DNA from: Fidelibacterota bacterium
GTDB lineage: Bacteria > Fidelibacterota > UBA8477 > JABMPR01
Direction of reading: 5' to 3'
Length of the DNA: 64,000 nt
Assembly (NCBI GenBank): GCA_018673925.1
Contig: JABHBL010000043.1
Span: forward strand, 62,001-126,000
The position numbers and the translations under genes were made by a program. The notes beneath the pieces were generated by a model. That model had not been told where the DNA came from and ran no database searches. It saw only the letters and a program-made list of their open reading frames with translations. This document shows, piece by piece, positions 1 through 64,000 of the stretch. Each line of letters starts with the position of its first letter. Positions within the stretch are counted from its first letter, which is position 1.

Positions 1-296
1 TTGCCTTTGACCTGCCAATGATTCTTGTCAATCTTCTTGATCTTTAATACAGTATCATCTTCACTGCGGGCACTGATATCCTGTACATTCCTTGCATATT
101 CTCTCACGAGATAGGAGCCTGGTGTCCAGACAGGGAGTGCCACCACTTCCGTTCCTCGGGCTCCATCAAGCCGCATCTCAACTTCAAAGAGATGGGTGTG
201 GGGCTCCGACATGGAAAGGGTGTATTGAACACTTTTTCCCCACAAACTTGTTGAGATCAGAACTAGAAGATATATAGATCTTACCGTAAAACGCAT
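1..296 (-). CDS. M61-family aminopeptidase, N-terminal part (cut by window edge)
   Basis: Only the first ~98 codons are present; the gene runs off the left edge. The start is an ATG at 296 preceded by an AGGAG-type ribosome site. The product begins with a signal peptide (hydrophobic run IYLLVLIST) and then shows PHTHLFEVEMRL and a WTPGSYLVREYARNVQ block. This block is characteristic of the N-terminal beta domain of M61 glycyl aminopeptidase-like proteins. The catalytic thermolysin-like and PDZ domains would lie outside the window. A secreted or periplasmic peptidase is the likely role. The family call rests on one motif block. Confidence 0.75.
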   Translation of the reverse strand, partial: MRFTVRSIYLLVLISTSLWGKSVQYTLSMSEPHTHLFEVEMRLDGARGTEVVALPVWTPGSYLVREYARNVQDISARSEDDTVLKIKKIDKNHWQVKG

Positions 297-374
297 GGTG
301 CTCTCCTGAATAAAATTTATCCTCAAAATATGCTCAGAAATAAAATCGTGGCAAGGGTTGTTGTGCCTATTTTA

Positions 375-458
375 CCATGTTGGGATCGTGGTATACCGGG
401 TCGGGATTGTGATATACCAGGTTGGAGTTGCAATATGCCAGGCTGGGATTCGAATCCC
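375..458. repeat. Four degenerate 21-bp tandem units leading into a REP palindrome
   Basis: Four consecutive 21-base units begin at 375, 396, 417 and 438. Each starts with CC and carries a GGGAT/GGAGT core followed by a TATA/TATG-type end. The last unit merges with the perfect palindrome at 441-462. The region lies between the divergent peptidase and transposase genes. The array looks like decayed copies of the left part of the REP unit. Confidence 0.7.
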
Positions 459-462
459 AGCC
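441..462. repeat. REP-like perfect palindrome, left of transposase
   Basis: This is a 22-base perfect palindrome with the core GGGATTCGAATCCC flanked by GGCT/AGCC. The same core recurs at 821-844, 1042-1069 and 26791-26814. It lies 57 bases upstream of the RAYT start codon, as expected for a REP element mobilised by a RAYT. Confidence 0.8.
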
Positions 463-518
463 GAGGACTTGCACCAATCCATTTTATTTTACCCCAACCC
501 CAATAAAAAGGATTCACC

Positions 519-1016
519 ATGCGACATCGCAACACACGGCGACGACCCTATCGTCGTTTTGGATATTATTTCATAACCACAAACGTGAGCGAGGGATTTT
601 CCATTCTCGATCAGTATGAATATGGACATCTGTTGGAACATATTATTTTTTATGCGGCCAGTATTCACTCTGTTCAGGTGATTGCCTTTAAACTCAATCC
701 AGATCATGTCCATCTCGTAGCTCAAATCGGAAAGATTGGGACCATCTCTGACTATATGGCATCCTGGAAGCGACAGTTTTCAAGACAGGTGAATGTTCTT
801 CTACATCATCGATATTCCCCAGGTCGGGATTCGAAGCCCGACCTCGAAAAGATCAATAAATTCCGATGGCAGCCCTCGTATCACTCCCACCTCATCACAA
901 GCAAACCGGACTTTGACAATCACATCAACTATATCATCAATCAGAAAAAGCATCACAATTTGGGGGAAAACAAATTTTGTTTTGTTGACCATAAACATGT
1001 TTTCAACTTTAAATAA
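519..1016 (+). CDS. REP-associated tyrosine transposase (RAYT, IS200/Y1 type)
   Basis: A 165-residue single-domain Y1 transposase. The metal-binding HVH sits at residues 63-65 (NPDHVHLVAQ), the family-typical WQPSYHSHLI at 117-126, and the probable nucleophile Tyr138 in FDNHINYII. RAYTs are single-copy domesticated relatives of IS200/IS605 transposases that act on REP palindromes. This one is flanked by such palindromes at 441-462 and 1042-1069. Residues about 101-109 (PGRDSKPDL) are encoded by a further REP-like palindrome at 821-844 and lie between two conserved blocks. They look like an in-frame insertion; whether the enzyme stays active is unknown. An AAGGA ribosome site precedes the ATG. 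Confidence 0.88.
   Translation: MRHRNTRRRPYRRFGYYFITTNVSEGFSILDQYEYGHLLEHIIFYAASIHSVQVIAFKLNPDHVHLVAQIGKIGTISDYMASWKRQFSRQVNVLLHHRYSPGRDSKPDLEKINKFRWQPSYHSHLITSKPDFDNHINYIINQKKHHNLGENKFCFVDHKHVFNFK
821..844. repeat. REP-like palindrome inside the transposase reading frame
   Basis: A 24-base near-perfect palindrome (AGGTCGGG...CCCGACCT with a TTCGAA centre and one mismatched pair). It shares the GGGATTCGAA core and the ATAT-CC-AGG left context with the copy at 441-462. It is read through in frame as PGRDSKPDL. Confidence 0.7.
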
Positions 1017-1041
1017 TCGGTCAGATCAGGATTGTGCAAAT

Positions 1042-1069
1042 CAAGGCTGGGATTCAAATCCCAGCCTTG
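1042..1069. repeat. REP-like palindrome, right of transposase
   Basis: Inverted repeat with 13-base perfect arms (CAAGGCTGGGATT and its complement) around a CA loop, 25 bases after the RAYT stop codon. A 21-base unit similar to those at 375-458 precedes it, so both sides of the transposase gene carry the same repeat in the same orientation. Confidence 0.8.
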
Positions 1070-1097
1070 TCCATAGAATTCCTACACCTTCCGATAT

Positions 1098-1125
1098 AAA
1101 AAAGGGCCGGCGAACCGACCCTTTT
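1098..1125. terminator. Bidirectional hairpin terminator between RAYT and sod
   Basis: AAAAAGGGcCGG-cgaa-CCGaCCCTTTT forms a GC-rich stem with one mismatch, an A-run on one side and a T-run on the other. It lies between two convergent genes and can serve both strands. Confidence 0.75.
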
Positions 1126-1146
1126 AATTAATCTGTTGAACAATTA

Positions 1147-1728
1147 CTATTTAGCGAACTGCTCAGCTACAAAATCCCAGTTGAAAATCTTCCAGATTTC
1201 TTCCAGATATTTTGGACGCGCATTACGATAATCCACGTAATAAGCATGTTCCCACACATCAACCGTGAGGAGGGCAGTCTGACCATTGGTCATTGGTGTG
1301 CCAGCATTTGAAGTAGAGGCAATTGCCAGAGAACCGTCAGCATTCTTAACCAACCAGGTCCAACCAGCACCAAAATTGGTAGCAGCAGCCTTGGTAAACT
1401 CGGCTTTGAAATTGTCAAATGAACCAAAGGCTGAATCAATAGCAGAAGCCAGGGCTCCTGATGGAACGCCGCCACCATTTGGTGAGAGACAGTTCCAGTA
1501 GAAGGTGTGATTCCAGACCTGGGCAGCATTATTGAAAACACCACCAGAAGCTTTCATAATAATTTCTTCCAGACTTGAGTTTTCAAACTCAGTTCCAGGG
1601 ACCAGATTGTTCAAGTTTGTAACATAGGCATTGTGGTGCTTGCCATAGTGGTAATCAAGTGTCTCAGCTGAAATAACTGGAGCTAAGGCGTCCTGAGCAA
1701 ATGGCAGAGCTGGTAATTCATGTTTCAT
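1147..1728 (-). CDS. sodB: Iron-type superoxide dismutase
   Basis: Converts superoxide to oxygen and hydrogen peroxide. It has full family length (193 residues). Counting from the first of two adjacent ATGs (1731), the metal ligands are His28 (YHYGKHH), His75 (WNHTFYW), Asp158 and His162 (DVWEHAYY). Gln71 in [13 protein letters not shown] marks an Fe-type enzyme; Mn-types have His or Gly patterns there. I prefer the second ATG (1728): it gives [10 protein letters not shown], matching known SodB starts, and better spacing from AAGGAG. No signal peptide is visible, so it is cytoplasmic. The gene appears to be monocistronic. Confidence 0.95.
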
Positions 1729-1973
1729 CATTTATCTCCTTAAATTTAAGGGCTTAACATTACGTATTTTATCATCTTTACAGTATAAACGGAGAAACCC
1801 CCTTGTAAAGCGACAACTTTGTGAGAAAAGTCCCGCTAAAATAGCAGGTAAATCCATCCTCATGAAGGGAAATAAATAATTATAGACTCTCATGGTTCAG
1901 GTCTTGAAGCAATTAAATTTGTTAGATAATGCCAGTATCCATCCTGCTATTAATTGCTTAATTTTAAAGCCTT

Positions 1974-4900
1974 GTGAACAATATCAAACGACATCCAATT
2001 TTTCTGGTCTTCATCTTCTTTGGGCTTGTGTTAAGTACGAGAGCTGAAATCGTATATGAGTCAGGTGATCTCATGGAGTTTATTGGTGGTGTTTCAGCGA
2101 GTACGGCCTACGACAATTATGTCAGTCATGTTTCAGAAGGTATCGCTGATGAGGGTTACAATGACTATGGTCCTGATTGGGTTGATGTACAAACTGACGG
2201 TTTTGGCGACTATCGGATTATTCCTGAGTCTAGCTATACCCTGACACACTGGCGCAATATTTTTGAAGCGCTACTCCAGAATGATCTCACACTGGCGGAC
2301 CAGCTGCTCACTGATTCACTTGAGACCTTTAACTACGATCTTGTTCAATTTGAAGATGTGGTTTATGACCGCACCCTCTATCTCATTCGTGAACGTCTCG
2401 ATATGTCCTATGTAGACCAGAACCAGGATGGGGTTCTGGGGGATGAAGTTACAGGGAGTTTTGCCAATGGATGGGGGCTGTATATTCTTAACCCAAATGC
2501 CAGCAGACAACATGTGGTGGTCGAAATACCACACCCCAGTGATGATTTTATTGCACCTTATCTAGGGACTGAAATGTTTCTCCAGACAGATGCCCTGGCC
2601 ATGATGATCTCAGGTGCAGGTAGAGAGGTCAAGTGGACAGAATCTGGAAATTATTCCAATAACAAATCTTTGTCGGACCCAGCCCGTAACAGCAATACAG
2701 TTTTCCATGTCTTTCATGAAGTCCTGGTAGATTCCCTGATGCAATTAGGACCTCATTCACCATTGGTCCTGCATGCCCATAGCTATGATGATAATGCTGC
2801 TCATGCAGACTTTGAGAGTATTGTCCTCTCAGGTGGCTGGGATGCAGACAATGCCAATAAACCTATCCGGGATATTTCTGACGATAATCTTGATCTTGTA
2901 AACTTTACAGCAGAATATCCTGTTGAAGCAGGACAGTTTGGTGAACATGATCAGGTGCGGGTTGATGAATTTTACCGTGTCCACTATAGTGGCAGTTTTA
3001 TCTATCATGGCCTTCATGGTGATATCAATATGCCACATACCTACACGCTACTGGGACCCAACACCGGTGTCCAGATGAATTACCTCAGACAGTTTTTCAA
3101 CAATAATGAGGTGTATGAACCCTGGGTCCAGATCGAATTTTTTGAAAAGCCCATGCTCTTCCAGGATATGGATATGCCACTCACAGAGCTCTATGCTGGT
3201 GAGTATCCGAGCTCCTACCAAAATCACAGTATCCTCCTTGAATATTATCAGCCCTTTATTGATGCCCTGGAAGCTTATCTCACAAACTGGATGACTGTCC
3301 CTGATGAGACCCCTCCCCCTGCTATCCCTGGTTGGAGAACAGAATTTGATGGACAAACTTATGTGAGCCTGAGATGGGACCCTGTATATGACACCAATCA
3401 CAAGACCTATCGAATCATATATGGTTTAGACAGCCTCACATCCGATTCTCATTTCATGGATGCATCAACAAGCATGCAATTCGCCAACCCAAACATGAAC
3501 CACTTTATGATGGAAAATCTTGATCCTGATGGAGACTACGTTTTCAGAATTGAGGCTGAAGATCATTTTGGAAATTTTAGTCCCGCAAGTGAAATCATTA
3601 ATGACAATATTCCCGGACACGAACCTATCACTGTCCTGGAAAATTTTGATTCAGGAGAGATCTACCTGCAATCTTATCCAAATGAAGATCAACATCCACT
3701 ATCCTGGGTTTTGGATTCTGATAGAACATTTATGAACTCGGATTATTCGCTGGAAATTTGGGGCAATACCTGGAAGTCTCAAACTATTGATCCACACCCG
3801 GTTTTAGAGGGTTCAGTTTTTCAGATGGCTGCATATATCCAAAACATTGGTGAAATTCAAGGGATCGCCTTCCAGGATTCGCTTAATACACTTTTTTATG
3901 CCTTTGATGGCAGTCAGCAATTGGATATCGAAGAATGGGTCACGGTTTATCAGGGATATTTTCCCGAAGATACCTGGAATCTGTTTCGCCTGCCTGTGGG
4001 AGATGACTGGTTTGCCCGTTTTGATTACTACCCCATACTGACCAGCATGGTCTATATCAATGACAGGGATGATGATCCATATAGTCGCATCTTTTTTGAT
4101 GAAATTTTTGATATCACCAATGCCATTGCCTTTGCCCCTGAGGTAGAAATACAACATTCTCAAAACTCACTTTACAGAAACAGTTCAAATCAACGGAGTG
4201 TGGATGTCAACTTTCAAGCCGTGATCAACGATGCGGATAGCGAAACTCACAGCTATTTGTGGAATTTCGGTGACGGTGAAACCAGTCAATCTGCCAATCC
4301 TTCGCATACATATCTGGTTGAAGATGACCATGACTATACTGTTCTGTTACAGGTGACGGATGAATCGGGAACCATGGGACAGGCCAGAGCCCAGATCACC
4401 GTTGATCAGGGGAATGACAGTTTCCCATTAAAACTGAACTTTGTGGGTGATATCATGATCGCCAGGCGTTATGAAGACGCTGGTGGCATCCTGGAAACCC
4501 AGGGTATAGATGCTCTGTTCGAACCTACCAGGGGGCTCTTGGGAGACGCCGCTGATCTGAGTATCGCCAATCTTGAATGCGTCATGACGATTAATGGTGA
4601 GGAGCATCCCACCAAGTCAGTAACCTACAAGGGTCGCCCTGAATATGTCACTGCTCTGGCAGATGCTGGTATTGATCTTGTCTCTCTGGCCAACAACCAC
4701 ACGCTGGATTTTGGCCTGTTAGGATTACAAACCACACAGGCAGCCCTGGCAGCAAACGATATTCTATACTCAGGTTCCGGAGAAGATAGTGATGAAGCCT
4801 ATCAACCCATTTTTACCAATAATCTGGGTGTGTCCATCGCCTGGTTGGCAAATTGTGATCGGACCGGTCAATACAACAATTATCAGCCCTATCTGAATGC

Positions 4901-6728
4901 CGGCTACAACAAACCTGGCTTTGCCTATCTGACGCCTTACTACCTCCTGCAGCAAATCAGTGCTGTTCGAGATGTGGCTGATCTCGTCGTTATGGAAATG
5001 CATGCGGGAAGTGAATACTCCAGGGCTCCAGGAGCTGGTTATGACAGATATTTTGGTCCTGATGTTCCTCCTGATGAATGGGTCGCCCCCCTGGAAATAA
5101 TATCTAATATGGACTTAGAGGACGATTGGGATGAGGATGAAAACTATTCACCTCTCCTGGATGTACCCCATATGTGGGATCGTGAAATTCGCCACCTGGC
5201 CATTGATGGCGGTGCCGATTTGGTCGTGGTTCATCATCCTCACATCATTCAGGGTTTTGAAGCCTATAACGGAAAATTGATTGCCCATTCCCTGGGTAAT
5301 TTCATCTTCGATCTGAATTATCATGAAACCTTCCCTTCAGTCATTCTCAACGCTGAAGTGAATACCAGTGGATTTGCGGCCTACTCAGCAACGCCTGTCT
5401 ATCTGGATGATTATATCCCCGTCCCAGCCTATGGTGATCTCGGTGTTCACCTGCTGGATTATCTTGCAGGCAAGTCCAAAGATCTGGACACCTATCTTTA
5501 TGTCGACAGGGAAAATGCTTCCGCCTCAGTCTGGCTGGACACCCTCTCCATGCCACGTACTTCCATTTATAACCGGCGTGCTTTTGATCTACATCTTGTA
5601 GAATCTACCTGGGTCTCAGATCCCCTGGAGATACACCAGATGGGGAACCTCTCATCGCTGGATTCGCCTCCAGGAACAGGTTGGGAATATCGCCTGGGAC
5701 GTGAACTCCTCTGGTATGGTAACATGGAGGACGAAGGTGCCAGTGAATGGAACACAAACAGTAGTGACGAGTGGTTTGATCTAACAGAAGCACATTCCGG
5801 GGAGCGTTCTATTGGGCAGCATCGCACATCCAGCTCAGGCGATAATGTGATTACCAATCTGGAAAACCGCATCCGCCTGGATGCATCAAGGACCCATCAT
5901 ATTTCTGCCTATCTCATGACTCGGAACGCCAGTAATGTTAAAATTCAGGTAAGATATTATGCTGGTCGTACCACCTCGACCATCCTGGCCACCCATGATA
6001 TGAATTCAGGTGTAAACGGCACAACGGAGTGGGCATATTTCCATCAGGAGACTGTACCACCATCCAATGCCACCTATTTCGATATTCGACTCAACACGGA
6101 TACCCCTACTGCTGGTGATGGATTTGGTTGGTTTGATGATGTGCATTTTATTGAATGGACAGATTGGCGAGATGCTCCAGAGGCAAGTGTCAAATCACCC
6201 AATGATTATTATTTTGTTCAATTCAAAAATGGAATTATCGCCCAGGATCTCTCTTTCGAATTTATCGAAACGGTCTATACTGATCCTGAAGTGGTGATGC
6301 CAGATTTTGAAACAGATGGCAATATCGAGCTCATTGACACGGAAATTCACTTCACTGACCTCTCTACTGGTCCAGTAGGCTGGTGGGAGTGGGATTTTGG
6401 TGATGGGAATCAAAGTGTGGAGCAACACCCCGCACACATTTATACAGAGCCCGGCTTATATGATGTTAGTCTTTCGATTCGTGATCATACCGGAGCCATT
6501 CAAACAGAAATGCGTCAAGACCTGATACGGATCTTTTCCCAGTATATGCCTGGTGATCTAAATTTTGATGGCCAGAACTCTGTCAGTGACATTGTTATCC
6601 TGGTGAACATCATCATTGGTGAGATCGCTCCCACAGACGCTCAGTATGAAACTGCAGATGTGAATGGTGATGAACTAATTAATGTGCAAGATCTGGTATC
6701 ACTAATAAATATTATACTGTATAATTGA
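1974..6728 (+). CDS. Giant secreted protein: CapA-like phosphoesterase, FnIII/PKD domains and dockerin-like C-terminus
   Basis: A 1584-residue exported protein starting at GTG with a signal peptide (FLVFIFFGLVLSTRA). Visible parts in order are: an N-terminal domain of ~430 residues that I cannot place, with HxHxxD-like stretches (LVLHAHSYDDN); a fibronectin-III-like segment near 445-540; and a PKD domain near 741-809 (LWNFGDGETS). A CapA/PgsA-like metallophosphoesterase domain follows near 819-1129 (NFVGDIMIARR, SLANNHTLDFG, VVVHHPHIIQG, HSLGNFIFD). Then come a carbohydrate-binding-like beta domain near 1245-1390, a second PKD (WEWDFGDGNQS) and a dockerin-like pair at 1525-1584 with two EF-hand loops (DLNFDGQNSVSD, DVNGDELINVQD). 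CapA domains are known from poly-gamma-glutamate capsule genes. Here the substrate is unknown and may be an extracellular polymer. It stands alone with no operon partner. Confidence 0.82.
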   Translation: MNNIKRHPIFLVFIFFGLVLSTRAEIVYESGDLMEFIGGVSASTAYDNYVSHVSEGIADEGYNDYGPDWVDVQTDGFGDYRIIPESSYTLTHWRNIFEALLQNDLTLADQLLTDSLETFNYDLVQFEDVVYDRTLYLIRERLDMSYVDQNQDGVLGDEVTGSFANGWGLYILNPNASRQHVVVEIPHPSDDFIAPYLGTEMFLQTDALAMMISGAGREVKWTESGNYSNNKSLSDPARNSNTVFHVFHEVLVDSLMQLGPHSPLVLHAHSYDDNAAHADFESIVLSGGWDADNANKPIRDISDDNLDLVNFTAEYPVEAGQFGEHDQVRVDEFYRVHYSGSFIYHGLHGDINMPHTYTLLGPNTGVQMNYLRQFFNNNEVYEPWVQIEFFEKPMLFQDMDMPLTELYAGEYPSSYQNHSILLEYYQPFIDALEAYLTNWMTVPDETPPPAIPGWRTEFDGQTYVSLRWDPVYDTNHKTYRIIYGLDSLTSDSHFMDASTSMQFANPNMNHFMMENLDPDGDYVFRIEAEDHFGNFSPASEIINDNIPGHEPITVLENFDSGEIYLQSYPNEDQHPLSWVLDSDRTFMNSDYSLEIWGNTWKSQTIDPHPVLEGSVFQMAAYIQNIGEIQGIAFQDSLNTLFYAFDGSQQLDIEEWVTVYQGYFPEDTWNLFRLPVGDDWFARFDYYPILTSMVYINDRDDDPYSRIFFDEIFDITNAIAFAPEVEIQHSQNSLYRNSSNQRSVDVNFQAVINDADSETHSYLWNFGDGETSQSANPSHTYLVEDDHDYTVLLQVTDESGTMGQARAQITVDQGNDSFPLKLNFVGDIMIARRYEDAGGILETQGIDALFEPTRGLLGDAADLSIANLECVMTINGEEHPTKSVTYKGRPEYVTALADAGIDLVSLANNHTLDFGLLGLQTTQAALAANDILYSGSGEDSDEAYQPIFTNNLGVSIAWLANCDRTGQYNNYQPYLNAGYNKPGFAYLTPYYLLQQISAVRDVADLVVMEMHAGSEYSRAPGAGYDRYFGPDVPPDEWVAPLEIISNMDLEDDWDEDENYSPLLDVPHMWDREIRHLAIDGGADLVVVHHPHIIQGFEAYNGKLIAHSLGNFIFDLNYHETFPSVILNAEVNTSGFAAYSATPVYLDDYIPVPAYGDLGVHLLDYLAGKSKDLDTYLYVDRENASASVWLDTLSMPRTSIYNRRAFDLHLVESTWVSDPLEIHQMGNLSSLDSPPGTGWEYRLGRELLWYGNMEDEGASEWNTNSSDEWFDLTEAHSGERSIGQHRTSSSGDNVITNLENRIRLDASRTHHISAYLMTRNASNVKIQVRYYAGRTTSTILATHDMNSGVNGTTEWAYFHQETVPPSNATYFDIRLNTDTPTAGDGFGWFDDVHFIEWTDWRDAPEASVKSPNDYYFVQFKNGIIAQDLSFEFIETVYTDPEVVMPDFETDGNIELIDTEIHFTDLSTGPVGWWEWDFGDGNQSVEQHPAHIYTEPGLYDVSLSIRDHTGAIQTEMRQDLIRIFSQYMPGDLNFDGQNSVSDIVILVNIIIGEIAPTDAQYETADVNGDELINVQDLVSLINIILYN

Positions 6729-6782
6729 ACAACCCTCTTATTTTATAGTTAACAATTAACCCTCAAAAACTATTTTCCTCTT

Positions 6783-7640
6783 ATGACCAATTGGCGTGTT
6801 GTAGACATTATCAAAACAAGTGCTGACTTTCTGGAAAAGAAGGGTGTTCCTGATGCCCGGCTGGATGCAGAAATCCTTCTGGGACATGTTCTCAATAAAA
6901 ATCGTCTGGAACTTTATCTCTTTTTTGATCGACCCATGGGCAAAGAAGAGATGGATATTTATCGAGAATATATCAGACGCAGGGGAACCAGGGAACCACT
7001 CCAGCATATTGTAGCTGAGACTGGTTTTATGAACCTCATTCTTAAAACGACCTCTGCGGCGTTAATTCCGCGACCTGAAACAGAGATTCTGGTTGAGAAG
7101 ACCCTTACATTGGATATCAAGCCCTCAGCCCGTATTCTGGATATCGGCACGGGGTCTGGATGTATCGCCATTGCGTTAGCTCAGTCTCTTGAGGATGTAA
7201 AGGTACTAGGGATCGACATTTCCACAGATGCGTTGGCCTTAGCAAAAGAGAATGCTGTGCTCAATGAAACTCAAGTGGTCTTCCAGGAAATTGATATTCT
7301 TACATCCCTCCCAAAGATTGATGAGCGTTTTGATGTGGTTGTCTCAAACCCACCCTATATTGCCCTCAGCGAGAAGGATCAACTCCAGACAGAGGTCGCA
7401 CAGTTTGATCCAGAGCAAGCGCTGTTTGATGGAGGAGATGGACTTTCATTTTATCATCGGTTTGCTGAGATTCTACCTGAATTACTAATTCCCGGTGGGC
7501 ACTTTCTATTTGAATTTGGCGGGAGTCCCCAGGAAAATCCTGTGCTAAATATTTTTATGGAGAAGGGTTTCCACGATCTGAAAATCATCCAGGATTACAA
7601 TGGTGATCCCCGCATTATATCAGGTAAATACCTCCCCTGA
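6783..7640 (+). CDS. prmC: Peptide chain release factor N5-glutamine methyltransferase
   Basis: Methylates the GGQ glutamine of release factors RF1/RF2 using S-adenosylmethionine. It has the usual length (285 residues): an N-terminal helical domain (DARLDAEILLGHVL), the linker IPRPETEILVE, a SAM-binding loop (ILDIGTGSGCIAIALA) and the catalytic NPPY at 189-192. It heads a short operon with a membrane protein and a nitronate monooxygenase. No prfA gene lies next to it. Confidence 0.95.
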   Translation: MTNWRVVDIIKTSADFLEKKGVPDARLDAEILLGHVLNKNRLELYLFFDRPMGKEEMDIYREYIRRRGTREPLQHIVAETGFMNLILKTTSAALIPRPETEILVEKTLTLDIKPSARILDIGTGSGCIAIALAQSLEDVKVLGIDISTDALALAKENAVLNETQVVFQEIDILTSLPKIDERFDVVVSNPPYIALSEKDQLQTEVAQFDPEQALFDGGDGLSFYHRFAEILPELLIPGGHFLFEFGGSPQENPVLNIFMEKGFHDLKIIQDYNGDPRIISGKYLP

Positions 7641-7661
7641 ACTATTTGAAAGGAACCAAAA

Positions 7662-8000
7662 TTGAAATCTCGAATTATCCCCTACATATTCATGATTATT
7701 TTCCTGGCCGCTCATTTTTCCCGTGGGGGGAATAACATTCTTGCAGTGCTCACATTGCTTATTCCTTTCCTCTTCTTCGTTAAACAGAAATGGGTGATTA
7801 TCAGCCTCGAGATTGTTGCTTATTTGGCGGCACTCGTCTGGTTATATGGAGCGTATGGGTATATACAACTTCGAATCGCTACTGGTGATGATTGGATCAG
7901 ACTTCTAGTCATCATGGGGGGTGTAGCTCTTTACACTGCCTGGACTGGTTTCTTTCTAAGGTCTGATAAAATCAAAGAAGTTTATGGGATGAATGGATGA
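7662..8000 (+). CDS. Small three-to-four-helix membrane protein, unknown function
   Basis: 112 residues with hydrophobic segments near 7-23, 27-45, 48-66 and 82-100, so it is an inner-membrane protein. The start is TTG at 7662, preceded by AAAGGAA. It begins 21 bases after prmC and overlaps the next gene by four bases (ATGA). No conserved catalytic motif is visible and I do not recognise the family. Confidence 0.6.
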   Translation: MKSRIIPYIFMIIFLAAHFSRGGNNILAVLTLLIPFLFFVKQKWVIISLEIVAYLAALVWLYGAYGYIQLRIATGDDWIRLLVIMGGVALYTAWTGFFLRSDKIKEVYGMNG

Positions 8001-8995
8001 TTCACAAAGGGGAACCGCAGGAGGCTTTTGATACCTTTTGTAATGATTTAGATATCGCTCTCCCCATTGTCGGGGGTGCCATGTATCCCTGTTCCAATCC
8101 GGAATTGGTTGCAGCAATTTCTGAGGCTGGCGGTATCGGTATTGTCCAACCCCTGAGCTTGACCTACGTCCATGGTTATGATTTTCGAGAAGGACTTCGC
8201 TATATTCGTAGTCTCACCTCAAAACCCATTGGAGTAAATCTACTCATAGAAAAAAGCTCGCAACGCTATCTAGATCGTATTAAAGCCTGGTTGGATATTT
8301 CTTTGGAAGAGGGTTTTTCGTTTTTTGTCACAGCTCTAGGCAATCCCAAATACTACGCCGAAAAAATCCATGCACATGGAGGCCTGGTATATCACAATAC
8401 CACAACCCGGAGGTGGGCTGAGAAAGCAATTCTCGGGGATGTTGATGGTCTCATCTGTGTCAATGATCGCGCCGGGGGACATGCAGGAACCGAGGGGGCA
8501 GAAAAGCTCTACGAGGATCTGGTTGACTGCGGAAAGCCATTAATTTGTGCTGGGGGAATTAGCTCCCCTGAGGATGTTACCCGTATGTTGGAGCTGGGAT
8601 ATTCCGGTATCCAGATGGGTACACGATTTATCGCTACACAGGAGTGCAATGCACACCCCGATTATAAACAAGCCATTCTGGATGCCCGTGAAAACCAGAT
8701 TGTCCTCACTGACAAGCTTTCAGGTGTGCCTGTGTCTGTTATTCAAACTGATCATATCAAAAAAATGGGTCTTAAAGCAGGACCATTGGCTCGATGGATG
8801 CTGCGGGGATCCAAAACGAAAAAATATATGCGCATGTTCTATTCATTACGCTCATTTAGAACCCTCAAAAATGATAGGGATAAAACAGGGAGCTATCACC
8901 ACTTCCTGCAAGCTGGAAAGAGTGTTGGGGGCATTCATGAAATTCAGTCTGTCGCTGAAATAATGGACCAATATCGGCAAACACTGGAGCAATAA
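7997..8995 (+). CDS. Nitronate monooxygenase / 2-nitropropane dioxygenase-like flavoprotein
   Basis: FMN-dependent TIM-barrel enzyme of 332 residues. Family signatures are LPIVGGAMYPCSNPELVAAISEAGGIG near the N-terminus, the GGHAGTEG loop, ICAGGISSPEDV and GIQMGTRFIAT at the phosphate-binding strands. The family includes nitronate monooxygenases and FabK-type enoyl-ACP reductases. The sequence does not decide the substrate, though the GGHAG loop fits the nitronate branch. It is translationally coupled to the upstream membrane protein. Confidence 0.85.
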   Translation: MIHKGEPQEAFDTFCNDLDIALPIVGGAMYPCSNPELVAAISEAGGIGIVQPLSLTYVHGYDFREGLRYIRSLTSKPIGVNLLIEKSSQRYLDRIKAWLDISLEEGFSFFVTALGNPKYYAEKIHAHGGLVYHNTTTRRWAEKAILGDVDGLICVNDRAGGHAGTEGAEKLYEDLVDCGKPLICAGGISSPEDVTRMLELGYSGIQMGTRFIATQECNAHPDYKQAILDARENQIVLTDKLSGVPVSVIQTDHIKKMGLKAGPLARWMLRGSKTKKYMRMFYSLRSFRTLKNDRDKTGSYHHFLQAGKSVGGIHEIQSVAEIMDQYRQTLEQ

Positions 8996-9015
8996 ACGCC
9001 TATCGTTTGACCTGT

Positions 9016-9612
9016 TTACAAGACGTTAAGACCACCATCATCAAGCTTCAGGGGTCGCTTCCAATAATTATATTGTGGTGTCCAGTCTTCCTCACCCATA
9101 CCAGCAAGACCCAGTAATCCCCACATAGAACAATAGATATCCCCGGGGCCAAATTCGCTGGAGTTTTTACGAAATATTTCATCGCCAACACGCTCATAAA
9201 CCACGGCTCCAGGTGAGTTGCCCTCACCTTCTGTTACGGTTTGTTCACGGATGTATTCACCGCCACCATGTGAGGCGAGACGAAAACGCCAACCTCTCTC
9301 ATTGGCAAAGCGACGTTGCAGCTCTGGAGTGTCTTTAGATACGAGCGTGACCGACATGGCTGACTCGAGATGTGGTAAAAACCCGTTAAAACCATCAGCC
9401 CAGAGCATGCAATAACGACAACCCTGTCCCATGTTGTGAATCATGAGCAATCTATCATTTTCTCCAAAGAGCTCGAGGAGAGTAATTTCACCCTCAACGG
9501 TTTTAAATGTATAATTAGGAACTTTTGTGGTTGGACTGGCCTTGCGCAGAGTTGTGAGTTTTTCGTTCAGTTTATAGATCTGATTTTCAATATCTTTAAT
9601 CTCATTACTCAT
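9016..9612 (-). CDS. DUF899-type thioredoxin-like protein
   Basis: 198 residues. After a helical start it has a thioredoxin-like fold with HNMGQGCRYCMLWADG, giving a CxxC pair at the expected active-site position. It ends in a YCSMWGLLGLAG...DWTPQYNYW block typical of DUF899 proteins. The role is unassigned in the family; a redox function is an inference from the CxxC. It is convergent with the nitronate monooxygenase gene and appears to be monocistronic. Confidence 0.75.
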   Translation of the reverse strand: MSNEIKDIENQIYKLNEKLTTLRKASPTTKVPNYTFKTVEGEITLLELFGENDRLLMIHNMGQGCRYCMLWADGFNGFLPHLESAMSVTLVSKDTPELQRRFANERGWRFRLASHGGGEYIREQTVTEGEGNSPGAVVYERVGDEIFRKNSSEFGPGDIYCSMWGLLGLAGMGEEDWTPQYNYWKRPLKLDDGGLNVL

Positions 9613-9725
9613 GAGTGCTATCCTTTCTGATTGAATGAAACCCCCAATTCAATATAGGGCACAGAACCCTCCTGTGAAAAAATTTTGCTTCACACGCATT
9701 TTTGAACAATAATATTGAGATGGGT

Positions 9726-11180
9726 CTATCGGCGAGGCGTGTAGTCTAAGTAATTATCCAATGGATTGGATGAGTCCGTGTTTAGAGATAGGATGTAATC
9801 CACAGTAGGTTGATGATAGTTCATCTCAGTATAGTAGGGGTCAGGATCATAAGCTTGGAAGAAATTGTCTTCCTGGATATACAGGTAATCTGTGGTCAAT
9901 ACGGAATAGACGCTATCCCGATTGAATGCGGTTCCATCACTATGGCGATATCCTTGTGATGTTGTCATTCCCGCCACCACATGGTTCTGCAGGCAATCAA
10001 TCACCTCTTGTCCTGTCAGTCTGAGCTCCAGGATGTTGTTGTCAAACGGTAATACACCAACAATGTCACCCTTGGTAATCTCCCCCGCCTCTATCGCTTG
10101 ACGAATACCCCCACTATTTGTAATGGCGATATCTGCGTTGGGATAATTATATAGCCATGAATCGGTGACCAGATTATGCATCTCAGGGGAAGATCTACCT
10201 ATTTGGACTTCAGTATATCCGATGACCTCTCCCAGTGCTTGAGAGGTGGCTGCTTCCCAGCTATTCACGACGCTTTCGACTGCTGGATCAGCAGTGCCTC
10301 CAAAATTTTCAAAGGTTGTAGCTGCCAGGTTAGATACGGTCATGGTTTCCCGATTATACCAGATATCCAGTCGGGCATAATAGTCCATTCTTGAACCCCC
10401 TTCAATGAGAGCAACCGTTCCAGCCCCACGTATTTCACTGACCAGAGCGTGACAATGCCCTCCTCCAATCATACTGATACCAAGCTCTTTGGCCTGAATC
10501 ACCAATCCCATCATTTCAAATTCACAAATGTGAGCAACGCATAGTATGATTTCAACACCCTCAGCCCAGATTTGAGGGACATACTCCCGGAGAGCCTCGT
10601 CATAATCAATAAAGTTAAAATCTTCCACATAGGTAGGAAATGCTGTATAGCTAGCGCTCCTGGTGGTTAAGCCAATGATTCCCACCAGAATATCATTCAC
10701 TTCTCTTGTGACATATGGTTCAACAAAATCAGGAATACTATCATTTGACTTCAGACGAATATTAGCTGAAAGGTAGGGGAAATTTGCCTGGGCAACCCGC
10801 TCCTGCAACCCAGCCACTTGAAAATCAAATTCATGATTGCCAATGGCGGCTGCACTGTAGCCCATGGCGTTCATAGTCTCTACAGTAGATTCTCCCTGGA
10901 ACCAGGTTGAAATCGCCGGACCCGTCCAGTTGTCTCCTCCACTGAGAATCAAATAGGAGCTATTTTCTGTATAGCCTTCCACATCTCTCCAGACGCCCAT
11001 TAATTTTGCGGCACCATCTGTATCATCTGTCTCAGATATCCAACCATGTTCATCGTTGGTATAGAGAATGGTCAGATCTGAGGGACCCAGGTTTGGAGTA
11101 TCCTCTTCCTTTTCACAAGATTGTAGCAGAAAACAAAACAACAGTGGAAATAGTATAAATTTGATGGCTTTAATTGGCAT
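9726..11180 (-). CDS. 5'-nucleotidase / UshA-family metallophosphatase lipoprotein
   Basis: 484 residues from the chosen ATG; an in-frame GTG lies at 11195. A lipoprotein signal ends at Cys22 (FCFLLQSC). The metallophosphatase motifs are present in order: TNDEHG, SGGDNWTG, GNHEFD, VAHIC and GGHCH. They are followed by a C-terminal 5'-nucleotidase domain (ITNSGGIRQAIEAGEIT, LPFDNNILELRLTG). It is probably anchored in the outer membrane or periplasm and hydrolyses nucleotides or related phosphate esters. It is a single gene, divergent from the next membrane protein. Confidence 0.88.
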   Translation of the reverse strand: MPIKAIKFILFPLLFCFLLQSCEKEEDTPNLGPSDLTILYTNDEHGWISETDDTDGAAKLMGVWRDVEGYTENSSYLILSGGDNWTGPAISTWFQGESTVETMNAMGYSAAAIGNHEFDFQVAGLQERVAQANFPYLSANIRLKSNDSIPDFVEPYVTREVNDILVGIIGLTTRSASYTAFPTYVEDFNFIDYDEALREYVPQIWAEGVEIILCVAHICEFEMMGLVIQAKELGISMIGGGHCHALVSEIRGAGTVALIEGGSRMDYYARLDIWYNRETMTVSNLAATTFENFGGTADPAVESVVNSWEAATSQALGEVIGYTEVQIGRSSPEMHNLVTDSWLYNYPNADIAITNSGGIRQAIEAGEITKGDIVGVLPFDNNILELRLTGQEVIDCLQNHVVAGMTTSQGYRHSDGTAFNRDSVYSVLTTDYLYIQEDNFFQAYDPDPYYTEMNYHQPTVDYILSLNTDSSNPLDNYLDYTPRR

Positions 11181-11317
11181 AAAACATCGTCCCACCTGAG
11201 ATTAACCTAACTCAATCGTCACTCATACAAAAAACTGTATCATTTTCTATTCACAGACTCAATCCGTAAAACCGGATTCTCTTTACTCGCTAGATAATGG
11301 GTTTACTTTGACCCACT

Positions 11318-11770
11318 ATGAATGTATCACACAAAACCTTAAAACTACTCGCTGCTTTGATCTGGTACATAGGTCCTGTCATTCTTTTTAATAAAGGTGC
11401 GGATCTTGCCAATGAAGCATATAATATAGAACCTCATGGCTGGGGACGGCTCTTTAGCTGGACTGCCGGCATCGCTATTGGGCTGGTAAAAACTCGCTAT
11501 ATCTTTCTTAAAAGCTGCCGAAAGAACCTTGCTCGCATCGATGCGTTGACCTCGCCAAAACTTGGACAGTTTTATCGGATCCAGTTCTTTTTTGCCTTGG
11601 CATCAATGATCGCTCTTGGGGCTTTCCTTTCAAGGGTATCCCAGGGAAATCACACCTTTCTGGTCTTTGTTGCAACCCTGGATATCAGCATTGGTACAGC
11701 ACTGCTGGTTAGCAGCAAGGTGTTCTGGGAACAGGGTGTCTTTTCGTTCTCAAAACAGGGCGTTCAGTAG
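11318..11770 (+). CDS. Four-helix membrane protein, unknown function
   Basis: 150 residues with hydrophobic segments near 8-26, 43-58, 91-110 and 117-136, so it is an inner-membrane protein. The loop between helices 2 and 3 is basic (KTRYIFLKSCRKNLARID), which suggests it faces the cytoplasm. No family is recognised. The gene stands alone, with its promoter presumably in the 11196-11317 gap shared with the divergent nucleotidase. Confidence 0.6.
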   Translation: MNVSHKTLKLLAALIWYIGPVILFNKGADLANEAYNIEPHGWGRLFSWTAGIAIGLVKTRYIFLKSCRKNLARIDALTSPKLGQFYRIQFFFALASMIALGAFLSRVSQGNHTFLVFVATLDISIGTALLVSSKVFWEQGVFSFSKQGVQ

Positions 11771-11816
11771 ACTACTTGTAATCTGATTGTCTGGACTGGT
11801 TCTGTTCCGGGTCGTT

Positions 11817-12515
11817 TTAAAAAATGTATGGAATTAAATACTTCGAGTGTTTTTTGTACTCGGACCATTCCTCATACCGGGACATGGATCTTTCTTTCAT
11901 GATTATATTTATGGAGAAATATCCCAGCCAAACCCAGGCCAGAATGGCCCAGGGAATCCAATGCCAAGCCAGTAAAGCAAATGAGCCATAAATCAACATT
12001 TCACCAAGATAGTTGGGATGTCTGATCATGCGGAACATGCCAGTCGTGATAAGCCCTTTTTGGTGTTTAAGCGTAAAGTACTTTTGAGCATCCGCTGTGA
12101 TCATCAGCGCGAGACCGATGGCATAAACGAATATCGCTGTAGCCGTCCAAATCCAATTCGCACCGATATGAGCCTCACCGAGAACTGGTGAAATCAGTAG
12201 GAATGGTGCCACCCAATAAGGTCCCAAAACAGCAACTACAGCACTGATGGCACCACCAAAGGTGATCTTAGCCTGCCATTTGTTGTCGGGAAATGTAACA
12301 TCCTTTAGAATCCAGATTATTCCATAACTTCCATGTAAGGCGAGGTAGACCCAGGCCTGTGTTGAGTAATTATCGAAAAAATACATTAATCCCATGACCC
12401 AGAACAGGGTCATGCCCTTTTGAAAATTGATGACCCAGTTAAAATTGAGAACTCTAGGTCCCCCAAGAAGATCATGACTCAAATAATGAGTGGCTTTATG
12501 AATTGATGAAATCAT
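11817..12515 (-). CDS. Membrane methyltransferase of the isoprenylcysteine/DUF1295 type
   Basis: Integral membrane protein with about six helices and the C-terminal signature GMFRMIRHPNYLGEMLIYGS followed by an ERSMSRYEEWSEYKKHSKYLIP tail. This is the phospholipid-methyltransferase/ICMT-like fold, in which the RHPNYxGE block binds S-adenosylmethionine. I take the ATG at 12515 with AAGGTG nine bases upstream; an in-frame GTG lies at 12527. It directly follows a soluble methyltransferase gene in the same operon. The substrate is unknown. Confidence 0.75.
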   Translation of the reverse strand: MISSIHKATHYLSHDLLGGPRVLNFNWVINFQKGMTLFWVMGLMYFFDNYSTQAWVYLALHGSYGIIWILKDVTFPDNKWQAKITFGGAISAVVAVLGPYWVAPFLLISPVLGEAHIGANWIWTATAIFVYAIGLALMITADAQKYFTLKHQKGLITTGMFRMIRHPNYLGEMLIYGSFALLAWHWIPWAILAWVWLGYFSINIIMKERSMSRYEEWSEYKKHSKYLIPYIF

Positions 12516-12528
12516 AATAGGTATCACC

Positions 12529-13332
12529 TTATTCCTTCTCAGCGATGAGGATATAGCTTAGTGGAATTTCAGGTCCCGATTCCTGATTCTTGCCATGGAG
12601 TGTTGAAATATCATCGGGATACTCAGAGAAGTGTCTCACTTTCATCCCGTTATCAATAATTCCCATGAGGATGTCTGAGAGTGTCCAAACAAACCAGTAC
12701 ATGGATTTTGATTTATAAGTGGTTTTTCCAACATAGTCGATACCGTCATTGTCGATATAGGGCTCCTGTTTAAAATAAGGCTCAATAATTTTCATTGGAT
12801 CCACATTATCCAGATCATCAGATGGGAGCATTTCGGAGAAGGGATGAGATTCGTGGATAAACAGTTCTCCATCCTCATTCAGAAGTGCAGCCACCTTGCC
12901 AAAGAAGCGCTGTATGGCTGGCATCCAACCCAGACAACCGATGCTGATGTATACGATGTCAAACGTGTCATGATACTTCTCAGGGATGTCATAGGCATCA
13001 GTTTGAACAAACTCACAAGCAATATCAACTCGGGCTGCTCTTTCTCGAGCCTCCTGGATGGCCTCATCTGATATATCAAAGCCAACACATTCACCGGCTC
13101 CCATGTTTTTGAGGGACATCAACTCAACGCCATTGTTGCAGCAAACATGGGCAATTTTCTGTCCCTGGAAATTCAGCGACTCTATCAATGAGAGCTCAGG
13201 TTCCTTTATTACAGAAAAGCCCTTGTCCGAAAACGCAATATCCCATTTGTCAGCATTAGATTTCTGGTGATGTGGCATGGCTTCATTCCAGGCTTCCCGA
13301 TTGGCTTGTGTATATTTTTTTATATCACTCAT
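12529..13332 (-). CDS. Class I SAM-dependent methyltransferase
   Basis: 267 residues with a Rossmann-type SAM site: IAHVCCNNGVELMSLKNMGAGECVGFDISDEAI, then FVQTDAYDIPEKYHDTFDIVYISIGCLGWM. The usual GxGxG is replaced by CCNNG. It also contains ESHPFSEM. It is cotranscribed with the downstream membrane methyltransferase, with a gap of 13 bases or a near overlap depending on the start used there. The substrate cannot be read from the sequence. Confidence 0.8.
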   Translation of the reverse strand: MSDIKKYTQANREAWNEAMPHHQKSNADKWDIAFSDKGFSVIKEPELSLIESLNFQGQKIAHVCCNNGVELMSLKNMGAGECVGFDISDEAIQEARERAARVDIACEFVQTDAYDIPEKYHDTFDIVYISIGCLGWMPAIQRFFGKVAALLNEDGELFIHESHPFSEMLPSDDLDNVDPMKIIEPYFKQEPYIDNDGIDYVGKTTYKSKSMYWFVWTLSDILMGIIDNGMKVRHFSEYPDDISTLHGKNQESGPEIPLSYILIAEKE

Positions 13333-13362
13333 AAATGATTATCTGCTTCCTTTTCTATCTCT

Positions 13363-14712
13363 TTAAAAAGGTGGCTCAGGCAAATTGAATTCAGCTTTGG
13401 CTGATCGCTTGAATTGCTCACTTTTCTTATTCTTCAGATACATCGCCTGTTTAAAACCACGATCTCTCAATGCGCTTATTCCCACCGTGGCTGAAGTGCC
13501 CTTATAAATTCTTTTACCAAAACGTCGGATCACATCCCAGTCAATTTCTATACCCAGACCAGGATTGTCGGGAATTTTTATCCTGCCTTCTGAATCGCGG
13601 GGAAACCCGCCTTTGATAAATCGTGCCCAGGCGTCCGCTGTCCAATTTCCTTCCAATGGATATTCCAAAAGGCTGCGCTCGGCCTCAGGAATAACACCAA
13701 CCAACTGCAAAGCAATGGCGAATCCAAGCCCAGTGGTCCACGTATGAGGACAAAACTTAATTTTATCTGAATTGTTTTCTAGGTTGCGTTTCTGAATCTC
13801 CTTGATCAGCCAGTAAACATTGGAAATACCCCCAGCATAGGTACCACCGGCCATGACCGCATCTGGTTGATAAATATCCAGACTCCCAAAATCCAACATG
13901 GCTTTAAAATCCCGCCAGGTCGAATTTAGCTCGCCACCGGCAATAGGTGTTTTGGTATTATTGCGAAGTTCCGCCAGTCCTTCAAAATTTCCCCGGTTTA
14001 AGGGTTCTTCCAGCCAGTAGACATTATGGGGTTCAAGACCTTTGGCAAAATTCAAGGCTGTTTCAAGATTCCATTTGGGGGTTTCGTCAATGAGGTCCAC
14101 AGGCCACCCCTGGTTGGCATCCACCATAATTTTCATATCTGGTCCCACCTGATCACGGGCTGCGCCTACATAATCTACCATCTCATTGACATCAACGCCC
14201 TTCACACGCAATTTGATGCCCTTGTAGGCCTGATTTTGAGCCCAGGAGCTAAGTTCTCGACTCTTACTCTGATTATGACCGTGGTTTGCACCTGTGGACA
14301 TATAGGGTGAAACATATCCACCGCTACCCCCTAATACCTTCCAGAGGGGTTCATTCCGACTTTTCCCAATGATGTCCCAGATAGCTCCATCGATCCAACC
14401 ATTCCGCATACCGATGTATGAAAACTCCTGAATCCGCTGATTCATCAGGCGAATATCGAGGGGGTTGAGACCCATAAGATAGTTCCCCAGAATTGAGCCC
14501 AGACCACTGCGTTCAGGTCCCATTCCCACTGTTGCAGCCACACCTTCCAGGCCAGTATCTGTACCAAGCTTCAACAGATAAAACCTGACTTCAGATTGTC
14601 TAAATCCAGGAATCCAACTCGGGTTGAAGTAAGCGGGTTGTGCAAAGAAACCGGGTTTGTTTTCTTCCAGAGGAATCTTTACATAATAAAGTTCTATGCG
14701 ATCAATTTTCAT
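13363..14712 (-). CDS. Enolase-superfamily enzyme, mandelate racemase-like subgroup
   Basis: Likely a sugar-acid dehydratase or racemase; 449 residues from the ATG at 14712, which has GGTGG just upstream. Metal ligands fit Asp198 (MVDANQGW), Glu235 (WLEEPL) and Glu261 (AGGELN). His323 in CPHTWTTGLG is the mandelate-racemase-type general base. The KxK motif of the superfamily appears as Lys167-Leu-Arg169, so the second lysine is arginine. It has a basic C-terminal extension (about 390-449). There is no transporter or sugar gene next to it to hint at the substrate. Confidence 0.82.
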   Translation of the reverse strand: MKIDRIELYYVKIPLEENKPGFFAQPAYFNPSWIPGFRQSEVRFYLLKLGTDTGLEGVAATVGMGPERSGLGSILGNYLMGLNPLDIRLMNQRIQEFSYIGMRNGWIDGAIWDIIGKSRNEPLWKVLGGSGGYVSPYMSTGANHGHNQSKSRELSSWAQNQAYKGIKLRVKGVDVNEMVDYVGAARDQVGPDMKIMVDANQGWPVDLIDETPKWNLETALNFAKGLEPHNVYWLEEPLNRGNFEGLAELRNNTKTPIAGGELNSTWRDFKAMLDFGSLDIYQPDAVMAGGTYAGGISNVYWLIKEIQKRNLENNSDKIKFCPHTWTTGLGFAIALQLVGVIPEAERSLLEYPLEGNWTADAWARFIKGGFPRDSEGRIKIPDNPGLGIEIDWDVIRRFGKRIYKGTSATVGISALRDRGFKQAMYLKNKKSEQFKRSAKAEFNLPEPPF

Positions 14713-14870
14713 AACTATCCACCCCAAATGTTAGCACCAGCAAATTGAATTTAAAACTCTGAGTGTGGGAAATTATGATAGAGACCAATTTTAGCAAGGA
14801 GCTTCTATGAATCACCTCTCAGCTCAACCCTTTTCACTTCCTCCCGTCTGCTTCTGGTTTAGTTTCAGAC

Positions 14871-15704
14871 ATGCTTCCCTGGATCACTATTCTCCGACCA
14901 CTAAATCTACTTCAAGCCACCCTGGCGGTAGTTCTGACCACTGCCTTTTTAGGTGAGCTGGATCAGATACGCAGCCTCATGTTTTTAATTTTGTCGGTGA
15001 TCACCATAAATGCCGGTGGAAACATCATTAATGACATATATGATCTGGAAATTGACCGAATAAACAGACCTGATCGTCCTTTGCCATCAGGCACAATGAG
15101 TGTGGGTCAGGCACGCATCTACCTCATTGTTCTTTTTGCCATCGGATTGCTATTCTCATGGCTGATATCATTGGAAACCTTCATTATTGCAGGTCCAATA
15201 TCCATCCCAACCCTCATTGCCTACTCCGCTTGTTTTAAACGTCAGCCTCTTATTGGAAATCTGACCGTTTCATTTATGCTGGGACTGGCCTTCATCTATG
15301 TGGGGGCCGCTTTTGGTAATATTCAGGCTACCCTGGTGATGGCTGCTCTTGCTTTTGGCTTTACACTCATCCGCGAAATAGTCAAGGATCTGGAGGATAT
15401 GGAAGGTGATGCCAAGGATGATGCAAGAACGCTCCCTCTGGTATGGGGAGAGAGCAACACCCTGAATCTGGTACTGTTTCTCATAGCTGCATTCATCGCT
15501 CTTGATGTATTGCCCTATGCTCTGGGTGTCTATAATCAAATCTATCTCTGGATAGTCATATTGGGGATAAATCTGCCCCTTTTGATATTCGCTTTTATTC
15601 TGTGGAAGCAACCAATCAAAAAAAATTACTCCAGAGTGCAATTGTTTTTAAAACTCGATATTTTTGTGGGTCTCGCCGCTCTATATTTCGGCCAGACTTT
15701 TTAA
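14871..15704 (+). CDS. UbiA-family prenyltransferase, geranylgeranylglycerol-phosphate type
   Basis: 277 residues with about eight membrane helices. The two Asp-rich prenyl-diphosphate motifs are NDIYDLEIDRINRPDRP near 61-77 and KDLEDMEGDAKDDARTLPL near 180-198. The second motif resembles the archaeal digeranylgeranylglyceryl phosphate synthase branch of UbiA rather than the 4-hydroxybenzoate or haem branches. Related genes are common in FCB bacteria. It could also act in quinone or tocopherol-like synthesis. A small UUCG hairpin follows, then dnaE. Confidence 0.75.
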   Translation: MLPWITILRPLNLLQATLAVVLTTAFLGELDQIRSLMFLILSVITINAGGNIINDIYDLEIDRINRPDRPLPSGTMSVGQARIYLIVLFAIGLLFSWLISLETFIIAGPISIPTLIAYSACFKRQPLIGNLTVSFMLGLAFIYVGAAFGNIQATLVMAALAFGFTLIREIVKDLEDMEGDAKDDARTLPLVWGESNTLNLVLFLIAAFIALDVLPYALGVYNQIYLWIVILGINLPLLIFAFILWKQPIKKNYSRVQLFLKLDIFVGLAALYFGQTF

Positions 15705-15710
15705 CTGCTT

Positions 15711-15724
15711 TTCCCTTCGGGGAA
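15711..15724 (+). promoter_or_regulatory. UUCG-tetraloop hairpin upstream of dnaE
   Basis: TTCCC-TTCG-GGGAA forms a five-pair stem closed by a C(UUCG)G tetraloop, an exceptionally stable RNA loop. It lies between the UbiA-type gene stop and the dnaE GTG start, 18 bases before that start. There is no T-run, so it is more likely an RNA stability element or a translation/processing signal than a terminator. Confidence 0.45.
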
Positions 15725-15742
15725 TCACAATAAGGATACACC

Positions 15743-18700
15743 GTGGCTGAATTCGTTCACCTTCACAATCACTCCCATTACTCGCTTCTGGACGGCGCTG
15801 CTCGTATAGATCAGATCATTTCCAAAGTTTCTGAGCTTGAGATGAAAAGTTTCGCCTTGACTGATCATGGTAACATGTTTGGTGCCGTAGAGTTCTATAA
15901 GGCTGCAACTAAAGCTAATATCAAACCCATCATTGGGATGGAGGCATATGTCTCTCCAGGGGTGCACACTGAAAAACGCATGCCCACTGAAGGGAAGCGA
16001 GCCTATCATCTAGTTTTACTGGCGAAAAACAACACAGGCTATCGAAACCTCATGAAATTGACTTCCATGGCTTATCAGGATGGGTTTTACTTTGTTCCAC
16101 GTGTTGATAAGGATCTCTTGAGACAATACTCGGAAGGTTTGGTCGCTACATCAGCCTGCCTCAGTGGACAGGTAACCTATCATGCCAGTCGTGGAGATTA
16201 TGACCGGGCAAAAGAACAGGCCATAGAGTATGATGAAATTTTTGGTCGGGGAAATTTCTTTCTGGAAATGCAAAGACACTTCACCCTCGAGGGTCGTGAA
16301 TTTGAACGCGAGGCTATTGCCCGGGAAGTCATTCAAAAAGTCTCAAAAGACACGGGAATCCCCCTCGTAGCAACCAATGATGCTCATTATGTCAGCGCCG
16401 AACATCACAAAGCCCATGATGCCTTGATTTGTATCGGTCGTGGCAAGTATGTCAGCGATACCAATCGCATGAAATACGATACCAAGGATATTTACATAAA
16501 AAGTGCTGAGCAAATGGTTGAACTCTTCAAAGATGTTCCAGAAGCCATTGAAAACACACTACGCATAAATGAAATGTGCCAGTTCAAGCTGGAAACCGGT
16601 GTTAATCACATGCCTGAATTTCCCATCCCAGAAGGTCGTTCTCTGAATGACCACCTCGATTCAATCACCTGGGAAGGCATGGAACGTCGGGTAAAACAAA
16701 TTGACACCCGCTACAAGGAACGCCTGGATTATGAGCTGGATGTCATCAAGAAGATGGGTTTCCCTGGATACTTCCTCATTACCCATGACTTTGTGAAATA
16801 TGCTAAAAAAGAAGGCATTCCTGTTGGACCGGGACGTGGTTCAGCAGCTGGAAGTCTGGTGGCTTATTCATTAGGTATTACTGATCTCGATCCACTTCAA
16901 TATGATTTGCTGTTTGAGCGCTTTCTGAATCCTGATCGCGTGAGTATGCCTGATATCGATATCGATTTTTGTTATGATAGACGTGAAGAGGTTATCGATT
17001 ACATGCGTGATCGCTTTGGGCATGATTCAGTTACCCAGATCATCACCTTTAATAAGCTGAAGGCCCGAGCGGTTATTCGCGATGTAGGCCGAGTCCTGGA
17101 AGTTCCTATCAAGGAGACAGACCGCATTGCCAAGCTGGTGCCTGAGGAGTTGGGTATCAAACTGCCCCAGGCTTTGAAGAAAAGTCCTGAGCTGAAACAG
17201 GCTTCTGAATTGGATGAAGTCCATACACAATTGTTTGAATACTCCGAAGTACTGGAAGGCATGAACCGTAATGCTGGCAAGCATGCTGCTGGTCTGGTAA
17301 TCGCTCCAGGAAAACTCACAGATTACATTCCCCTTTACAAATCTGCCAAAGACGGCTCCGTAACCAGCCAGTACGACATGAAAGCGCTGGAAGATGTGGG
17401 TCTTATCAAGTTTGACTTCCTTGGTCTAAGAACTCTCACCGTTATCCAGGAAGCCGTTGAGCTCATTAAGAAGTTTCATGGTGTGGAAATTGATATTGCC
17501 ACCATCCCTATGGATGACCCTGCCGTTTATAAACTCTTTGCCGACGGTCTTACTATCGGTCTTTTCCAGTTTGAATCCACTGGAATGCGAGAATACCTCA
17601 AAAAACTCAAGCCAACTGTTCTTGAAGATTTATTTGCCATGAATGCCCTATATCGTCCTGGTCCCATGGGCAATATCAATGACTTTATCGCTCGTAAGCA
17701 TGGCGAGCAGAAAGTCACATCGCTGCATCCCCTCATGGAGGAGATTCTAAAAGAAACCTACGGAATTATTGTCTACCAGGAACAGGTCATGCAGCTGGGT
17801 TCCGTAATCGCCGGCTTCTCTCTCTCAAAAGCCGATTTAATGCGCCGGGCCATGGGTAAGAAAATCAAGTCCCTCATGGATGAGATGAAGGAAGAGTTCA
17901 TCTCAGGTGCCAAGAAAAACGACATCAATGAAAAACTCGCAAGTAAGATCTGGGATTTAATTGAAAAGTTTGCAGAATACGGCTTTAACAAAAGTCACTC
18001 AGCAGCTTATTCGGTCATCGCCTACCAGACCGCTTACCTGAAGACCCATTATCCTGTAGAATTCCTCGCTGCAAATATGAGTTCTGAAAAGGACAATACT
18101 GAAAAGATTCAGATGCTTCTCGCAGAATGTCGTAAGTTGGGTATCAAAACGATTCCGCCTGATGTTAATGCCAGTATGGTTCACTTCGCCCCTGGCGAGA
18201 ACAAAAGTATTATTTACGGGTTGAATGCCATCAAGAAGGTGGGTTTCAAAGCTGCTGAAGTCATCATGCAGGAACGCCTGGAAAATGGTCCTTTTGAATC
18301 CATTTTTGATTTTTGTTCACGCGTGGATTCTCAAAATACCAACAAAGGTGTGGTAGAAGCCCTGGTCGGTAGTGGTGCCATGGATACACTCCCAGGAACC
18401 CGTTGGGAAAAATTCCTCAGTGTTGAAGATGCAGTTTACCACGGTCAACGTGTTCAAACTTTGAAAAACACAAACCAGACTGATCTCTTTGGTGGTGGCG
18501 GTGATTCAGCCATGATCCGCGAGCCAGAACTTGGCGATGCACCAGCCTGGAACAACATGGATATGCTCAATCGTGAGCGTGAATACATTGGCTTCTATCT
18601 AACCGGCCACCCCCTACATGGTTTTGAAAGTGAAATCAACGCCTTCTCCAATGTGGATCTCATTGATCTCACTGCCACTCGGGATGAGCAAGAAGTTCGC

Positions 18701-19186
18701 ATTGGCGGCATTATCTCAGGGATGAAAATTCACTATGATAAGCGCAATAACCAGATGTCGTTTTTTACCCTGAATGGTCTGGATGGCTCCATTGAAGCTC
18801 TGGCTTTTTCAGATGCCTTTACCAAGTATAAAGAATATATCGCCAACGATTCCAGGGTTTATATGGAGGGTCGTATTTCGAAAAGAAGTGACGACGATTT
18901 GAAGGTTTTGGTGAACAAGGTTATCCCCCTGGAGGAAGGTCAAAATGAATACGCCCGTGAAGTTCATATCGCCTTTGACCCCGCTCTCCTTGCTGGAAAT
19001 GTCCTGGATGAGACCCAGGTTTTAGCCAAGCGCTATTCTGGTGCCTGTACCCTGATTTTCCATCTCCGTGAGGGAGATAAGCGGGAAAGGATCATGATGG
19101 CCAGGAGTACCCGAGTATCTGCCAACAGGGGCTTTATGAGAACCTTAAGAGAATCTTTTGGCCAGGAAAACGTCTGGTTGAAATAG
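15743..19186 (+). CDS. dnaE: DNA polymerase III alpha subunit
   Basis: Replicative polymerase, 1147 residues, typical for DnaE1. The N-terminal PHP domain begins [13 protein letters not shown] (residues 6-18). The polymerase core has [24 protein letters not shown] and the catalytic acidic block [20 protein letters not shown] near residue 402. Further blocks are [24 protein letters not shown] and [20 protein letters not shown]. A C-terminal OB-fold region ([21 protein letters not shown]) follows. The start is GTG with AAGGA upstream. dtd follows after four bases, so the two genes are cotranscribed. Confidence 0.97.
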   Translation: [1147 protein letters not shown]

Positions 19187-19190
19187 CTCT

Positions 19191-19646
19191 ATGATCGCAG
19201 TTATTCAAAGAGTCAGCAGCGGGGAAGTAAAAATATCTGGTCGCAGCAGGGGAAAAATTGGCATTGGTTATGTCATCCTGTTAGGGGTTGCAGAGGATGA
19301 TTCGCAGCAGGATGCTGATTGGCTGGCAGAAAAAATCGTTGGCTTAAGAATATTCGAAGATGAAAATGAAAAGATGAATCTATCCATCAAAGATGTTGAG
19401 GGGAAAGCCCTGGTTATATCCCAATTTACTCTATTAGCTGATTACAAGCGGGGTCGCAGACCTGGTTTCACCAAAGCAGCACGACCTGAAAAAGCGATCC
19501 CACTTTATGAATATTTTATGGACCAGCTCTGGCACCAGGGTATTGAAGTTGAAAAGGGCGAGTTTGGCGCTGAGATGCAGGTGCATATCATGAATGAAGG
19601 GCCTGTCACTCTGGTTATGGATAGTACAGTTAAGTATCCCCGCTAA
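19191..19646 (+). CDS. dtd: D-aminoacyl-tRNA deacylase
   Basis: Removes D-amino acids wrongly attached to tRNA. It has the normal length (151 residues) and both active-site motifs: SQFT at 77-80 and the NxGPVT loop as NEGPVT at 135-140, plus KRGRRPGFTKAARP. It begins four bases after the dnaE stop. Confidence 0.96.
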   Translation: MIAVIQRVSSGEVKISGRSRGKIGIGYVILLGVAEDDSQQDADWLAEKIVGLRIFEDENEKMNLSIKDVEGKALVISQFTLLADYKRGRRPGFTKAARPEKAIPLYEYFMDQLWHQGIEVEKGEFGAEMQVHIMNEGPVTLVMDSTVKYPR

Positions 19647-19652
19647 ATCCCC

Positions 19653-19722
19653 GGACATTGAGTTCATCGAAATGTCCAGTCCCTTTCAGAAGAACAACCT
19701 CAGGCTTCGACAAGCTCAGCCG
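19653..19722. repeat. Hairpin and TTCGACAAGCTCAG-type repeat between dtd and the S1 protein gene
   Basis: GGACATT (19653-19659) pairs with AATGTCC (19671-19677), a plausible terminator-like hairpin after dtd. Then GGCTTCGACAAGCTCAGCC occupies 19703-19721. This sequence turns up as an intergenic repeat in many environmental bacterial genomes. It contains the short inverted pair CTT-cgac-AAG. Nothing coding is visible in 19647-19805. Confidence 0.5.
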
Positions 19723-19805
19723 CCGGGAGTCTCGTGGTTCCTACAGTTTCCAGTTTCATCCCCATACCCAAGCCTTAACTTCATCCCAATTTTAGAAGGG
19801 GTTCT

Positions 19806-20645
19806 ATGTCTCAAATCGGAAGAATGAATACGCTCCATGTCATGCGTGAAGTAGACTTTGGGATTTATCTGGATGGAGAAGAACTGGGTGATATTCTTCT
19901 GCCAAAGCGTGAGGTCCCAGCCGGCACCAAAATTGACGATATGCTTGAAGTTTTTGTCTACTTTGACTCCACCGACACGATTATCGCTTCCACCATAAAA
20001 CCCAAAACCATGGTGGGTGAATTTGCCAGCCTCAAAGTTATCGATAATAACGAGATGGGCGCCTTTCTGGATTGGGGTCTTCCCAAAGACCTGCTGGTTC
20101 CCTTTCGCGAGCAGAGCCACAAACTTCTCGAAGGTCGACATTATGTGGTTCACACCTATTTTGACATTGTCAGCAATCGCATCGCTGCCAGCACAAAGCT
20201 TGATAAATTTCTGAGTGATGAGAACCCACGTTTTTCTGTGGGTGAAAAGGTTGATCTGTTTATTGTCAATCGCACAGATTTGGGATATAAAGCAATTATT
20301 GAGAACGGATATTGGGGACTGCTATTCAAAGATGAGGTCTTTCAACCCCTGCAACAGGGGCAACAGCTTGAGGGCTACATAAAAAATATTCGTGACGATG
20401 GTAAGATTGATCTCACGCTTCAAGAACCCGGTGTACAGCACATGGACGCCGCGAGTCAAAAGATTCTGGATTTACTACAGGAACATCAAGGATTTCTGCC
20501 CTTTAATGACAAAACACCACCAGATGTCATTTATCGCGAATTTGGTTTGAGTAAAAAGGTCTTTAAACGTTCAATTGGAGCTCTCTACAAAAAACGTTTG
20601 ATCAAGCTGGAACCCCGGGGAATTCAACTCTTAGACGACAATTGA
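19806..20645 (+). CDS. cvfB: S1-domain RNA-binding protein, CvfB family
   Basis: 279 residues with several S1-like OB folds in tandem (MGAFLDWGLPKDLLVPFREQ; KAIIENGYWGLLFKDEVF; LEGYIKNIRDDGKIDLTLQ). A C-terminal winged-helix-like end follows (PPDVIYREFGLSKKVFKRSIGALYKKRLIKL). This matches the CvfB/YitL architecture; CvfB modulates virulence gene expression in Staphylococcus aureus. The function here is unknown but binding to RNA is expected. The ABC transporter operon starts 22 bases downstream and may be cotranscribed. Confidence 0.88.
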   Translation: MSQIGRMNTLHVMREVDFGIYLDGEELGDILLPKREVPAGTKIDDMLEVFVYFDSTDTIIASTIKPKTMVGEFASLKVIDNNEMGAFLDWGLPKDLLVPFREQSHKLLEGRHYVVHTYFDIVSNRIAASTKLDKFLSDENPRFSVGEKVDLFIVNRTDLGYKAIIENGYWGLLFKDEVFQPLQQGQQLEGYIKNIRDDGKIDLTLQEPGVQHMDAASQKILDLLQEHQGFLPFNDKTPPDVIYREFGLSKKVFKRSIGALYKKRLIKLEPRGIQLLDDN

Positions 20646-20667
20646 TTTCAAGAATGAGGCACTCCTC

Positions 20668-21522
20668 ATGATTCAGGTAAATGATCTTCACTTTGCTTAT
20701 GGCTCCAATTCTCACGACACGCTTAAGGGCTTAAATTTCCAGGTTGACACCGGTGAAATATTTGGATTTCTCGGTCCCAGTGGTGCTGGAAAAAGCACAA
20801 CCCAGAAAATACTCATTGGCATTCTGAAAAATTATCGAGGTGCGGTACAAGTCAATGGTTTAGATCTTCACCATCTGAATTCTGAATTCTATGAGTCCAT
20901 TGGTGTCGCTTTTGAAACCCCGAATTTATATTCAAAATTTACAGCCCTGGAGAACCTGGAATTCTTTGCCCAGTTTTATACCAATGAAACCCGTAACCCC
21001 CTTGAGCTTTTAGCTGCTGTTGGACTGGAAGACGCTTCAGAAACCCGTGTCAGCGATTTTTCAAAAGGGATGAAGGTCCGTTTGAATTTTTGCCGCAGCC
21101 TGTTAAACAACCCAAAACTTCTATTCCTGGATGAGCCCACTGCTGGTTTGGATCCTGTTAATTTGCGCAAGATGGAAGCACTGATTCTTGCTGAGAAAGC
21201 CAGGGGTAACACGATATGCATCACCACCCATGACATGCATGTGGCGGATACCCTGTGCGATCGTGTAGCCTTTATTGTGGATGGTGAGGTCAGTCTCATT
21301 GATTCACCTAGAGACCTCAAACTTCAACATGGGGAAAGATTTTTAGAAATAGAATATCGCGTAGGTGATTCAGTACAGACTAAATCAATATCAATGGAAA
21401 AACTTGGTACGAATGACACCTTTCAAAACATTCTGAACAATCATTACGTTGAGACCATTCATAGCAGAGAAGCCAGCCTTGAAGATGTGTTTGTCAAGAC
21501 GACCGGGAGATTACTACAGTGA
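20668..21522 (+). CDS. ABC transporter ATP-binding protein (exporter type)
   Basis: 284 residues. Walker A GPSGAGKS is at 36-43, followed by a signature-like SDFSKGMKVRL, Walker B LLFLDEPTAGLD and the switch His in ITTHDMHVAD. A C-terminal ~70-residue extension (LEIEYRVGDSVQ...) resembles CcmA/NatA-type exporters. The next gene overlaps by four bases (GTGA), and two permeases follow. The set resembles ABC-2 exporters such as the fluoroquinolone-efflux type, but the cargo is not evident. Confidence 0.9.
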   Translation: MIQVNDLHFAYGSNSHDTLKGLNFQVDTGEIFGFLGPSGAGKSTTQKILIGILKNYRGAVQVNGLDLHHLNSEFYESIGVAFETPNLYSKFTALENLEFFAQFYTNETRNPLELLAAVGLEDASETRVSDFSKGMKVRLNFCRSLLNNPKLLFLDEPTAGLDPVNLRKMEALILAEKARGNTICITTHDMHVADTLCDRVAFIVDGEVSLIDSPRDLKLQHGERFLEIEYRVGDSVQTKSISMEKLGTNDTFQNILNNHYVETIHSREASLEDVFVKTTGRLLQ

Positions 21523-22211
21523 GATTGCTGGCCGCTGTGGCTCAGGATATTCGCTTTCAATTCAGGCATGGTTTTTACTATGCTTACCTGGTTTTGACCG
21601 TTCTCTATATCATCACCTTGAGATTGTTACCTGAAAGCCTGGTTCATCCAGCTCTGACTCTGATTCTTTTTACTGATATCTGTGCTCTCGGATTTTTCTT
21701 TATTGGCGCTATTGTCCTGCTTGAGCGTGGGCAAAATTTGCCCCAGAGTTTGTTTGTAACCCCCCTGAGGCTTCATGAATACCTACTGGCTAAAATCTTC
21801 TCCTTTCTCTTCCTGTCTATCGCCTCTGCCTTTCTCATCATGCTCGGAGCTTTTGTTGGGGGCCAGGATCTAATCTGGTTCATCTTTGGAGCTATTATGA
21901 GCACGTTAATCTACACGCTCTTCGGTCTCGTCTTTGCTGCAAGGGCGCGACATGTAAATGATTACTTCGTAAAAGCCCTCGGAATTGGTCTATTAATCAG
22001 TCTCCCCATATTCGCTTATTTACGTCTTTTTGACACACCCCTATTTTATGTTTTCCCAACTCGAGCAACCCTGATATTATTGGATGTATTGAATGTTGAC
22101 TATTCAATTTCTGAAAAATTATTTTCAGTCGTCAGTCTGGTGATCTGGTTTTTCATCCTGAGTGGCATTACATATCAACGCTTTGATAAACATGTCAGGC
22201 ATCCTGCATAA
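21519..22211 (+). CDS. ABC-2 type permease, first subunit
   Basis: 230 residues with six predicted helices and no ATPase motifs. A GTG start overlaps the ATPase stop. The arrangement of one ATPase and two six-helix permeases suggests a heterodimeric ABC-2 exporter. The region after helix 2 (LERGQNLPQSLFVTPLRLHEYLLAKI) is the amphipathic coupling-helix area common to ABC-2 permeases and is echoed in the second subunit. Confidence 0.82.
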   Translation: MRLLAAVAQDIRFQFRHGFYYAYLVLTVLYIITLRLLPESLVHPALTLILFTDICALGFFFIGAIVLLERGQNLPQSLFVTPLRLHEYLLAKIFSFLFLSIASAFLIMLGAFVGGQDLIWFIFGAIMSTLIYTLFGLVFAARARHVNDYFVKALGIGLLISLPIFAYLRLFDTPLFYVFPTRATLILLDVLNVDYSISEKLFSVVSLVIWFFILSGITYQRFDKHVRHPA

Positions 22212-22933
22212 TGAAGACGCCTGTTACCGCTCTGGCAAGGGGAGACCTGAAGCTTATTGTCCGCGACTCCACCCTGGTCATGGCTGTCTTTGGTCCTCTG
22301 GCTATCACAATTTTATTGTTCTTTCTCCCTTCGATTGAAGCTCTCATCCTGATCAAGTTTGGATTTGATCCCGGTCCCTTCCGACTATTTATTGTCAGTT
22401 TTCTCAGCCTGATTCCCGGGATGCTTTTCGCAATGATTTATGGCTTTATTGTTCTGGATGAGCGCGATGAAGAGGTGATTGATTTTATCAGTATCACCCC
22501 CTTGAGGAAAGAGGGTTATCTAACCTATAAACTTATCATGCCTATGTTGCTTAGTGCTGGTTTCTTTCTATTCATTATATACGCAACATCTCTTGTTCGA
22601 CTCAATCCTATTCATGCTATGGGTATCGCAATTATGGTGGCTATCGAGACCGCTATTGGGACACTATTTCTGGTGGCTTTCTCTGAGAACAAGGTTGAGG
22701 GGTTGGCTTTTAGCAAGGTGCTGGGGATTATGTATTTGGCCATACCTCTCGTATTCTTCTGGAATTCGAGCTGGCACTGGATATCAGCCTTTTTACCACC
22801 TTTTTGGATAGCTAAAGCTTTTATACACAGTCAGACATCATCTATCTGGATATGGGGTGATCTTGTTTTAGGTACAGCAGTACATCTTGTTATACTGCAA
22901 TATTTTCTGCAGGTCTTTCTGAGAAAACAGTAA
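22211..22933 (+). CDS. ABC-2 type permease, second subunit
   Basis: 240 residues with six predicted helices. It carries the counterpart of the coupling region (LDERDEEVIDFISITPLRKEGYLTYKLI). The start overlaps the preceding stop by one base. Its stop codon directly abuts the stop of the convergent PH-domain gene with no spacer. Confidence 0.82.
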   Translation: MKTPVTALARGDLKLIVRDSTLVMAVFGPLAITILLFFLPSIEALILIKFGFDPGPFRLFIVSFLSLIPGMLFAMIYGFIVLDERDEEVIDFISITPLRKEGYLTYKLIMPMLLSAGFFLFIIYATSLVRLNPIHAMGIAIMVAIETAIGTLFLVAFSENKVEGLAFSKVLGIMYLAIPLVFFWNSSWHWISAFLPPFWIAKAFIHSQTSSIWIWGDLVLGTAVHLVILQYFLQVFLRKQ

Positions 22934-23536
22934 TTAGTTCAATTTGCGATTTATCTTTTTTACTTCTTCAAGTATGGATATTAGGACGGCATCATCACCC
23001 TCAACCACTTCTGGTGGAGCTGGCTTTGCGCCCCTGAGATTGCCCTGATAGACCTTAATCTTTGCTCTCAGCTCCGTATGTAGCGTTTCAAACTCAACCA
23101 AACCTTCTAACCGGCCTTCATGTCCGCCTGCCTGAGCCCCCTGGCCAGCAGTTTGAACCAGCAAGGTTCCAATTTCTAGCCACCTTTCGTAGAGAGAACG
23201 AGCAAGGGTGAAATCAGTTATGGCAGAATAAGGAATACTGACACTTTTTTTGAAGAGAATTCCTTTATGAATAACAAGACGTTCATCATCAACTACATAT
23301 TTTAAATTGATAATCCATAAATATTGAAACCAGGGTACAATAACCCAGCCTGCAATAAGAAACCCGGCCACCCATGACCAGACATATTTGACAAATTCAT
23401 CGTTGGTCACTTCAGAATCTAAAATAACGACAAGGGCCTGGACAATGAGCGTGCAGATAACAATAACTGTCGTGATAGTGAGAAAGGTATAAATTTCTCG
23501 TCTCATCAATCGACCAAGATCTGGTTTTAATTCCAT
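22934..23536 (-). CDS. Membrane protein with bacterial PH domain (bPH2/YdbS type)
   Basis: 200 residues: two helices near 15-37 and 50-75, then a bPH2 domain (NLKYVVDDERLVIHKGILFKKSVSIPYSAITDFTLARSLYERWLEIGTLLVQTAG). The domain ends in a charged C-terminal tail. The family is widespread, of unknown role, probably membrane-associated scaffolding or stress-related. It lies downstream of, and may be cotranscribed with, the GAF/HD-GYP gene (28-base gap). Confidence 0.8.
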   Translation of the reverse strand: MELKPDLGRLMRREIYTFLTITTVIVICTLIVQALVVILDSEVTNDEFVKYVWSWVAGFLIAGWVIVPWFQYLWIINLKYVVDDERLVIHKGILFKKSVSIPYSAITDFTLARSLYERWLEIGTLLVQTAGQGAQAGGHEGRLEGLVEFETLHTELRAKIKVYQGNLRGAKPAPPEVVEGDDAVLISILEEVKKINRKLN

Positions 23537-23564
23537 GATATTCCTCCCCTAAAATACTCTAAGA

Positions 23565-25262
23565 TTAATTGCTCAAGGATTTGGGTTGAATCTCCAGATA
23601 CTGTTGAACATTCACCTCATCTATATACTTAGCATCAAGAAATTGATCAGCGTAGTCTTGAAATACACCTTCGGAGAGAAAGACATCAAACAGGTCGGCA
23701 TCTATATGGTGATCGGCTTTGAAAAAGCCCATGATCCGCATAGCCTCTGATAGTGTCTTACCCTTTTTATAGGGTCGGTCACTGGCTGTCAGTGCTTCAA
23801 AAATATCAGCTATTCCCATGATACGAGCCTGCACCGACATATCTGACTTGGTTAATCCTTTTGGATAACCTGTACCTATCATGGTCTCATGATGACCCCC
23901 GGCAAATTCTGGAACCCGTTTGAGATGTTTGGGGAAGGGTAGTTTCTCCAACATGTCGATGGTGACCACAATATGGTCATTAATTTTATCTCGCTCGTCA
24001 TTATTCAGAGTGCCACGAGAAATGTTCAAATTCAGAACCCAGTCATCACTCAGGAGGTTCTGTTTTTCGCCGTTAAGCACAATCTGGCGCTTAGATATAT
24101 TGAGGACTCTTTCCTTTTTGTCATCGGCCATAAATTCACCACCGGTGTTACACTCATTGAGGAATTGTTGGTCATCTTCAATCGCGGCGATCTCTGCCAA
24201 TTTTTCAGCTTCCAGGTCAGCTTGCTGTTCTGGATTGGCCAGAACGGCTTGCAAATACTTGATTTCAGCATCACGGATAATGACTTCAAACCGGGTATTC
24301 ATTTCATGAACACGATCATAAATGGTTTCCAGTTTGGTAGCCTTATCAACCACATACTCTGGTGTAGTAATTTTTCCAACATCGTGAAGCCAGGCGGCAA
24401 TTCTCAACTCATCCATATCCTCTCGTGAGAATTGGACATCGCCAAAAGGACCTTCTTTGGTCTGATTGACTTTCTCAGCAAGCATAATGGCCAGGGCAGG
24501 AACACGTGAACAGTGTCCACCTGTGTAAGGTGATTTCTCATCAATGGCATCAGCAATCAATTGAATGAATGACTCCAACAATGATTCCAGTCCCTCAATG
24601 AGACGGACCGTGGTAATGGCTACCGCTGCCTGACTTGCTAAAGATTCTATCAACTTTTGCATGTCTTCAGAGAAAGGAATAATCTCACCAGTAATTGGAT
24701 CAGCAGCATTGATTAGTTGCAGAACGCCTATAATATCGCTCTCATGATTTTTCATGGCTATACAGAGAAAAGACTTCGATCGATAATTGGCTTTGGAGTC
24801 GAAAGCCTTGGTGCCTGAGAAATCAAAAACTTCATTCTCGTAAGCATCTGGGATATTTAATGTTTCTCCTGATAATCCCACATGAGCAGAAATCATATGG
24901 TCATTGGGCTCACCATCCTGCATGTAAAGTTTTACTGGATAAATAAAATCAGGAATGGGGGTTCCACTCACACCCCCCCAATCGGTACCGAGAGTTTTGG
25001 TCTTCATAATTTCGAAGGCGAGACGATCATCTTCTGTTCTCAGATAGAGAGTACCACCATCTGAGTTGGTGATGCGCATACCTTCTTCAATAATAAGGTT
25101 GAGTAGTGTGGGAAGATCACGTTCTGCTGAGAGTTGGAAGCCGATTTCAGCCAGCTTGTCAATCTGTACTTCGCATTGCTCGATGTAATTCAATACAGTC
25201 GGGTCTGCCGTAGCGAGATAATTTTTCACATCAGAACGATTTATGTAGGCTTTCTTGCTCAT
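23565..25262 (-). CDS. GAF domain and HD-GYP phosphodiesterase with large insertion
   Basis: A 565-residue cytoplasmic signalling protein. A GAF sensor domain covers about 45-222 and a split HD-GYP domain about 228-540. The HD pair lies in LHDVGK (293-297), and the HHE...GTGYP block is at 457-467. These sites are normally about 70 residues apart, but here about 165. The extra ~105 residues (about 312-418) are mostly helical and acidic. HD-GYP proteins hydrolyse cyclic di-GMP; activity with this insertion is untested. No membrane segment is visible. It is followed by the bPH2 gene. Confidence 0.88.
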   Translation of the reverse strand: MSKKAYINRSDVKNYLATADPTVLNYIEQCEVQIDKLAEIGFQLSAERDLPTLLNLIIEEGMRITNSDGGTLYLRTEDDRLAFEIMKTKTLGTDWGGVSGTPIPDFIYPVKLYMQDGEPNDHMISAHVGLSGETLNIPDAYENEVFDFSGTKAFDSKANYRSKSFLCIAMKNHESDIIGVLQLINAADPITGEIIPFSEDMQKLIESLASQAAVAITTVRLIEGLESLLESFIQLIADAIDEKSPYTGGHCSRVPALAIMLAEKVNQTKEGPFGDVQFSREDMDELRIAAWLHDVGKITTPEYVVDKATKLETIYDRVHEMNTRFEVIIRDAEIKYLQAVLANPEQQADLEAEKLAEIAAIEDDQQFLNECNTGGEFMADDKKERVLNISKRQIVLNGEKQNLLSDDWVLNLNISRGTLNNDERDKINDHIVVTIDMLEKLPFPKHLKRVPEFAGGHHETMIGTGYPKGLTKSDMSVQARIMGIADIFEALTASDRPYKKGKTLSEAMRIMGFFKADHHIDADLFDVFLSEGVFQDYADQFLDAKYIDEVNVQQYLEIQPKSLSN

Positions 25263-25462
25263 TTAGAAATCTCCAGGTTGTTATCATGTAAAGAGTTCTA
25301 AAATAACCGCAGTGATGCTAAATAGGTCTCTTTTTTCATTCGGAATGACAACAATTCAACCAATCAAAAATTTCCTTTTCTGCTACTTCGATTAAAAAAC
25401 GTATATGTATTGTTCAGTCTGATTTATTACATTATTTCCAATCATTTTCAAAAGGAGCCTTC

Positions 25463-26776
25463 ATGAAAAAGACGCTCGTTCTAGATACTAATGTCATTCT
25501 CCATGATAGTGACTGCATCTACCATTTTGAAGACAACGATATCGTGTTGCCAATGGCTGTCCTGGAAGAACTCGATCACTTTAAAAAAGGCAATGATGTT
25601 CTGAATTATCACGCCCGAGCCTTTGTGCGTGCCATTGATAAGCTGTCTACAGAGAAGATGTTTGAAAAAGGGGTCAAACTGGGAGCCAAACAGGGTGTTT
25701 TTCGGGTTGAAATAAATTCAACCAGTGAGGAGTTAGCAGGGGTCTTTGCTGAAGATATTACTGATCATCGTATTCTTTATACTGCTTACGAACTCTCCAA
25801 GGCTCAAAAACAGCGGGTCGTATTGGTGAGCAAGGATGTCAATCTGCGTATGAAGGCCAAGGCTCTGGGTATGGAAGCCCAGGATTACTTCACAGACAAA
25901 GTTGCCAGCGTTGATGAACTCTATACCGGGAAATCAATCCAGGAGCATGTCGATTCAGGAGTTATTGATACACTTTATAAAACGCCTTTTGAAATGCCCT
26001 TAGATCAAACTGGAATTGAGGATGCACCAGCTCCCTGGCACCATTTTATTTTAAAAAACGAACAGAAGTCGGCGTTGGCAGTTTACAATCCAAATCAGGA
26101 TCTCATACAGCGCCTTGACAAGCGTGCTGCCCATGGGATTATCCCCCGGAACGCAGAACAATTGTTTGCACTCGATATACTGACCAATGATGATATACCC
26201 CTGGTTTCTATCACAGGAAAAGCAGGAACCGGTAAGACGTTGCTGGCGCTGGCTGCTGCCATGGAGAAAAAACGATCATATCGGCAAATATATATCGCCC
26301 GACCCATTGTACCCCTGAGCAATAAAGATATTGGTTATTTGCCAGGTGATATCAAATCCAAGATTGATCCATATTTGCAGCCGCTTTGGGACAATCTGAA
26401 AGTGATTCAAAATCAGTATTTAAATGATAATTCAGAGTTTGAGAAAATAAACAAGTTGGTTGAAGAGGAGAAGATTGTCATCGCACCCCTCACCTATATC
26501 CGTGGTCGCAGCTTACAGAAAATCTTCTTTATCGTTGATGAAGCTCAGAATCTGACCCCTCATGAAATTAAAACCATCATTACTCGTGCTGGTGAGGGCA
26601 CCAAGGTTGTCTTCACAGGAGATGTTTTCCAGATTGACCACCCCTTCCTGGACAGTCAATCCAATGGTCTCTCCTATCTCATTGATCGTTTCAAGGGACA
26701 ACGCTTGTATGCCCATATGAACCTGGAGAAAGGCGAACGCTCTGCCCTGGCTGAGCTGGCATCCAATCTATTGTAA
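25463..26776 (+). CDS. PIN domain - PhoH-type ATPase
   Basis: 437 residues. The N-terminal PIN nuclease domain (VLDTNVILHD, LEELDHFKKG, DHRILYTAYEL, VLVSKDVNLRMKA) covers about 1-150. The PhoH ATPase follows, with Walker A GKAGTGKT near 252 and Walker B FFIVDEAQNLTP. This PIN-PhoH fusion (YlaK or PhoH2 type) is thought to be an RNA helicase/nuclease. An AAAGGAG ribosome site precedes the ATG. It appears to be monocistronic and ends at a REP-like palindrome. Confidence 0.92.
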   Translation: MKKTLVLDTNVILHDSDCIYHFEDNDIVLPMAVLEELDHFKKGNDVLNYHARAFVRAIDKLSTEKMFEKGVKLGAKQGVFRVEINSTSEELAGVFAEDITDHRILYTAYELSKAQKQRVVLVSKDVNLRMKAKALGMEAQDYFTDKVASVDELYTGKSIQEHVDSGVIDTLYKTPFEMPLDQTGIEDAPAPWHHFILKNEQKSALAVYNPNQDLIQRLDKRAAHGIIPRNAEQLFALDILTNDDIPLVSITGKAGTGKTLLALAAAMEKKRSYRQIYIARPIVPLSNKDIGYLPGDIKSKIDPYLQPLWDNLKVIQNQYLNDNSEFEKINKLVEEEKIVIAPLTYIRGRSLQKIFFIVDEAQNLTPHEIKTIITRAGEGTKVVFTGDVFQIDHPFLDSQSNGLSYLIDRFKGQRLYAHMNLEKGERSALAELASNLL

Positions 26777-26790
26777 AATTGATGTCATAC

Positions 26791-26814
26791 AGGCGGGGAT
26801 TCAAATCCCCGCCT
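26791..26814. repeat. Solitary REP-like palindrome, third intergenic locus
   Basis: Perfect 11-base arms (AGGCGGGGATT and complement) around CA, with the same GGGATTCAAATCCC core as 1042-1069. It sits 14 bases after the PhoH stop and 11 bases before the convergent ogt stop, so it may also act as a transcript end. It is 25 kb from the transposase, as expected for a dispersed family. Confidence 0.78.
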
Positions 26815-26825
26815 TGGAAACATTG

Positions 26826-27344
26826 TTAAAACAGGGTGGGTGTGTACTTCTGCTGCTCCAGATCCAGGAGTTTTCGTTTGATTTCCAATCCGCCTGTGTA
26901 TCCACCCAGTGAACCATCAGCAGCAATAACCCGGTGACAGGGAATGATGATAGGGATGGGGTTTTGACCATTGGCCGCACCGACTGCCCGCATGCCGCCA
27001 GGTGAGTTGAGGGTGGTCGCTAGCGCTCCATATGAAATAGTTTTACCATAGGGAATCTCCACAAGACCGTTCCAGACTTGTTTTTGAAATTCCGATCCAG
27101 ATAAAAACATTTTCAAATCAAAATCGGTGCGTTCTCCAGCGAAATATTCAGAGAGTTGAAGAATTGCTTCCTTTAATATTGGTTTGGATGCTTTGATTTC
27201 CGCATCAGGGAAGACTTTGTTGATATAGGCAAAGAGTTTGTCTTTAGCTCCCTCACCAAGACTTAAACAACATAGGCCATTGGCGTGTTGAGCCAGATAT
27301 AAACGTCCCAGTGGAGATTCCACTGCAGTATAATGAATAATCAT
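26826..27344 (-). CDS. ogt: Methylated-DNA--protein-cysteine methyltransferase
   Basis: Repairs O6-alkylguanine by transferring the alkyl group to its own cysteine. 172 residues; the active site is PCHRV with Cys136, preceded by IPYGKTISYGALA (helix-turn-helix and Asn hinge region) and followed by GGYTGGLEIKRKLLDLE. It overlaps no neighbour. It lies nine bases downstream of arsC and probably forms an operon with it. Confidence 0.95.
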   Translation of the reverse strand: MIIHYTAVESPLGRLYLAQHANGLCCLSLGEGAKDKLFAYINKVFPDAEIKASKPILKEAILQLSEYFAGERTDFDLKMFLSGSEFQKQVWNGLVEIPYGKTISYGALATTLNSPGGMRAVGAANGQNPIPIIIPCHRVIAADGSLGGYTGGLEIKRKLLDLEQQKYTPTLF

Positions 27345-27353
27345 TGGGAGGCT

Positions 27354-27770
27354 TTATGCCTGTTCTGACAAAAGCTCCTGAATCCGTTGTTTTAAGTCAT
27401 CCCGGGTCTTGCGGTAATCAGGAAGTTTGGACTCATCTACATCCCAACCATGAAAGGGATCTTTAAGGCCCCAATGAATTCGTTGAACATCACCTGGAAA
27501 AGTGGGACAGGTTTGGGCAGCATGGTCACATACTGAGATGACAATATCGATCCCAGAATCCAGATAATCATTTACATCATCAGATGTTTGATGACTAATA
27601 TCTATTCCCAGTTCTTGCATCACCAAAATGGACATGGGGTGAATTCGACTGGGTTCCACTCCAGCCGAAAATACTTCGTACTTATCACCGGCCATATCCC
27701 GCATCAAGCCTTCACCAATTTGAGAACGACAGGAGTTTCCCGTACATAAAAAGAGAACCTTTTTTTTCAT
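27354..27770 (-). CDS. arsC: Arsenate reductase, thioredoxin-coupled type
   Basis: 138 residues with a low-molecular-weight phosphatase fold. The P-loop C9-TGNS-C-R matches CX5R. Cys81 and Cys88 (SVCDHAAQTCPTF) correspond to the Cys82-Cys89 redox relay of Staphylococcus plasmid ArsC. DPFHGWDV holds the general acid. Reduces arsenate to arsenite. No arsenite exporter or ArsR gene is adjacent, so a phosphatase role cannot be excluded. Confidence 0.9.
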   Translation of the reverse strand: MKKKVLFLCTGNSCRSQIGEGLMRDMAGDKYEVFSAGVEPSRIHPMSILVMQELGIDISHQTSDDVNDYLDSGIDIVISVCDHAAQTCPTFPGDVQRIHWGLKDPFHGWDVDESKLPDYRKTRDDLKQRIQELLSEQA

Positions 27771-27782
27771 GTAAATCGAATC

Positions 27783-28250
27783 TCAACCTCTGTTTAAATA
27801 GACAACCTGCCAGTCATCATTTATTTTGCCTGCCAGATAACCAATGCCATACGAAATGCCACCCCAAAGGGCAATACTTAGCAACTGTTGGCCTGGTTCA
27901 ATATCAACTTCATTTCCATCCAGGTCTGTTGTAGTCCCACCCGATGCCAACCAGGCTCCGAGATTAAAACCCACACACGCCCCCGCACAGTTTTGACCAA
28001 ATTTTTTAGCTTTTCCGGATTTTGCCATCACCTGAACGACCTCTGAGAGCGTGAAGACCTGATCCTGCCCTCCAACATCAAGAGTGACAGATTCCATGGT
28101 CATGCGCAAATCTTTCCCTTCCAGAGTCATACCATTTGATAAGAATACTTTGCCCATAGCGTATTCCTGTGTGGCAACCTGTGCACTTAACAGAGTGACC
28201 ATTAAACTCAATAAAACAATCGTACTGACTGAACTATATTTTCTTAACAT
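27783..28250 (-). CDS. Secreted protein of unknown function
   Basis: 155 residues with a signal peptide (TIVLLSLMVTLLSAQ). It then has a small beta-rich segment (KVFLSNGMTLEGKDLRMTMESVTLDVGG) resembling surface-exposed SH3-like repeats. A glycine-rich hydrophobic stretch with CAGACVGFNLGAWLASGG follows, and near the C-terminus LSIALWGGISYGIGYLAG. It probably lies in the envelope. It is the first gene upstream of arsC-ogt. I do not recognise the family. Confidence 0.6.
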   Translation of the reverse strand: MLRKYSSVSTIVLLSLMVTLLSAQVATQEYAMGKVFLSNGMTLEGKDLRMTMESVTLDVGGQDQVFTLSEVVQVMAKSGKAKKFGQNCAGACVGFNLGAWLASGGTTTDLDGNEVDIEPGQQLLSIALWGGISYGIGYLAGKINDDWQVVYLNRG

Positions 28251-28403
28251 TCCGACCCCTTTTTTTCAAAATTTATGAACTTCAATTTAGACCATTTTTT
28301 AAAAGAATAAAGACCAAGCTATCCAAGAAGCACTTCAATTTCATATTCATATATCTCGTTAATAGACCACCGCTTAATAGAGCATAACGATTGTGTTTTA
28401 CAC

Positions 28404-28453
28404 ATAATGCATTATCTTCAGCATATATTTACAATAATAACATAACTATTATT
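28404..28453 (+). promoter_or_regulatory. Two AT-rich palindromes upstream of the Lrp-type gene
   Basis: ATAATGCATTAT (28404-28415) is a perfect palindrome. AATAATA-acataac-TATTATT (28433-28453) is an inverted repeat ending right at the AGGTG ribosome site. Their centres are about 34 bases apart, near three helical turns. Lrp/AsnC proteins commonly bind AT-rich palindromes and regulate their own genes, so these are candidate autoregulatory operators. Confidence 0.5.
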
Positions 28454-28461
28454 AGGTGATT

Positions 28462-28944
28462 ATGGGTTTAGATAAAATTGACAGGCAAATTTTAGACATT
28501 CTGCAGGAAAATGGTCGTATTTCCAATGCTGAGTTAGCCCGACGTATAAATATGTCCCCTCCTCCAACACTGGAGCGTGTAAAAAAACTAGAGCGTCATG
28601 GGATTATTCAAAATTATGTAGCACTTGCCAACCCTGCCAAACTCGGGCTGAACTGCTTTACATATGTTGAGGTCACTCTGGTTCGACATGGTCGTGAAGG
28701 TGTTGAGCGATTTATGAAATCAATCACCTCCCTGGATGAAGTGATGGAATGTCATCACATTACCGGTGGCGCAGACTTTCTGCTGAAAGTTGCCAGCCAG
28801 GATATCCCGGATTATGAAAATTTCGTACTCCATAAATTGACTGCTCTACCTGAGGTCCAACATTTGAAAACCATGGTGGTTCTATCCACTTTGAAACATG
28901 AAACCAGAATGCCCACCGATTTAAACACACAGGATTCTAAGTAA
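28462..28944 (+). CDS. Lrp/AsnC-family transcriptional regulator
   Basis: 160 residues. The N-terminal helix-turn-helix (KIDRQILDILQENGRISNAELARRINMSPPPTLERVKKLERHGII) is followed by the RAM ligand-binding domain (EVMECHHITGGADFLLKVASQD). The start is ATG 28462 with AGGTG spaced five bases; an in-frame GTG lies six bases earlier. The homoserine dehydrogenase gene follows after two bases. The operon suggests response to an amino acid of the methionine/threonine branch, which is inferred from context. Confidence 0.93.
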   Translation: MGLDKIDRQILDILQENGRISNAELARRINMSPPPTLERVKKLERHGIIQNYVALANPAKLGLNCFTYVEVTLVRHGREGVERFMKSITSLDEVMECHHITGGADFLLKVASQDIPDYENFVLHKLTALPEVQHLKTMVVLSTLKHETRMPTDLNTQDSK

Positions 28945-28946
28945 GC

Positions 28947-29996
28947 ATGTTGATCAATAAGGGTTCTGCCCGAAAACACCTCATTGCACTGGTGGGTTTC
29001 GGTCACGTAGCCCGGGGGTTATGTGAGATTCTCCTGGAAAAACGTGACCTCCTCAAAGAGGAACACCAATTTGAGTTTGAAATTGTTGCTGTGAGTTCCC
29101 GCAGTCGTGGTTCCATGTTTCACCCTGCTGGCTTGTCCCTTTCCTACCTCAATTATCTCACTCAAAACGAAACGCCTTTTGTGGAAAATGTAAAAGACTG
29201 GGATTCTGAGGACATGATCCGTGAGTCAAATGCTACAGTGATTATCGAGCTCGCCCATACCAACCTGGTTGATGCTGAGCCCGCACTGACTCACTGTCGG
29301 ACGGCCTTCAAAACAGGGAAGCATGTTATTTCCGCGAATAAAGGTCCTGCTGCACTGGCTTATTCAGAGATGAAAATGCTAGCTCGGAAACGGGGTTGTG
29401 CTTTTCTCAATGAGGCAACCGTGTTGAGTGGTACGCCTGCCATCAGCTTTTTTAAAAGTTCTCTGAAGGGCAACCTTGTTTCAGGCGTACGAGGTATTTT
29501 AAATGGAGCCACCAACTTCATTTTAAGCGAAATGGAGTCTGGTTCAGGCTATGATGAGGCCCTCCAACAGGCCGAAAAAAGAGGGTATCTCGAAGCAGAC
29601 AAGTCTGCTGATATTGATGGCAAAGATGCCCAGGCCAAGCTGGCTATTCTGGCAAACGAACTCTTTGACTTGACCATTGACCTCGCAGATATCGAGCGGG
29701 TGGGGATTTCAGCCATCACTCAGGTGCACATTGAAGATGCCCGTCGTGAAGGCAAACGCTGGAAACTGGTTGCCACACTTTCCACTGGAGGTGACAAAAT
29801 AGTCGCTCAAGTCAAGCCTGAAAAGCTAGCGCTTTCTGACCCGCTAGCCCAGGTGAAGGGAAGTTTGAATGCCATCACCTTTTCAACTGATCTAATTGGA
29901 GATGTAACTATTACAGGTCCGGGAGCCGGTAGCAAGGAAACCGGTTATGCCGTGTTATCTGATCTTTTATCATTAAACACTGGAGTGTATTCATGA
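28947..29996 (+). CDS. hom: Homoserine dehydrogenase, short form without ACT domain
   Basis: 349 residues. An NAD(P)-binding GFGHVARGL sits at the N-terminus, then VISANKGPAAL and the catalytic block GVRGILNGATNFILSEMESG. EADKSADIDGKDAQAKLAILAN holds the substrate-binding acidic residues. The usual regulatory ACT domain (~80 residues) is absent. It reduces aspartate semialdehyde to homoserine. Its stop overlaps the next gene's ATG by four bases. Confidence 0.9.
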   Translation: MLINKGSARKHLIALVGFGHVARGLCEILLEKRDLLKEEHQFEFEIVAVSSRSRGSMFHPAGLSLSYLNYLTQNETPFVENVKDWDSEDMIRESNATVIIELAHTNLVDAEPALTHCRTAFKTGKHVISANKGPAALAYSEMKMLARKRGCAFLNEATVLSGTPAISFFKSSLKGNLVSGVRGILNGATNFILSEMESGSGYDEALQQAEKRGYLEADKSADIDGKDAQAKLAILANELFDLTIDLADIERVGISAITQVHIEDARREGKRWKLVATLSTGGDKIVAQVKPEKLALSDPLAQVKGSLNAITFSTDLIGDVTITGPGAGSKETGYAVLSDLLSLNTGVYS

Positions 29997-31183
29997 GTCT
30001 AAATTTAAAAAACAAGGGTATTAATACCCGAGTAACCCACGCTGGTGAAAATCCTGACACGGTTCATGGTAGTGTTGGAGTTCCTATTTACCAAACATCC
30101 ACATTTAAGTTTCAAGACGCCGACCATGGCGCTCGTCTCTTTGGAGGAGAAGAAAAAGGCTATATCTATACCCGAATTGGTAATCCAACGACCAATACAT
30201 TTGAAGAGGCTGTGGCCTTACTTGAACATGGCTATGGTGGAATCGCAACTGCCTCTGGAATGGCCGCAGTAAGTAGTGTCTATATGGCTTACCTGGGAGC
30301 TGGAGCCCATATGGTGGGAACAGATGCCGTTTATGGCTCATCAAGGATGGTTATTGAAAATGACTTTAGTCGTTTTGGTGTCGAAAGCTCTTTTATTGAT
30401 ACAGCTGACCTGGATCTGATTCGACGCTCCATGAAACCCAACACCAAATTGCTTTACATAGAAACACCTGCCAACCCTACCATTAAACTGGCTGACATTG
30501 AGGCATGTGCAGAAATTGCCCATGAACATGGTGCCGTTCTGGTTGTGGATAACACCTTTATGAGTCCCATACTTCAGAACCCCCTGGATCTGGGAGCTGA
30601 CGTGGTCCTCCATAGCATCACAAAATATATTAATGGACACACTGATGTCGTTGGTGGGGTGATTATTACCAAAACCGAGGAAGAGTTTAGTCGTGTAAAG
30701 TCTGTAATAAACGCTCTCGGCGGAACTATGGACCCCCATCAGAGCTGGTTGGTTCTAAGGGGCATGCGCACACTATCCTTGAGAGTTCAACGTGGTGAAG
30801 AGAACGCCCACAAACTGGCTGAATATCTGGAATCTCATCCCAAAATTGAGTGGGTCCGTTACCCCGGTTTGAAATCTCATCCACAGCATGATTTGGCCAA
30901 ACGTCAGATGAAAGGTTTTGGATCTATGATCAGCTTTGAAGTCAAGGGTGGTCTGGAAAACGGAAAGACACTTTTAAACAATGTGAAAATCCCACAACTG
31001 GCAGTTTCACTAGGTGGGTATGAGTCTCTTATTCAGCATCCTGCTTCAATGACCCACGCCAACATGCCAGAAAATGAAAGAGTGGATGCGGGCATAACCA
31101 ACGGTCTGGTTCGATTCGCCGTTGGAACTGAGGATGTCGAAGATTTGCAGGCTGATTTAGAAGCAGCCCTGGCACTGATCTAA
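29993..31183 (+). CDS. Cys/Met-metabolism PLP enzyme, methionine gamma-lyase or cystathionine gamma-synthase type
   Basis: 396 residues. The PLP lysine is in SITKYINGHTDVVGG. The family blocks YTRIGNPTTNTFEEAVALLEHG, ATASGMAAVSS, YIETPANPTIKLADI and VSLGGYESLIQHPASMTHA are all present. Methionine gamma-lyase, cystathionine gamma-synthase and O-acetylhomoserine sulfhydrylase share this fold and cannot be separated safely by eye. With hom and an Lrp regulator upstream, either methionine synthesis from homoserine or methionine breakdown is plausible. Confidence 0.88.
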   Translation: MSLNLKNKGINTRVTHAGENPDTVHGSVGVPIYQTSTFKFQDADHGARLFGGEEKGYIYTRIGNPTTNTFEEAVALLEHGYGGIATASGMAAVSSVYMAYLGAGAHMVGTDAVYGSSRMVIENDFSRFGVESSFIDTADLDLIRRSMKPNTKLLYIETPANPTIKLADIEACAEIAHEHGAVLVVDNTFMSPILQNPLDLGADVVLHSITKYINGHTDVVGGVIITKTEEEFSRVKSVINALGGTMDPHQSWLVLRGMRTLSLRVQRGEENAHKLAEYLESHPKIEWVRYPGLKSHPQHDLAKRQMKGFGSMISFEVKGGLENGKTLLNNVKIPQLAVSLGGYESLIQHPASMTHANMPENERVDAGITNGLVRFAVGTEDVEDLQADLEAALALI

Positions 31184-31208
31184 ACCAATATCTCAGCATA
31201 ACACTATG

Positions 31209-31240
31209 AATCCCCGTTGATAATTCAGCGGGGATTTTCT
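31209..31240 (+). terminator. Rho-independent terminator of the lrp-hom operon
   Basis: AATCCCCG and CGGGGATT form an eight-pair stem with a 12-base loop, followed directly by TTCTTTTT. It lies 25 bases past the stop of the PLP enzyme gene. Confidence 0.8.
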
Positions 31241-31319
31241 TTTTAAGGCTTCCTGTTTCATGACCATATTGTAAGCTCATGACAAAACAAGAATGTCATA
31301 TACAGTTATCGAGGTCACC

Positions 31320-32573
31320 ATGAGTCAAAAAGCTGCACTTATCCTCATCATCATGCTGGTGCTATCAGCCTGTGTGGGGACACAATCCATGCTTGTTGAA
31401 GACCAGCCCTTAAAGGGGATTAACATTACTATTGATCCTGGTCACGGTGCCACCCAGGCCTATGATTCATTTCGAATTGGTCAAACAGGAGAACGGGAAG
31501 AGTGGATCAACCTCCGGGTTGCCAAGATACTAAGTAGAAAACTCACCCTGGCCGGAGCCAATGTGCTTATGACTCGCACCAAAGACAGGGATGTCAGCCT
31601 GGGTGGACGCGCCTCCATGGCGATAATTCATCAAAGCGACCTGTTTGTTTCCATCCACCATAATGGGTCGGTAAATGACCTGTCGATGGATCTCCCCATC
31701 GTCTACTTTTACGGTTCGGGTGATATGAATCCTGCCTCTGTAGATTTTGCCAGGATCCTTATTGACAGCATGCGCGCTGAAATGGACTTCCAGCAGCAGC
31801 TGGCTGGTGCTGTTTACAGCGACCATCTGATTTATAACTCAGGAACCTCGGTTTTGAGAAATACCATTGATGACATGCCAGGTGTCATTGGAGAAGGTGG
31901 GTTTTTCACCAATCCCTCTGGGGAGGGACGACTTAAATCAAAAGCTTACAATAAGCTGGAGGCAGAAATTTATTATAAAGCCATCCTGGAGTATTTTGAT
32001 CGAGGTATACCGTCAGCTATGTGCTTATTACCTGACACCCTAAAATATATTGATCTGCTCAGACCAATTGCATTCGAACTGGATGATGGTTTTGGTAACA
32101 CATTTTTTGTTGAAAACAGCTTCAAGGTTTTACAGGATGGCGTGCAAATTCAATCCATTTGGGATTCAAATTCAGGAATTCTTACAGCGACGCCCGACTC
32201 GTCTCTGGAACAGAATGTTTCCTTCCAGGTTTTTGCGCGTAACCTCCAGGGAAATGCCATACATCCTGTCCCGTTCAAGTTTATGACTAAAGCAGGTTAT
32301 GAATGGTTATCTCATGAGAAGTGGTTTGAGGCATTTGATGAGGCAGAAACCCTCTATTCCCAGGCAATTCAAAACAGTGAGCTAGATGTCCTTGATTCAA
32401 CCTTGCATCTTTATCAATTAAGTCTGGAGCTTCAGATAGTTCATCCCAAAGCCAGGATTGCTGAAGAAAAAATCCTCGAGTTGCTAAAAAAGAAGCAGAC
32501 TTTGGTTGACGGTGATATCAGCGATGAAATTGAAGCCCAGCAGTCACGGATAAGGGAATACTATCCTAATTAA
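31320..32573 (+). CDS. N-acetylmuramoyl-L-alanine amidase lipoprotein (Amidase_3)
   Basis: Cleaves the lactyl-amide bond of peptidoglycan. 417 residues from ATG 31320 with GAGG five bases upstream; an in-frame start nine codons earlier is less likely. The lipobox ends at Cys18 (MLVLSAC). The zinc motifs of the Amidase_3 fold are ITIDPGHG, SIHHNG and the catalytic PGVIGEGGFFTN. The C-terminal ~190 residues contain a beta-rich part and a helical, TPR-like end and are not the usual SPOR or LysM domains. It overlaps the convergent ATP-grasp gene by four bases at the stop. Confidence 0.88.
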   Translation: MSQKAALILIIMLVLSACVGTQSMLVEDQPLKGINITIDPGHGATQAYDSFRIGQTGEREEWINLRVAKILSRKLTLAGANVLMTRTKDRDVSLGGRASMAIIHQSDLFVSIHHNGSVNDLSMDLPIVYFYGSGDMNPASVDFARILIDSMRAEMDFQQQLAGAVYSDHLIYNSGTSVLRNTIDDMPGVIGEGGFFTNPSGEGRLKSKAYNKLEAEIYYKAILEYFDRGIPSAMCLLPDTLKYIDLLRPIAFELDDGFGNTFFVENSFKVLQDGVQIQSIWDSNSGILTATPDSSLEQNVSFQVFARNLQGNAIHPVPFKFMTKAGYEWLSHEKWFEAFDEAETLYSQAIQNSELDVLDSTLHLYQLSLELQIVHPKARIAEEKILELLKKKQTLVDGDISDEIEAQQSRIREYYPN

Positions 32574-33739
32574 CTGCTTGAGATAAATTCTCTGAGATCT
32601 GAATGGAGCAGCTTATTCAAGTCGCTCATGTCATTTGCTGGCACCTTGCACATGAGAAATCCGAACAGCGGGAATTTCTGAAAATCTGTCTTCCTTAATT
32701 CCAGTGGATTACGGATCGTTGCAAGTAGAGCATCATAATCAAAACGGGCAATTTCTTTCCCCGCTATGCCAGTACTGTTATTTAATACAACCAGGGCATA
32801 TACATGGTCTGGATCAATTTTCGTCAGGTGATCCCAGTTCGGTTTAACTGACTTTACCACCGCCTCATAAAGATTCATATCCCAGGCATATTGAGCCAGA
32901 TCTGCTGTGGAACACCAGCCTCCAAAACGCAATGGATTTATTTCTATAGCTGCTATCTCATCAGCATCGATTCTGATTTCGATATGGGCTTGAAATTTTC
33001 TGAGATTAAAAAGACTGCCCAATATATTCAGGTAACTCTGAACGGGTTCCAGATATTGCTTCATAATGGACGATGAGGTGATGTAAACTCGGTCATTTAC
33101 GTCATCTCCAGAGGCAAACAGATGTTTCATCATATTCAGAATGACAACCTGCCCTAGCTCGTCAAAATAGCAATCCACCGCAAACTCTTCTCCGGGAATT
33201 ACTTCTTCTATGATGAAAGTGGAGTTATCCAGGACACCAGAAGGATAGATACCATCATAGCTCGAAGTCATCATATTCAAAGTTGAAAGCGTGTCCACCC
33301 ATTGATCCTGATTATCGACTCTTTGTACTCCAAGACTAAAAAAGCCAACCGATGGTTTCAGGATCACCGGAAAGGGAAGGGAAGCTGAATCTACATTTTG
33401 CAGCTCGCCATACGGGCATCCACTATAGTAATAGCCGGGGTGAATCTGAGCCAAAACATCTCGGAAGCACACTTTGTCTTTCAGTTGCGCCACTATAAGT
33501 GCCAACTCGCTTCCTGGAAATTGGGCTAGAATCCAGTCCAGAGCATTTTCAGAATTTGTATGAAACTGAATCTGCCGATCAGAGTTATAGGTCTGGACAG
33601 CCTTGCGCTCAGAGATATAATTTATTTTATATCCAGCCAGTGCCTCTTCTGCATAAGCGGTTTGGATAACAGGATTTTTGAGCTCTTGAAGGGTTTGTTT
33701 CAGATATTCAGAAACAAAGGGCGCATCGATTAAAAACAT
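32570..33739 (-). CDS. ATP-grasp superfamily protein
   Basis: 389 residues. The ATP-grasp features are FPVILKPSVGFFSLGVQRVD (ATP-binding lysine strand), FIIEEVIPGEEFAVDCYFDE and HIEIRIDADEIAAIEINPLRFGG (metal-binding Glu and Asn). Such enzymes ligate a carboxylate to an amine using ATP. The substrate is not evident and the fold is close to carbamoyl-phosphate/biotin carboxylase-like ligases. It has no partner gene; a transglutaminase-like gene lies upstream on the same strand. Confidence 0.82.
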   Translation of the reverse strand: MFLIDAPFVSEYLKQTLQELKNPVIQTAYAEEALAGYKINYISERKAVQTYNSDRQIQFHTNSENALDWILAQFPGSELALIVAQLKDKVCFRDVLAQIHPGYYYSGCPYGELQNVDSASLPFPVILKPSVGFFSLGVQRVDNQDQWVDTLSTLNMMTSSYDGIYPSGVLDNSTFIIEEVIPGEEFAVDCYFDELGQVVILNMMKHLFASGDDVNDRVYITSSSIMKQYLEPVQSYLNILGSLFNLRKFQAHIEIRIDADEIAAIEINPLRFGGWCSTADLAQYAWDMNLYEAVVKSVKPNWDHLTKIDPDHVYALVVLNNSTGIAGKEIARFDYDALLATIRNPLELRKTDFQKFPLFGFLMCKVPANDMSDLNKLLHSDLREFISSS

Positions 33740-33794
33740 GGATTATGATCTTGTTGACTGCCAAGAGATTTTGGCTGTAGCTACTCTTGGAAAC

Positions 33795-35252
33795 TTAATA
33801 GACTTGTTCAAGAATTTCTATTTCAACATTGCCCAGGACAGGGATGAGATTTGTTAAATTTTCAAAATCACCTTCAACCAGTGCAATGTGCGTAGCATCT
33901 GCAGGAAATTGATTCAGACTGGGATCCACATCTACCCACTCACCATCTATGGCAACAACAGGCCAGGCGTGGAAGAGGAAGCGTCCCTGGAGATAAACCA
34001 ATCCGATGTGAATCTTTGTAGGAACACCTGCAGCACGACTTAGGGCCGTATAGAGTGTAGTATGTTCAGTACAGTCACCAACACCTGTATTTAGAATGTC
34101 CACGGCACCTGAAATACTGGCAACTGGCCTCTTCTCCAAATAGTTGTAAACCCACTGGGTCAGGGTGTGACTAATGGCAATGGCTTGACTCTCATCACCC
34201 AATATCTGATTCGCTTTTTCACGAATTTGATCATGATCGCTCTGGACCATATCGGAGGCTTTCAAGTTTAGCTCAAGTTCATTTGGGTGCAAGGGGGTCG
34301 AAACTTGACTCAAGGTTACCACCAAGGGGTCTGTACTAATAATTTTCTGCCGCTCCGATGACAATCCTGCCAAGACGTCTGATGTGACGCCAGAGAGACC
34401 AATTTTTAACTCTTTTAGCTTCTTAGAGTTGGAGATGGGATAGCTGGGTATGACTGCAAAACCATTTAGTAAATCGACCTGTCCTGACTCAGCTTTTGCC
34501 AATGCCAATTCAGGTGTGGTTCTCTCCATCATCATCCCCATGATGGTTTCTTCCTTGTAAGTAATACCATTGTCATCCAGCCACATGATGGATGGTATAC
34601 TCTTAAACTCAATCCGCAATTTGTTGAGTAAATGTTTCTCACCAGCTACGCTAATGATCTCCTTGCCCTCATGGGTGATGGTCACATCGGCCATTTCATT
34701 GGACATGGCGTCATAGGCGGGTACCCTCATGGTTTGACCTTCTAAAATACCCTTGCTGGCAACCATGGGTTGAATGGCGGTATAAGTATAGAGATCTTTA
34801 GGCACGGTGATTTCAGTTCGGTTGGTATCCTCACCTTGAATGAATTCCAGCTCCATGATTGTGCCATACTTCTGTCCTTGAACATGGGTTGAATACTGAT
34901 CAGATAGCATCCAGAAACTAAAAGCCTCAAGTCGGAAAGAGGTGTCCATAACTGCTGTGTTTTCAAGATGAATTTCTGACTCCAGGCCACCAAAAACCAC
35001 ATTCAAGTTGCTTGAACTCTTAATGGTATAGCCATTGGCTCCTTGGTTTTCTATGGAATAAACGGTGTGTCCCATTTTTTTACCATCGAGATAAATATTC
35101 ATCCACTCCGATTCGCTGGGAAGTTCGCGCAGGCCTGAGGCCAGAGAGAGATAGGATCCAGCGCCTCCATTGAAGTAGGTCATATAGAAAAGTCTGCCAG
35201 ACAGGAAAAGCCAGACTAAGGCAAGTGAGATGAGATAAATTCTTTTCTTCAT
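33795..35252 (-). CDS. Transglutaminase-like membrane-anchored or secreted protein
   Basis: 485 residues. One N-terminal hydrophobic segment (YLISLALVWLFLSGRLFYM) is followed by a long beta-rich region. A transglutaminase-like core lies near 390-460: catalytic Cys in GVGDCTEHTTLYTALSRAAGVPT, His in FLFHAWPVV and Asp in WVDVDPSLNQ. Members act as peptidases, amidases or crosslinkers. It is probably periplasmic, held by the N-terminal segment. The gene stands 55 bases upstream of the ATP-grasp gene; a common transcript is possible. Confidence 0.85.
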   Translation of the reverse strand: MKKRIYLISLALVWLFLSGRLFYMTYFNGGAGSYLSLASGLRELPSESEWMNIYLDGKKMGHTVYSIENQGANGYTIKSSSNLNVVFGGLESEIHLENTAVMDTSFRLEAFSFWMLSDQYSTHVQGQKYGTIMELEFIQGEDTNRTEITVPKDLYTYTAIQPMVASKGILEGQTMRVPAYDAMSNEMADVTITHEGKEIISVAGEKHLLNKLRIEFKSIPSIMWLDDNGITYKEETIMGMMMERTTPELALAKAESGQVDLLNGFAVIPSYPISNSKKLKELKIGLSGVTSDVLAGLSSERQKIISTDPLVVTLSQVSTPLHPNELELNLKASDMVQSDHDQIREKANQILGDESQAIAISHTLTQWVYNYLEKRPVASISGAVDILNTGVGDCTEHTTLYTALSRAAGVPTKIHIGLVYLQGRFLFHAWPVVAIDGEWVDVDPSLNQFPADATHIALVEGDFENLTNLIPVLGNVEIEILEQVY

Positions 35253-35440
35253 TGAAAACTTCTAATGCGACCTTTCATTCATGGCATATCAAACTAGATC
35301 TAAAAGAGAAATACTTGTTTTCTCGAGGCATATTGGGCACAAATTTAGGCGTGATTCCAAATATTGGAAGTAAGATTAACGTTTAATCTTGTCAGGTTTG
35401 TGAGCCATGGCAAGTCTCCAAAATTGAAAGGGTTTCCTAA

Positions 35441-35902
35441 ATGCAATCAAAATCCACAACCATAGAAGATTATCTCAGCAATCTACCTGACGATCGAGCA
35501 GAGCAAATTACCCGGGTAAGACAAACTATTCTTGAAAATCTGCCTGAGGGCTATGAAGAAACTATGAACTGGGGTATGATCAGCTATCAGGTGCCCTTGA
35601 GTGTATATCCAGATACCTACAACAAGCAACCACTTCTATATGCCGCGCTGGCGTCTCAAAAAAACCATATGGCCGTTTATCTGTCAGGGATTTATACGTT
35701 TGAAGATCGATATACAGCGTTTGAGGCTGCCTATCGCGAAACGGGAAAACGATTAGATATGGGTAAGTCTTGTGTTCGATTTCGTAAAATAGAAAACCTG
35801 CCCCTGGAACTTATTGGTAAAACAATCGCCTCACTGCCCATGGTAGATTTTGTAGAGCACGTGAAGAAAGTGCATTCACGTAGGAAGAGCCGGAAAAAAT
35901 AA
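35441..35902 (+). CDS. DUF1801 (YdhG-like) protein
   Basis: 153 residues with the DUF1801 features YLSNLPDDRAEQITRVRQTILENLPEGYEETMNWGMISYQVP, NHMAVYLSG and GKSCVRFRKIENLPLELIGKTIA. This is a cytoplasmic family of uncertain function with an iron-chaperone-like fold (some members are annotated as iron-sulfur chaperone-like). A monocistronic gene, divergent from the transglutaminase gene. Confidence 0.8.
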   Translation: MQSKSTTIEDYLSNLPDDRAEQITRVRQTILENLPEGYEETMNWGMISYQVPLSVYPDTYNKQPLLYAALASQKNHMAVYLSGIYTFEDRYTAFEAAYRETGKRLDMGKSCVRFRKIENLPLELIGKTIASLPMVDFVEHVKKVHSRRKSRKK

Positions 35903-35915
35903 CCCCGGGAACCTG

Positions 35916-36920
35916 TTACTCCACCAAAGGACAGGCTACAAAATGATCTTTGGCCTGCTCCTTAAACTCTGGTTTTGATTCCGCACAAGCAGGTTGGGCA
36001 ATAGGACAACGCGTCCTGAAGGCACAGCCGCTTGGTTTATTCAGAGGGGTTGGAACATCACCTTCCAGCACTATTCTTTTACGGTTTTTGCGACTGGGAT
36101 CAGGCAATGGAACCGCTGATAGCAGAGCTTTGCTATAAGGATGTCTGGGTTGATGATATACATCCTGAGCATTGCCATATTCAGCCATATCTCCCAGATA
36201 CATGACTGCAATTTTATCGGAAATATGCTCTACAACAGAGAGATCATGGGCAATAAACAGATAGGAAACATCAAACTCATCCTGAAGATCCATCATCAAG
36301 TTGATCACCTGGGCTTGAATCGAAACATCCAGAGCCGAGACCGGTTCATCACAGATAATCAGATCCGGATTTGTTGCCAGGGCTCTGGCAATGCCCACAC
36401 GCTGTCGTTGACCACCTGAAAACTCATGAGGATAGCGTCGGGCCTGTTCTGGTTGTAATCCAACTTTATCCAGCAGCCAGCCTACGCGCTCAGCTTGTTC
36501 CTTATTGGTCATATCAGTATGGAGCTGAAGGGGCTCGCTAATGATTTGTGCTACCGTCATACGCGGATTCAATGAGGCGTAAGGATCCTGAAAAATCATT
36601 TGAACTCTTGAGCGATATTTTCTCACTTCGCTGGAGCTTAAGCTGGCAAAATCAACAATCTCATCACCAAAGTGATATTCAATGCTGCCACCGATTTCAA
36701 CATCTGGTGCCACATGACGCAGAATGTTTATCATGGCTCTGCCAACCGTGGTTTTACCACAGCCTGATTCACCAACCATACCAACAATCTGTTTGCGATC
36801 AATTGAAAAATTTATGCCATCCACAGCCTTAACTGTAGCAACTCGCTTTGAAAAGACACCGCCATGTACTGGAAAGTGTACAGATAGGTTTTTTACGTCT
36901 ACCAGTGTGTTCTTACTCAT
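35916..36920 (-). CDS. Peptide ABC transporter ATP-binding protein, OppF/DppF type
   Basis: 334 residues. Walker A GESGCGKTT, Q-loop MIFQDPYASLNPRMTV, signature SGGQRQRVGIARAL, Walker B LIICDEPVSALD and switch His IAHDLSVV are all intact. The C-terminal oligopeptide-transport domain has CAFRTRCPIAQPAC...FVACP, a Cys set typical of OppD/DppD proteins. Its start overlaps the OppD-like gene by four bases. It pairs with that protein to energise peptide import and has no extra membrane segments. Confidence 0.93.
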   Translation of the reverse strand: MSKNTLVDVKNLSVHFPVHGGVFSKRVATVKAVDGINFSIDRKQIVGMVGESGCGKTTVGRAMINILRHVAPDVEIGGSIEYHFGDEIVDFASLSSSEVRKYRSRVQMIFQDPYASLNPRMTVAQIISEPLQLHTDMTNKEQAERVGWLLDKVGLQPEQARRYPHEFSGGQRQRVGIARALATNPDLIICDEPVSALDVSIQAQVINLMMDLQDEFDVSYLFIAHDLSVVEHISDKIAVMYLGDMAEYGNAQDVYHQPRHPYSKALLSAVPLPDPSRKNRKRIVLEGDVPTPLNKPSGCAFRTRCPIAQPACAESKPEFKEQAKDHFVACPLVE

Positions 36921-38395
36921 GCGGACACCTGCTCTTCCTGGGTCACAAAACAGCGTACAAAATGACCTGGAGTAATCTCCTGCAGTGGCGGTTCTTCTGT
37001 ATCACATTTATCCAATTTAACTGTACATCGAGTACAAAACTTACAACCCACGGGTAACTCAAGAATATTGGGAACCATTCCAGGAATTGTTTCAAGACGT
37101 TCCCTTTGGGAATTGATGTCTGGTCTGGGTATTGACCCCAATAATCCATGAGTATAGGGGTGCAGTGGTTTACTAAACAAGTCATTAACCTCAGCCACCT
37201 CCTGGATGACCCCGCCATACATCACAATAACTCTTTCGCAGGTCTCAGCAACAACAGCCAGATCATGAGTGATCAGAACCACTGCAGCTTCTGTATTGAA
37301 TTTTTTAAGGTCTAACATCAAATCCAGAATCTGAGCTTGAATGGTTACATCCAGGGCGGTGGTTGGTTCGTCAGCTATCAGCAATGAAGGGTTTTTTGCC
37401 AGCGCCATGGCGATCATGACACGTTGACGCATACCACCAGAAAATTGGTGGGGGTAGTCGTTGATTCGACGTTCTGCATCTGGGATACCAACAGTATCCA
37501 ACAGCTTCACTGCTGAATCGAAGAGTTCCTGATGTCGGGTTTTGAACTCATCACTGATAAGCTTATCTATTCCAATGATTAAATAGGCAATGCCAGTCGG
37601 CACGAGCCCTCCAATGATCAAACTTATAAGCATAGAGAGAGGATTGAAGCTCCATCCAGCAGCCAGTTGTGAAAAGAAGAGAACCACAACCGCAAAAACA
37701 CCAGATGTTTGGGCTCGACTTTTAATGGAATAGCTTTTTAGATTCGCCGCTCGACTCACAAACCAGGCTTTGAATGAATCCTTGAGCGGCGTTGGTTTGA
37801 TTGCTTCCATCATCTGCATGCCGATATTGAACACTGGATTCAATGATGTCATTGGTTCCTGGAAAATCATGGCAATTTCTGACCCGCGAATATCCCACAT
37901 TCGGCTGTAGATATTTTCTCTAAACTCAGCCATAGCAACATTCTGGGGTGAATTATAAAATAGGTGGACCATCACAGACAGAGCCACGATGAGCGATAGA
38001 ATACCCCAGGCAAAACCACTTATGGGTAAGAGGAAATGTATAAGCATCCATGCAATAAAGAAAACTCCCGCAACGGTGTTTCGTTTTTCTTCTGGAATCT
38101 TCTGGAAGTATTTATACTGGGGAACCTCTCTAACGCGAGCCAGGTCGTCCGCATCAAAAATCTTTTCACCTTTAAAAATAATCTCGCCGTCAGAAACTTC
38201 TCCTGGGGGATTCGGAATTAATTGAATTAAGGAGAGGACTGAGACCGATTTACCTGATCCTGATTCTCCCACAATACCTAATGTTTCGCCCTCGTAAATA
38301 TCAAAACTGACACCATCGACGGCTTTAGCCCATTCTCCACCAACCTTGAATCGAGTTTTAAGCCCTTTGACTTCTACCAGCTTTTCGCGACTCAT
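36917..38395 (-). CDS. Peptide ABC transporter ATP-binding protein, OppD type, with two inserted membrane hairpins
   Basis: 492 residues instead of ~330. The ATPase motifs are intact: Walker A GESGSGKS (43-50), Q-loop MIFQEPMTSLNP (176-187), signature SGGMRQRV (319-326), Walker B LLIADEP (338-344) and switch His377. Two insertions split the domain. The first (about 82-168) has hydrophobic segments near 109-127 and 129-147. The second (about 201-285) has segments near 232-248 and 251-278. Both hairpins begin with a GVF motif (AGVFFIAWML, SGVFAVVVLF), so one may be a copy of the other. The C-terminal Cys set (451, 454, 457, 464, 482) fits the OppD metal or Fe-S-like region. It overlaps oppC- and oppF-like neighbours by four bases each. 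Confidence 0.93.
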   Translation of the reverse strand: MSREKLVEVKGLKTRFKVGGEWAKAVDGVSFDIYEGETLGIVGESGSGKSVSVLSLIQLIPNPPGEVSDGEIIFKGEKIFDADDLARVREVPQYKYFQKIPEEKRNTVAGVFFIAWMLIHFLLPISGFAWGILSLIVALSVMVHLFYNSPQNVAMAEFRENIYSRMWDIRGSEIAMIFQEPMTSLNPVFNIGMQMMEAIKPTPLKDSFKAWFVSRAANLKSYSIKSRAQTSGVFAVVVLFFSQLAAGWSFNPLSMLISLIIGGLVPTGIAYLIIGIDKLISDEFKTRHQELFDSAVKLLDTVGIPDAERRINDYPHQFSGGMRQRVMIAMALAKNPSLLIADEPTTALDVTIQAQILDLMLDLKKFNTEAAVVLITHDLAVVAETCERVIVMYGGVIQEVAEVNDLFSKPLHPYTHGLLGSIPRPDINSQRERLETIPGMVPNILELPVGCKFCTRCTVKLDKCDTEEPPLQEITPGHFVRCFVTQEEQVSA

Positions 38396-39459
38396 CGTAA
38401 CCTCGAATATACTTTGGGGTCAAAGGCTTCACGTACAGCCTCCCCGATAAATACAACCATTATCAATGTGGAAAATAGAGCAGAGATCGGTGCAAAGACC
38501 ATCCAGGCTTTCGTGATATTCTGAAGACCAACGTCCAACATTTGTCCCCAACTGGGGGTTGGTGGCGGCATTCCAAAACCGAGATAATCAAGACTCACCA
38601 ATGCAGAGATTCCACCTACAACGGCAAAAGGGAAAAAGGTGATAATAGGCACCATGGCATTGGGTAAAATATGCTTGAACATCACTTTAAAGTTTGTTTG
38701 TCCCATGGACAGGGCTGCCGCAACATAATCCTTGGATTTTTCACGATAAAATTCTGCTCGCATGAGATAAGTCATGCCAATCCAGTTGACGATGGTGTAG
38801 ATGAAAATCAACAAGAAGAAGGATGGACGAATGATGGAACTGATAATAATGATCACAAACAACATGGGCAAACTGGACCAGATCTCAATGATTCTTTGAA
38901 AAAAGAGATCGAATTTTCCACCGAAATAGCCCATGCTTCCCCCAATGAGAACTCCAATGAAATAATTCAGGATGGTGAGAACCAGGGCAAATGAGATGGA
39001 AATATTGAAGGCATAGCATAACCTGGAAAACACATCCCTTCCTGTATTATCCGTACCAAGCCAATGTGTACTGGAGGGAGGATCATACATCTTATTACCG
39101 GTTACGGTAATATCCTCGTAGGGGCTATATGGATAGACCGGCATGATCATCCAGTTATCACTGTCTTCCGTTTCCCAGGTAGCCTGGAGTTGCCTATAAA
39201 TAGTTTCGCCAGGTACATCTTGTCCAAACTCTGAACCGGCATAGTATCCTGATACAACTGGAAAATACATCTCTCCTTCATAGCTGAGAATCAGAGCTCG
39301 ATTGTTTACCAGCAGAGGTAAAAACCAGGAAAGGATATATAGGATAACCAGGAGGACGAATGAATAGTATCCTCTTTTCAGGGTTTTGAATTTAAGCCAT
39401 CGCTTCTTTAGGATGGAAAGGGATATTTCTTGTTGTTCTGGCATTTTCTTACTTTCCAT
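38392..39459 (-). CDS. Peptide ABC transporter permease, OppC/YejE type
   Basis: 355 residues. After a first helix (YYSFVLLVILYILSWFLPLLV) comes a periplasmic stretch of ~90 residues beginning NNRALILSYEGEMYFPVVSGYY. This resembles the YejE extension and is longer than in classic OppC. GTDNTGRDVFSRL and the EAA loop (EFYREKSKDYVAAALSMGQTNFKVMFKHILPNAMVP) are typical. Starts at ATG 39459 two bases after the oppB-like stop; a second ATG lies five codons on. Confidence 0.92.
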   Translation of the reverse strand: MESKKMPEQQEISLSILKKRWLKFKTLKRGYYSFVLLVILYILSWFLPLLVNNRALILSYEGEMYFPVVSGYYAGSEFGQDVPGETIYRQLQATWETEDSDNWMIMPVYPYSPYEDITVTGNKMYDPPSSTHWLGTDNTGRDVFSRLCYAFNISISFALVLTILNYFIGVLIGGSMGYFGGKFDLFFQRIIEIWSSLPMLFVIIIISSIIRPSFFLLIFIYTIVNWIGMTYLMRAEFYREKSKDYVAAALSMGQTNFKVMFKHILPNAMVPIITFFPFAVVGGISALVSLDYLGFGMPPPTPSWGQMLDVGLQNITKAWMVFAPISALFSTLIMVVFIGEAVREAFDPKVYSRLR

Positions 39460-39461
39460 CT

Positions 39462-40739
39462 CTATTTGAATCTGATTCTAGGGTCAACGGTTGCCAGTGC
39501 TATATCCGACAGGATATTAGACACAAGTCGGATCACCACCACTATGACCAGGAAACCCAGGGTAATGGGATAATCTCGATCTAGAATGGCCTGGAAACCC
39601 ATTTTTCCAAAACCATCAATATTGAAAACTTTTTCGATGAGGTATGAACCTGCGATAACCACCCCAATGACACCACCGATACCAGAGGCAATTGGAATGA
39701 TTGAATTGCGAATGGCGTGAACCCAAATGACCCTTTTTTCCTGTAGACCTTTCGCAAAAGCAGTCCGGATGTAATCCTGTGAAATGTTTTCCAGTAGACT
39801 GTTTTTCATGAGGATTGTCAAGCCTGCGAAACTACTGATTGACCAGGCAATGATGGGCAGTATCATGTGCCAGACTTGATCCTTAATCTTTCCCCAGAGA
39901 GTCAAAGTTTCCCACACTTCTGTAGGTGAGCGAAAGCCTCCCAGGGGGAAAATATCCCAGAACGAGCCTCCACCTAACAAGACCAGTAATACCATCCCCA
40001 AGGCATACCCTGGAATGGAATATGCAGCAAATACAACTACGCTGGAAAGGAAATCAAAGGCGGATCCATGGTTGAGCGCTTTTCTGATTCCCAGTGGAAT
40101 ACAAACGAGATAAGACAGGAACAAGCCAGTGAGGCCAAAAAACATGGAAATTTTAAAGCGTGGAGCCATCACCTCTGTCACTGGCTGATCATATGTGTAG
40201 GAAGTGCCCAGATTACCCGTGAGAATGCCAGAGAACTCTGTTTGAAAGATAGTGGCAACAATCTTGTCATCTTCTGAGGCTTCCCGGTCTATAGCCCCTT
40301 TCCAAATATCACTAATCTTTCCATCCTTATCATAAACACCTATTTGCTCTCCTTCAAGACGTAGAGTCATATAGGTACCGCGGCCAACGTTTTTACTGAC
40401 TTCCTTTACATCAGCACTAAAATCCACCTCGCGGTGCTTGATCTCACGGGGCCAAACACCCAGCCAGATCAGATATCGCTGATAAACAGGCTTGTCAAAT
40501 CCATAAAAGCGTCTCAATTCTCGCATGGCAGATTCTGGTAATACGGAGCTCCCACCACTCATGATATCACCTACGCTTCCAACCGATTCTCCCTGCTGCA
40601 TCGCACCAGCCTGTAATTGTTGAATAGTCCTTTCTAAAGGTCCACCAGGCGCCATCTGAAGGATGACAAAAATGAGGATGGTAGATCCTAAAAAAGTAGG
40701 AATCATAAGTAAAATGCGGCGAATAAAATATGTAGTCAT
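39462..40739 (-). CDS. Peptide ABC transporter permease, OppB/YejB type, with long periplasmic region
   Basis: 425 residues, about 100 more than OppB. The first helix is LMIPTFLGSTILIFVILQMAPGG, then a ~150-residue periplasmic part. It contains the usual RRFYGFDKPVYQRYLIWLG followed by an extra beta-rich insert (about 95-160). GNLGTSYTYDQPVTEVMAPR precedes the core helices. The EAA loop is IRTAFAKGLQEKRVIWVHAIRNSIIPIASGIG. Second gene of the operon, after the binding protein. Confidence 0.92.
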   Translation of the reverse strand: MTTYFIRRILLMIPTFLGSTILIFVILQMAPGGPLERTIQQLQAGAMQQGESVGSVGDIMSGGSSVLPESAMRELRRFYGFDKPVYQRYLIWLGVWPREIKHREVDFSADVKEVSKNVGRGTYMTLRLEGEQIGVYDKDGKISDIWKGAIDREASEDDKIVATIFQTEFSGILTGNLGTSYTYDQPVTEVMAPRFKISMFFGLTGLFLSYLVCIPLGIRKALNHGSAFDFLSSVVVFAAYSIPGYALGMVLLVLLGGGSFWDIFPLGGFRSPTEVWETLTLWGKIKDQVWHMILPIIAWSISSFAGLTILMKNSLLENISQDYIRTAFAKGLQEKRVIWVHAIRNSIIPIASGIGGVIGVVIAGSYLIEKVFNIDGFGKMGFQAILDRDYPITLGFLVIVVVIRLVSNILSDIALATVDPRIRFK

Positions 40740-40768
40740 GGGGGGTTACCGTTTTTCAGGAATTGAGA

Positions 40769-40810
40769 AGGCAGTCTTCACATTTAATTTTTGATCTGTG
40801 AAGACTGCCT
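40769..40810 (-). terminator. Long-stem hairpin between binding-protein and permease genes
   Basis: AGGCAGTCTTCACA and its exact complement TGTGAAGACTGCCT give a 14-pair stem with a 14-base loop. It lies 15 bases past the binding-protein stop and 30 bases before the permease start. No strong T-run follows. Such hairpins commonly stabilise the binding-protein mRNA or partly terminate, so the binding protein is made in excess over the membrane subunits. Confidence 0.75.
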
Positions 40811-40824
40811 GTCTAGAAAAATAT

Positions 40825-42744
40825 CTAGTTAGAAGTTGCTTTTAAATAGTCAGGCCAGAACATGACATTGATCTCACCCTTGGGCAGATCGGTTCCGTTG
40901 GCCATGGCCTCTTCAAGTGCTTTTCCCTTATCCTCTTCAAACCACCAGTGTGTAAACACGGTTCTATAATCACCCGTATAACGACCAACCATATATTCTG
41001 GATAACCAAATTTATCCCAAAAAAGGACGCGTTGATAATTTCTGGCAATACCCCAGGCTGCTGGATGGATATCTGAATAAATACCATCGATTTCTCGAAT
41101 AATTTCTACTCGACGAGCTTGAGTAAAAGTGATATCATACTCTTCAAGCAGTTCATCAACACGGGCATCTTTAAATCCACCGATGTTATTATTGTTGTCC
41201 TGATCAGCCAAAGAGGAATGCAGAGATGTTTCTGGGTTAGGAAATACCAGCCCGCTCCAGTTTTGCATGAAGAGCGTGAAATTACGTTCCATGAGGTTTT
41301 TCCAGTTGGCATTGCCATCGATATACTTGATCTGCATATCAATGCCATATTCTTTCATCATCTGCTGGACTGGCGTAACCATATAGTCCAGGCCCTTCAT
41401 GATGGCGAGTTCGAAGCGTAAAATGCGTCCATCCTCATGTACCAACCAACCTTCTTGGTTCCGGGTTGTATATCCAGCTTCTTCTAAAAGTTTTACAGCT
41501 TTTTCGGGACTGTATACAACTTTTTCATTGTCTGGGTTTTCATAAACAGAACCAGAATACAGTGAGTTCATCATTGAGTATTCACTGTAGTACATTTCCT
41601 CGTTCATTTTCTCGCGATTGTATAAATAGGTAAATGCCATGCGAACACGTTTATCATCAAAAGGCCATTTTCGCATATTGAATGCATAACCTGAAGTCCC
41701 TGCGGGTTTTTCTGAATAAATCTTATGTTTCTGTACCCAACCCTTTTGAACAGATTCGAAATCAGTTTCTTCAACCCATTCACGGGCAGCTGCAACGGTG
41801 TAAAAGTCTGCTTCGCCCTTCTTAAATTTTTCAAAGATGAGTGGGTTGTTATCCTTAACAACGATAAACTTTATTTTGTCGAAGTTGGAGGTGAACTTAT
41901 TCGCAGGATCATCTTTACCCCAGTAGTCTGTCCGACGGGTCAGGGTAAAGGACTCTTGGTTGATGATGTCATCTTCATGGATTTCATAAGGTCCTGTACC
42001 GGGCATCATTTTAAACTGGTATTCTTTGAGATACTCAGAACCATCTACCTGATTCAGATAATATGAAGGAAGAATGGACATGCCGCCAAAATAGAGAAAA
42101 TTTCTCCAGCTCAGCTCTTTAGCCACCACAGAAACAAGATATTTTCCTTCAACAATTGGACGTTCAAATTTTCCAAATGTCAGCTGATCTGAGGGTGAGA
42201 GAATGGTTTCATCCATATGGAGATCCCAGGTGGCTACAACATCTTCTGCTATAACCTCGCGTCCATCTGACCAGCGTGCATCTGGATTGATGCGAAACCA
42301 GAATTTCATTTTGTCATCGGAGATTTTCCAGTGTGTCGCTAAAGCAGGTATAAACTCGAGAGTCAATGGGTGTGTTCCAATCAAGCTTTCGTAACAGAGA
42401 CCTGCAATTGTGCTGTTCTCTACATAATTGGCATTCTGACCTTCGGTGCGCATCGTGGCAGGAAAGCGAGTGGTGATATGACGAAGCAAACCACCTTTTT
42501 TAGCACGTGGATCACCAAAGAAGATTTGCTCTTGGGGTTTCATTTCATAAGTAGAGTAACCTAAATCATCTGCTAATTTTTCAAAACCATAACCACCTGC
42601 TTCTGCAGGAGTAGCCATATCTTTAACTATGGCACTAGTTTCGGCTCCTGTATTCTCAGCAGCTTGTTTGTCGCCACCTCCGCATGACCAAAACACGAGG
42701 GAAACAGCAAGAATTAACAGAACAAAAATCTGATTTCGTTTCAT
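40825..42744 (-). CDS. Peptide ABC transporter substrate-binding lipoprotein (SBP_bac_5, YejA-like)
   Basis: 639 residues with a lipobox ending at Cys21 (AVSLVFWSCGGG). It has the SBP_bac_5 hallmarks: FFGDPRAKKGGLLRHITTRFPATMRTEGQN, FWFRINPDARWSDGREVIAEDVVATW, NMRKWPFDDKRVRMAFTYLYNREKMNEEMY and EKAVKLLEEAGY. The FGDPRAKKGG start and size resemble YejA-type oligopeptide binders. First gene of the operon and probably the most expressed because of the hairpin that follows. Confidence 0.92.
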   Translation of the reverse strand: MKRNQIFVLLILAVSLVFWSCGGGDKQAAENTGAETSAIVKDMATPAEAGGYGFEKLADDLGYSTYEMKPQEQIFFGDPRAKKGGLLRHITTRFPATMRTEGQNANYVENSTIAGLCYESLIGTHPLTLEFIPALATHWKISDDKMKFWFRINPDARWSDGREVIAEDVVATWDLHMDETILSPSDQLTFGKFERPIVEGKYLVSVVAKELSWRNFLYFGGMSILPSYYLNQVDGSEYLKEYQFKMMPGTGPYEIHEDDIINQESFTLTRRTDYWGKDDPANKFTSNFDKIKFIVVKDNNPLIFEKFKKGEADFYTVAAAREWVEETDFESVQKGWVQKHKIYSEKPAGTSGYAFNMRKWPFDDKRVRMAFTYLYNREKMNEEMYYSEYSMMNSLYSGSVYENPDNEKVVYSPEKAVKLLEEAGYTTRNQEGWLVHEDGRILRFELAIMKGLDYMVTPVQQMMKEYGIDMQIKYIDGNANWKNLMERNFTLFMQNWSGLVFPNPETSLHSSLADQDNNNNIGGFKDARVDELLEEYDITFTQARRVEIIREIDGIYSDIHPAAWGIARNYQRVLFWDKFGYPEYMVGRYTGDYRTVFTHWWFEEDKGKALEEAMANGTDLPKGEINVMFWPDYLKATSN

Positions 42745-42823
42745 GTGAACACCTTCATTTATGTTTAATTATTACTAGATGTTTATAGCTACTCATTTGA
42801 GCATTCAACATACATTTTTTATG

Positions 42824-42927
42824 CCGTTTTGGCTACCTTTTGATAGTTAGTTTCCTTGCGTTTTAATAACAAAGTCAGAGTTTCAAAAGCACTTTGTGAC
42901 TAACGGTAGTCAAGGCTAGCCAAACGG
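42824..42927. repeat. 104-base imperfect long hairpin
   Basis: The outer arms CCGTTTTGGCTA (42824-42835) and TAGCCAAACGG (42917-42927) pair with one bulge. The middle arms TTGATAGTTAGT (42840-42851) and ACTAACGGTAGTCAA (42899-42913) pair with a small gap. The inner arms ACAAAGT (42869-42875) and ACTTTGT (42891-42897) are perfect. Together the segment folds into one long hairpin between the membrane-protein gene and the binding-protein gene. It may be a terminator, a leader RNA element or a miniature inverted-repeat element. Confidence 0.6.
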
Positions 42928-42930
42928 TGA

Positions 42931-43446
42931 TTACCTTCGATTAATAGATCGTACAATCACCAGACCCACAACGCCGGTAAAAATAGATATCAAAAACCTA
43001 AGTGAAAGGGTGATGTGGGTTTCTGGAATAATTTGATAGTTCTGAAAATTGAAATTGTGGAGGGTGCCTGGATCTTGACTTTCAACTTTTTCCAGGAAGA
43101 GAAGAAAATCGTCCACACTTCGATATCGAATGCATATTTCAGCATCTGGAGCAAGGGTTAACCTGACAAAAGGGTCATGATAGGAAGCTCGCCAGAGATT
43201 GGCAGGCCATAGAGGTTTATCAGAACTGCATACTGCATAAAAACCTGGGTTGTCGAGCCCAACTTGCATGTTTTTTAAGAAAAGTGCTAGCCCCTGATTT
43301 TTCAGGGTGAGCTTTTTGATCAACACCTGTTTGTCTGTCTCTGAGAGAGTTCCAGGTACTTTGTTATGCCATACAGTAAGAATTGTAAATACAGACAAAA
43401 GCGACAGGGCTCCCAATATAGTGCGGGCACTACGCCTAATTTTCAT
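42931..43446 (-). CDS. Membrane protein of unknown function
   Basis: 171 residues with one hydrophobic segment near 9-25 and another near 145-166, so a periplasmic central domain of ~115 residues is likely. The central part has two Cys (AVCSSDKPLW, DAEICIRYRSVDD) that could form a disulfide. It starts 12 bases after the bacteriohemerythrin gene and is probably cotranscribed. No family recognised. Confidence 0.6.
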   Translation of the reverse strand: MKIRRSARTILGALSLLSVFTILTVWHNKVPGTLSETDKQVLIKKLTLKNQGLALFLKNMQVGLDNPGFYAVCSSDKPLWPANLWRASYHDPFVRLTLAPDAEICIRYRSVDDFLLFLEKVESQDPGTLHNFNFQNYQIIPETHITLSLRFLISIFTGVVGLVIVRSINRR

Positions 43447-43458
43447 AGATGAATCTCT

Positions 43459-43857
43459 TTAAAGACCGTTTTCTTTGAAACAACTCACGTACTCCTGATC
43501 AGCACCCAGGATATGTTCAATCAACCAGGCCTTGAGAAATTCTATGACGTTGGGGATGTCAAAGGTGCCATTGACCTCAAATTGGTAAACAAGCTTTTCG
43601 ACCTGAGTGATTAAGTCAGCATGTTCTGTGATGTGATCATCTGTCTTGTCATAGTCGAATTGTCTGAAGTAGAGCTCCTCCTGAGCAAAATGATCCTTTG
43701 TGTAAAACACAATTCCGTTGAGAACTTTAACTACAGTCTCTCTATTATCCGATTTACCAAGAGCCAGTTCCAGCTCGTTGATAAAATCGATAAGCTTTTG
43801 ATGTTGATCATCTATTTCCTGTATGCCAACACTATAGCTGGAATCCCAACTCAACAT
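43459..43857 (-). CDS. Bacteriohemerythrin
   Basis: 132-residue single-domain di-iron O2-binding protein. All seven ligands are present: His19, His56, Glu60, His75, His79, His115 and Asp120 (IDDQHQKL, HFAQEELYF, HITEHADLI, WLIEHILGADQEY). It stores or delivers oxygen, perhaps to an oxidase or sensor. No fused signalling domain. A high-affinity cbb3 oxidase is encoded about 6 kb away, which fits a microaerobic lifestyle (inference). Confidence 0.93.
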   Translation of the reverse strand: MLSWDSSYSVGIQEIDDQHQKLIDFINELELALGKSDNRETVVKVLNGIVFYTKDHFAQEELYFRQFDYDKTDDHITEHADLITQVEKLVYQFEVNGTFDIPNVIEFLKAWLIEHILGADQEYVSCFKENGL

Positions 43858-43928
43858 TGGTTTACCTCCAATTATGGTTCTGGTGAGTCATCAATACATA
43901 AGGTAATTGAGCGCTCAATTTGAAACCA

Positions 43929-44342
43929 TTATTTGTTTTTGAAGACATGCTGTCGGGAATGCATGACCAGACCAAGCCAGTAAAATACCAGGGCACCAAT
44001 ATTCCAGCTATAATCAGAGCTACTAATGGAAGGGTCCAAAAGATTGAAATCCGTGATGCTGGTGTTTACGACCAAAGCGATGACTGCAACCAAGCCAATG
44101 ACCAAAATGAGTTTAATAAAGTCTGGTTCCATTTTTCTGGCAGTCAGAAAAAAGAGACCTGCCCACCCGAAAGTTAGGAATGAAATGATCCGATCCTGAT
44201 ATGGATAGGAGGGCACGTTGTAGTAAACGAAAAGACCAGGAATTTTACTTCCAAATGAGTGTGCTATTGCCACTCCCAGGAAATATACCGCACCGGAATA
44301 TAGAAGAAATTTCAGGATTTGATCCTGGCTCAATTTTTTCAC
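43929..44342 (-). CDS. Four-helix membrane protein of unknown function
   Basis: 137 residues with hydrophobic segments near 10-26, 50-66, 74-92 and 110-126. A short conserved-looking HSFGSKIPGLFVYYNVPSYPYQDRIIS loop follows helix 1. The start overlaps the upstream epimerase stop by four bases, so the two are translationally coupled. No family named. Confidence 0.6.
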   Translation of the reverse strand: MKKLSQDQILKFLLYSGAVYFLGVAIAHSFGSKIPGLFVYYNVPSYPYQDRIISFLTFGWAGLFFLTARKMEPDFIKLILVIGLVAVIALVVNTSITDFNLLDPSISSSDYSWNIGALVFYWLGLVMHSRQHVFKNK

Positions 44343-45283
44343 TTCTTGACCTCTAGGTATTTTTTAAACCAAGCCACAGTTTCTTTGATGGCTAGCTCAT
44401 GACTGGTAACATCAGCTCCAAAGGCGGTTTCAAATTTTGTGTGATCCACAAGATATGCCTCTTCCCAAGTGTATAACATCTCCTGGGTTTCCTTAATCAT
44501 TGGACTGAAATAGCCCAAGATAGATAGCGTGAAATTTCCAGCAACCCGAATTTTGATTGTACTTTCCAGCTCTGCCTCAATTAGCTTGACCATTTCCCTA
44601 GTAGAGATCGTAGGTGCATTTGGGGTATGCCATACCTCACCAAAGGCTGACTCATTGCTCCCCAGTGTCACCAATCCTTTTGCAAAATCCTTGATATAGC
44701 TAAAAGTGTGGGGCAGATCAATATCCCCCAGGAGATTCACTGTTTTTCCACTGAGGGCGGGCTTGAAAAACATCTCCCCCAGCATAGCGTTGATGGTGTA
44801 AGGACCAAAGAAGTCCGATGCTCGACCAATTGTAACCTGGTTATCTTCGCGCTCATGGGCTGCCATAAATTGACGTGCAACAAACTCCCTGGTGCGACCT
44901 TTGTGACCAGCAGCATCATGGGCTACTATTTCGCTAATGCGTGTTCCCTGGGTAGGCCCATATAAGTAAAGATTATCACCAAAAATCACCTTGGCTTTGG
45001 TTCTGGCAACACCCTTAAGAAAGCCAACCACCAGGGGTGGAAACAGGTCAGGCCAATTGGTATATGGTGGCATGGCACAAAAGTATACTGCATCCATATC
45101 CTGACAGACTTTGGCTACTTCATCAGGTTGAGTGGCATCACAGGCATGTATTTTGACTTTATCCGGTAACGTATTATCGATTTTACCACTACGACTGGCC
45201 AGAGCAACAGTATCACCTTTTTCCAACAAGGTCTGCATAACCCACCAGGCCAGGGGACCAGTTCCAAATACTATGTTTTTCAT
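44339..45283 (-). CDS. NAD-dependent epimerase/dehydratase (SDR superfamily)
   Basis: 314 residues. The nucleotide-binding start is VFGTGPLAWWVMQTLLEKGDTVALASRS, a variant of GxxGxxG. DAVYFCAMPPYTNWPDLFP and DNLYLYGP follow the extended SDR plan, with Tyr in LYLYGPTQG. Similar proteins act on nucleotide sugars or other carbonyls; the substrate is not evident. It is coupled to the downstream membrane protein. Confidence 0.78.
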   Translation of the reverse strand: MKNIVFGTGPLAWWVMQTLLEKGDTVALASRSGKIDNTLPDKVKIHACDATQPDEVAKVCQDMDAVYFCAMPPYTNWPDLFPPLVVGFLKGVARTKAKVIFGDNLYLYGPTQGTRISEIVAHDAAGHKGRTREFVARQFMAAHEREDNQVTIGRASDFFGPYTINAMLGEMFFKPALSGKTVNLLGDIDLPHTFSYIKDFAKGLVTLGSNESAFGEVWHTPNAPTISTREMVKLIEAELESTIKIRVAGNFTLSILGYFSPMIKETQEMLYTWEEAYLVDHTKFETAFGADVTSHELAIKETVAWFKKYLEVKK

Positions 45284-45325
45284 ACAAACTCCTTCATCAG
45301 ATTTCCCCTGAATTATTGTGCTTCT

Positions 45326-46747
45326 CTACCCAGTGGATTGCTTGTGAAAATGCGTAAGACCATATCCAAGTGCAATGAGGAATATGGGACCTCCATAGGT
45401 CATCAAGATGGCTTTTGCAGCTTCCCAGCCGGTTTCAGCATCCACATAGTAATCAATACCTGCTCCGAAAAATGCAGCGACACTGATTATTAGTGTACCC
45501 AACGCCACTGAATGAGCCACTTTATTTGAACGCATCATTGTGAAGGGTCCCGGATTATTGTTCATTCTAAAAACCAGATATGCAGCAGCTAAAATCATAT
45601 AGGGAATCACCAGGCTCAGAGCAGTCAAGTCAGTAATCAGCCGGAAAAAAGCATCTATGGATTCCAAACCAATCAACGGGATAGCAATGAGAACAATCAC
45701 CACACCTGCCTGAATCCACAAGGCATGGGTTAGTCCACCATCAGCATTTTTTCGTGTCAACATTTCCGGGAAAGTTCCATCAGGTACTTCTGAAAACATG
45801 GCTCGCAAAGGAGATTCGATCCAGACGACATAAGCCGCTACCGATGTCACTAGAAAAATCATCGCGAATAAACGCACCACCAGGTCACCACTAACCCCCA
45901 AACTCTCAGCCAACAATTTGTGAACCACAAAAATGGCATCTTTTAAACCTGCTTCTGACAATTCTGCTGGGGAAGCCACCAAACTCACAGCAAAGGATCC
46001 CAGGATATAGGCCACGCCCACCAGCATGGTAGCCATGATGACGCCGCGGGGGAAATTCCGAAGGGGACTGTTTACTTTATCAATGTAGGTACCTGCAACT
46101 TCGGCACCTGAAACAGCCAGAAGTAACCAGGAGAAGGTGGCAAAGTAACTGGTTGAAAAATCCGGCATCATGCTGTCCATAGAAAACTCTGTCGCTGAAG
46201 GAGTGCCTTTTAGATAGGCTAGAAAGGCAAAAACAATAAATCCTCCCGTTACGGCAATGGTCAACTTTCCTCCCAGGTTACTCAATTTGGAAAATGATTT
46301 GACTCCCCGACTGGCAATCCAGGTCAGCATGAGACACAATAAAATGGAGTAGTAGGGCAGCAAGCTCACATTGGCATCTGTAAAGCGATTTTCTCCAAAC
46401 AAAGCCCATGAGGCCATGACAGGGATACGGGCAAAGACAAATTGTAGATAGAACAAATTTGAAATAAAATAAGACCAGGTGCCAAAAAAAGCCCAGCGAT
46501 GACCCAGGCTGAAGGCAATCCAACTGTAAATTCCACCACGCTTATTCTCGTTAACCGAGGCCATTTCGGCAATGATTGCTGTCAGAGGTAAGAAATAAAA
46601 TATACAGACTATCACCCAGGAAGGAATGGCTGCTGGTCCCAGTGCCACACCATTTGTAGTGATATTATTAAAACCAAAAGTCGGGACAAAGATCAGCATG
46701 ACCAATGTCCAGAGAGAGAGTCCTTTTGTGGTTTTCGACAGTTTCAA
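45326..46747 (-). CDS. Amino-acid permease, APC superfamily
   Basis: 473 residues with about 12 helices. Features are LMIFVPTFGFNNITTNGVALGPAAIPSWVIVC in helix 1 and AEMASVNENKRGGIYSWI (glycine-rich motif of helix 2), plus SWLLLAVSGAEVAGTYIDKVNSPLRNFPRGVI. It starts eight bases after the saccharopine-dehydrogenase-like gene, so the pair likely serves uptake and turnover of one amino acid, perhaps lysine or glutamate related. The substrate is inferred from context only. Confidence 0.85.
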   Translation of the reverse strand: MKLSKTTKGLSLWTLVMLIFVPTFGFNNITTNGVALGPAAIPSWVIVCIFYFLPLTAIIAEMASVNENKRGGIYSWIAFSLGHRWAFFGTWSYFISNLFYLQFVFARIPVMASWALFGENRFTDANVSLLPYYSILLCLMLTWIASRGVKSFSKLSNLGGKLTIAVTGGFIVFAFLAYLKGTPSATEFSMDSMMPDFSTSYFATFSWLLLAVSGAEVAGTYIDKVNSPLRNFPRGVIMATMLVGVAYILGSFAVSLVASPAELSEAGLKDAIFVVHKLLAESLGVSGDLVVRLFAMIFLVTSVAAYVVWIESPLRAMFSEVPDGTFPEMLTRKNADGGLTHALWIQAGVVIVLIAIPLIGLESIDAFFRLITDLTALSLVIPYMILAAAYLVFRMNNNPGPFTMMRSNKVAHSVALGTLIISVAAFFGAGIDYYVDAETGWEAAKAILMTYGGPIFLIALGYGLTHFHKQSTG

Positions 46748-46755
46748 TCTAAAGT

Positions 46756-47889
46756 TTAACCCGCTTGTGAACTCTTCTTATAGATGACACCCCTCGCCTC
46801 GAGATATTTTAAAACAGTATCCAGACAACCCGATGTTTCACCAACAAACTCAGGTGGACTGATTCCTTTGCGTTCATACTGACCATCTAATACGAGCTGG
46901 GTGACTGCCGTACAGGTATATCCTGTGGTTCTGGCCATAGAAGATGTTTTTGTGGAGGGATCATAGCGATCCAGTAGCTCATACTTATGTTTGAATTGCT
47001 TACCTCCATCCATTCCTTCAATGAGGATATTCATGATGGTAAACTCTTCTTCCTCCTCCCCGAGTTTCCATTTGGGAAACAGTAGTGAGGTGGTCAGGTC
47101 GATTGGTCTCACGCTCTGGTCTCCGATTTGAAGCTTTTGCTCTCCAAAGAAGCCCGTTTCTCGAAGGATGCGCATCAGTTCTATATGTCCTGGATAGCGT
47201 AGGGTTTTCTCTTTCATATTGGGGATTTTCATGGTGTAAATCAAACTTCTCAAACCATCGGTATTGAAGGCTTCCAATGTTCCTACTTCAGGAAAATCAA
47301 TCAGCTCTGGTTCTGACAGTGCTACCTTTTCAACCGTTTTACTATTTTCAACAATACGGGAGGGACGGGTGTATTCGGCGATCACATCAATGGGCGAAAA
47401 AGGGGCTTTGTATTCATAGGGCCAGGTCCTCTCTTTTGGTAATCCACCCACATAGCAGGTGAAATCAGTAACCTTCATCTCCTTTTGGTAGGAACCCAAT
47501 ATTAGGTTGCTCATTCCAGGTGCTACACCTGCATCCATCACGGCAGTCACACCCTTGGATTTCGCCAGAGCATCCAATTCAAATGGATCTTCTGAGAAAA
47601 AAGAAATATCTACAATGTTCTTCCCTGCCTTGATAACAGTTTCAAGTGTTTTGAATCCCATAAAACCAGGGACGGCTCCCACCACAATGTCAGCATCAGC
47701 TATTACTTTTGTGACTGCATCAGCATCCGCCAGATCGGCCTGTGCAGTTGCCAGGTTTTCGTGGTTAGATAGGAATGCCAGCGCGCTCACATCTCTATCC
47801 ACGGAAAGTACTTTATGTTGCTTGCTCAAATCGATGGCCATGGCTCTTCCAACCATGCCTGCACCCAATACGACAACTTTTTTGCCCAT
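46756..47889 (-). CDS. Saccharopine dehydrogenase-like enzyme
   Basis: 377 residues. Rossmann start VVVLGAGMVGRAMAIDLSKQHKVLSVDRD, then ADIVVGAVPGFMGFKTLETVIKAGKNIVDISFF and GVTAVMDAGVAPGMSNLILG, typical of saccharopine dehydrogenase and carboxynorspermidine-type reductases. The C-terminal domain has YPGHIELMRILRETGFFG. Likely catalyses oxidation or reduction of an amino acid/keto-acid conjugate. First gene of a two-gene operon with an APC permease. Confidence 0.85.
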   Translation of the reverse strand: MGKKVVVLGAGMVGRAMAIDLSKQHKVLSVDRDVSALAFLSNHENLATAQADLADADAVTKVIADADIVVGAVPGFMGFKTLETVIKAGKNIVDISFFSEDPFELDALAKSKGVTAVMDAGVAPGMSNLILGSYQKEMKVTDFTCYVGGLPKERTWPYEYKAPFSPIDVIAEYTRPSRIVENSKTVEKVALSEPELIDFPEVGTLEAFNTDGLRSLIYTMKIPNMKEKTLRYPGHIELMRILRETGFFGEQKLQIGDQSVRPIDLTTSLLFPKWKLGEEEEEFTIMNILIEGMDGGKQFKHKYELLDRYDPSTKTSSMARTTGYTCTAVTQLVLDGQYERKGISPPEFVGETSGCLDTVLKYLEARGVIYKKSSQAG

Positions 47890-48026
47890 GTCTATATCCT
47901 GTTTTATGCCCCGGTTCGTACCACAGGGGGAATTAAATAGCCATCCGAAACGTATAGGACTAGATGACTTTGGAATGAGAATCCAAATGTCTGGTTCGAC
48001 TGGGGAAAGCTTTTATGGAAGCAAAA

Positions 48027-49079
48027 TCAGTTCGTGAAAAACTTGGCCTGATCCACCAATTCCCGATATTCAGTATTTGGATTGATTTCAAATGCTAATT
48101 GCGCCTCTAAAATTGCCAGTCTTGGTTTTTCCTGAAGCAGATAAATTTTGGCCAGCAAGGCATGGCTGTAATGATCGTTCTGATCTGTGATTAAGGCTTG
48201 ATCACATTGTTGTCTGGCAGCATCCAACCAGGAGAGACTTTCAGATCTAGCCAGATCAATATACAATTCTGCCAGGCGGTGTCTTCCCTCAATGACCTGG
48301 GGGAAATGATAGAGATAATTTTGTAGTACTTTTACAGCCTCTTTTTGATCCTGATCCTGCATCATGAAATCGACATAAGCGTCCCAGACAGATTTGTCTT
48401 TGGGGGACAGCTTGACCGCAAGGGCATAATTTTCAAGAATATCTTTGTCCTTAGTGGCGGTTTGTTCTTGTGCCAGGGCTAGAGCACCATAGGCAGCACC
48501 TAACATGGGCTCGCTTTTTACAGCTTCCTGCAGCATTTCAATTGATCCAGCTGTATTGCCAGAATTTCTTAGTGTGTTGGCCTTGCCAACAGTTGCTTCA
48601 TAATTGGCCGAATCCAACTCAAGTGCTGTATCAAAGTGAGCCATAGCCTGTTCATATAAATCTTTTTCATCAAGGATATAACCAAGACTAATCTGGGCAG
48701 CAACATCTTGGGGGTTAGCCTGGACTGCCAGGCGATAATATTGGTAAGCATTTTCCATGCTACCACTCAAATGATATATCTCTCCGATATATCTCAATAT
48801 TTGAGATGAGTCCGCCTGGGCATCCAAACCACGTCTGCATTGGTTGACAGCATCTGTTAGATTGTTGTCCTCAAAGAACAGTCGTGCAGCAAATAAATAT
48901 GCCGGTGTATACTCGGGGTGGGATTGTTGAATAACCAGAAGCAGGCTCAACGCTTTTTGACGTGAACCTAAGGCAGCTTCGGTTTCGGCTTTTGAGAAAA
49001 GTATATCTGGATCTTCACTGCATGCAGTTAGTATAAACATCCCAACAATTGTAAGAATGAGCCCGCGTTTCAGCCTCAT
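48027..49079 (-). CDS. TPR-repeat lipoprotein
   Basis: 350 residues with a lipobox ending at Cys20 (VGMFILTAC). About eight tetratricopeptide-like repeats follow; clear ones are PAYLFAARLFFEDNNLTDAV, QILRYIGEIYHLSGSMENAY and QISLGYILDEKDLYEQAMAH. Probably an outer-membrane-anchored scaffold for a protein complex. The gene is alone with no clear partner. Confidence 0.85.
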   Translation of the reverse strand: MRLKRGLILTIVGMFILTACSEDPDILFSKAETEAALGSRQKALSLLLVIQQSHPEYTPAYLFAARLFFEDNNLTDAVNQCRRGLDAQADSSQILRYIGEIYHLSGSMENAYQYYRLAVQANPQDVAAQISLGYILDEKDLYEQAMAHFDTALELDSANYEATVGKANTLRNSGNTAGSIEMLQEAVKSEPMLGAAYGALALAQEQTATKDKDILENYALAVKLSPKDKSVWDAYVDFMMQDQDQKEAVKVLQNYLYHFPQVIEGRHRLAELYIDLARSESLSWLDAARQQCDQALITDQNDHYSHALLAKIYLLQEKPRLAILEAQLAFEINPNTEYRELVDQAKFFTN

Positions 49080-49211
49080 AGTGTCTCTCCTAAGCCAATT
49101 GGAAAAAATTAACTTGAGCTACATGTTCAGCAAGGGTTATTTGTTGAAGTCAATCACTGATAGGCCGAGCAAAGAAGCTCTGTGATCGTAAAACAGCCCA
49201 GCTCGAGTTCG

Positions 49212-49679
49212 CTAGTTCACCATCAGAGATTGTTCCAGATAATACTCTTCCCCACCGCTGGTCCAGTTCAGCTTGATTCGCCATAATCCGGGATCCATAT
49301 CCGGGAGATCAATGGTCTGGAGACTGTCACCTTCCAATGTGAGACGGAACAGTCTGTCCTTATGAAGATCAGCCGGACGAAAGAGCAGCACTTCTCCATC
49401 AGTAGGTGTGTGCCCCAGAGCCAACGGGAATTTCAAGTCCAGAACTTGAGTGGTTTGATGATAAGTTAAAATTGGTTGTATCGTAAGAGCTTGCGTTCTG
49501 GCCACCCGTTTAATCTGCTGCTCAAAAACCACATCTTTATCGTAGTAGTTATCATAAACCAGCTCAACATCATCCTGAAAGGTCCAGATGGCAAATCCTA
49601 CAAAGAAAGCAATAAAGATCACAATTGTGGCTGTGAGACCCCACATCCAAAGTCCACCGGATTTTGCTTGTCTCTCCAT
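49212..49679 (-). CDS. ccoH: CcoH/FixH-like cbb3 oxidase assembly protein
   Basis: 155 residues. One N-terminal helix (MWGLTATIVIFIAFFVGFAIWTF) is followed by a periplasmic domain. DNYYDKDVVFEQQI matches the YYxxgl region conserved in FixH, and WRIKLNWTSGGEEYYLEQSLMV ends it. FixH helps assemble cbb3 oxidase. It overlaps the ccoG stop by one base. Confidence 0.88.
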   Translation of the reverse strand: MERQAKSGGLWMWGLTATIVIFIAFFVGFAIWTFQDDVELVYDNYYDKDVVFEQQIKRVARTQALTIQPILTYHQTTQVLDLKFPLALGHTPTDGEVLLFRPADLHKDRLFRLTLEGDSLQTIDLPDMDPGLWRIKLNWTSGGEEYYLEQSLMVN

Positions 49680-51094
49680 TATTTCCTCGGTCCCATAAAT
49701 GATGTTTTTACTGTTTCCAGCATGCGGTCATTACTAAACACTGCTATCTTTATTTTAGCCTCTGTGCCGTCCAGTAAATCGCCTGATAAATCAATAAAAA
49801 AGGCACCCTCTGTTTTGCCCTGACCACTGACTTTTAAATCACTACCTATCATGGTCAATGTGCCTTCAGGCTCAAGTAATTCAAGCCGGATCGGTATGTC
49901 ATCAAAGGTTTTGTTGAGCACTTTAATGGTATATAAATTTGTGAAGTGGTTATTCCCCACTTCCTGATACATGGTACCATATGAACGCAGGATGGTTGAT
50001 TCCACATCGGATCGAGTCCCAAGCAGAATGAAAAAGAAAATCACGAGAGCTACCAATACTATAGAATAGCCAATATTACGGAAATTCATACCACGTGTCT
50101 CCCCGGTACGAATGCCATCAAATGAATCATAGCGGATCAAACCCTGGGGCTTTTTAACCCTGTCCATGACAGTATCGCAGGCATCAATACAGGCTGTACA
50201 ATTGACACATTCCAACTGGGTACCATTACGAATATCTATCCCTGTGGGACAAACTTCCACACATTGATTACAGTCAATGCAATCACCCAGATCTTCTGGG
50301 CTATTTTTTTTGGGTCTGCCCCGTTTTTCACCCCGGATATAATCATAAACCACGACGATGGATTTGTCATCGAGCAGCACAGATTGCAAACGACCATAAG
50401 GACAGATTTGGGTGCAAATCTGTTCCCGGAAAAAGGCATAGATGTAATAAAAAATAGTGGTGAAGAGAACCATGATGGCGAATCCACCAGCATGCTCTGA
50501 AACCGGTGAGGTGATGATCTGGTAAAGTTCATCCTTGCCAATGATATAAGCCAGAAACGTGTTGCCAATAATAAAGGATAGCATCCAGAAAATGCCATGT
50601 TTCAGCACCCGCTTAAAAACCTTTTCAGTATTCCAATCCTGAGCCTTGAGTTTACGCTGTTTGTTGGCATTGCCATCGATAAGATATTCAATTTTACGAA
50701 AGACCATCTCCATAAAGATGGTTTGTGGACAGGCCCATCCACAAAACAGACGTCCGAAAATGACGGTAAACAGGAGAATACCCACCACAAAGGTCAGGGT
50801 GGCCAATACAAAAATAAAACTGTCCTGGGGCCAGAAGGCCATACCCAGAATGATAAATTTGCGCTCAATAATGTTGAGGAGGAGAAAAGGACGACCGTTA
50901 ATGGTTATAAACGGTCCACTGAACATGATAAGGAGCAATAGGTATGAGAACCAGGTTCTGGCATTATAGAAACGACCTGAAGGTTTTCGAGGGAAAACCC
51001 ATTTTCGCTTACCATCCGCATCCATGGAAGCTATTCTATCTCTAAATGCTGATGGGGCATCTATGTTTGTGAGATTTCTGTCCGGCTGACTCAT
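49679..51094 (-). CDS. ccoG: CcoG/FixG polyferredoxin, cbb3 oxidase copper delivery
   Basis: 471 residues. A FixG-type membrane core carries GRLFCGWACPQTIFMEMVFRKIEYLIDG and EQICTQICPYGRLQ. Two 4Fe-4S clusters follow (CIDCNQCVEVCPTGIDIRNG and CVNCTACIDACD), then a C-terminal Ig-like domain. CcoG reduces copper for insertion into the oxidase. It is separated from ccoP by a 103-base gap with a hairpin. Confidence 0.95.
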   Translation of the reverse strand: MSQPDRNLTNIDAPSAFRDRIASMDADGKRKWVFPRKPSGRFYNARTWFSYLLLLIMFSGPFITINGRPFLLLNIIERKFIILGMAFWPQDSFIFVLATLTFVVGILLFTVIFGRLFCGWACPQTIFMEMVFRKIEYLIDGNANKQRKLKAQDWNTEKVFKRVLKHGIFWMLSFIIGNTFLAYIIGKDELYQIITSPVSEHAGGFAIMVLFTTIFYYIYAFFREQICTQICPYGRLQSVLLDDKSIVVVYDYIRGEKRGRPKKNSPEDLGDCIDCNQCVEVCPTGIDIRNGTQLECVNCTACIDACDTVMDRVKKPQGLIRYDSFDGIRTGETRGMNFRNIGYSIVLVALVIFFFILLGTRSDVESTILRSYGTMYQEVGNNHFTNLYTIKVLNKTFDDIPIRLELLEPEGTLTMIGSDLKVSGQGKTEGAFFIDLSGDLLDGTEAKIKIAVFSNDRMLETVKTSFMGPRK

Positions 51095-51141
51095 TTACCT
51101 GCCATCTCCAAGTATTTGTTTGCTATAAACTAATATGTCAA

Positions 51142-51171
51142 AAGGAACTCACGTATTAGCGTGAGTTCCTT
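51142..51171 (-). terminator. Hairpin between ccoP and ccoG
   Basis: AAGGAACTCACG and its complement CGTGAGTTCCTT form a 12-pair stem with a six-base loop, followed on the coding (minus) strand by TTTTG. Likely a partial terminator dividing the structural oxidase genes from the assembly genes ccoG-ccoH. Confidence 0.78.
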
Positions 51172-51196
51172 CACCAGTCTATATCCTATTTATGGG

Positions 51197-51988
51197 CTAA
51201 CCCTCGTCCAATTCTCCCTGTGGAGCTTTGGCAACTGCGGGCGTAGTACCAACCAGCTTCACTTTGATATAGCTGGAAACTTGCATGATCTGATCAGGAG
51301 TCAATGTAGCCTCCCAGGGGATCATACCCTTGGTTGGTACTCCCACTTTAATGAGGTTGACAATTGACGCCATGTCTCCACCATGTATCCAGTAATTATC
51401 AGTCATGTTTGGACCAATGCTTCCACCACCATCGTTGAGATGGCAGGTAAAACATTGGGTGTCCCATATCTTTTTTCCTGCGGCCAGGCTGGCCTCATCA
51501 GTAAGTGCGGCCATCTCTGTGACTGGAGCTGCAGCGACGGGCTCTTCCTTCTCAACAGGTGCTGGTTCTGGTGCAGTTGAAGCACCTTCACCATAGGCAG
51601 CAATGACATCTGGAAAAGCAGCTTTAAGCTTCGCCAATTGATCAGAATCTGCTTTTGCCATAGCTCGCATCAACTGTTCATCAAAGGGAGCGTCCAGTAT
51701 TTTATCCATCTCTGCCCGTAAAGCTGGTGTGATCTCGCCATCACTGGCCCAGGGAGATGAATAGGACGAAAAGGCACTGCGGCCAGCACTTGCTTCCACA
51801 TATGTGCCCATTTCCTTTTGATATTCAGCATCCTGTAAATCACCAAAGAGGTGGTAATACGGTACATATATAACTGATACGATTATTGTGATGAGAAAAA
51901 GAGTTTTCCACCAACCTGGTAGGTCGTTGTCATACTCCTGAATTCCATCATAATCGTGATCAATGAGTTCGTTCGTGACTTTGCCCAT
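51197..51988 (-). CDS. ccoP: cbb3 oxidase subunit III, single c-type haem
   Basis: 263 residues. An N-terminal helix follows the typical HDYDGIQEYDNDLPGWWKTLF start. Then comes a ~90-residue region without a haem motif and a proline/alanine-rich linker. One cytochrome c domain follows, with the haem site CFTCH and axial Met in KGMIPWE. Proteobacterial CcoP has two such domains; here only the second is present. The start overlaps the ccoQ stop by one base. Confidence 0.93.
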   Translation of the reverse strand: MGKVTNELIDHDYDGIQEYDNDLPGWWKTLFLITIIVSVIYVPYYHLFGDLQDAEYQKEMGTYVEASAGRSAFSSYSSPWASDGEITPALRAEMDKILDAPFDEQLMRAMAKADSDQLAKLKAAFPDVIAAYGEGASTAPEPAPVEKEEPVAAAPVTEMAALTDEASLAAGKKIWDTQCFTCHLNDGGGSIGPNMTDNYWIHGGDMASIVNLIKVGVPTKGMIPWEATLTPDQIMQVSSYIKVKLVGTTPAVAKAPQGELDEG

Positions 51989-52176
51989 TATAAATGGCCT
52001 CCATTATTTTGATCATCCCCGCTCTCGAGGGGCATATTACTCATTTTACTTATGTATCCCTTCCGCATGGTTACGATCATAACAATCGCTCCCACAAAAA
52101 CCAGAAAGAATAGAACCAGGGATAGCCCTTGAAAGAACTGGAGGCCATCTGCTCCCGGATAAATACGACTTAACAT
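51988..52176 (-). CDS. ccoQ: CcoQ-like small subunit of cbb3 oxidase
   Basis: 62 residues, one helix (LQFFQGLSLVLFFLVFVGAIVMIVTMRK) and a polar tail. Position between ccoNO and ccoP identifies it. CcoQ stabilises the oxidase complex. It lies 17 bases downstream of ccoNO and overlaps ccoP by one base. Confidence 0.85.
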   Translation of the reverse strand: MLSRIYPGADGLQFFQGLSLVLFFLVFVGAIVMIVTMRKGYISKMSNMPLESGDDQNNGGHL

Positions 52177-52193
52177 AAGAATCTAATCCTGCC

Positions 52194-54311
52194 CTAGTTA
52201 GGGAGGATTCCTGTTCCCAGTTTCTGCATATAGGCAATAAGAGCGATAATCTCTTTGTCCCAGGATGTTTCAATGCCCGAGTCCTTTAGGTTGGCAACGA
52301 TACCTTCAGCCTGTTTCTTAAGATCATCCAGAGCTACATCCTCATATCCTTCTGCATAGGGAACACCCAGAGTTCTCATGGCGCTAATCTTCATAGGAAG
52401 ATCAGCATAGTCATTGGATCGTTCTAACAACCAGGGATAGACCGGCATAATAGAACCGGGACTCATTGAGCGCGGATTGTCCATGTGATTGTAATGCCAG
52501 GCATCAGGTTTTTTCAACTTACCAACACCTTCACGATGGAGATCGGGTCCTGTTCTCTTGGAACCCCAGAGGAAGGGGTGATCATAAACGAATTCACCAG
52601 CCTTGGAGTATTCACCATAGCGTTCAGTTTCACTTCGGAAGGGACGAATCATCTGGGAATGGCAGTTAAAACAGCCCTCCTTGATGTAGATGTCGCGTCC
52701 TTCAAGCTCCAGGGGTGAGTAAGGTGTCACCGTAGAGATAGTGGGGATATTAGATTTCACCACAAACATGGGTACAAATTCTACAATACCACCAATGGCA
52801 ACAGCTACTAGGGCTGCAGCCAGGAAGTACATGGGACGGGCTTCAAGCCAGCGGTGTTTATGTTCACCTGGCTCCGACACGATGGGTTTCAGGGGAGCCG
52901 CTTCCATTTCCTGATCAGGAATCGGAGCTCCGGAGCGGGCAGTTTTGACCAGGTTATAAACCATGATCAGGGAACCAGCCAGATAAAGCGTACCACCAAA
53001 AGCTCGGGTCCAGTACATGGGCACCAGCTGTAATACGGTTTCCAGAAAGTTTGGATAGACCAGTAAACCCTCGGGAGTGAACTGTTTCCAGATCAAAGCC
53101 TGGGTAATACCCGTCCAGTACATGGGAATGACATAAAAAATGATGCCCAGCGTGGCTAGCCAGAAGTGAACATTGGCAAGCTTGACTGAATACAGTTTGG
53201 CATTCCATAAACGAGGTGCCAACCAGTACAACATTCCAAAGGTCAGCAGACCGTTCCAGCCCAGCGCGCCAATATGGACGTGGGCAATGGTATAATCTGT
53301 GAAGTGCGAGATGGCATTATAATTTTTCAATGACATCATGGGACCTTCAAAGGTGGACATTCCATAGGCTGAAACAGCCACAACCATAAACTTGAGGATG
53401 GGATCCTGTCGAACTCGATCCCAGGCACCACGTAGCGTGAGGAGACCATTAAGCATGCCACCCCATGAGGGGGCAATCAGCATAATGGAGAACACGGTTC
53501 CCAGGGTTTGAGCCCAGTCAGGTGTTGAAGTATAAAGCAGGTGGTGAGGACCAGCCCAGATATACAGAAAGATGAGAGCCCAGAAATGAATAATCGACAG
53601 TCGATAAGAATAGACTGGTCTTTGAGCCGCTTTGGGCATGAAATAGTACATCAGACCCAGATAGGGTGTTGTCAGGAAGAATGCGACAGCGTTGTGACCA
53701 TACCACCATTGAACAAGAGCATCCTGTACGCCGGCATAGAGTGAGTAGCTTTTCCAGAAGCTCACTGGTATGGCCAGAGAATTCACAATATGGAGCATGG
53801 CAACGGTGACAAAAGTGGCGATATAAAACCATATCGCTACATAGAGATGTTTCTCACGTCGTTTAAGGATGGTTCCCATCATGTTCACACCCCAGGCAAC
53901 CCAGATCAGAGCAATGGCGATATCAATGGGCCATTCCAGCTCTGCGTATTCTTTGGCTGAGGTAAGACCAGCAGGCAGTGTTAACGCCGCTGAGACAATG
54001 ATACCCTGCCACCCCCAGAAATGCACTTTACTAAGTACATCAGAAAAATTTCGGGCCTTAAGCAATCTTTGAGCTGAATAGTAGTATCCCATAAATATAC
54101 CGTTGCCAACAAATGCAAAAATAGCAGCGTTGGTATGCAAGGGACGCAGGCGACCGAAGGTCAACCATGAAGTGCCGAAATTAAAGACCGGCGCAGGTAA
54201 CTGAAGCGCAATAGTGAGTCCAACCAAAAAGGCCGTTACGCCCCAGATAACGGTGGCCCAGAAAAACATTCGCACGATTTTATTATCGTACTGAAATTTT
54301 TCCATCTCCAT
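52194..54311 (-). CDS. ccoNO: cbb3 oxidase subunits I and II fused (CcoN-CcoO)
   Basis: 705 residues. Residues ~1-490 are CcoN with the haem/copper-site histidines: LHTNAAIFAFVGNGIF, VQWWYGHNAVAFFLTT, AGPHHLLYT and AHVHIGALGWNG. The remainder is CcoO with a membrane segment, GCFNCHSQMIRPF (haem c site near residue 546) and a mono-haem domain ending before the C-terminus. In Proteobacteria the two are separate genes; fusions occur in Bacteroidota and relatives. This is the catalytic core of a high-affinity terminal oxidase. Confidence 0.95.
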   Translation of the reverse strand: MEMEKFQYDNKIVRMFFWATVIWGVTAFLVGLTIALQLPAPVFNFGTSWLTFGRLRPLHTNAAIFAFVGNGIFMGYYYSAQRLLKARNFSDVLSKVHFWGWQGIIVSAALTLPAGLTSAKEYAELEWPIDIAIALIWVAWGVNMMGTILKRREKHLYVAIWFYIATFVTVAMLHIVNSLAIPVSFWKSYSLYAGVQDALVQWWYGHNAVAFFLTTPYLGLMYYFMPKAAQRPVYSYRLSIIHFWALIFLYIWAGPHHLLYTSTPDWAQTLGTVFSIMLIAPSWGGMLNGLLTLRGAWDRVRQDPILKFMVVAVSAYGMSTFEGPMMSLKNYNAISHFTDYTIAHVHIGALGWNGLLTFGMLYWLAPRLWNAKLYSVKLANVHFWLATLGIIFYVIPMYWTGITQALIWKQFTPEGLLVYPNFLETVLQLVPMYWTRAFGGTLYLAGSLIMVYNLVKTARSGAPIPDQEMEAAPLKPIVSEPGEHKHRWLEARPMYFLAAALVAVAIGGIVEFVPMFVVKSNIPTISTVTPYSPLELEGRDIYIKEGCFNCHSQMIRPFRSETERYGEYSKAGEFVYDHPFLWGSKRTGPDLHREGVGKLKKPDAWHYNHMDNPRSMSPGSIMPVYPWLLERSNDYADLPMKISAMRTLGVPYAEGYEDVALDDLKKQAEGIVANLKDSGIETSWDKEIIALIAYMQKLGTGILPN

Positions 54312-54511
54312 TATTTATTCTCCTCGTTTTTTTCACCCGAATTAAGACCGGGTTCCGTTTTCTTTGATGTTTTTTTATCTTCAAATAACATTCGTACTGA
54401 TGGTGTGTATTTGTCATCAAACTGTCCGGATTTAACAGACCAGATATAGGCACCTAAAAAAATCAGCGATGCGGTCAGACTAAAGGCCATCAGAATAAAC
54501 ATTACATACAA
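54311..54511 (-). CDS. ccoS: CcoS-like cbb3 oxidase assembly protein
   Basis: 66 residues with one helix near 5-24 followed by an acidic to basic tail. The GQFDDKYTPSVRMLFED sequence matches the CcoS pattern GxFDDxxxPxxR/D. CcoS is needed for cofactor insertion. It lies between ccoI and ccoNO; its stop overlaps the ccoNO start by one base. Confidence 0.9.
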   Translation of the reverse strand: MYVMFILMAFSLTASLIFLGAYIWSVKSGQFDDKYTPSVRMLFEDKKTSKKTEPGLNSGEKNEENK

Positions 54512-54530
54512 AATAATTGCTCACGTTTCA

Positions 54531-56978
54531 TCAAGTTAATTTCATCATGCGGGCTCGCAAGCTTGTAGTAAATGTGGTAAAGGCCACGACAGAAATTGAG
54601 CTGGCAGGCATAAGAATAGCCGAAACCAGGGGGGATAATTTTCCCGCTACTGCAAAACTAACTCCAACCACATTATAGATAATTGAGATCACAAAACTGG
54701 CCACAATAACTGAGGTGGTCGCTTTGGACATTTTTATAAAAGACCCTAATAAATGAAGGTTCTTGCCGGTGAGAATTCCATCACTTGCAGGAGAAAAAGC
54801 AGATACATCATCAGTGACGGCAATGCCCACCTCACTGGCTCTCAAAGCTCCGGCATCATTGAGACCATCACCCACCATAAGCACGTGGGCACCTTCTCCC
54901 TGCACTTTGGATACAAAATCCAATTTGTTTTCCGGTGTTTGACGAAACTGTAGGTTTTCTTCGCTTCCAAAGAGATTAACAAGGGTGGCTTTTTCCCGCT
55001 CAGTATCACCAGACAGGAGATACATGCTGAATTGTTTTTTCAAGTCGGATAGCAACGGTCGCAAACCCTTGCGAAACACATTAGCGATAAGAAATGAGCC
55101 CATAATGTCATCATTCATACTAAGGAAAACGCGGGTTTTCATATCTTCTGCATCACTGGCATCTTCCTGAAGTCCCAACCATTTTGCAGAACCGAGCTTG
55201 ATGGTGCGCCCATCTACAAGACCCTGGATTCCTTTGCCGGAGACTTCTTCAAAGTTTTCCACCGCGTGGATTGCGTGAACATCCAAAACCTGGAAGATTT
55301 TTTGGCTCAAAGGATGGGTTGAATGTTGAACAAGTGATTTGATAATTTTCTGATCTTCGTGGGAAAGCATGTCCCCAGAGAACTCAATGGTTTCCTGCTG
55401 GGACTCCGTTAGCGTACCTGTTTTATCCATAACGATGGTATTGATTTTTGAAAGTGCTTCAACTGTGTCGGTATTTTTCACATAAAAACCTTTACGCCCA
55501 AAAATGCGCATGGCCGTTCCCAGAGCAAAAGGTGAGGATAAGGCAAGAGCGCAGGGACAGGCCACGATCAGAACTGCAGTAAACACCTTAATCCCAGTGG
55601 CTGTATCAATCTGAAACCAGTACAGGGAGGCAATTATGGCGATGGCTAATACACCAAATGTGAAGTAATGACTCACCTGATTTACCATGACATTCAGACG
55701 CGAAAAGCGGGGCTTGTTGAAGACATCATTGTTCCAAAGTTGGGTAAGATAGCTCTGTGAGGGTTCCTTGATTACTTCCAACTCAATGGTTGTTCCAGCC
55801 TGACGACCACCGGCATATATAAAGTCGCCGGCATTCTTTGTTACTGGAGTGGACTCTCCACTAACAAAACTATAATCGATGTAAGCCTCCGTCTTGAGCA
55901 GAACTGAATCAGCAGGAATCAACTCCTGGTTCCGCACCACGATACGATCACCGGGCTTCAGCTTTGAAACCGGAACAACAGCCTCGATACTGTTGATTTT
56001 CCGGGTAACAGATAATGGAAAAAATGACTTATAATCTCTTTCAAACGAGAGGACTTCGTAGGTTTTCTGCTGGAAGAGACGACCCACGAGTAAAAAGAAT
56101 ACCAGACCGGTGAATGAGTCTAGATAGCCGACACCGGTTTGGGTGAGGATTTCCCAGGCGGATCTGAAAAAGAGCATCCCGATGCCCAGGGTAATGGGAA
56201 CATCAATATTGACCGTGCGGCTCTTGATGCCAGCCCAGGCTGATAAATAGTAGTCTTTTGTAGCAAAGAGAAGAACTGGTATGGACAACAGCAGGCTGAG
56301 ATAGCCGAACACTATTTTGAAGATTGGATCAACCGAACCGACTCTCGAGAGGTATTCTGGAAAACTTAGAATCATGACATTACCAAATGCAAAACCGGCC
56401 AGGCCAATCTTCAGATATAATTTCTTTTCTGCAGAGGATTGTTCCCGCTTACCAACTGTATCCAGGCTAACCAGGGGTTCATAACCCAGGGATGAAATAA
56501 GTGTGGCTGCCTCACTGAGCTTCATCTCATTCAGGTTATAGGTAATGGTCACCTGTTTGCGGGGAAAATTTACAACTGAGCTATAGATTCGTGGATCCAT
56601 GTCGTGGAGTTTTTCCAGGAGCCAAATACATGAGGCGCAGTGCATGGTGGGTGTGTGGAAGGTAACTTTTTCAGTCTTTCCGTCTGAGAAATCGATAACC
56701 TGAGGTTTAACAGTCTCATCATCAAGATATTCAAACCGATCAGAAATCAAATCCTGCTTGGGGGTAATTCCAGGGGTGTCTTCAATGGCATAATAATCAC
56801 ACATCTCATTGGCATTAAGGATTTCAAATACGGTTTTGCAGCCATGACAACAAAAGCTCTTGTCCCCGATTGATATGGTTTGGTCTGGGCAGGCTTCACC
56901 ACAATGAAAACAACTCAGAGCTTTTTCCTGCTCTGTAGACGGCCGGTCAGCTTCATATTTGCCGAAATTAATTGCCAC
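54531..56978 (-). CDS. ccoI: Copper-transporting P-type ATPase CcoI/FixI
   Basis: 815 residues from GTG 56978, chosen because it has GAGGG seven bases upstream; the longer in-frame ORF to 57062 would overlap the rrf2 gene by 95 bases. An N-terminal Cys-rich metal-binding region (CFHCGEACPDQ, CCHGCKTVF) and an HMA domain (HCASC) are present. Membrane helices follow with CPCALALSSPFALG, then the phosphorylation site DKTGTLT, HP motif STHPLS and VGDGLNDAGALRASEVGIAV. It exports copper for the oxidase. Overlaps rrf2 by 11 bases. Confidence 0.94.
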   Translation of the reverse strand: MAINFGKYEADRPSTEQEKALSCFHCGEACPDQTISIGDKSFCCHGCKTVFEILNANEMCDYYAIEDTPGITPKQDLISDRFEYLDDETVKPQVIDFSDGKTEKVTFHTPTMHCASCIWLLEKLHDMDPRIYSSVVNFPRKQVTITYNLNEMKLSEAATLISSLGYEPLVSLDTVGKREQSSAEKKLYLKIGLAGFAFGNVMILSFPEYLSRVGSVDPIFKIVFGYLSLLLSIPVLLFATKDYYLSAWAGIKSRTVNIDVPITLGIGMLFFRSAWEILTQTGVGYLDSFTGLVFFLLVGRLFQQKTYEVLSFERDYKSFFPLSVTRKINSIEAVVPVSKLKPGDRIVVRNQELIPADSVLLKTEAYIDYSFVSGESTPVTKNAGDFIYAGGRQAGTTIELEVIKEPSQSYLTQLWNNDVFNKPRFSRLNVMVNQVSHYFTFGVLAIAIIASLYWFQIDTATGIKVFTAVLIVACPCALALSSPFALGTAMRIFGRKGFYVKNTDTVEALSKINTIVMDKTGTLTESQQETIEFSGDMLSHEDQKIIKSLVQHSTHPLSQKIFQVLDVHAIHAVENFEEVSGKGIQGLVDGRTIKLGSAKWLGLQEDASDAEDMKTRVFLSMNDDIMGSFLIANVFRKGLRPLLSDLKKQFSMYLLSGDTEREKATLVNLFGSEENLQFRQTPENKLDFVSKVQGEGAHVLMVGDGLNDAGALRASEVGIAVTDDVSAFSPASDGILTGKNLHLLGSFIKMSKATTSVIVASFVISIIYNVVGVSFAVAGKLSPLVSAILMPASSISVVAFTTFTTSLRARMMKLT

Positions 56979-57471
56979 GGGAACCCTCGGTCTCTTCTGT
57001 ATTGACCGGAATACCACACATGGCATCAGAACCATCACCAAAGCCACTGGCTGCCAGATCAAAATTGACCTGAGCCAATTCTTTAATTTTTTTGCCCCCT
57101 AAAATTTTCTGGATGGCATCCTGGGCCTCGTGCCAGACCAGATGTACTGCACAGTGGTTGGAAAATTGACAGGCCACGTCACCCTGCATGCAGACATTTA
57201 AATATATAGGACCTTCAACAGCCTCAATAACTTCCAGTAAGGTTTTGTTCTCGGCACCTTCAGCAAGGCGAACGCCACCACCATTGCCCTGGAAAGAATT
57301 GATAAATCCTAATTTTGCAAATTGAGAAACAATAGTTCTGAGAAATCGCTGTGGGATGTTTTGGTTTTCTGCTATTTCACGGGCAGAGACAAGTTGCTCA
57401 CGGTCCCGTCCCGCTAGATAAACCATGAGCCGAACGGCATACTCGCCCTCATTTGTTAAGCGAAAAGGCAA
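56968..57471 (-). CDS. Rrf2-family regulator with a probable Fe-S cluster motif
   Basis: 167 residues. An N-terminal winged helix (TNEGEYAVRLMVYLA, REIAENQNIPQRFLRTIVSQFAKLGFI) is followed by three cysteines at 94, 101 and 107 (C-x6-C-x5-C). The spacing is close to those of IscR (C-x5-C-x5-C) and NsrR (C-x8-C-x5-C) but not identical. It heads the cbb3 locus and probably controls it in response to oxygen, nitric oxide or cluster status (inferred). Confidence 0.88.
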   Translation of the reverse strand: MPFRLTNEGEYAVRLMVYLAGRDREQLVSAREIAENQNIPQRFLRTIVSQFAKLGFINSFQGNGGGVRLAEGAENKTLLEVIEAVEGPIYLNVCMQGDVACQFSNHCAVHLVWHEAQDAIQKILGGKKIKELAQVNFDLAASGFGDGSDAMCGIPVNTEETEGSRGN

Positions 57472-57658
57472 ATTGACCCCTTTTCTTCAAACGGATATTT
57501 TTGTTTTTGAGTAAAATATGTTGAACTGTTAAGCATGATTTCAGCACAAAATAATATTGAACATCTCAAATGCCATGAAAATAGTGATGTTTGAGAAAAA
57601 AAGCTCTGCTGAAGAGGGGGAGTTTGTCTGGACAGGAGCGTCGCGATTGCCCCTTATA

Positions 57659-57692
57659 CAAAAAAAGGGCAGGCGATTGCCTACCCTTTTTG
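57659..57692 (-). terminator. Terminator of the outer-membrane-like gene pair
   Basis: AAAAAGGGcAGGC-gatt-GCCTaCCCTTTTT is a strong stem with A and T flanks, 20 bases past the 57712 gene stop. It can act on either strand and separates the envelope block from the cbb3 regulator promoter region. Confidence 0.85.
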
Positions 57693-57711
57693 ATACTACA
57701 TTTGAGACCAG

Positions 57712-58986
57712 TTAATTTTGATCAAGCCTCAATTTAAAACCTACCAGGATGGCGGCACTTGGCGTCCACTCATTATCCTTGGTATAAACAAGCAGGCTGA
57801 TCGGCAAGCCCAGGGTCTTATTGATATTATAGGTGTATTTAGTCATGATACTGGGACCAGAAACCTGGAAAACAGCTTCATGACGTGGGAAACGCTTCTC
57901 TATGAGGGGCGAGGCATAGTCAAGACGGAAGAAAAGCCCTGATTCATCCAGTGAAGCAGCATCACCATTGGTGAACTCCTCTGTGGTATCTGCTGGATTT
58001 ACACCATACGTCCTTTTCTCATTCTGGAAGCTGACACGATCATCAATAATTTTACTGTGGTCAACCCTTGCTATTACCGCACCAAGGCGGATTTGTAGGG
58101 CGCCTGCAAAAAGACGCTTCTCTTTACCCATAGGAATACCTGAAATGGTGGTATTAAAACTAAGATTCATTAAACCACCCAGATCGTAACTATTTATATG
58201 TGTACCACTGGCCAGAGCTGCCTCAAGGGATTGGAAAAACAACTCCCCGTACAAAACTTTGTACTTAAAGGCTCCAAAGCCACCAATACCACCAGTGAGG
58301 TGATCATCAGCATCGTCGGTACCGGCACGGTAACCCAGGGGAATGGAGGGTGATGGCACCTGAATTCCCATCTTGAAGATAGGGGTGATCACACCAAAAC
58401 GGGCAAAGCCGGCTTCACCGTAGGGACGACCAAAAAGTTCGTTGCCCCATTCAACTGTTATTCCACCAGATTTTCCAAAGAGATAAACCAAACGATCCGT
58501 ACCAATCTGTAAATCAGTATGGGTCCAGAATGATTCTACCTCCAGATAGTCAATCTCTGGTCGATGTTTGGTTGATTCATAGGGTTCAGAAGTGTCCAGA
58601 TGATAATAGGTTTCTTTCTCTGAAATGGTTTGAGCCAACGTGCTACCCAGTACCCATTTCACCTCCATATTATCGATGACATTGTAACCTTCTGAGACTG
58701 TTCCATAGCGAATTTGATAAAGCTGTCTCTGACCCGATTTGGATCTAACAGCAATCACATTGTCTGTTGACGCAATGGGGGGCAATTCAGTTTCGTTGAG
58801 AGTAATGTACTCCTCCACGGCATTCTCAATAAGAAGACGGAAAGGTTCGTACTCAACTGTCCAGGCATCAAAGCGACGGGGGTCCAGCATTGGCGGGGCC
58901 TTGGGCTGAGCCCAAACCGTGGAGATTGAGATAATCAGTACAAGTGTTATCAGGAGTGTTTTGCGAATTGATGTATTCATATTCAA
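57712..58986 (-). CDS. Probable outer-membrane beta-barrel protein, paralogue of the next gene
   Basis: 424 residues with a signal peptide (TLLITLVLIISISTVWAQ). The rest is rich in alternating aromatic/polar beta strands ending in LVGFKLRLDQN, as in a barrel. It shares with the gene at 58993-60297 a FWTH block followed by aligned barrel strands (ESFWTHTDLQIG here, FWWTHRRVDISV there), so the two are related. It is last in the operon with the GldL/GldM-like motor. No known porin family is recognised. Confidence 0.72.
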   Translation of the reverse strand: MNMNTSIRKTLLITLVLIISISTVWAQPKAPPMLDPRRFDAWTVEYEPFRLLIENAVEEYITLNETELPPIASTDNVIAVRSKSGQRQLYQIRYGTVSEGYNVIDNMEVKWVLGSTLAQTISEKETYYHLDTSEPYESTKHRPEIDYLEVESFWTHTDLQIGTDRLVYLFGKSGGITVEWGNELFGRPYGEAGFARFGVITPIFKMGIQVPSPSIPLGYRAGTDDADDHLTGGIGGFGAFKYKVLYGELFFQSLEAALASGTHINSYDLGGLMNLSFNTTISGIPMGKEKRLFAGALQIRLGAVIARVDHSKIIDDRVSFQNEKRTYGVNPADTTEEFTNGDAASLDESGLFFRLDYASPLIEKRFPRHEAVFQVSGPSIMTKYTYNINKTLGLPISLLVYTKDNEWTPSAAILVGFKLRLDQN

Positions 58987-58992
58987 ATCCTC

Positions 58993-60297
58993 CTAGAAGT
59001 ACAATGCTACGGATGGGACAATATAGAAACCTGGTTCCCATTCATATTCAAGAGTTGTGGTTGAGCCCGGAGTGGGATCAACATAATTGAAGGTCATTGG
59101 ACTCCAGAAATAGGTCATATTTAAATTGACACCCAGCCATTCCGTGATGGTATAGGCCGTTGTAAAGTCAAAACCACCAAAACCGTTCAGGCCAATGTTG
59201 AGTTGAGCTGCCATCTTGATTCTATTAAAAAAGCGATTGTTCATATCTGAGGCATATTCTGCTCTGAACAGACCAAACATTGATTCCAGGGGATCACTCT
59301 TATCCAGCAATCCGAAAGCGCCAATACCATCTGAAACACCGGCTTCAGTATCCAGGACATTACCATAGGCAAATTGCATATAGCTAAACCCTATTTGAAG
59401 TCGCAATGATCCAAGAGGTACAAAACCTGGCTGGTCAGCAGTGGTTCCAATACGGCTGGTAAAGCTATAGTAGAATTGACCTGAAGATGGATTATAAACC
59501 ACATGAGAAGGATTCAAAAATGAGGTCGTATCCGTATTGCCGAGAAAGTTCATGTCCTGAAAGGACAGGCTACCGCCAAAATTAGGTGAGTCAAATTTCA
59601 GCACGCCACCGAAAGTTCCTTCAAGCGGAGAGTTGCTACTCTTCAACAGGTTTAAATAGGAGGCCGGCAAGGTGACATAAAATTTCAGGACCTCTGTAGC
59701 CAGACCCATATTTAAGGTCCTGGATGCAGCAGCGGGAAATCCCAGATCCTGTCTACCAAACTCTGTAGCAAAGGCAAAGTTGGGATTCACACGAATAAAC
59801 ATCCGAGGAAAAACGGATATATCAACACGGCGATGGGTCCACCAGAAGGCATCTCTAACCTGCTTGTTACTTCGCTCTTCAAAGACATTGACCACATCAC
59901 CACGACCACCGCCAACATCGACAGCAGCGAGGTAATCCCAGTTGTATTTGCGACTTTGAATACGCGTCACCATTTCTGCATCCATACTATCTAAAACAGC
60001 ATTGACCAGCTTGTTCAAGACACCGCTACGACCTTTGGCATAGATGCTTTCCAGGCTGGCATTGCCTTCTACATCAATCCCGACAATCACTCTTAATTCA
60101 TCGGTTTCTTGAACTTCCAGTTCGGCCATATCATCAATTTCCATAAGGGTATCGATATAGGCTTCCATGAAGCTGCGACTGAATTCGCGATCCTTAACAA
60201 CCCATTCCAGCTTGCCAGTTTCCTGAAACCCCTGTGCCCACATGGTGGATACAAAGACAAGCATAATAACTAAAGTTATGAGGTTTCGTATTTTCAC
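58993..60297 (-). CDS. Probable outer-membrane beta-barrel protein downstream of GldM-like
   Basis: 434 residues with a signal peptide (LITLVIMLVFVSTMWAQ). An N-terminal ~110-residue globular part (FMEAYIDTLMEIDDMAELEVQETDELRV) resembles a periplasmic domain. A barrel-like region follows, ending FYIVPSVALYF with a terminal aromatic typical of outer-membrane proteins. It sits in the position of GldN/PorN next to the GldL/GldM-like pair, but I see no sequence match to GldN. It is six bases upstream of its paralogue. Confidence 0.72.
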   Translation of the reverse strand: MKIRNLITLVIMLVFVSTMWAQGFQETGKLEWVVKDREFSRSFMEAYIDTLMEIDDMAELEVQETDELRVIVGIDVEGNASLESIYAKGRSGVLNKLVNAVLDSMDAEMVTRIQSRKYNWDYLAAVDVGGGRGDVVNVFEERSNKQVRDAFWWTHRRVDISVFPRMFIRVNPNFAFATEFGRQDLGFPAAASRTLNMGLATEVLKFYVTLPASYLNLLKSSNSPLEGTFGGVLKFDSPNFGGSLSFQDMNFLGNTDTTSFLNPSHVVYNPSSGQFYYSFTSRIGTTADQPGFVPLGSLRLQIGFSYMQFAYGNVLDTEAGVSDGIGAFGLLDKSDPLESMFGLFRAEYASDMNNRFFNRIKMAAQLNIGLNGFGGFDFTTAYTITEWLGVNLNMTYFWSPMTFNYVDPTPGSTTTLEYEWEPGFYIVPSVALYF

Positions 60298-60347
60298 TGG
60301 TCCCTCCTTCTTATCATTTCAAACATATTTTATTCTGCATCTTTCAT

Positions 60348-61760
60348 TTAGTAGTTATAGATAAACATTTTGCGATATGAGGTAGCGCTTTTGTTCTGAT
60401 CATCCACACTAAATTTGATTTCCTGAGATTCAACATTATCGAAGGGTTCCTCTAACTCAACTTCCCAGCGGTAGACCTTGCGGCTACCCAGAACCTGAGC
60501 TTCTCCCATCTGGCGATTTGAACCAATACCCCCCTTTTTCCTGAAGCGACGAATGCTATTGTTTTTGCCATAGGTGGTGATTTCAAAGGTCAGATAATTC
60601 CCATCTCGACCCACGGGATTAATTGAAACCTTGGGTGCAGGTGGCTTGACCACTTTAAGGGAGTGATCCATACCCTTGACATCACGTCCATCTACAAGGA
60701 CCTGGAAGGTAATGGTCCCCTCCTCGGTCAAATCGGGTAGTTGGGCAATAGTACCGGGCATGATACCGCCACGGACAGCCGTTCCTCCAACCCGGATAGA
60801 AGTCTCAGAGGAAGGAATATCTCGCAGAGCACCTTCAAACATATAGGGGTCACCTACATAGGCCTCTGTAATGGATGGTTCTTTTAGCCACACTGGCGGC
60901 CTCACCTGAAGCTGGAAGTCTACATCAGTATATTCTTCGTCGGACAGCCTGGTTCCCCTCAGGGTAATTTGACCATCTCTGCGACCTCTACCAGACACCA
61001 CCGTTACAGGAGTACCCGCATTAAGCTTACCAACCAGCTTGGCGCCCTTAATGGCTTTTATCTCCAAATCATCTGAATCCACAATTCCACCAATAATAAC
61101 TCGAACTTCCCAGGGCAATCCTTCAACAATACTGACCCGAGGGCGATCCACGGTAATTGTGAAAGGTGCCTGAATGGCACCCCCGGCAGGATCCAAAGGA
61201 TTTTGGAATTGCTTGTCCAGGGAAATTTCGCCTACATCAGTCATGGCATCCATAATCTTGTGGACAATGGTTTTATCTGAATAGGATTTCTCCAGTTCCA
61301 GCTGGACAAGATCTTCATCAGGCATCACGCTGATTTCTGCCGACATACGATAAAGAATCTCGGCTTTTAGATCAAAATCTGATTTAGGGATGATGGCAAT
61401 AAAGGTCTTGTTGTCCGGATCTTGATTTTTAGGGGCAAGATCGTAGGTTAATTCTTTTAGACCCAACTCCTCCGGTGCATCAATGGGATTGAGATGAACG
61501 CTCCCCTCAAACGAATCTTTTGAAAAAGCACCATCAAGGGAGACTTTCAGGTTAATGGTATCCTTACTATGGATATCCGTGGCGTTACGAATCGTTACCA
61601 GATTCTGAATTTTATCTTTGGAAACTTCCAAAAGGATTTTCTTCTGGTTGTCTTTGAAATGTTTTACTTCACCTTCGATAGCGAAGAAGCTGACAATCGT
61701 GGCGATATAAATGATAAAATAAACTTCGACACGAGCTTGGAACTTTTTCTTGCGAGCCAT
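60348..61760 (-). CDS. GldM-like periplasmic motor protein
   Basis: 470 residues. One N-terminal helix (VYFIIYIATIVSFFAIEG, about 12-29) is followed by ~440 periplasmic residues in several Ig-like beta domains (for example SVEG...GRGRRDGQITLRG, TEAYVGDPYMFEG, NPVGRDGNYLTFEITTYG). This is the layout of GldM/PorM, the force-transmitting partner of GldL in type IX secretion/gliding. Similarity is architectural plus gene order; sequence identity is probably low. Confidence 0.72.
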   Translation of the reverse strand: MARKKKFQARVEVYFIIYIATIVSFFAIEGEVKHFKDNQKKILLEVSKDKIQNLVTIRNATDIHSKDTINLKVSLDGAFSKDSFEGSVHLNPIDAPEELGLKELTYDLAPKNQDPDNKTFIAIIPKSDFDLKAEILYRMSAEISVMPDEDLVQLELEKSYSDKTIVHKIMDAMTDVGEISLDKQFQNPLDPAGGAIQAPFTITVDRPRVSIVEGLPWEVRVIIGGIVDSDDLEIKAIKGAKLVGKLNAGTPVTVVSGRGRRDGQITLRGTRLSDEEYTDVDFQLQVRPPVWLKEPSITEAYVGDPYMFEGALRDIPSSETSIRVGGTAVRGGIMPGTIAQLPDLTEEGTITFQVLVDGRDVKGMDHSLKVVKPPAPKVSINPVGRDGNYLTFEITTYGKNNSIRRFRKKGGIGSNRQMGEAQVLGSRKVYRWEVELEEPFDNVESQEIKFSVDDQNKSATSYRKMFIYNY

Positions 61761-61778
61761 GCGGCTACTCCTGTCGGT

Positions 61779-62315
61779 TTATTTGGCACTCATATTGGCG
61801 CTTAACAATCGTTGAATCTCATTGCGGACCCGGATATTGATCTGTTCATCAGCCAGCTCTTTTAAATGTTGGTTCAAATTCTCACTTTGCTCTGCATTTT
61901 TTGCCAGTTTATCAATAAGGACACTGGCCTGTTTGGTAAATTTGTTGATTTCCTTGGCAACTTCGGGGACATCTGCAGACTGTACTGCAAATTCTTTTAC
62001 AGGCGCAGGGCTACCATCTGCGGATTCACCGCCACCCTCCATTTCCGAAGCTTCTTCTTCAAGGGTCATGAGAAAGGTTTCTTTTCCTGCCTGATAAATG
62101 GTCAAAGCATATAATAGCAAGAGACTGAATTCCACAGCCAGGGCACCAATTGTTACAAACTCAATAAATCCGAAGCCTTCTTCTGCCACAGAAAGAACCG
62201 TTCTCAATCCTGTGACTAAAATCAGAAATGCTGCTCCAGAATACACCAAAGCCTGTCGACTTGGGTATTGCTCCATGATTGTCTTTTTTCTAGTATATCC
62301 CTGTACTTTTGCCAT
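61779..62315 (-). CDS. GldL-like proton-motive-force motor protein
   Basis: 178 residues. Two membrane helices (about 22-40 and 48-72) are followed by a long helical cytoplasmic tail with coiled-coil character (EINKFTKQASVLIDKLAKNAEQSENLNQHLKELADEQ). In helix 2 the Glu62 (AVEFSLLLLYA) matches the position of the conserved GldL glutamate that takes part in proton flow. A tandem GldM-like gene lies 18 bases downstream. Together they suggest an ion-driven motor across the inner membrane. Confidence 0.75.
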   Translation of the reverse strand: MAKVQGYTRKKTIMEQYPSRQALVYSGAAFLILVTGLRTVLSVAEEGFGFIEFVTIGALAVEFSLLLLYALTIYQAGKETFLMTLEEEASEMEGGGESADGSPAPVKEFAVQSADVPEVAKEINKFTKQASVLIDKLAKNAEQSENLNQHLKELADEQINIRVRNEIQRLLSANMSAK

Positions 62316-62472
62316 AGCTTTTTCTTCCGTTTTATTCAGTTAAAATGACGAACTAGCGTAAATCTTATGCAATAGACACAATTTTTTTTGCCGGTTTTAA
62401 ATAAGTCTCTAAATGTTGCTTGTCAGGCTTGCTTTGTCAAGGAGGATTCTTGTCATCTATACCTGCTGTATT

Positions 62473-63363
62473 CTACTTCTGGAGTTCAATATCCAAATAC
62501 CTTGACTCATAGGGGTCCTGGGACTTAAAATCATATTCAAATTGAGTTTCACCGTTATTCAGCGTAACCATCCGATCAGGTGCTTGAGTAAAGTTGACAG
62601 TCTGGCTACCATAGACCACTCGCAACGCCCAGTCGGGGAGCGCATGATTCATGGTGAATTCATAAAGAAATTTTTGATCAAATACTTCCTCCATGGATTT
62701 ATAAGTAAAGCCGAATGCCAGATTGCTGTTGGATACCTGAAAGACCAACCACTCCCCCTTGTCATCTTTCACAATACTAGATGGTATACTTGCTCCATCA
62801 CCCGCTTTAACCCATGGGTTGGTGGCATTGAATGGCAGTAAACACTCAAAACGCAGAGGCCATTCCAGACCATCTCTTAGCTGCCCCTCAATTTCAACAT
62901 CAAAATTCTTGTAAGCTGGATCGGGATGAATGGTCATGCTGAAAGTATTGAAAGGTGTGTTTTTTGATGACCATTCATTAAAAGCAAAAATAAAGGGGAT
63001 GGATATCCAGACTTCCTCAGGTTCGCCCTGTCGCGTGGCAGGTTCAAAGGGAGTGCGCTTGATAGCGTTGGTTACGATCTGGTCCAATTCAGGATATAGG
63101 GGCTCTATCACGCGGGTCTGTTTGACCTGACCTTCTACTGAGATAAGGGCATTTATGACCACAGTCCCTTCAATACCTGCTTCACGGATGGCTCGAGGAT
63201 AGTGAATGCGTGCGCTCAAGGTTTCATAACCACCCATAGGCTGGGGTTTAACAAGATCAACCGGGTCCTTTTCACCAAAAAACCAGGCACATTGCTGGAG
63301 AAGTAACAGCAAACAAATCGACTGGATCACCGCTATTGGGAACCGATATTGTTGTGCGCGCAT
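62473..63363 (-). CDS. Lipoprotein with a TonB C-terminal domain
   Basis: 296 residues from the ATG at 63363, which has GGAGGTG at good spacing; an earlier in-frame start at 63426 is unlikely. A lipobox ends at Cys25 (CLLLLLQQC). A TonB-C domain follows (about 45-130): ARIHYPRAIREAGIEGTVVINALISVEGQVKQTRVIEP and DQIVTNAIKRTPFEPATRQGEP. The rest is beta-rich and unrecognised. It lacks the proline-rich spacer and N-terminal anchor of ordinary TonB, so it probably does not couple to ExbBD. Gene precedes the GldL-like gene. Confidence 0.8.
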   Translation of the reverse strand: MRAQQYRFPIAVIQSICLLLLLQQCAWFFGEKDPVDLVKPQPMGGYETLSARIHYPRAIREAGIEGTVVINALISVEGQVKQTRVIEPLYPELDQIVTNAIKRTPFEPATRQGEPEEVWISIPFIFAFNEWSSKNTPFNTFSMTIHPDPAYKNFDVEIEGQLRDGLEWPLRFECLLPFNATNPWVKAGDGASIPSSIVKDDKGEWLVFQVSNSNLAFGFTYKSMEEVFDQKFLYEFTMNHALPDWALRVVYGSQTVNFTQAPDRMVTLNNGETQFEYDFKSQDPYESRYLDIELQK

Positions 63364-63488
63364 AATACACCTCCCTATACCGTTTCTAGATAATTTCGAA
63401 TATAAGGTCTTGCATGATAATAACAATGATTTAGGGCACAGGGAACTGCCCTTTGAAAGGTGTTTGAGAAATTGGTTCTATTGAATTA

Positions 63489-64000
63489 TCAGTCAGAAAT
63501 CAACAGAGATAGCAAGCTTTTTCCATCTATTTTATTCAAGGGCTCCACACCGAGGATCTCACCAATTGTGGCAGCCATATCCAGTATGGCCACAGAATCC
63601 ATGAGGCTTGCAGAATGCAATTTTTCGGAGCTAAAGATGAGAGGAACATGACTATCATATTCGTATGGGGTGCTGTGTGAAGTACCATATGGATTACGGA
63701 ATAACCAACCCTCATCAAGCAGGGTATATAAATCCGGGCTCAATTCCGGATGCATGAAGTTTCTTAACCGGTAGGCCAGATAGTCATCTGGTGTTGCCGC
63801 CAATAGTTCAGCCTTGGTATAAAGTCTGAAAACGCCCTCAATTGACTCCATGTAGGTCTGCAATGTTGAGTCTACCAACGCTGGCTTGACTCCCATTGAA
63901 TCCATCATGGCGAAATCATAGTAATAACTGGAACCTTTTCGGTAAATAAACTCATGATTCCCATAGAGCGAATCCAACTCGTCGTAAGCTTTATTGCGAG
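63489..64000 (-). CDS. Sulfatase/alkaline-phosphatase-superfamily enzyme, C-terminal part
   Basis: The reading frame is open to the right edge (codons before the first start-like codon are RNKAYDEL), so only the last ~170 codons are present. The C-terminal metal-site block is GTSHSTPYEYDSHVPLIF, with VAILDMAATIGEILGVEPLNKIDGKSL following. This is typical of PafA-like alkaline phosphatases and of phosphodiesterases in the type I phosphodiesterase/sulfatase superfamily. Substrate is not readable from this fragment. Confidence 0.78.
   Translation of the reverse strand, partial: RNKAYDELDSLYGNHEFIYRKGSSYYYDFAMMDSMGVKPALVDSTLQTYMESIEGVFRLYTKAELLAATPDDYLAYRLRNFMHPELSPDLYTLLDEGWLFRNPYGTSHSTPYEYDSHVPLIFSSEKLHSASLMDSVAILDMAATIGEILGVEPLNKIDGKSLLSLLISD

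Follow-up and report, generated by a model that had tools for sequence, protein, structure and literature searches.

A probably mobile four-gene cassette of Candidatus Neomarinimicrobiota that may couple an inner-membrane protein pair to its own outer-membrane barrels

Four adjoining genes, L, M, X and Y (together LMXY), may encode an undescribed machine, complete in itself and driven by protons, that would span the envelope, with M acting directly on two dedicated barrels, X and Y; we regard this reading as evenly poised. To judge from sequence comparison, LMXY matches no named protein family and appears not to be just the motor that Bacteroidota are known to use for gliding and secretion. 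The proposal builds on the gene unit itself, the topology signals of its proteins, an invariant buried charge, the barrel-type fold modelled for X, the co-inheritance of the genes and the existence of empty sites. The window analysed, a 64-kb stretch of DNA, lies on contig C69, in a genome of 3.4 Mb. Five minus-strand genes lie at 57712-63363, where the original prediction had placed them, and are read in the order TonB-C lipoprotein, L, M, X, Y. The features of the locus are:

62473-63363, minus strand: TonB-C lipoprotein, 296 aa; a neighbour, outside the LMXY unit
61779-62315, minus strand: L, 178 aa; two transmembrane helices and, in the cytoplasm, a helical tail (predicted topology)
60348-61760, minus strand: M, 470 aa; a single transmembrane helix at the N-terminus, followed by a chain of Ig-like (beta) domains
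58993-60297, minus strand: X, 434 aa; signal peptide, N-terminal alpha/beta domain and C-terminal beta-barrel (outer-membrane, predicted)
57712-58986, minus strand: Y, 424 aa, TTG start; barrel related to that of X, N-terminal domain different from that of X (outer-membrane, predicted)
57658-57691, minus strand: intrinsic terminator with a 13-bp stem and a U run; -20.6 kcal/mol, z -3.8
57560-57591, strand unassigned: conserved element with inverted ends, AACATC...GATGTT, upstream of Rrf2-ccoI

The intergenic gaps from L to Y are 18, 50 and 6 bases. Because a strong intrinsic terminator stands directly 3' of Y (its plus strand is also stable, z -5.0), LMXY probably forms its own transcription unit, ending ahead of the Rrf2-ccoI genes. 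Sites found in a scan for sigma-70 promoters were no more numerous than in shuffled sequences. The four genes are genuine, and purifying selection on them is strong: measured against three close congeners, dN/dS was 0.016-0.035 for L, 0.055-0.058 for M, 0.028-0.049 for X and 0.024-0.065 for Y, or 0.016-0.065 overall. Further along, at 52194-54311, the window encodes a single 705-aa protein which reads like a fusion of the cbb3 oxidase subunits CcoN and CcoO; the CcoI-like ATPase and the Rrf2 regulator upstream of this gene were likewise assigned by reading.

Hydropathy places two hydrophobic segments in L, at residues 22-45 and 47-76, with E62 within the second. This glutamate is invariant in 28/28 L sequences, many of them only 25-48% identical to the L of the window, which bears out the two helices with an embedded Glu62 described originally. 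Also invariant across the 28 sequences are Y25, G27, A28, A29, G36, F63, Y69 and A70, residues 27-29 making up a GAA motif, and position 38 is always basic (R in 26, K in 2). L therefore has the anatomy of GldL, in that it has two transmembrane helices, the second of which holds a conserved Glu, but the family searches did not follow the anatomy. None of the 28 sequences matched GldL (PF22827, TIGR03513) in Pfam or NCBIfam, although a classical GldL used as positive control (locus L132) matched PF22827 at 3.5e-24. Alignment of the L helices by hhalign with six classical GldL sequences (five solved and one other) gave a probability of 0.4%, which was outscored by block-shuffled decoys reaching up to 36%.

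M has one hydrophobic segment, at residues 9-33, and its residues E29-G30-E31, which sit where the helix is predicted to emerge into the periplasm, are invariant in 29/29 sequences. The AlphaFold2 model (pLDDT 82.7, pTM 0.47) is a 50-residue helix followed by beta domains, the first periplasmic domain being predicted mostly beta. The best 50 Foldseek matches of this model were generic Ig chains, with no GldM among them. Hydropathy, model and fold search agree with the earlier description of a one-helix protein with Ig-like periplasmic domains, and M shares with GldM the plan of a single transmembrane helix at the N-terminus ahead of several Ig-like domains in the periplasm. Pfam and NCBIfam gave no match to GldM (PF12081/21601/21602/12080, TIGR03517) in any of the 29 M sequences, and the hhalign probability for M against GldM was 0.1-0.5%. 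The original assignment of the pair to the GldL and GldM families was abandoned on these results, having failed family profiles, profile-profile alignment and fold search; the anatomy alone agrees with it.

X begins with a hydrophobic segment, followed by an alpha/beta domain at approximately residues 28-150. Its model, of moderate confidence only (pLDDT 70), consists of this domain and a barrel, and X thus shows the signal peptide and, in that model, the transmembrane barrel of an outer-membrane beta-barrel protein. The best fold matches were OmpT, AlgE and porin barrels (E 1e-5 to 1e-3); X differs from such barrels in that the TM-scores are low, about 0.2, in its extra conserved N-terminal domain and in having no sequence match to them. 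From about residue 150 on, the barrels of X and Y are related to each other (hhalign probability 95%, E 2e-8), whereas their N-terminal domains have no detectable relation, so the description of the two as paralogous outer-membrane-like proteins is borne out, detectably, in the barrel part only. Neither protein gave an hhalign signal with GldN or GldK, and both were dropped as candidates for those roles. When L, M, X and Y were compared with the sequences of solved structures, the matches were due to chance only, to coiled coils, antibodies and the like.

The order L-M-X-Y is kept across Neomarinimicrobiota and on one KSB1 contig, and the related loci are almost all from Candidatus Neomarinimicrobiota (Marinimicrobia). 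Identity of L is 77-99% within the genus; elsewhere identity falls to about 20-30%. Of the 199 phylum genomes 26 have M; X was found in 25 of these and in none without M. The lone genome with M and no X (G013) has its locus interrupted by a contig end.

Empty counterparts of the locus were found in congeners. In G020, G029, G045 and G094 the whole stretch between the TonB-C lipoprotein and CcoNO, CcoI included, is intact and LMXY is absent; at its position there is Rrf2 alone in G029, G045 and G094, and an unannotated gap in G020. G033 has the same empty arrangement up to CcoI, where the contig ends, and in G061, also without LMXY, the TonB-C lipoprotein occurs in a different setting. The element at 57560-57591 was matched at the empty sites too, and shows the near boundary of the insertion site; it is a landmark outside the LMXY unit. 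Since the empty sites are intact and carry this element, LMXY is a discrete cassette, gained or lost between the TonB-C lipoprotein and Rrf2-ccoI. The lipoprotein itself had been counted as part of the operon. Its TonB-C domain is secure (PF03544, E 3e-15), but the empty sites, and its presence in 19/19 sampled genus genomes, six of them without LMXY, rule it out as a partner. A PafA phosphatase, also considered as a partner, was likewise ruled out by the empty sites.

One genome, G053, carries beside its standard copy a second, divergent L-M-X copy (contig C48, L036:11578-14206). In the M tree this second copy groups with the copy of another family, f12 (support 96/86, long branches), which is why we think that LMXY probably moves between genomes.

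To our knowledge, very few proton-driven motors acting on the outer membrane are known. In the arrangement we propose, L subunits would form a ring, of presumed stoichiometry, around the transmembrane helices of M. Proton flow by way of the invariant Glu62 of L would move M, the L ring turning or shifting what would be a dimer. The Ig-like chain of M would span the periplasm and act, by a predicted contact, on X and Y at their N-terminal domains in the periplasm, coupling M to the barrels without a ring of the GldK/GldN type. The function of LMXY and its motor activity we infer; what speaks for a motor is the topology and a single invariant Glu that is buried, because profile and profile-profile searches detected no homology of L or M to proven motors. 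Also counting against the proposed machine are the differences in accessory partners between lineages and, within the genus, an excess of T9SS sorting domains in the genomes with LMXY, both described below. A bolder reading, which we hold only tentatively, is that LMXY represents a separate class of proton-driven motor, barrel-coupled and carried on a mobile four-gene cassette, without detectable relation to GldLM, ExbBD, TolQR or MotAB. If the proposal is true, the transfer of force from a motor to an outer-membrane protein could be studied in a minimal system, four genes that include their own barrels. We found nothing in the open-licence literature connecting Neomarinimicrobiota or Marinimicrobia to an LMXY-like system.

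The nearest known system for comparison is the GldLM/PorLM pair of Bacteroidota (PDB 6ys8, 7sau, 7sat), which serves type 9 secretion (T9SS) and gliding. As with L and M, the two partners are encoded by adjacent genes: one protein has two helices, the first carrying a basic residue and the second a conserved Glu, and the other has a single helix and Ig-like periplasmic domains. The helix-2 Glu of F. johnsoniae GldL, E49, is essential (PMC8986121). By eye, the solved GldL proteins also share with L a GAA motif, a basic residue 11 positions on and the Glu of TM2, which we treat as a lead only, the profile tests having given it no backing. By analogy, then, LMXY may work like GldLM. The D1 domain of GldM is helical, whereas the first domain of M is predicted to be beta. 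LMXY also differs in having no GldN and in the two barrel genes that follow M. The likeness could nevertheless be taken further, with L and M as diverged GldL and GldM of the genome's own T9SS, and X and Y in place of GldK and GldN. A search of the genome for sprA and T9SS C-terminal domains found a SprA homologue (717 bits joined) and 110 sorting-domain matches, one of the latter about 4 kb past the window's left edge. The genome therefore has both SprA and candidate T9SS substrates, with no classical GldL, GldM or GldN, as this explanation would have it. The 64-kb window itself holds no sorting-domain match, as originally stated, though the genome has so many. The absence of GldN noted in the window also held, and extends genome-wide and nearly phylum-wide; neither gldK nor gldN stands beside L and M as in a T9SS core operon.

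The distribution of the genes argues against this explanation. Of the phylum genomes, 193/199 have SprA and 197/199 have sorting domains (about 97-99%), compared with 26/199 (13%) for LMXY, which is thus patchy among genomes nearly all of which have SprA. In the better genomes the counts were 94/94 for SprA, 94/94 for sorting domains and 9/94 for M, and six congeners have SprA without LMXY. LMXY is therefore not the general T9SS motor of the phylum, and in our reading would stand apart from the core type 9 translocon. Together with the hhalign score of L below its shuffled decoys, the failure of M to align with GldM, the mostly beta first domain of M and the lack of relation of X and Y to GldN or GldK, this makes a diverged T9SS motor unlikely. 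A T9SS link is nevertheless hinted at in the genus, where sorting-domain candidates number 36 per Mb with LMXY and 26 without (permutation p 0.00025, in a test that ignores relatedness and uses first-look candidates). The excess was not seen in f22 (p 0.17) or f11 (p 0.25), and LMXY may have a role in T9SS in some lineages. Of the original idea of a motor re-used for another envelope task, the anatomy and the distribution are in favour, while the GldLM name and the membership of the TonB-C lipoprotein have gone.

Among the 199 phylum genomes, profile searches found classical GldL, GldM and GldN above cut-offs in G193 alone. Its contig C9 (L132) carries classical gldK, gldL, gldM and gldN, the GldL and GldM matching Pfam and PDB entries. 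Contig C9 of G185 (L134), a genome which shares the genus g69 with G193, encodes a full-length SprA (2362 bits). These may be Bacteroidota contigs binned with Neomarinimicrobiota, and the G193 bin is probably contaminated. The near phylum-wide occurrence of SprA and sorting domains without detectable GldL, GldM or GldN raises the question of what powers T9SS in these bacteria.

The core of LMXY is constant, and what is attached to it varies between lineages. At seven f11-type loci (L092:1051-5427, L093, L094, L097, L099, L108 and L118) five genes lie directly upstream of L, encoding a zinc-ribbon membrane protein, a pseudopilin-like protein, ParA, a PilN-like and a PilO/PilP-like protein. ParA gave the sole strong Pfam match of the block (E 1.7e-29); the PilN- and PilO/PilP-like products are two one-helix proteins read by eye, with a weak T2SSB match only, and the pseudopilin was also read by eye. 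In f22 a lipoprotein with cadherin/Ig repeats precedes L, Y has an N-terminal extension with cadherin and Big_9 repeats (L098:9188-11518 and relatives), and the barrel part of X is enlarged by an insertion of about 150 residues. A weak SHD1 match (E 1e-4) in two members of the X scan is unconnected to this insertion. Such partners would suit surface movement or gliding, with M dragging surface structures bound to X and Y instead of driving transport. We consider this rather improbable, for no adhesin is consistently linked to LMXY, the PilN/PilO and pseudopilin readings were made by eye, and the accessory genes are absent from the window's own locus.

The porin-type fold modelled for X, and the presence of two paralogous barrels with periplasmic N-terminal domains, could also suggest a Ton- or Tol-like use, in which M energises X and Y for outer-membrane uptake or envelope stability. 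ExbBD-TonB, TolQR-TolA and MotAB are 5:2 rotary motors (review PMC9389320), and L and M would resemble them as an inner-membrane pair of the proton-motor type that works across the periplasm. L, however, has two helices instead of three or four, the Pfam and NCBIfam matches listed for the relatives of L include no ExbB, TolQ or MotA family, and the alignment shows no Asp of the ExbD/TolR type in the M helix; we think such a use quite improbable. That L and M, instead of being a motor, tether the X and Y barrels passively or serve as a platform for their assembly would accord with the lack of demonstrated homology to a motor, but is very improbable, since a mid-helix Glu invariant in sequences so diverged is hard to explain unless it is working.

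Beside the LMXY copy on the KSB1 contig, two adjoining frames (L095:3516-5029) read like a C25-type peptidase, and by the same reading they end in a T9SS sorting domain.
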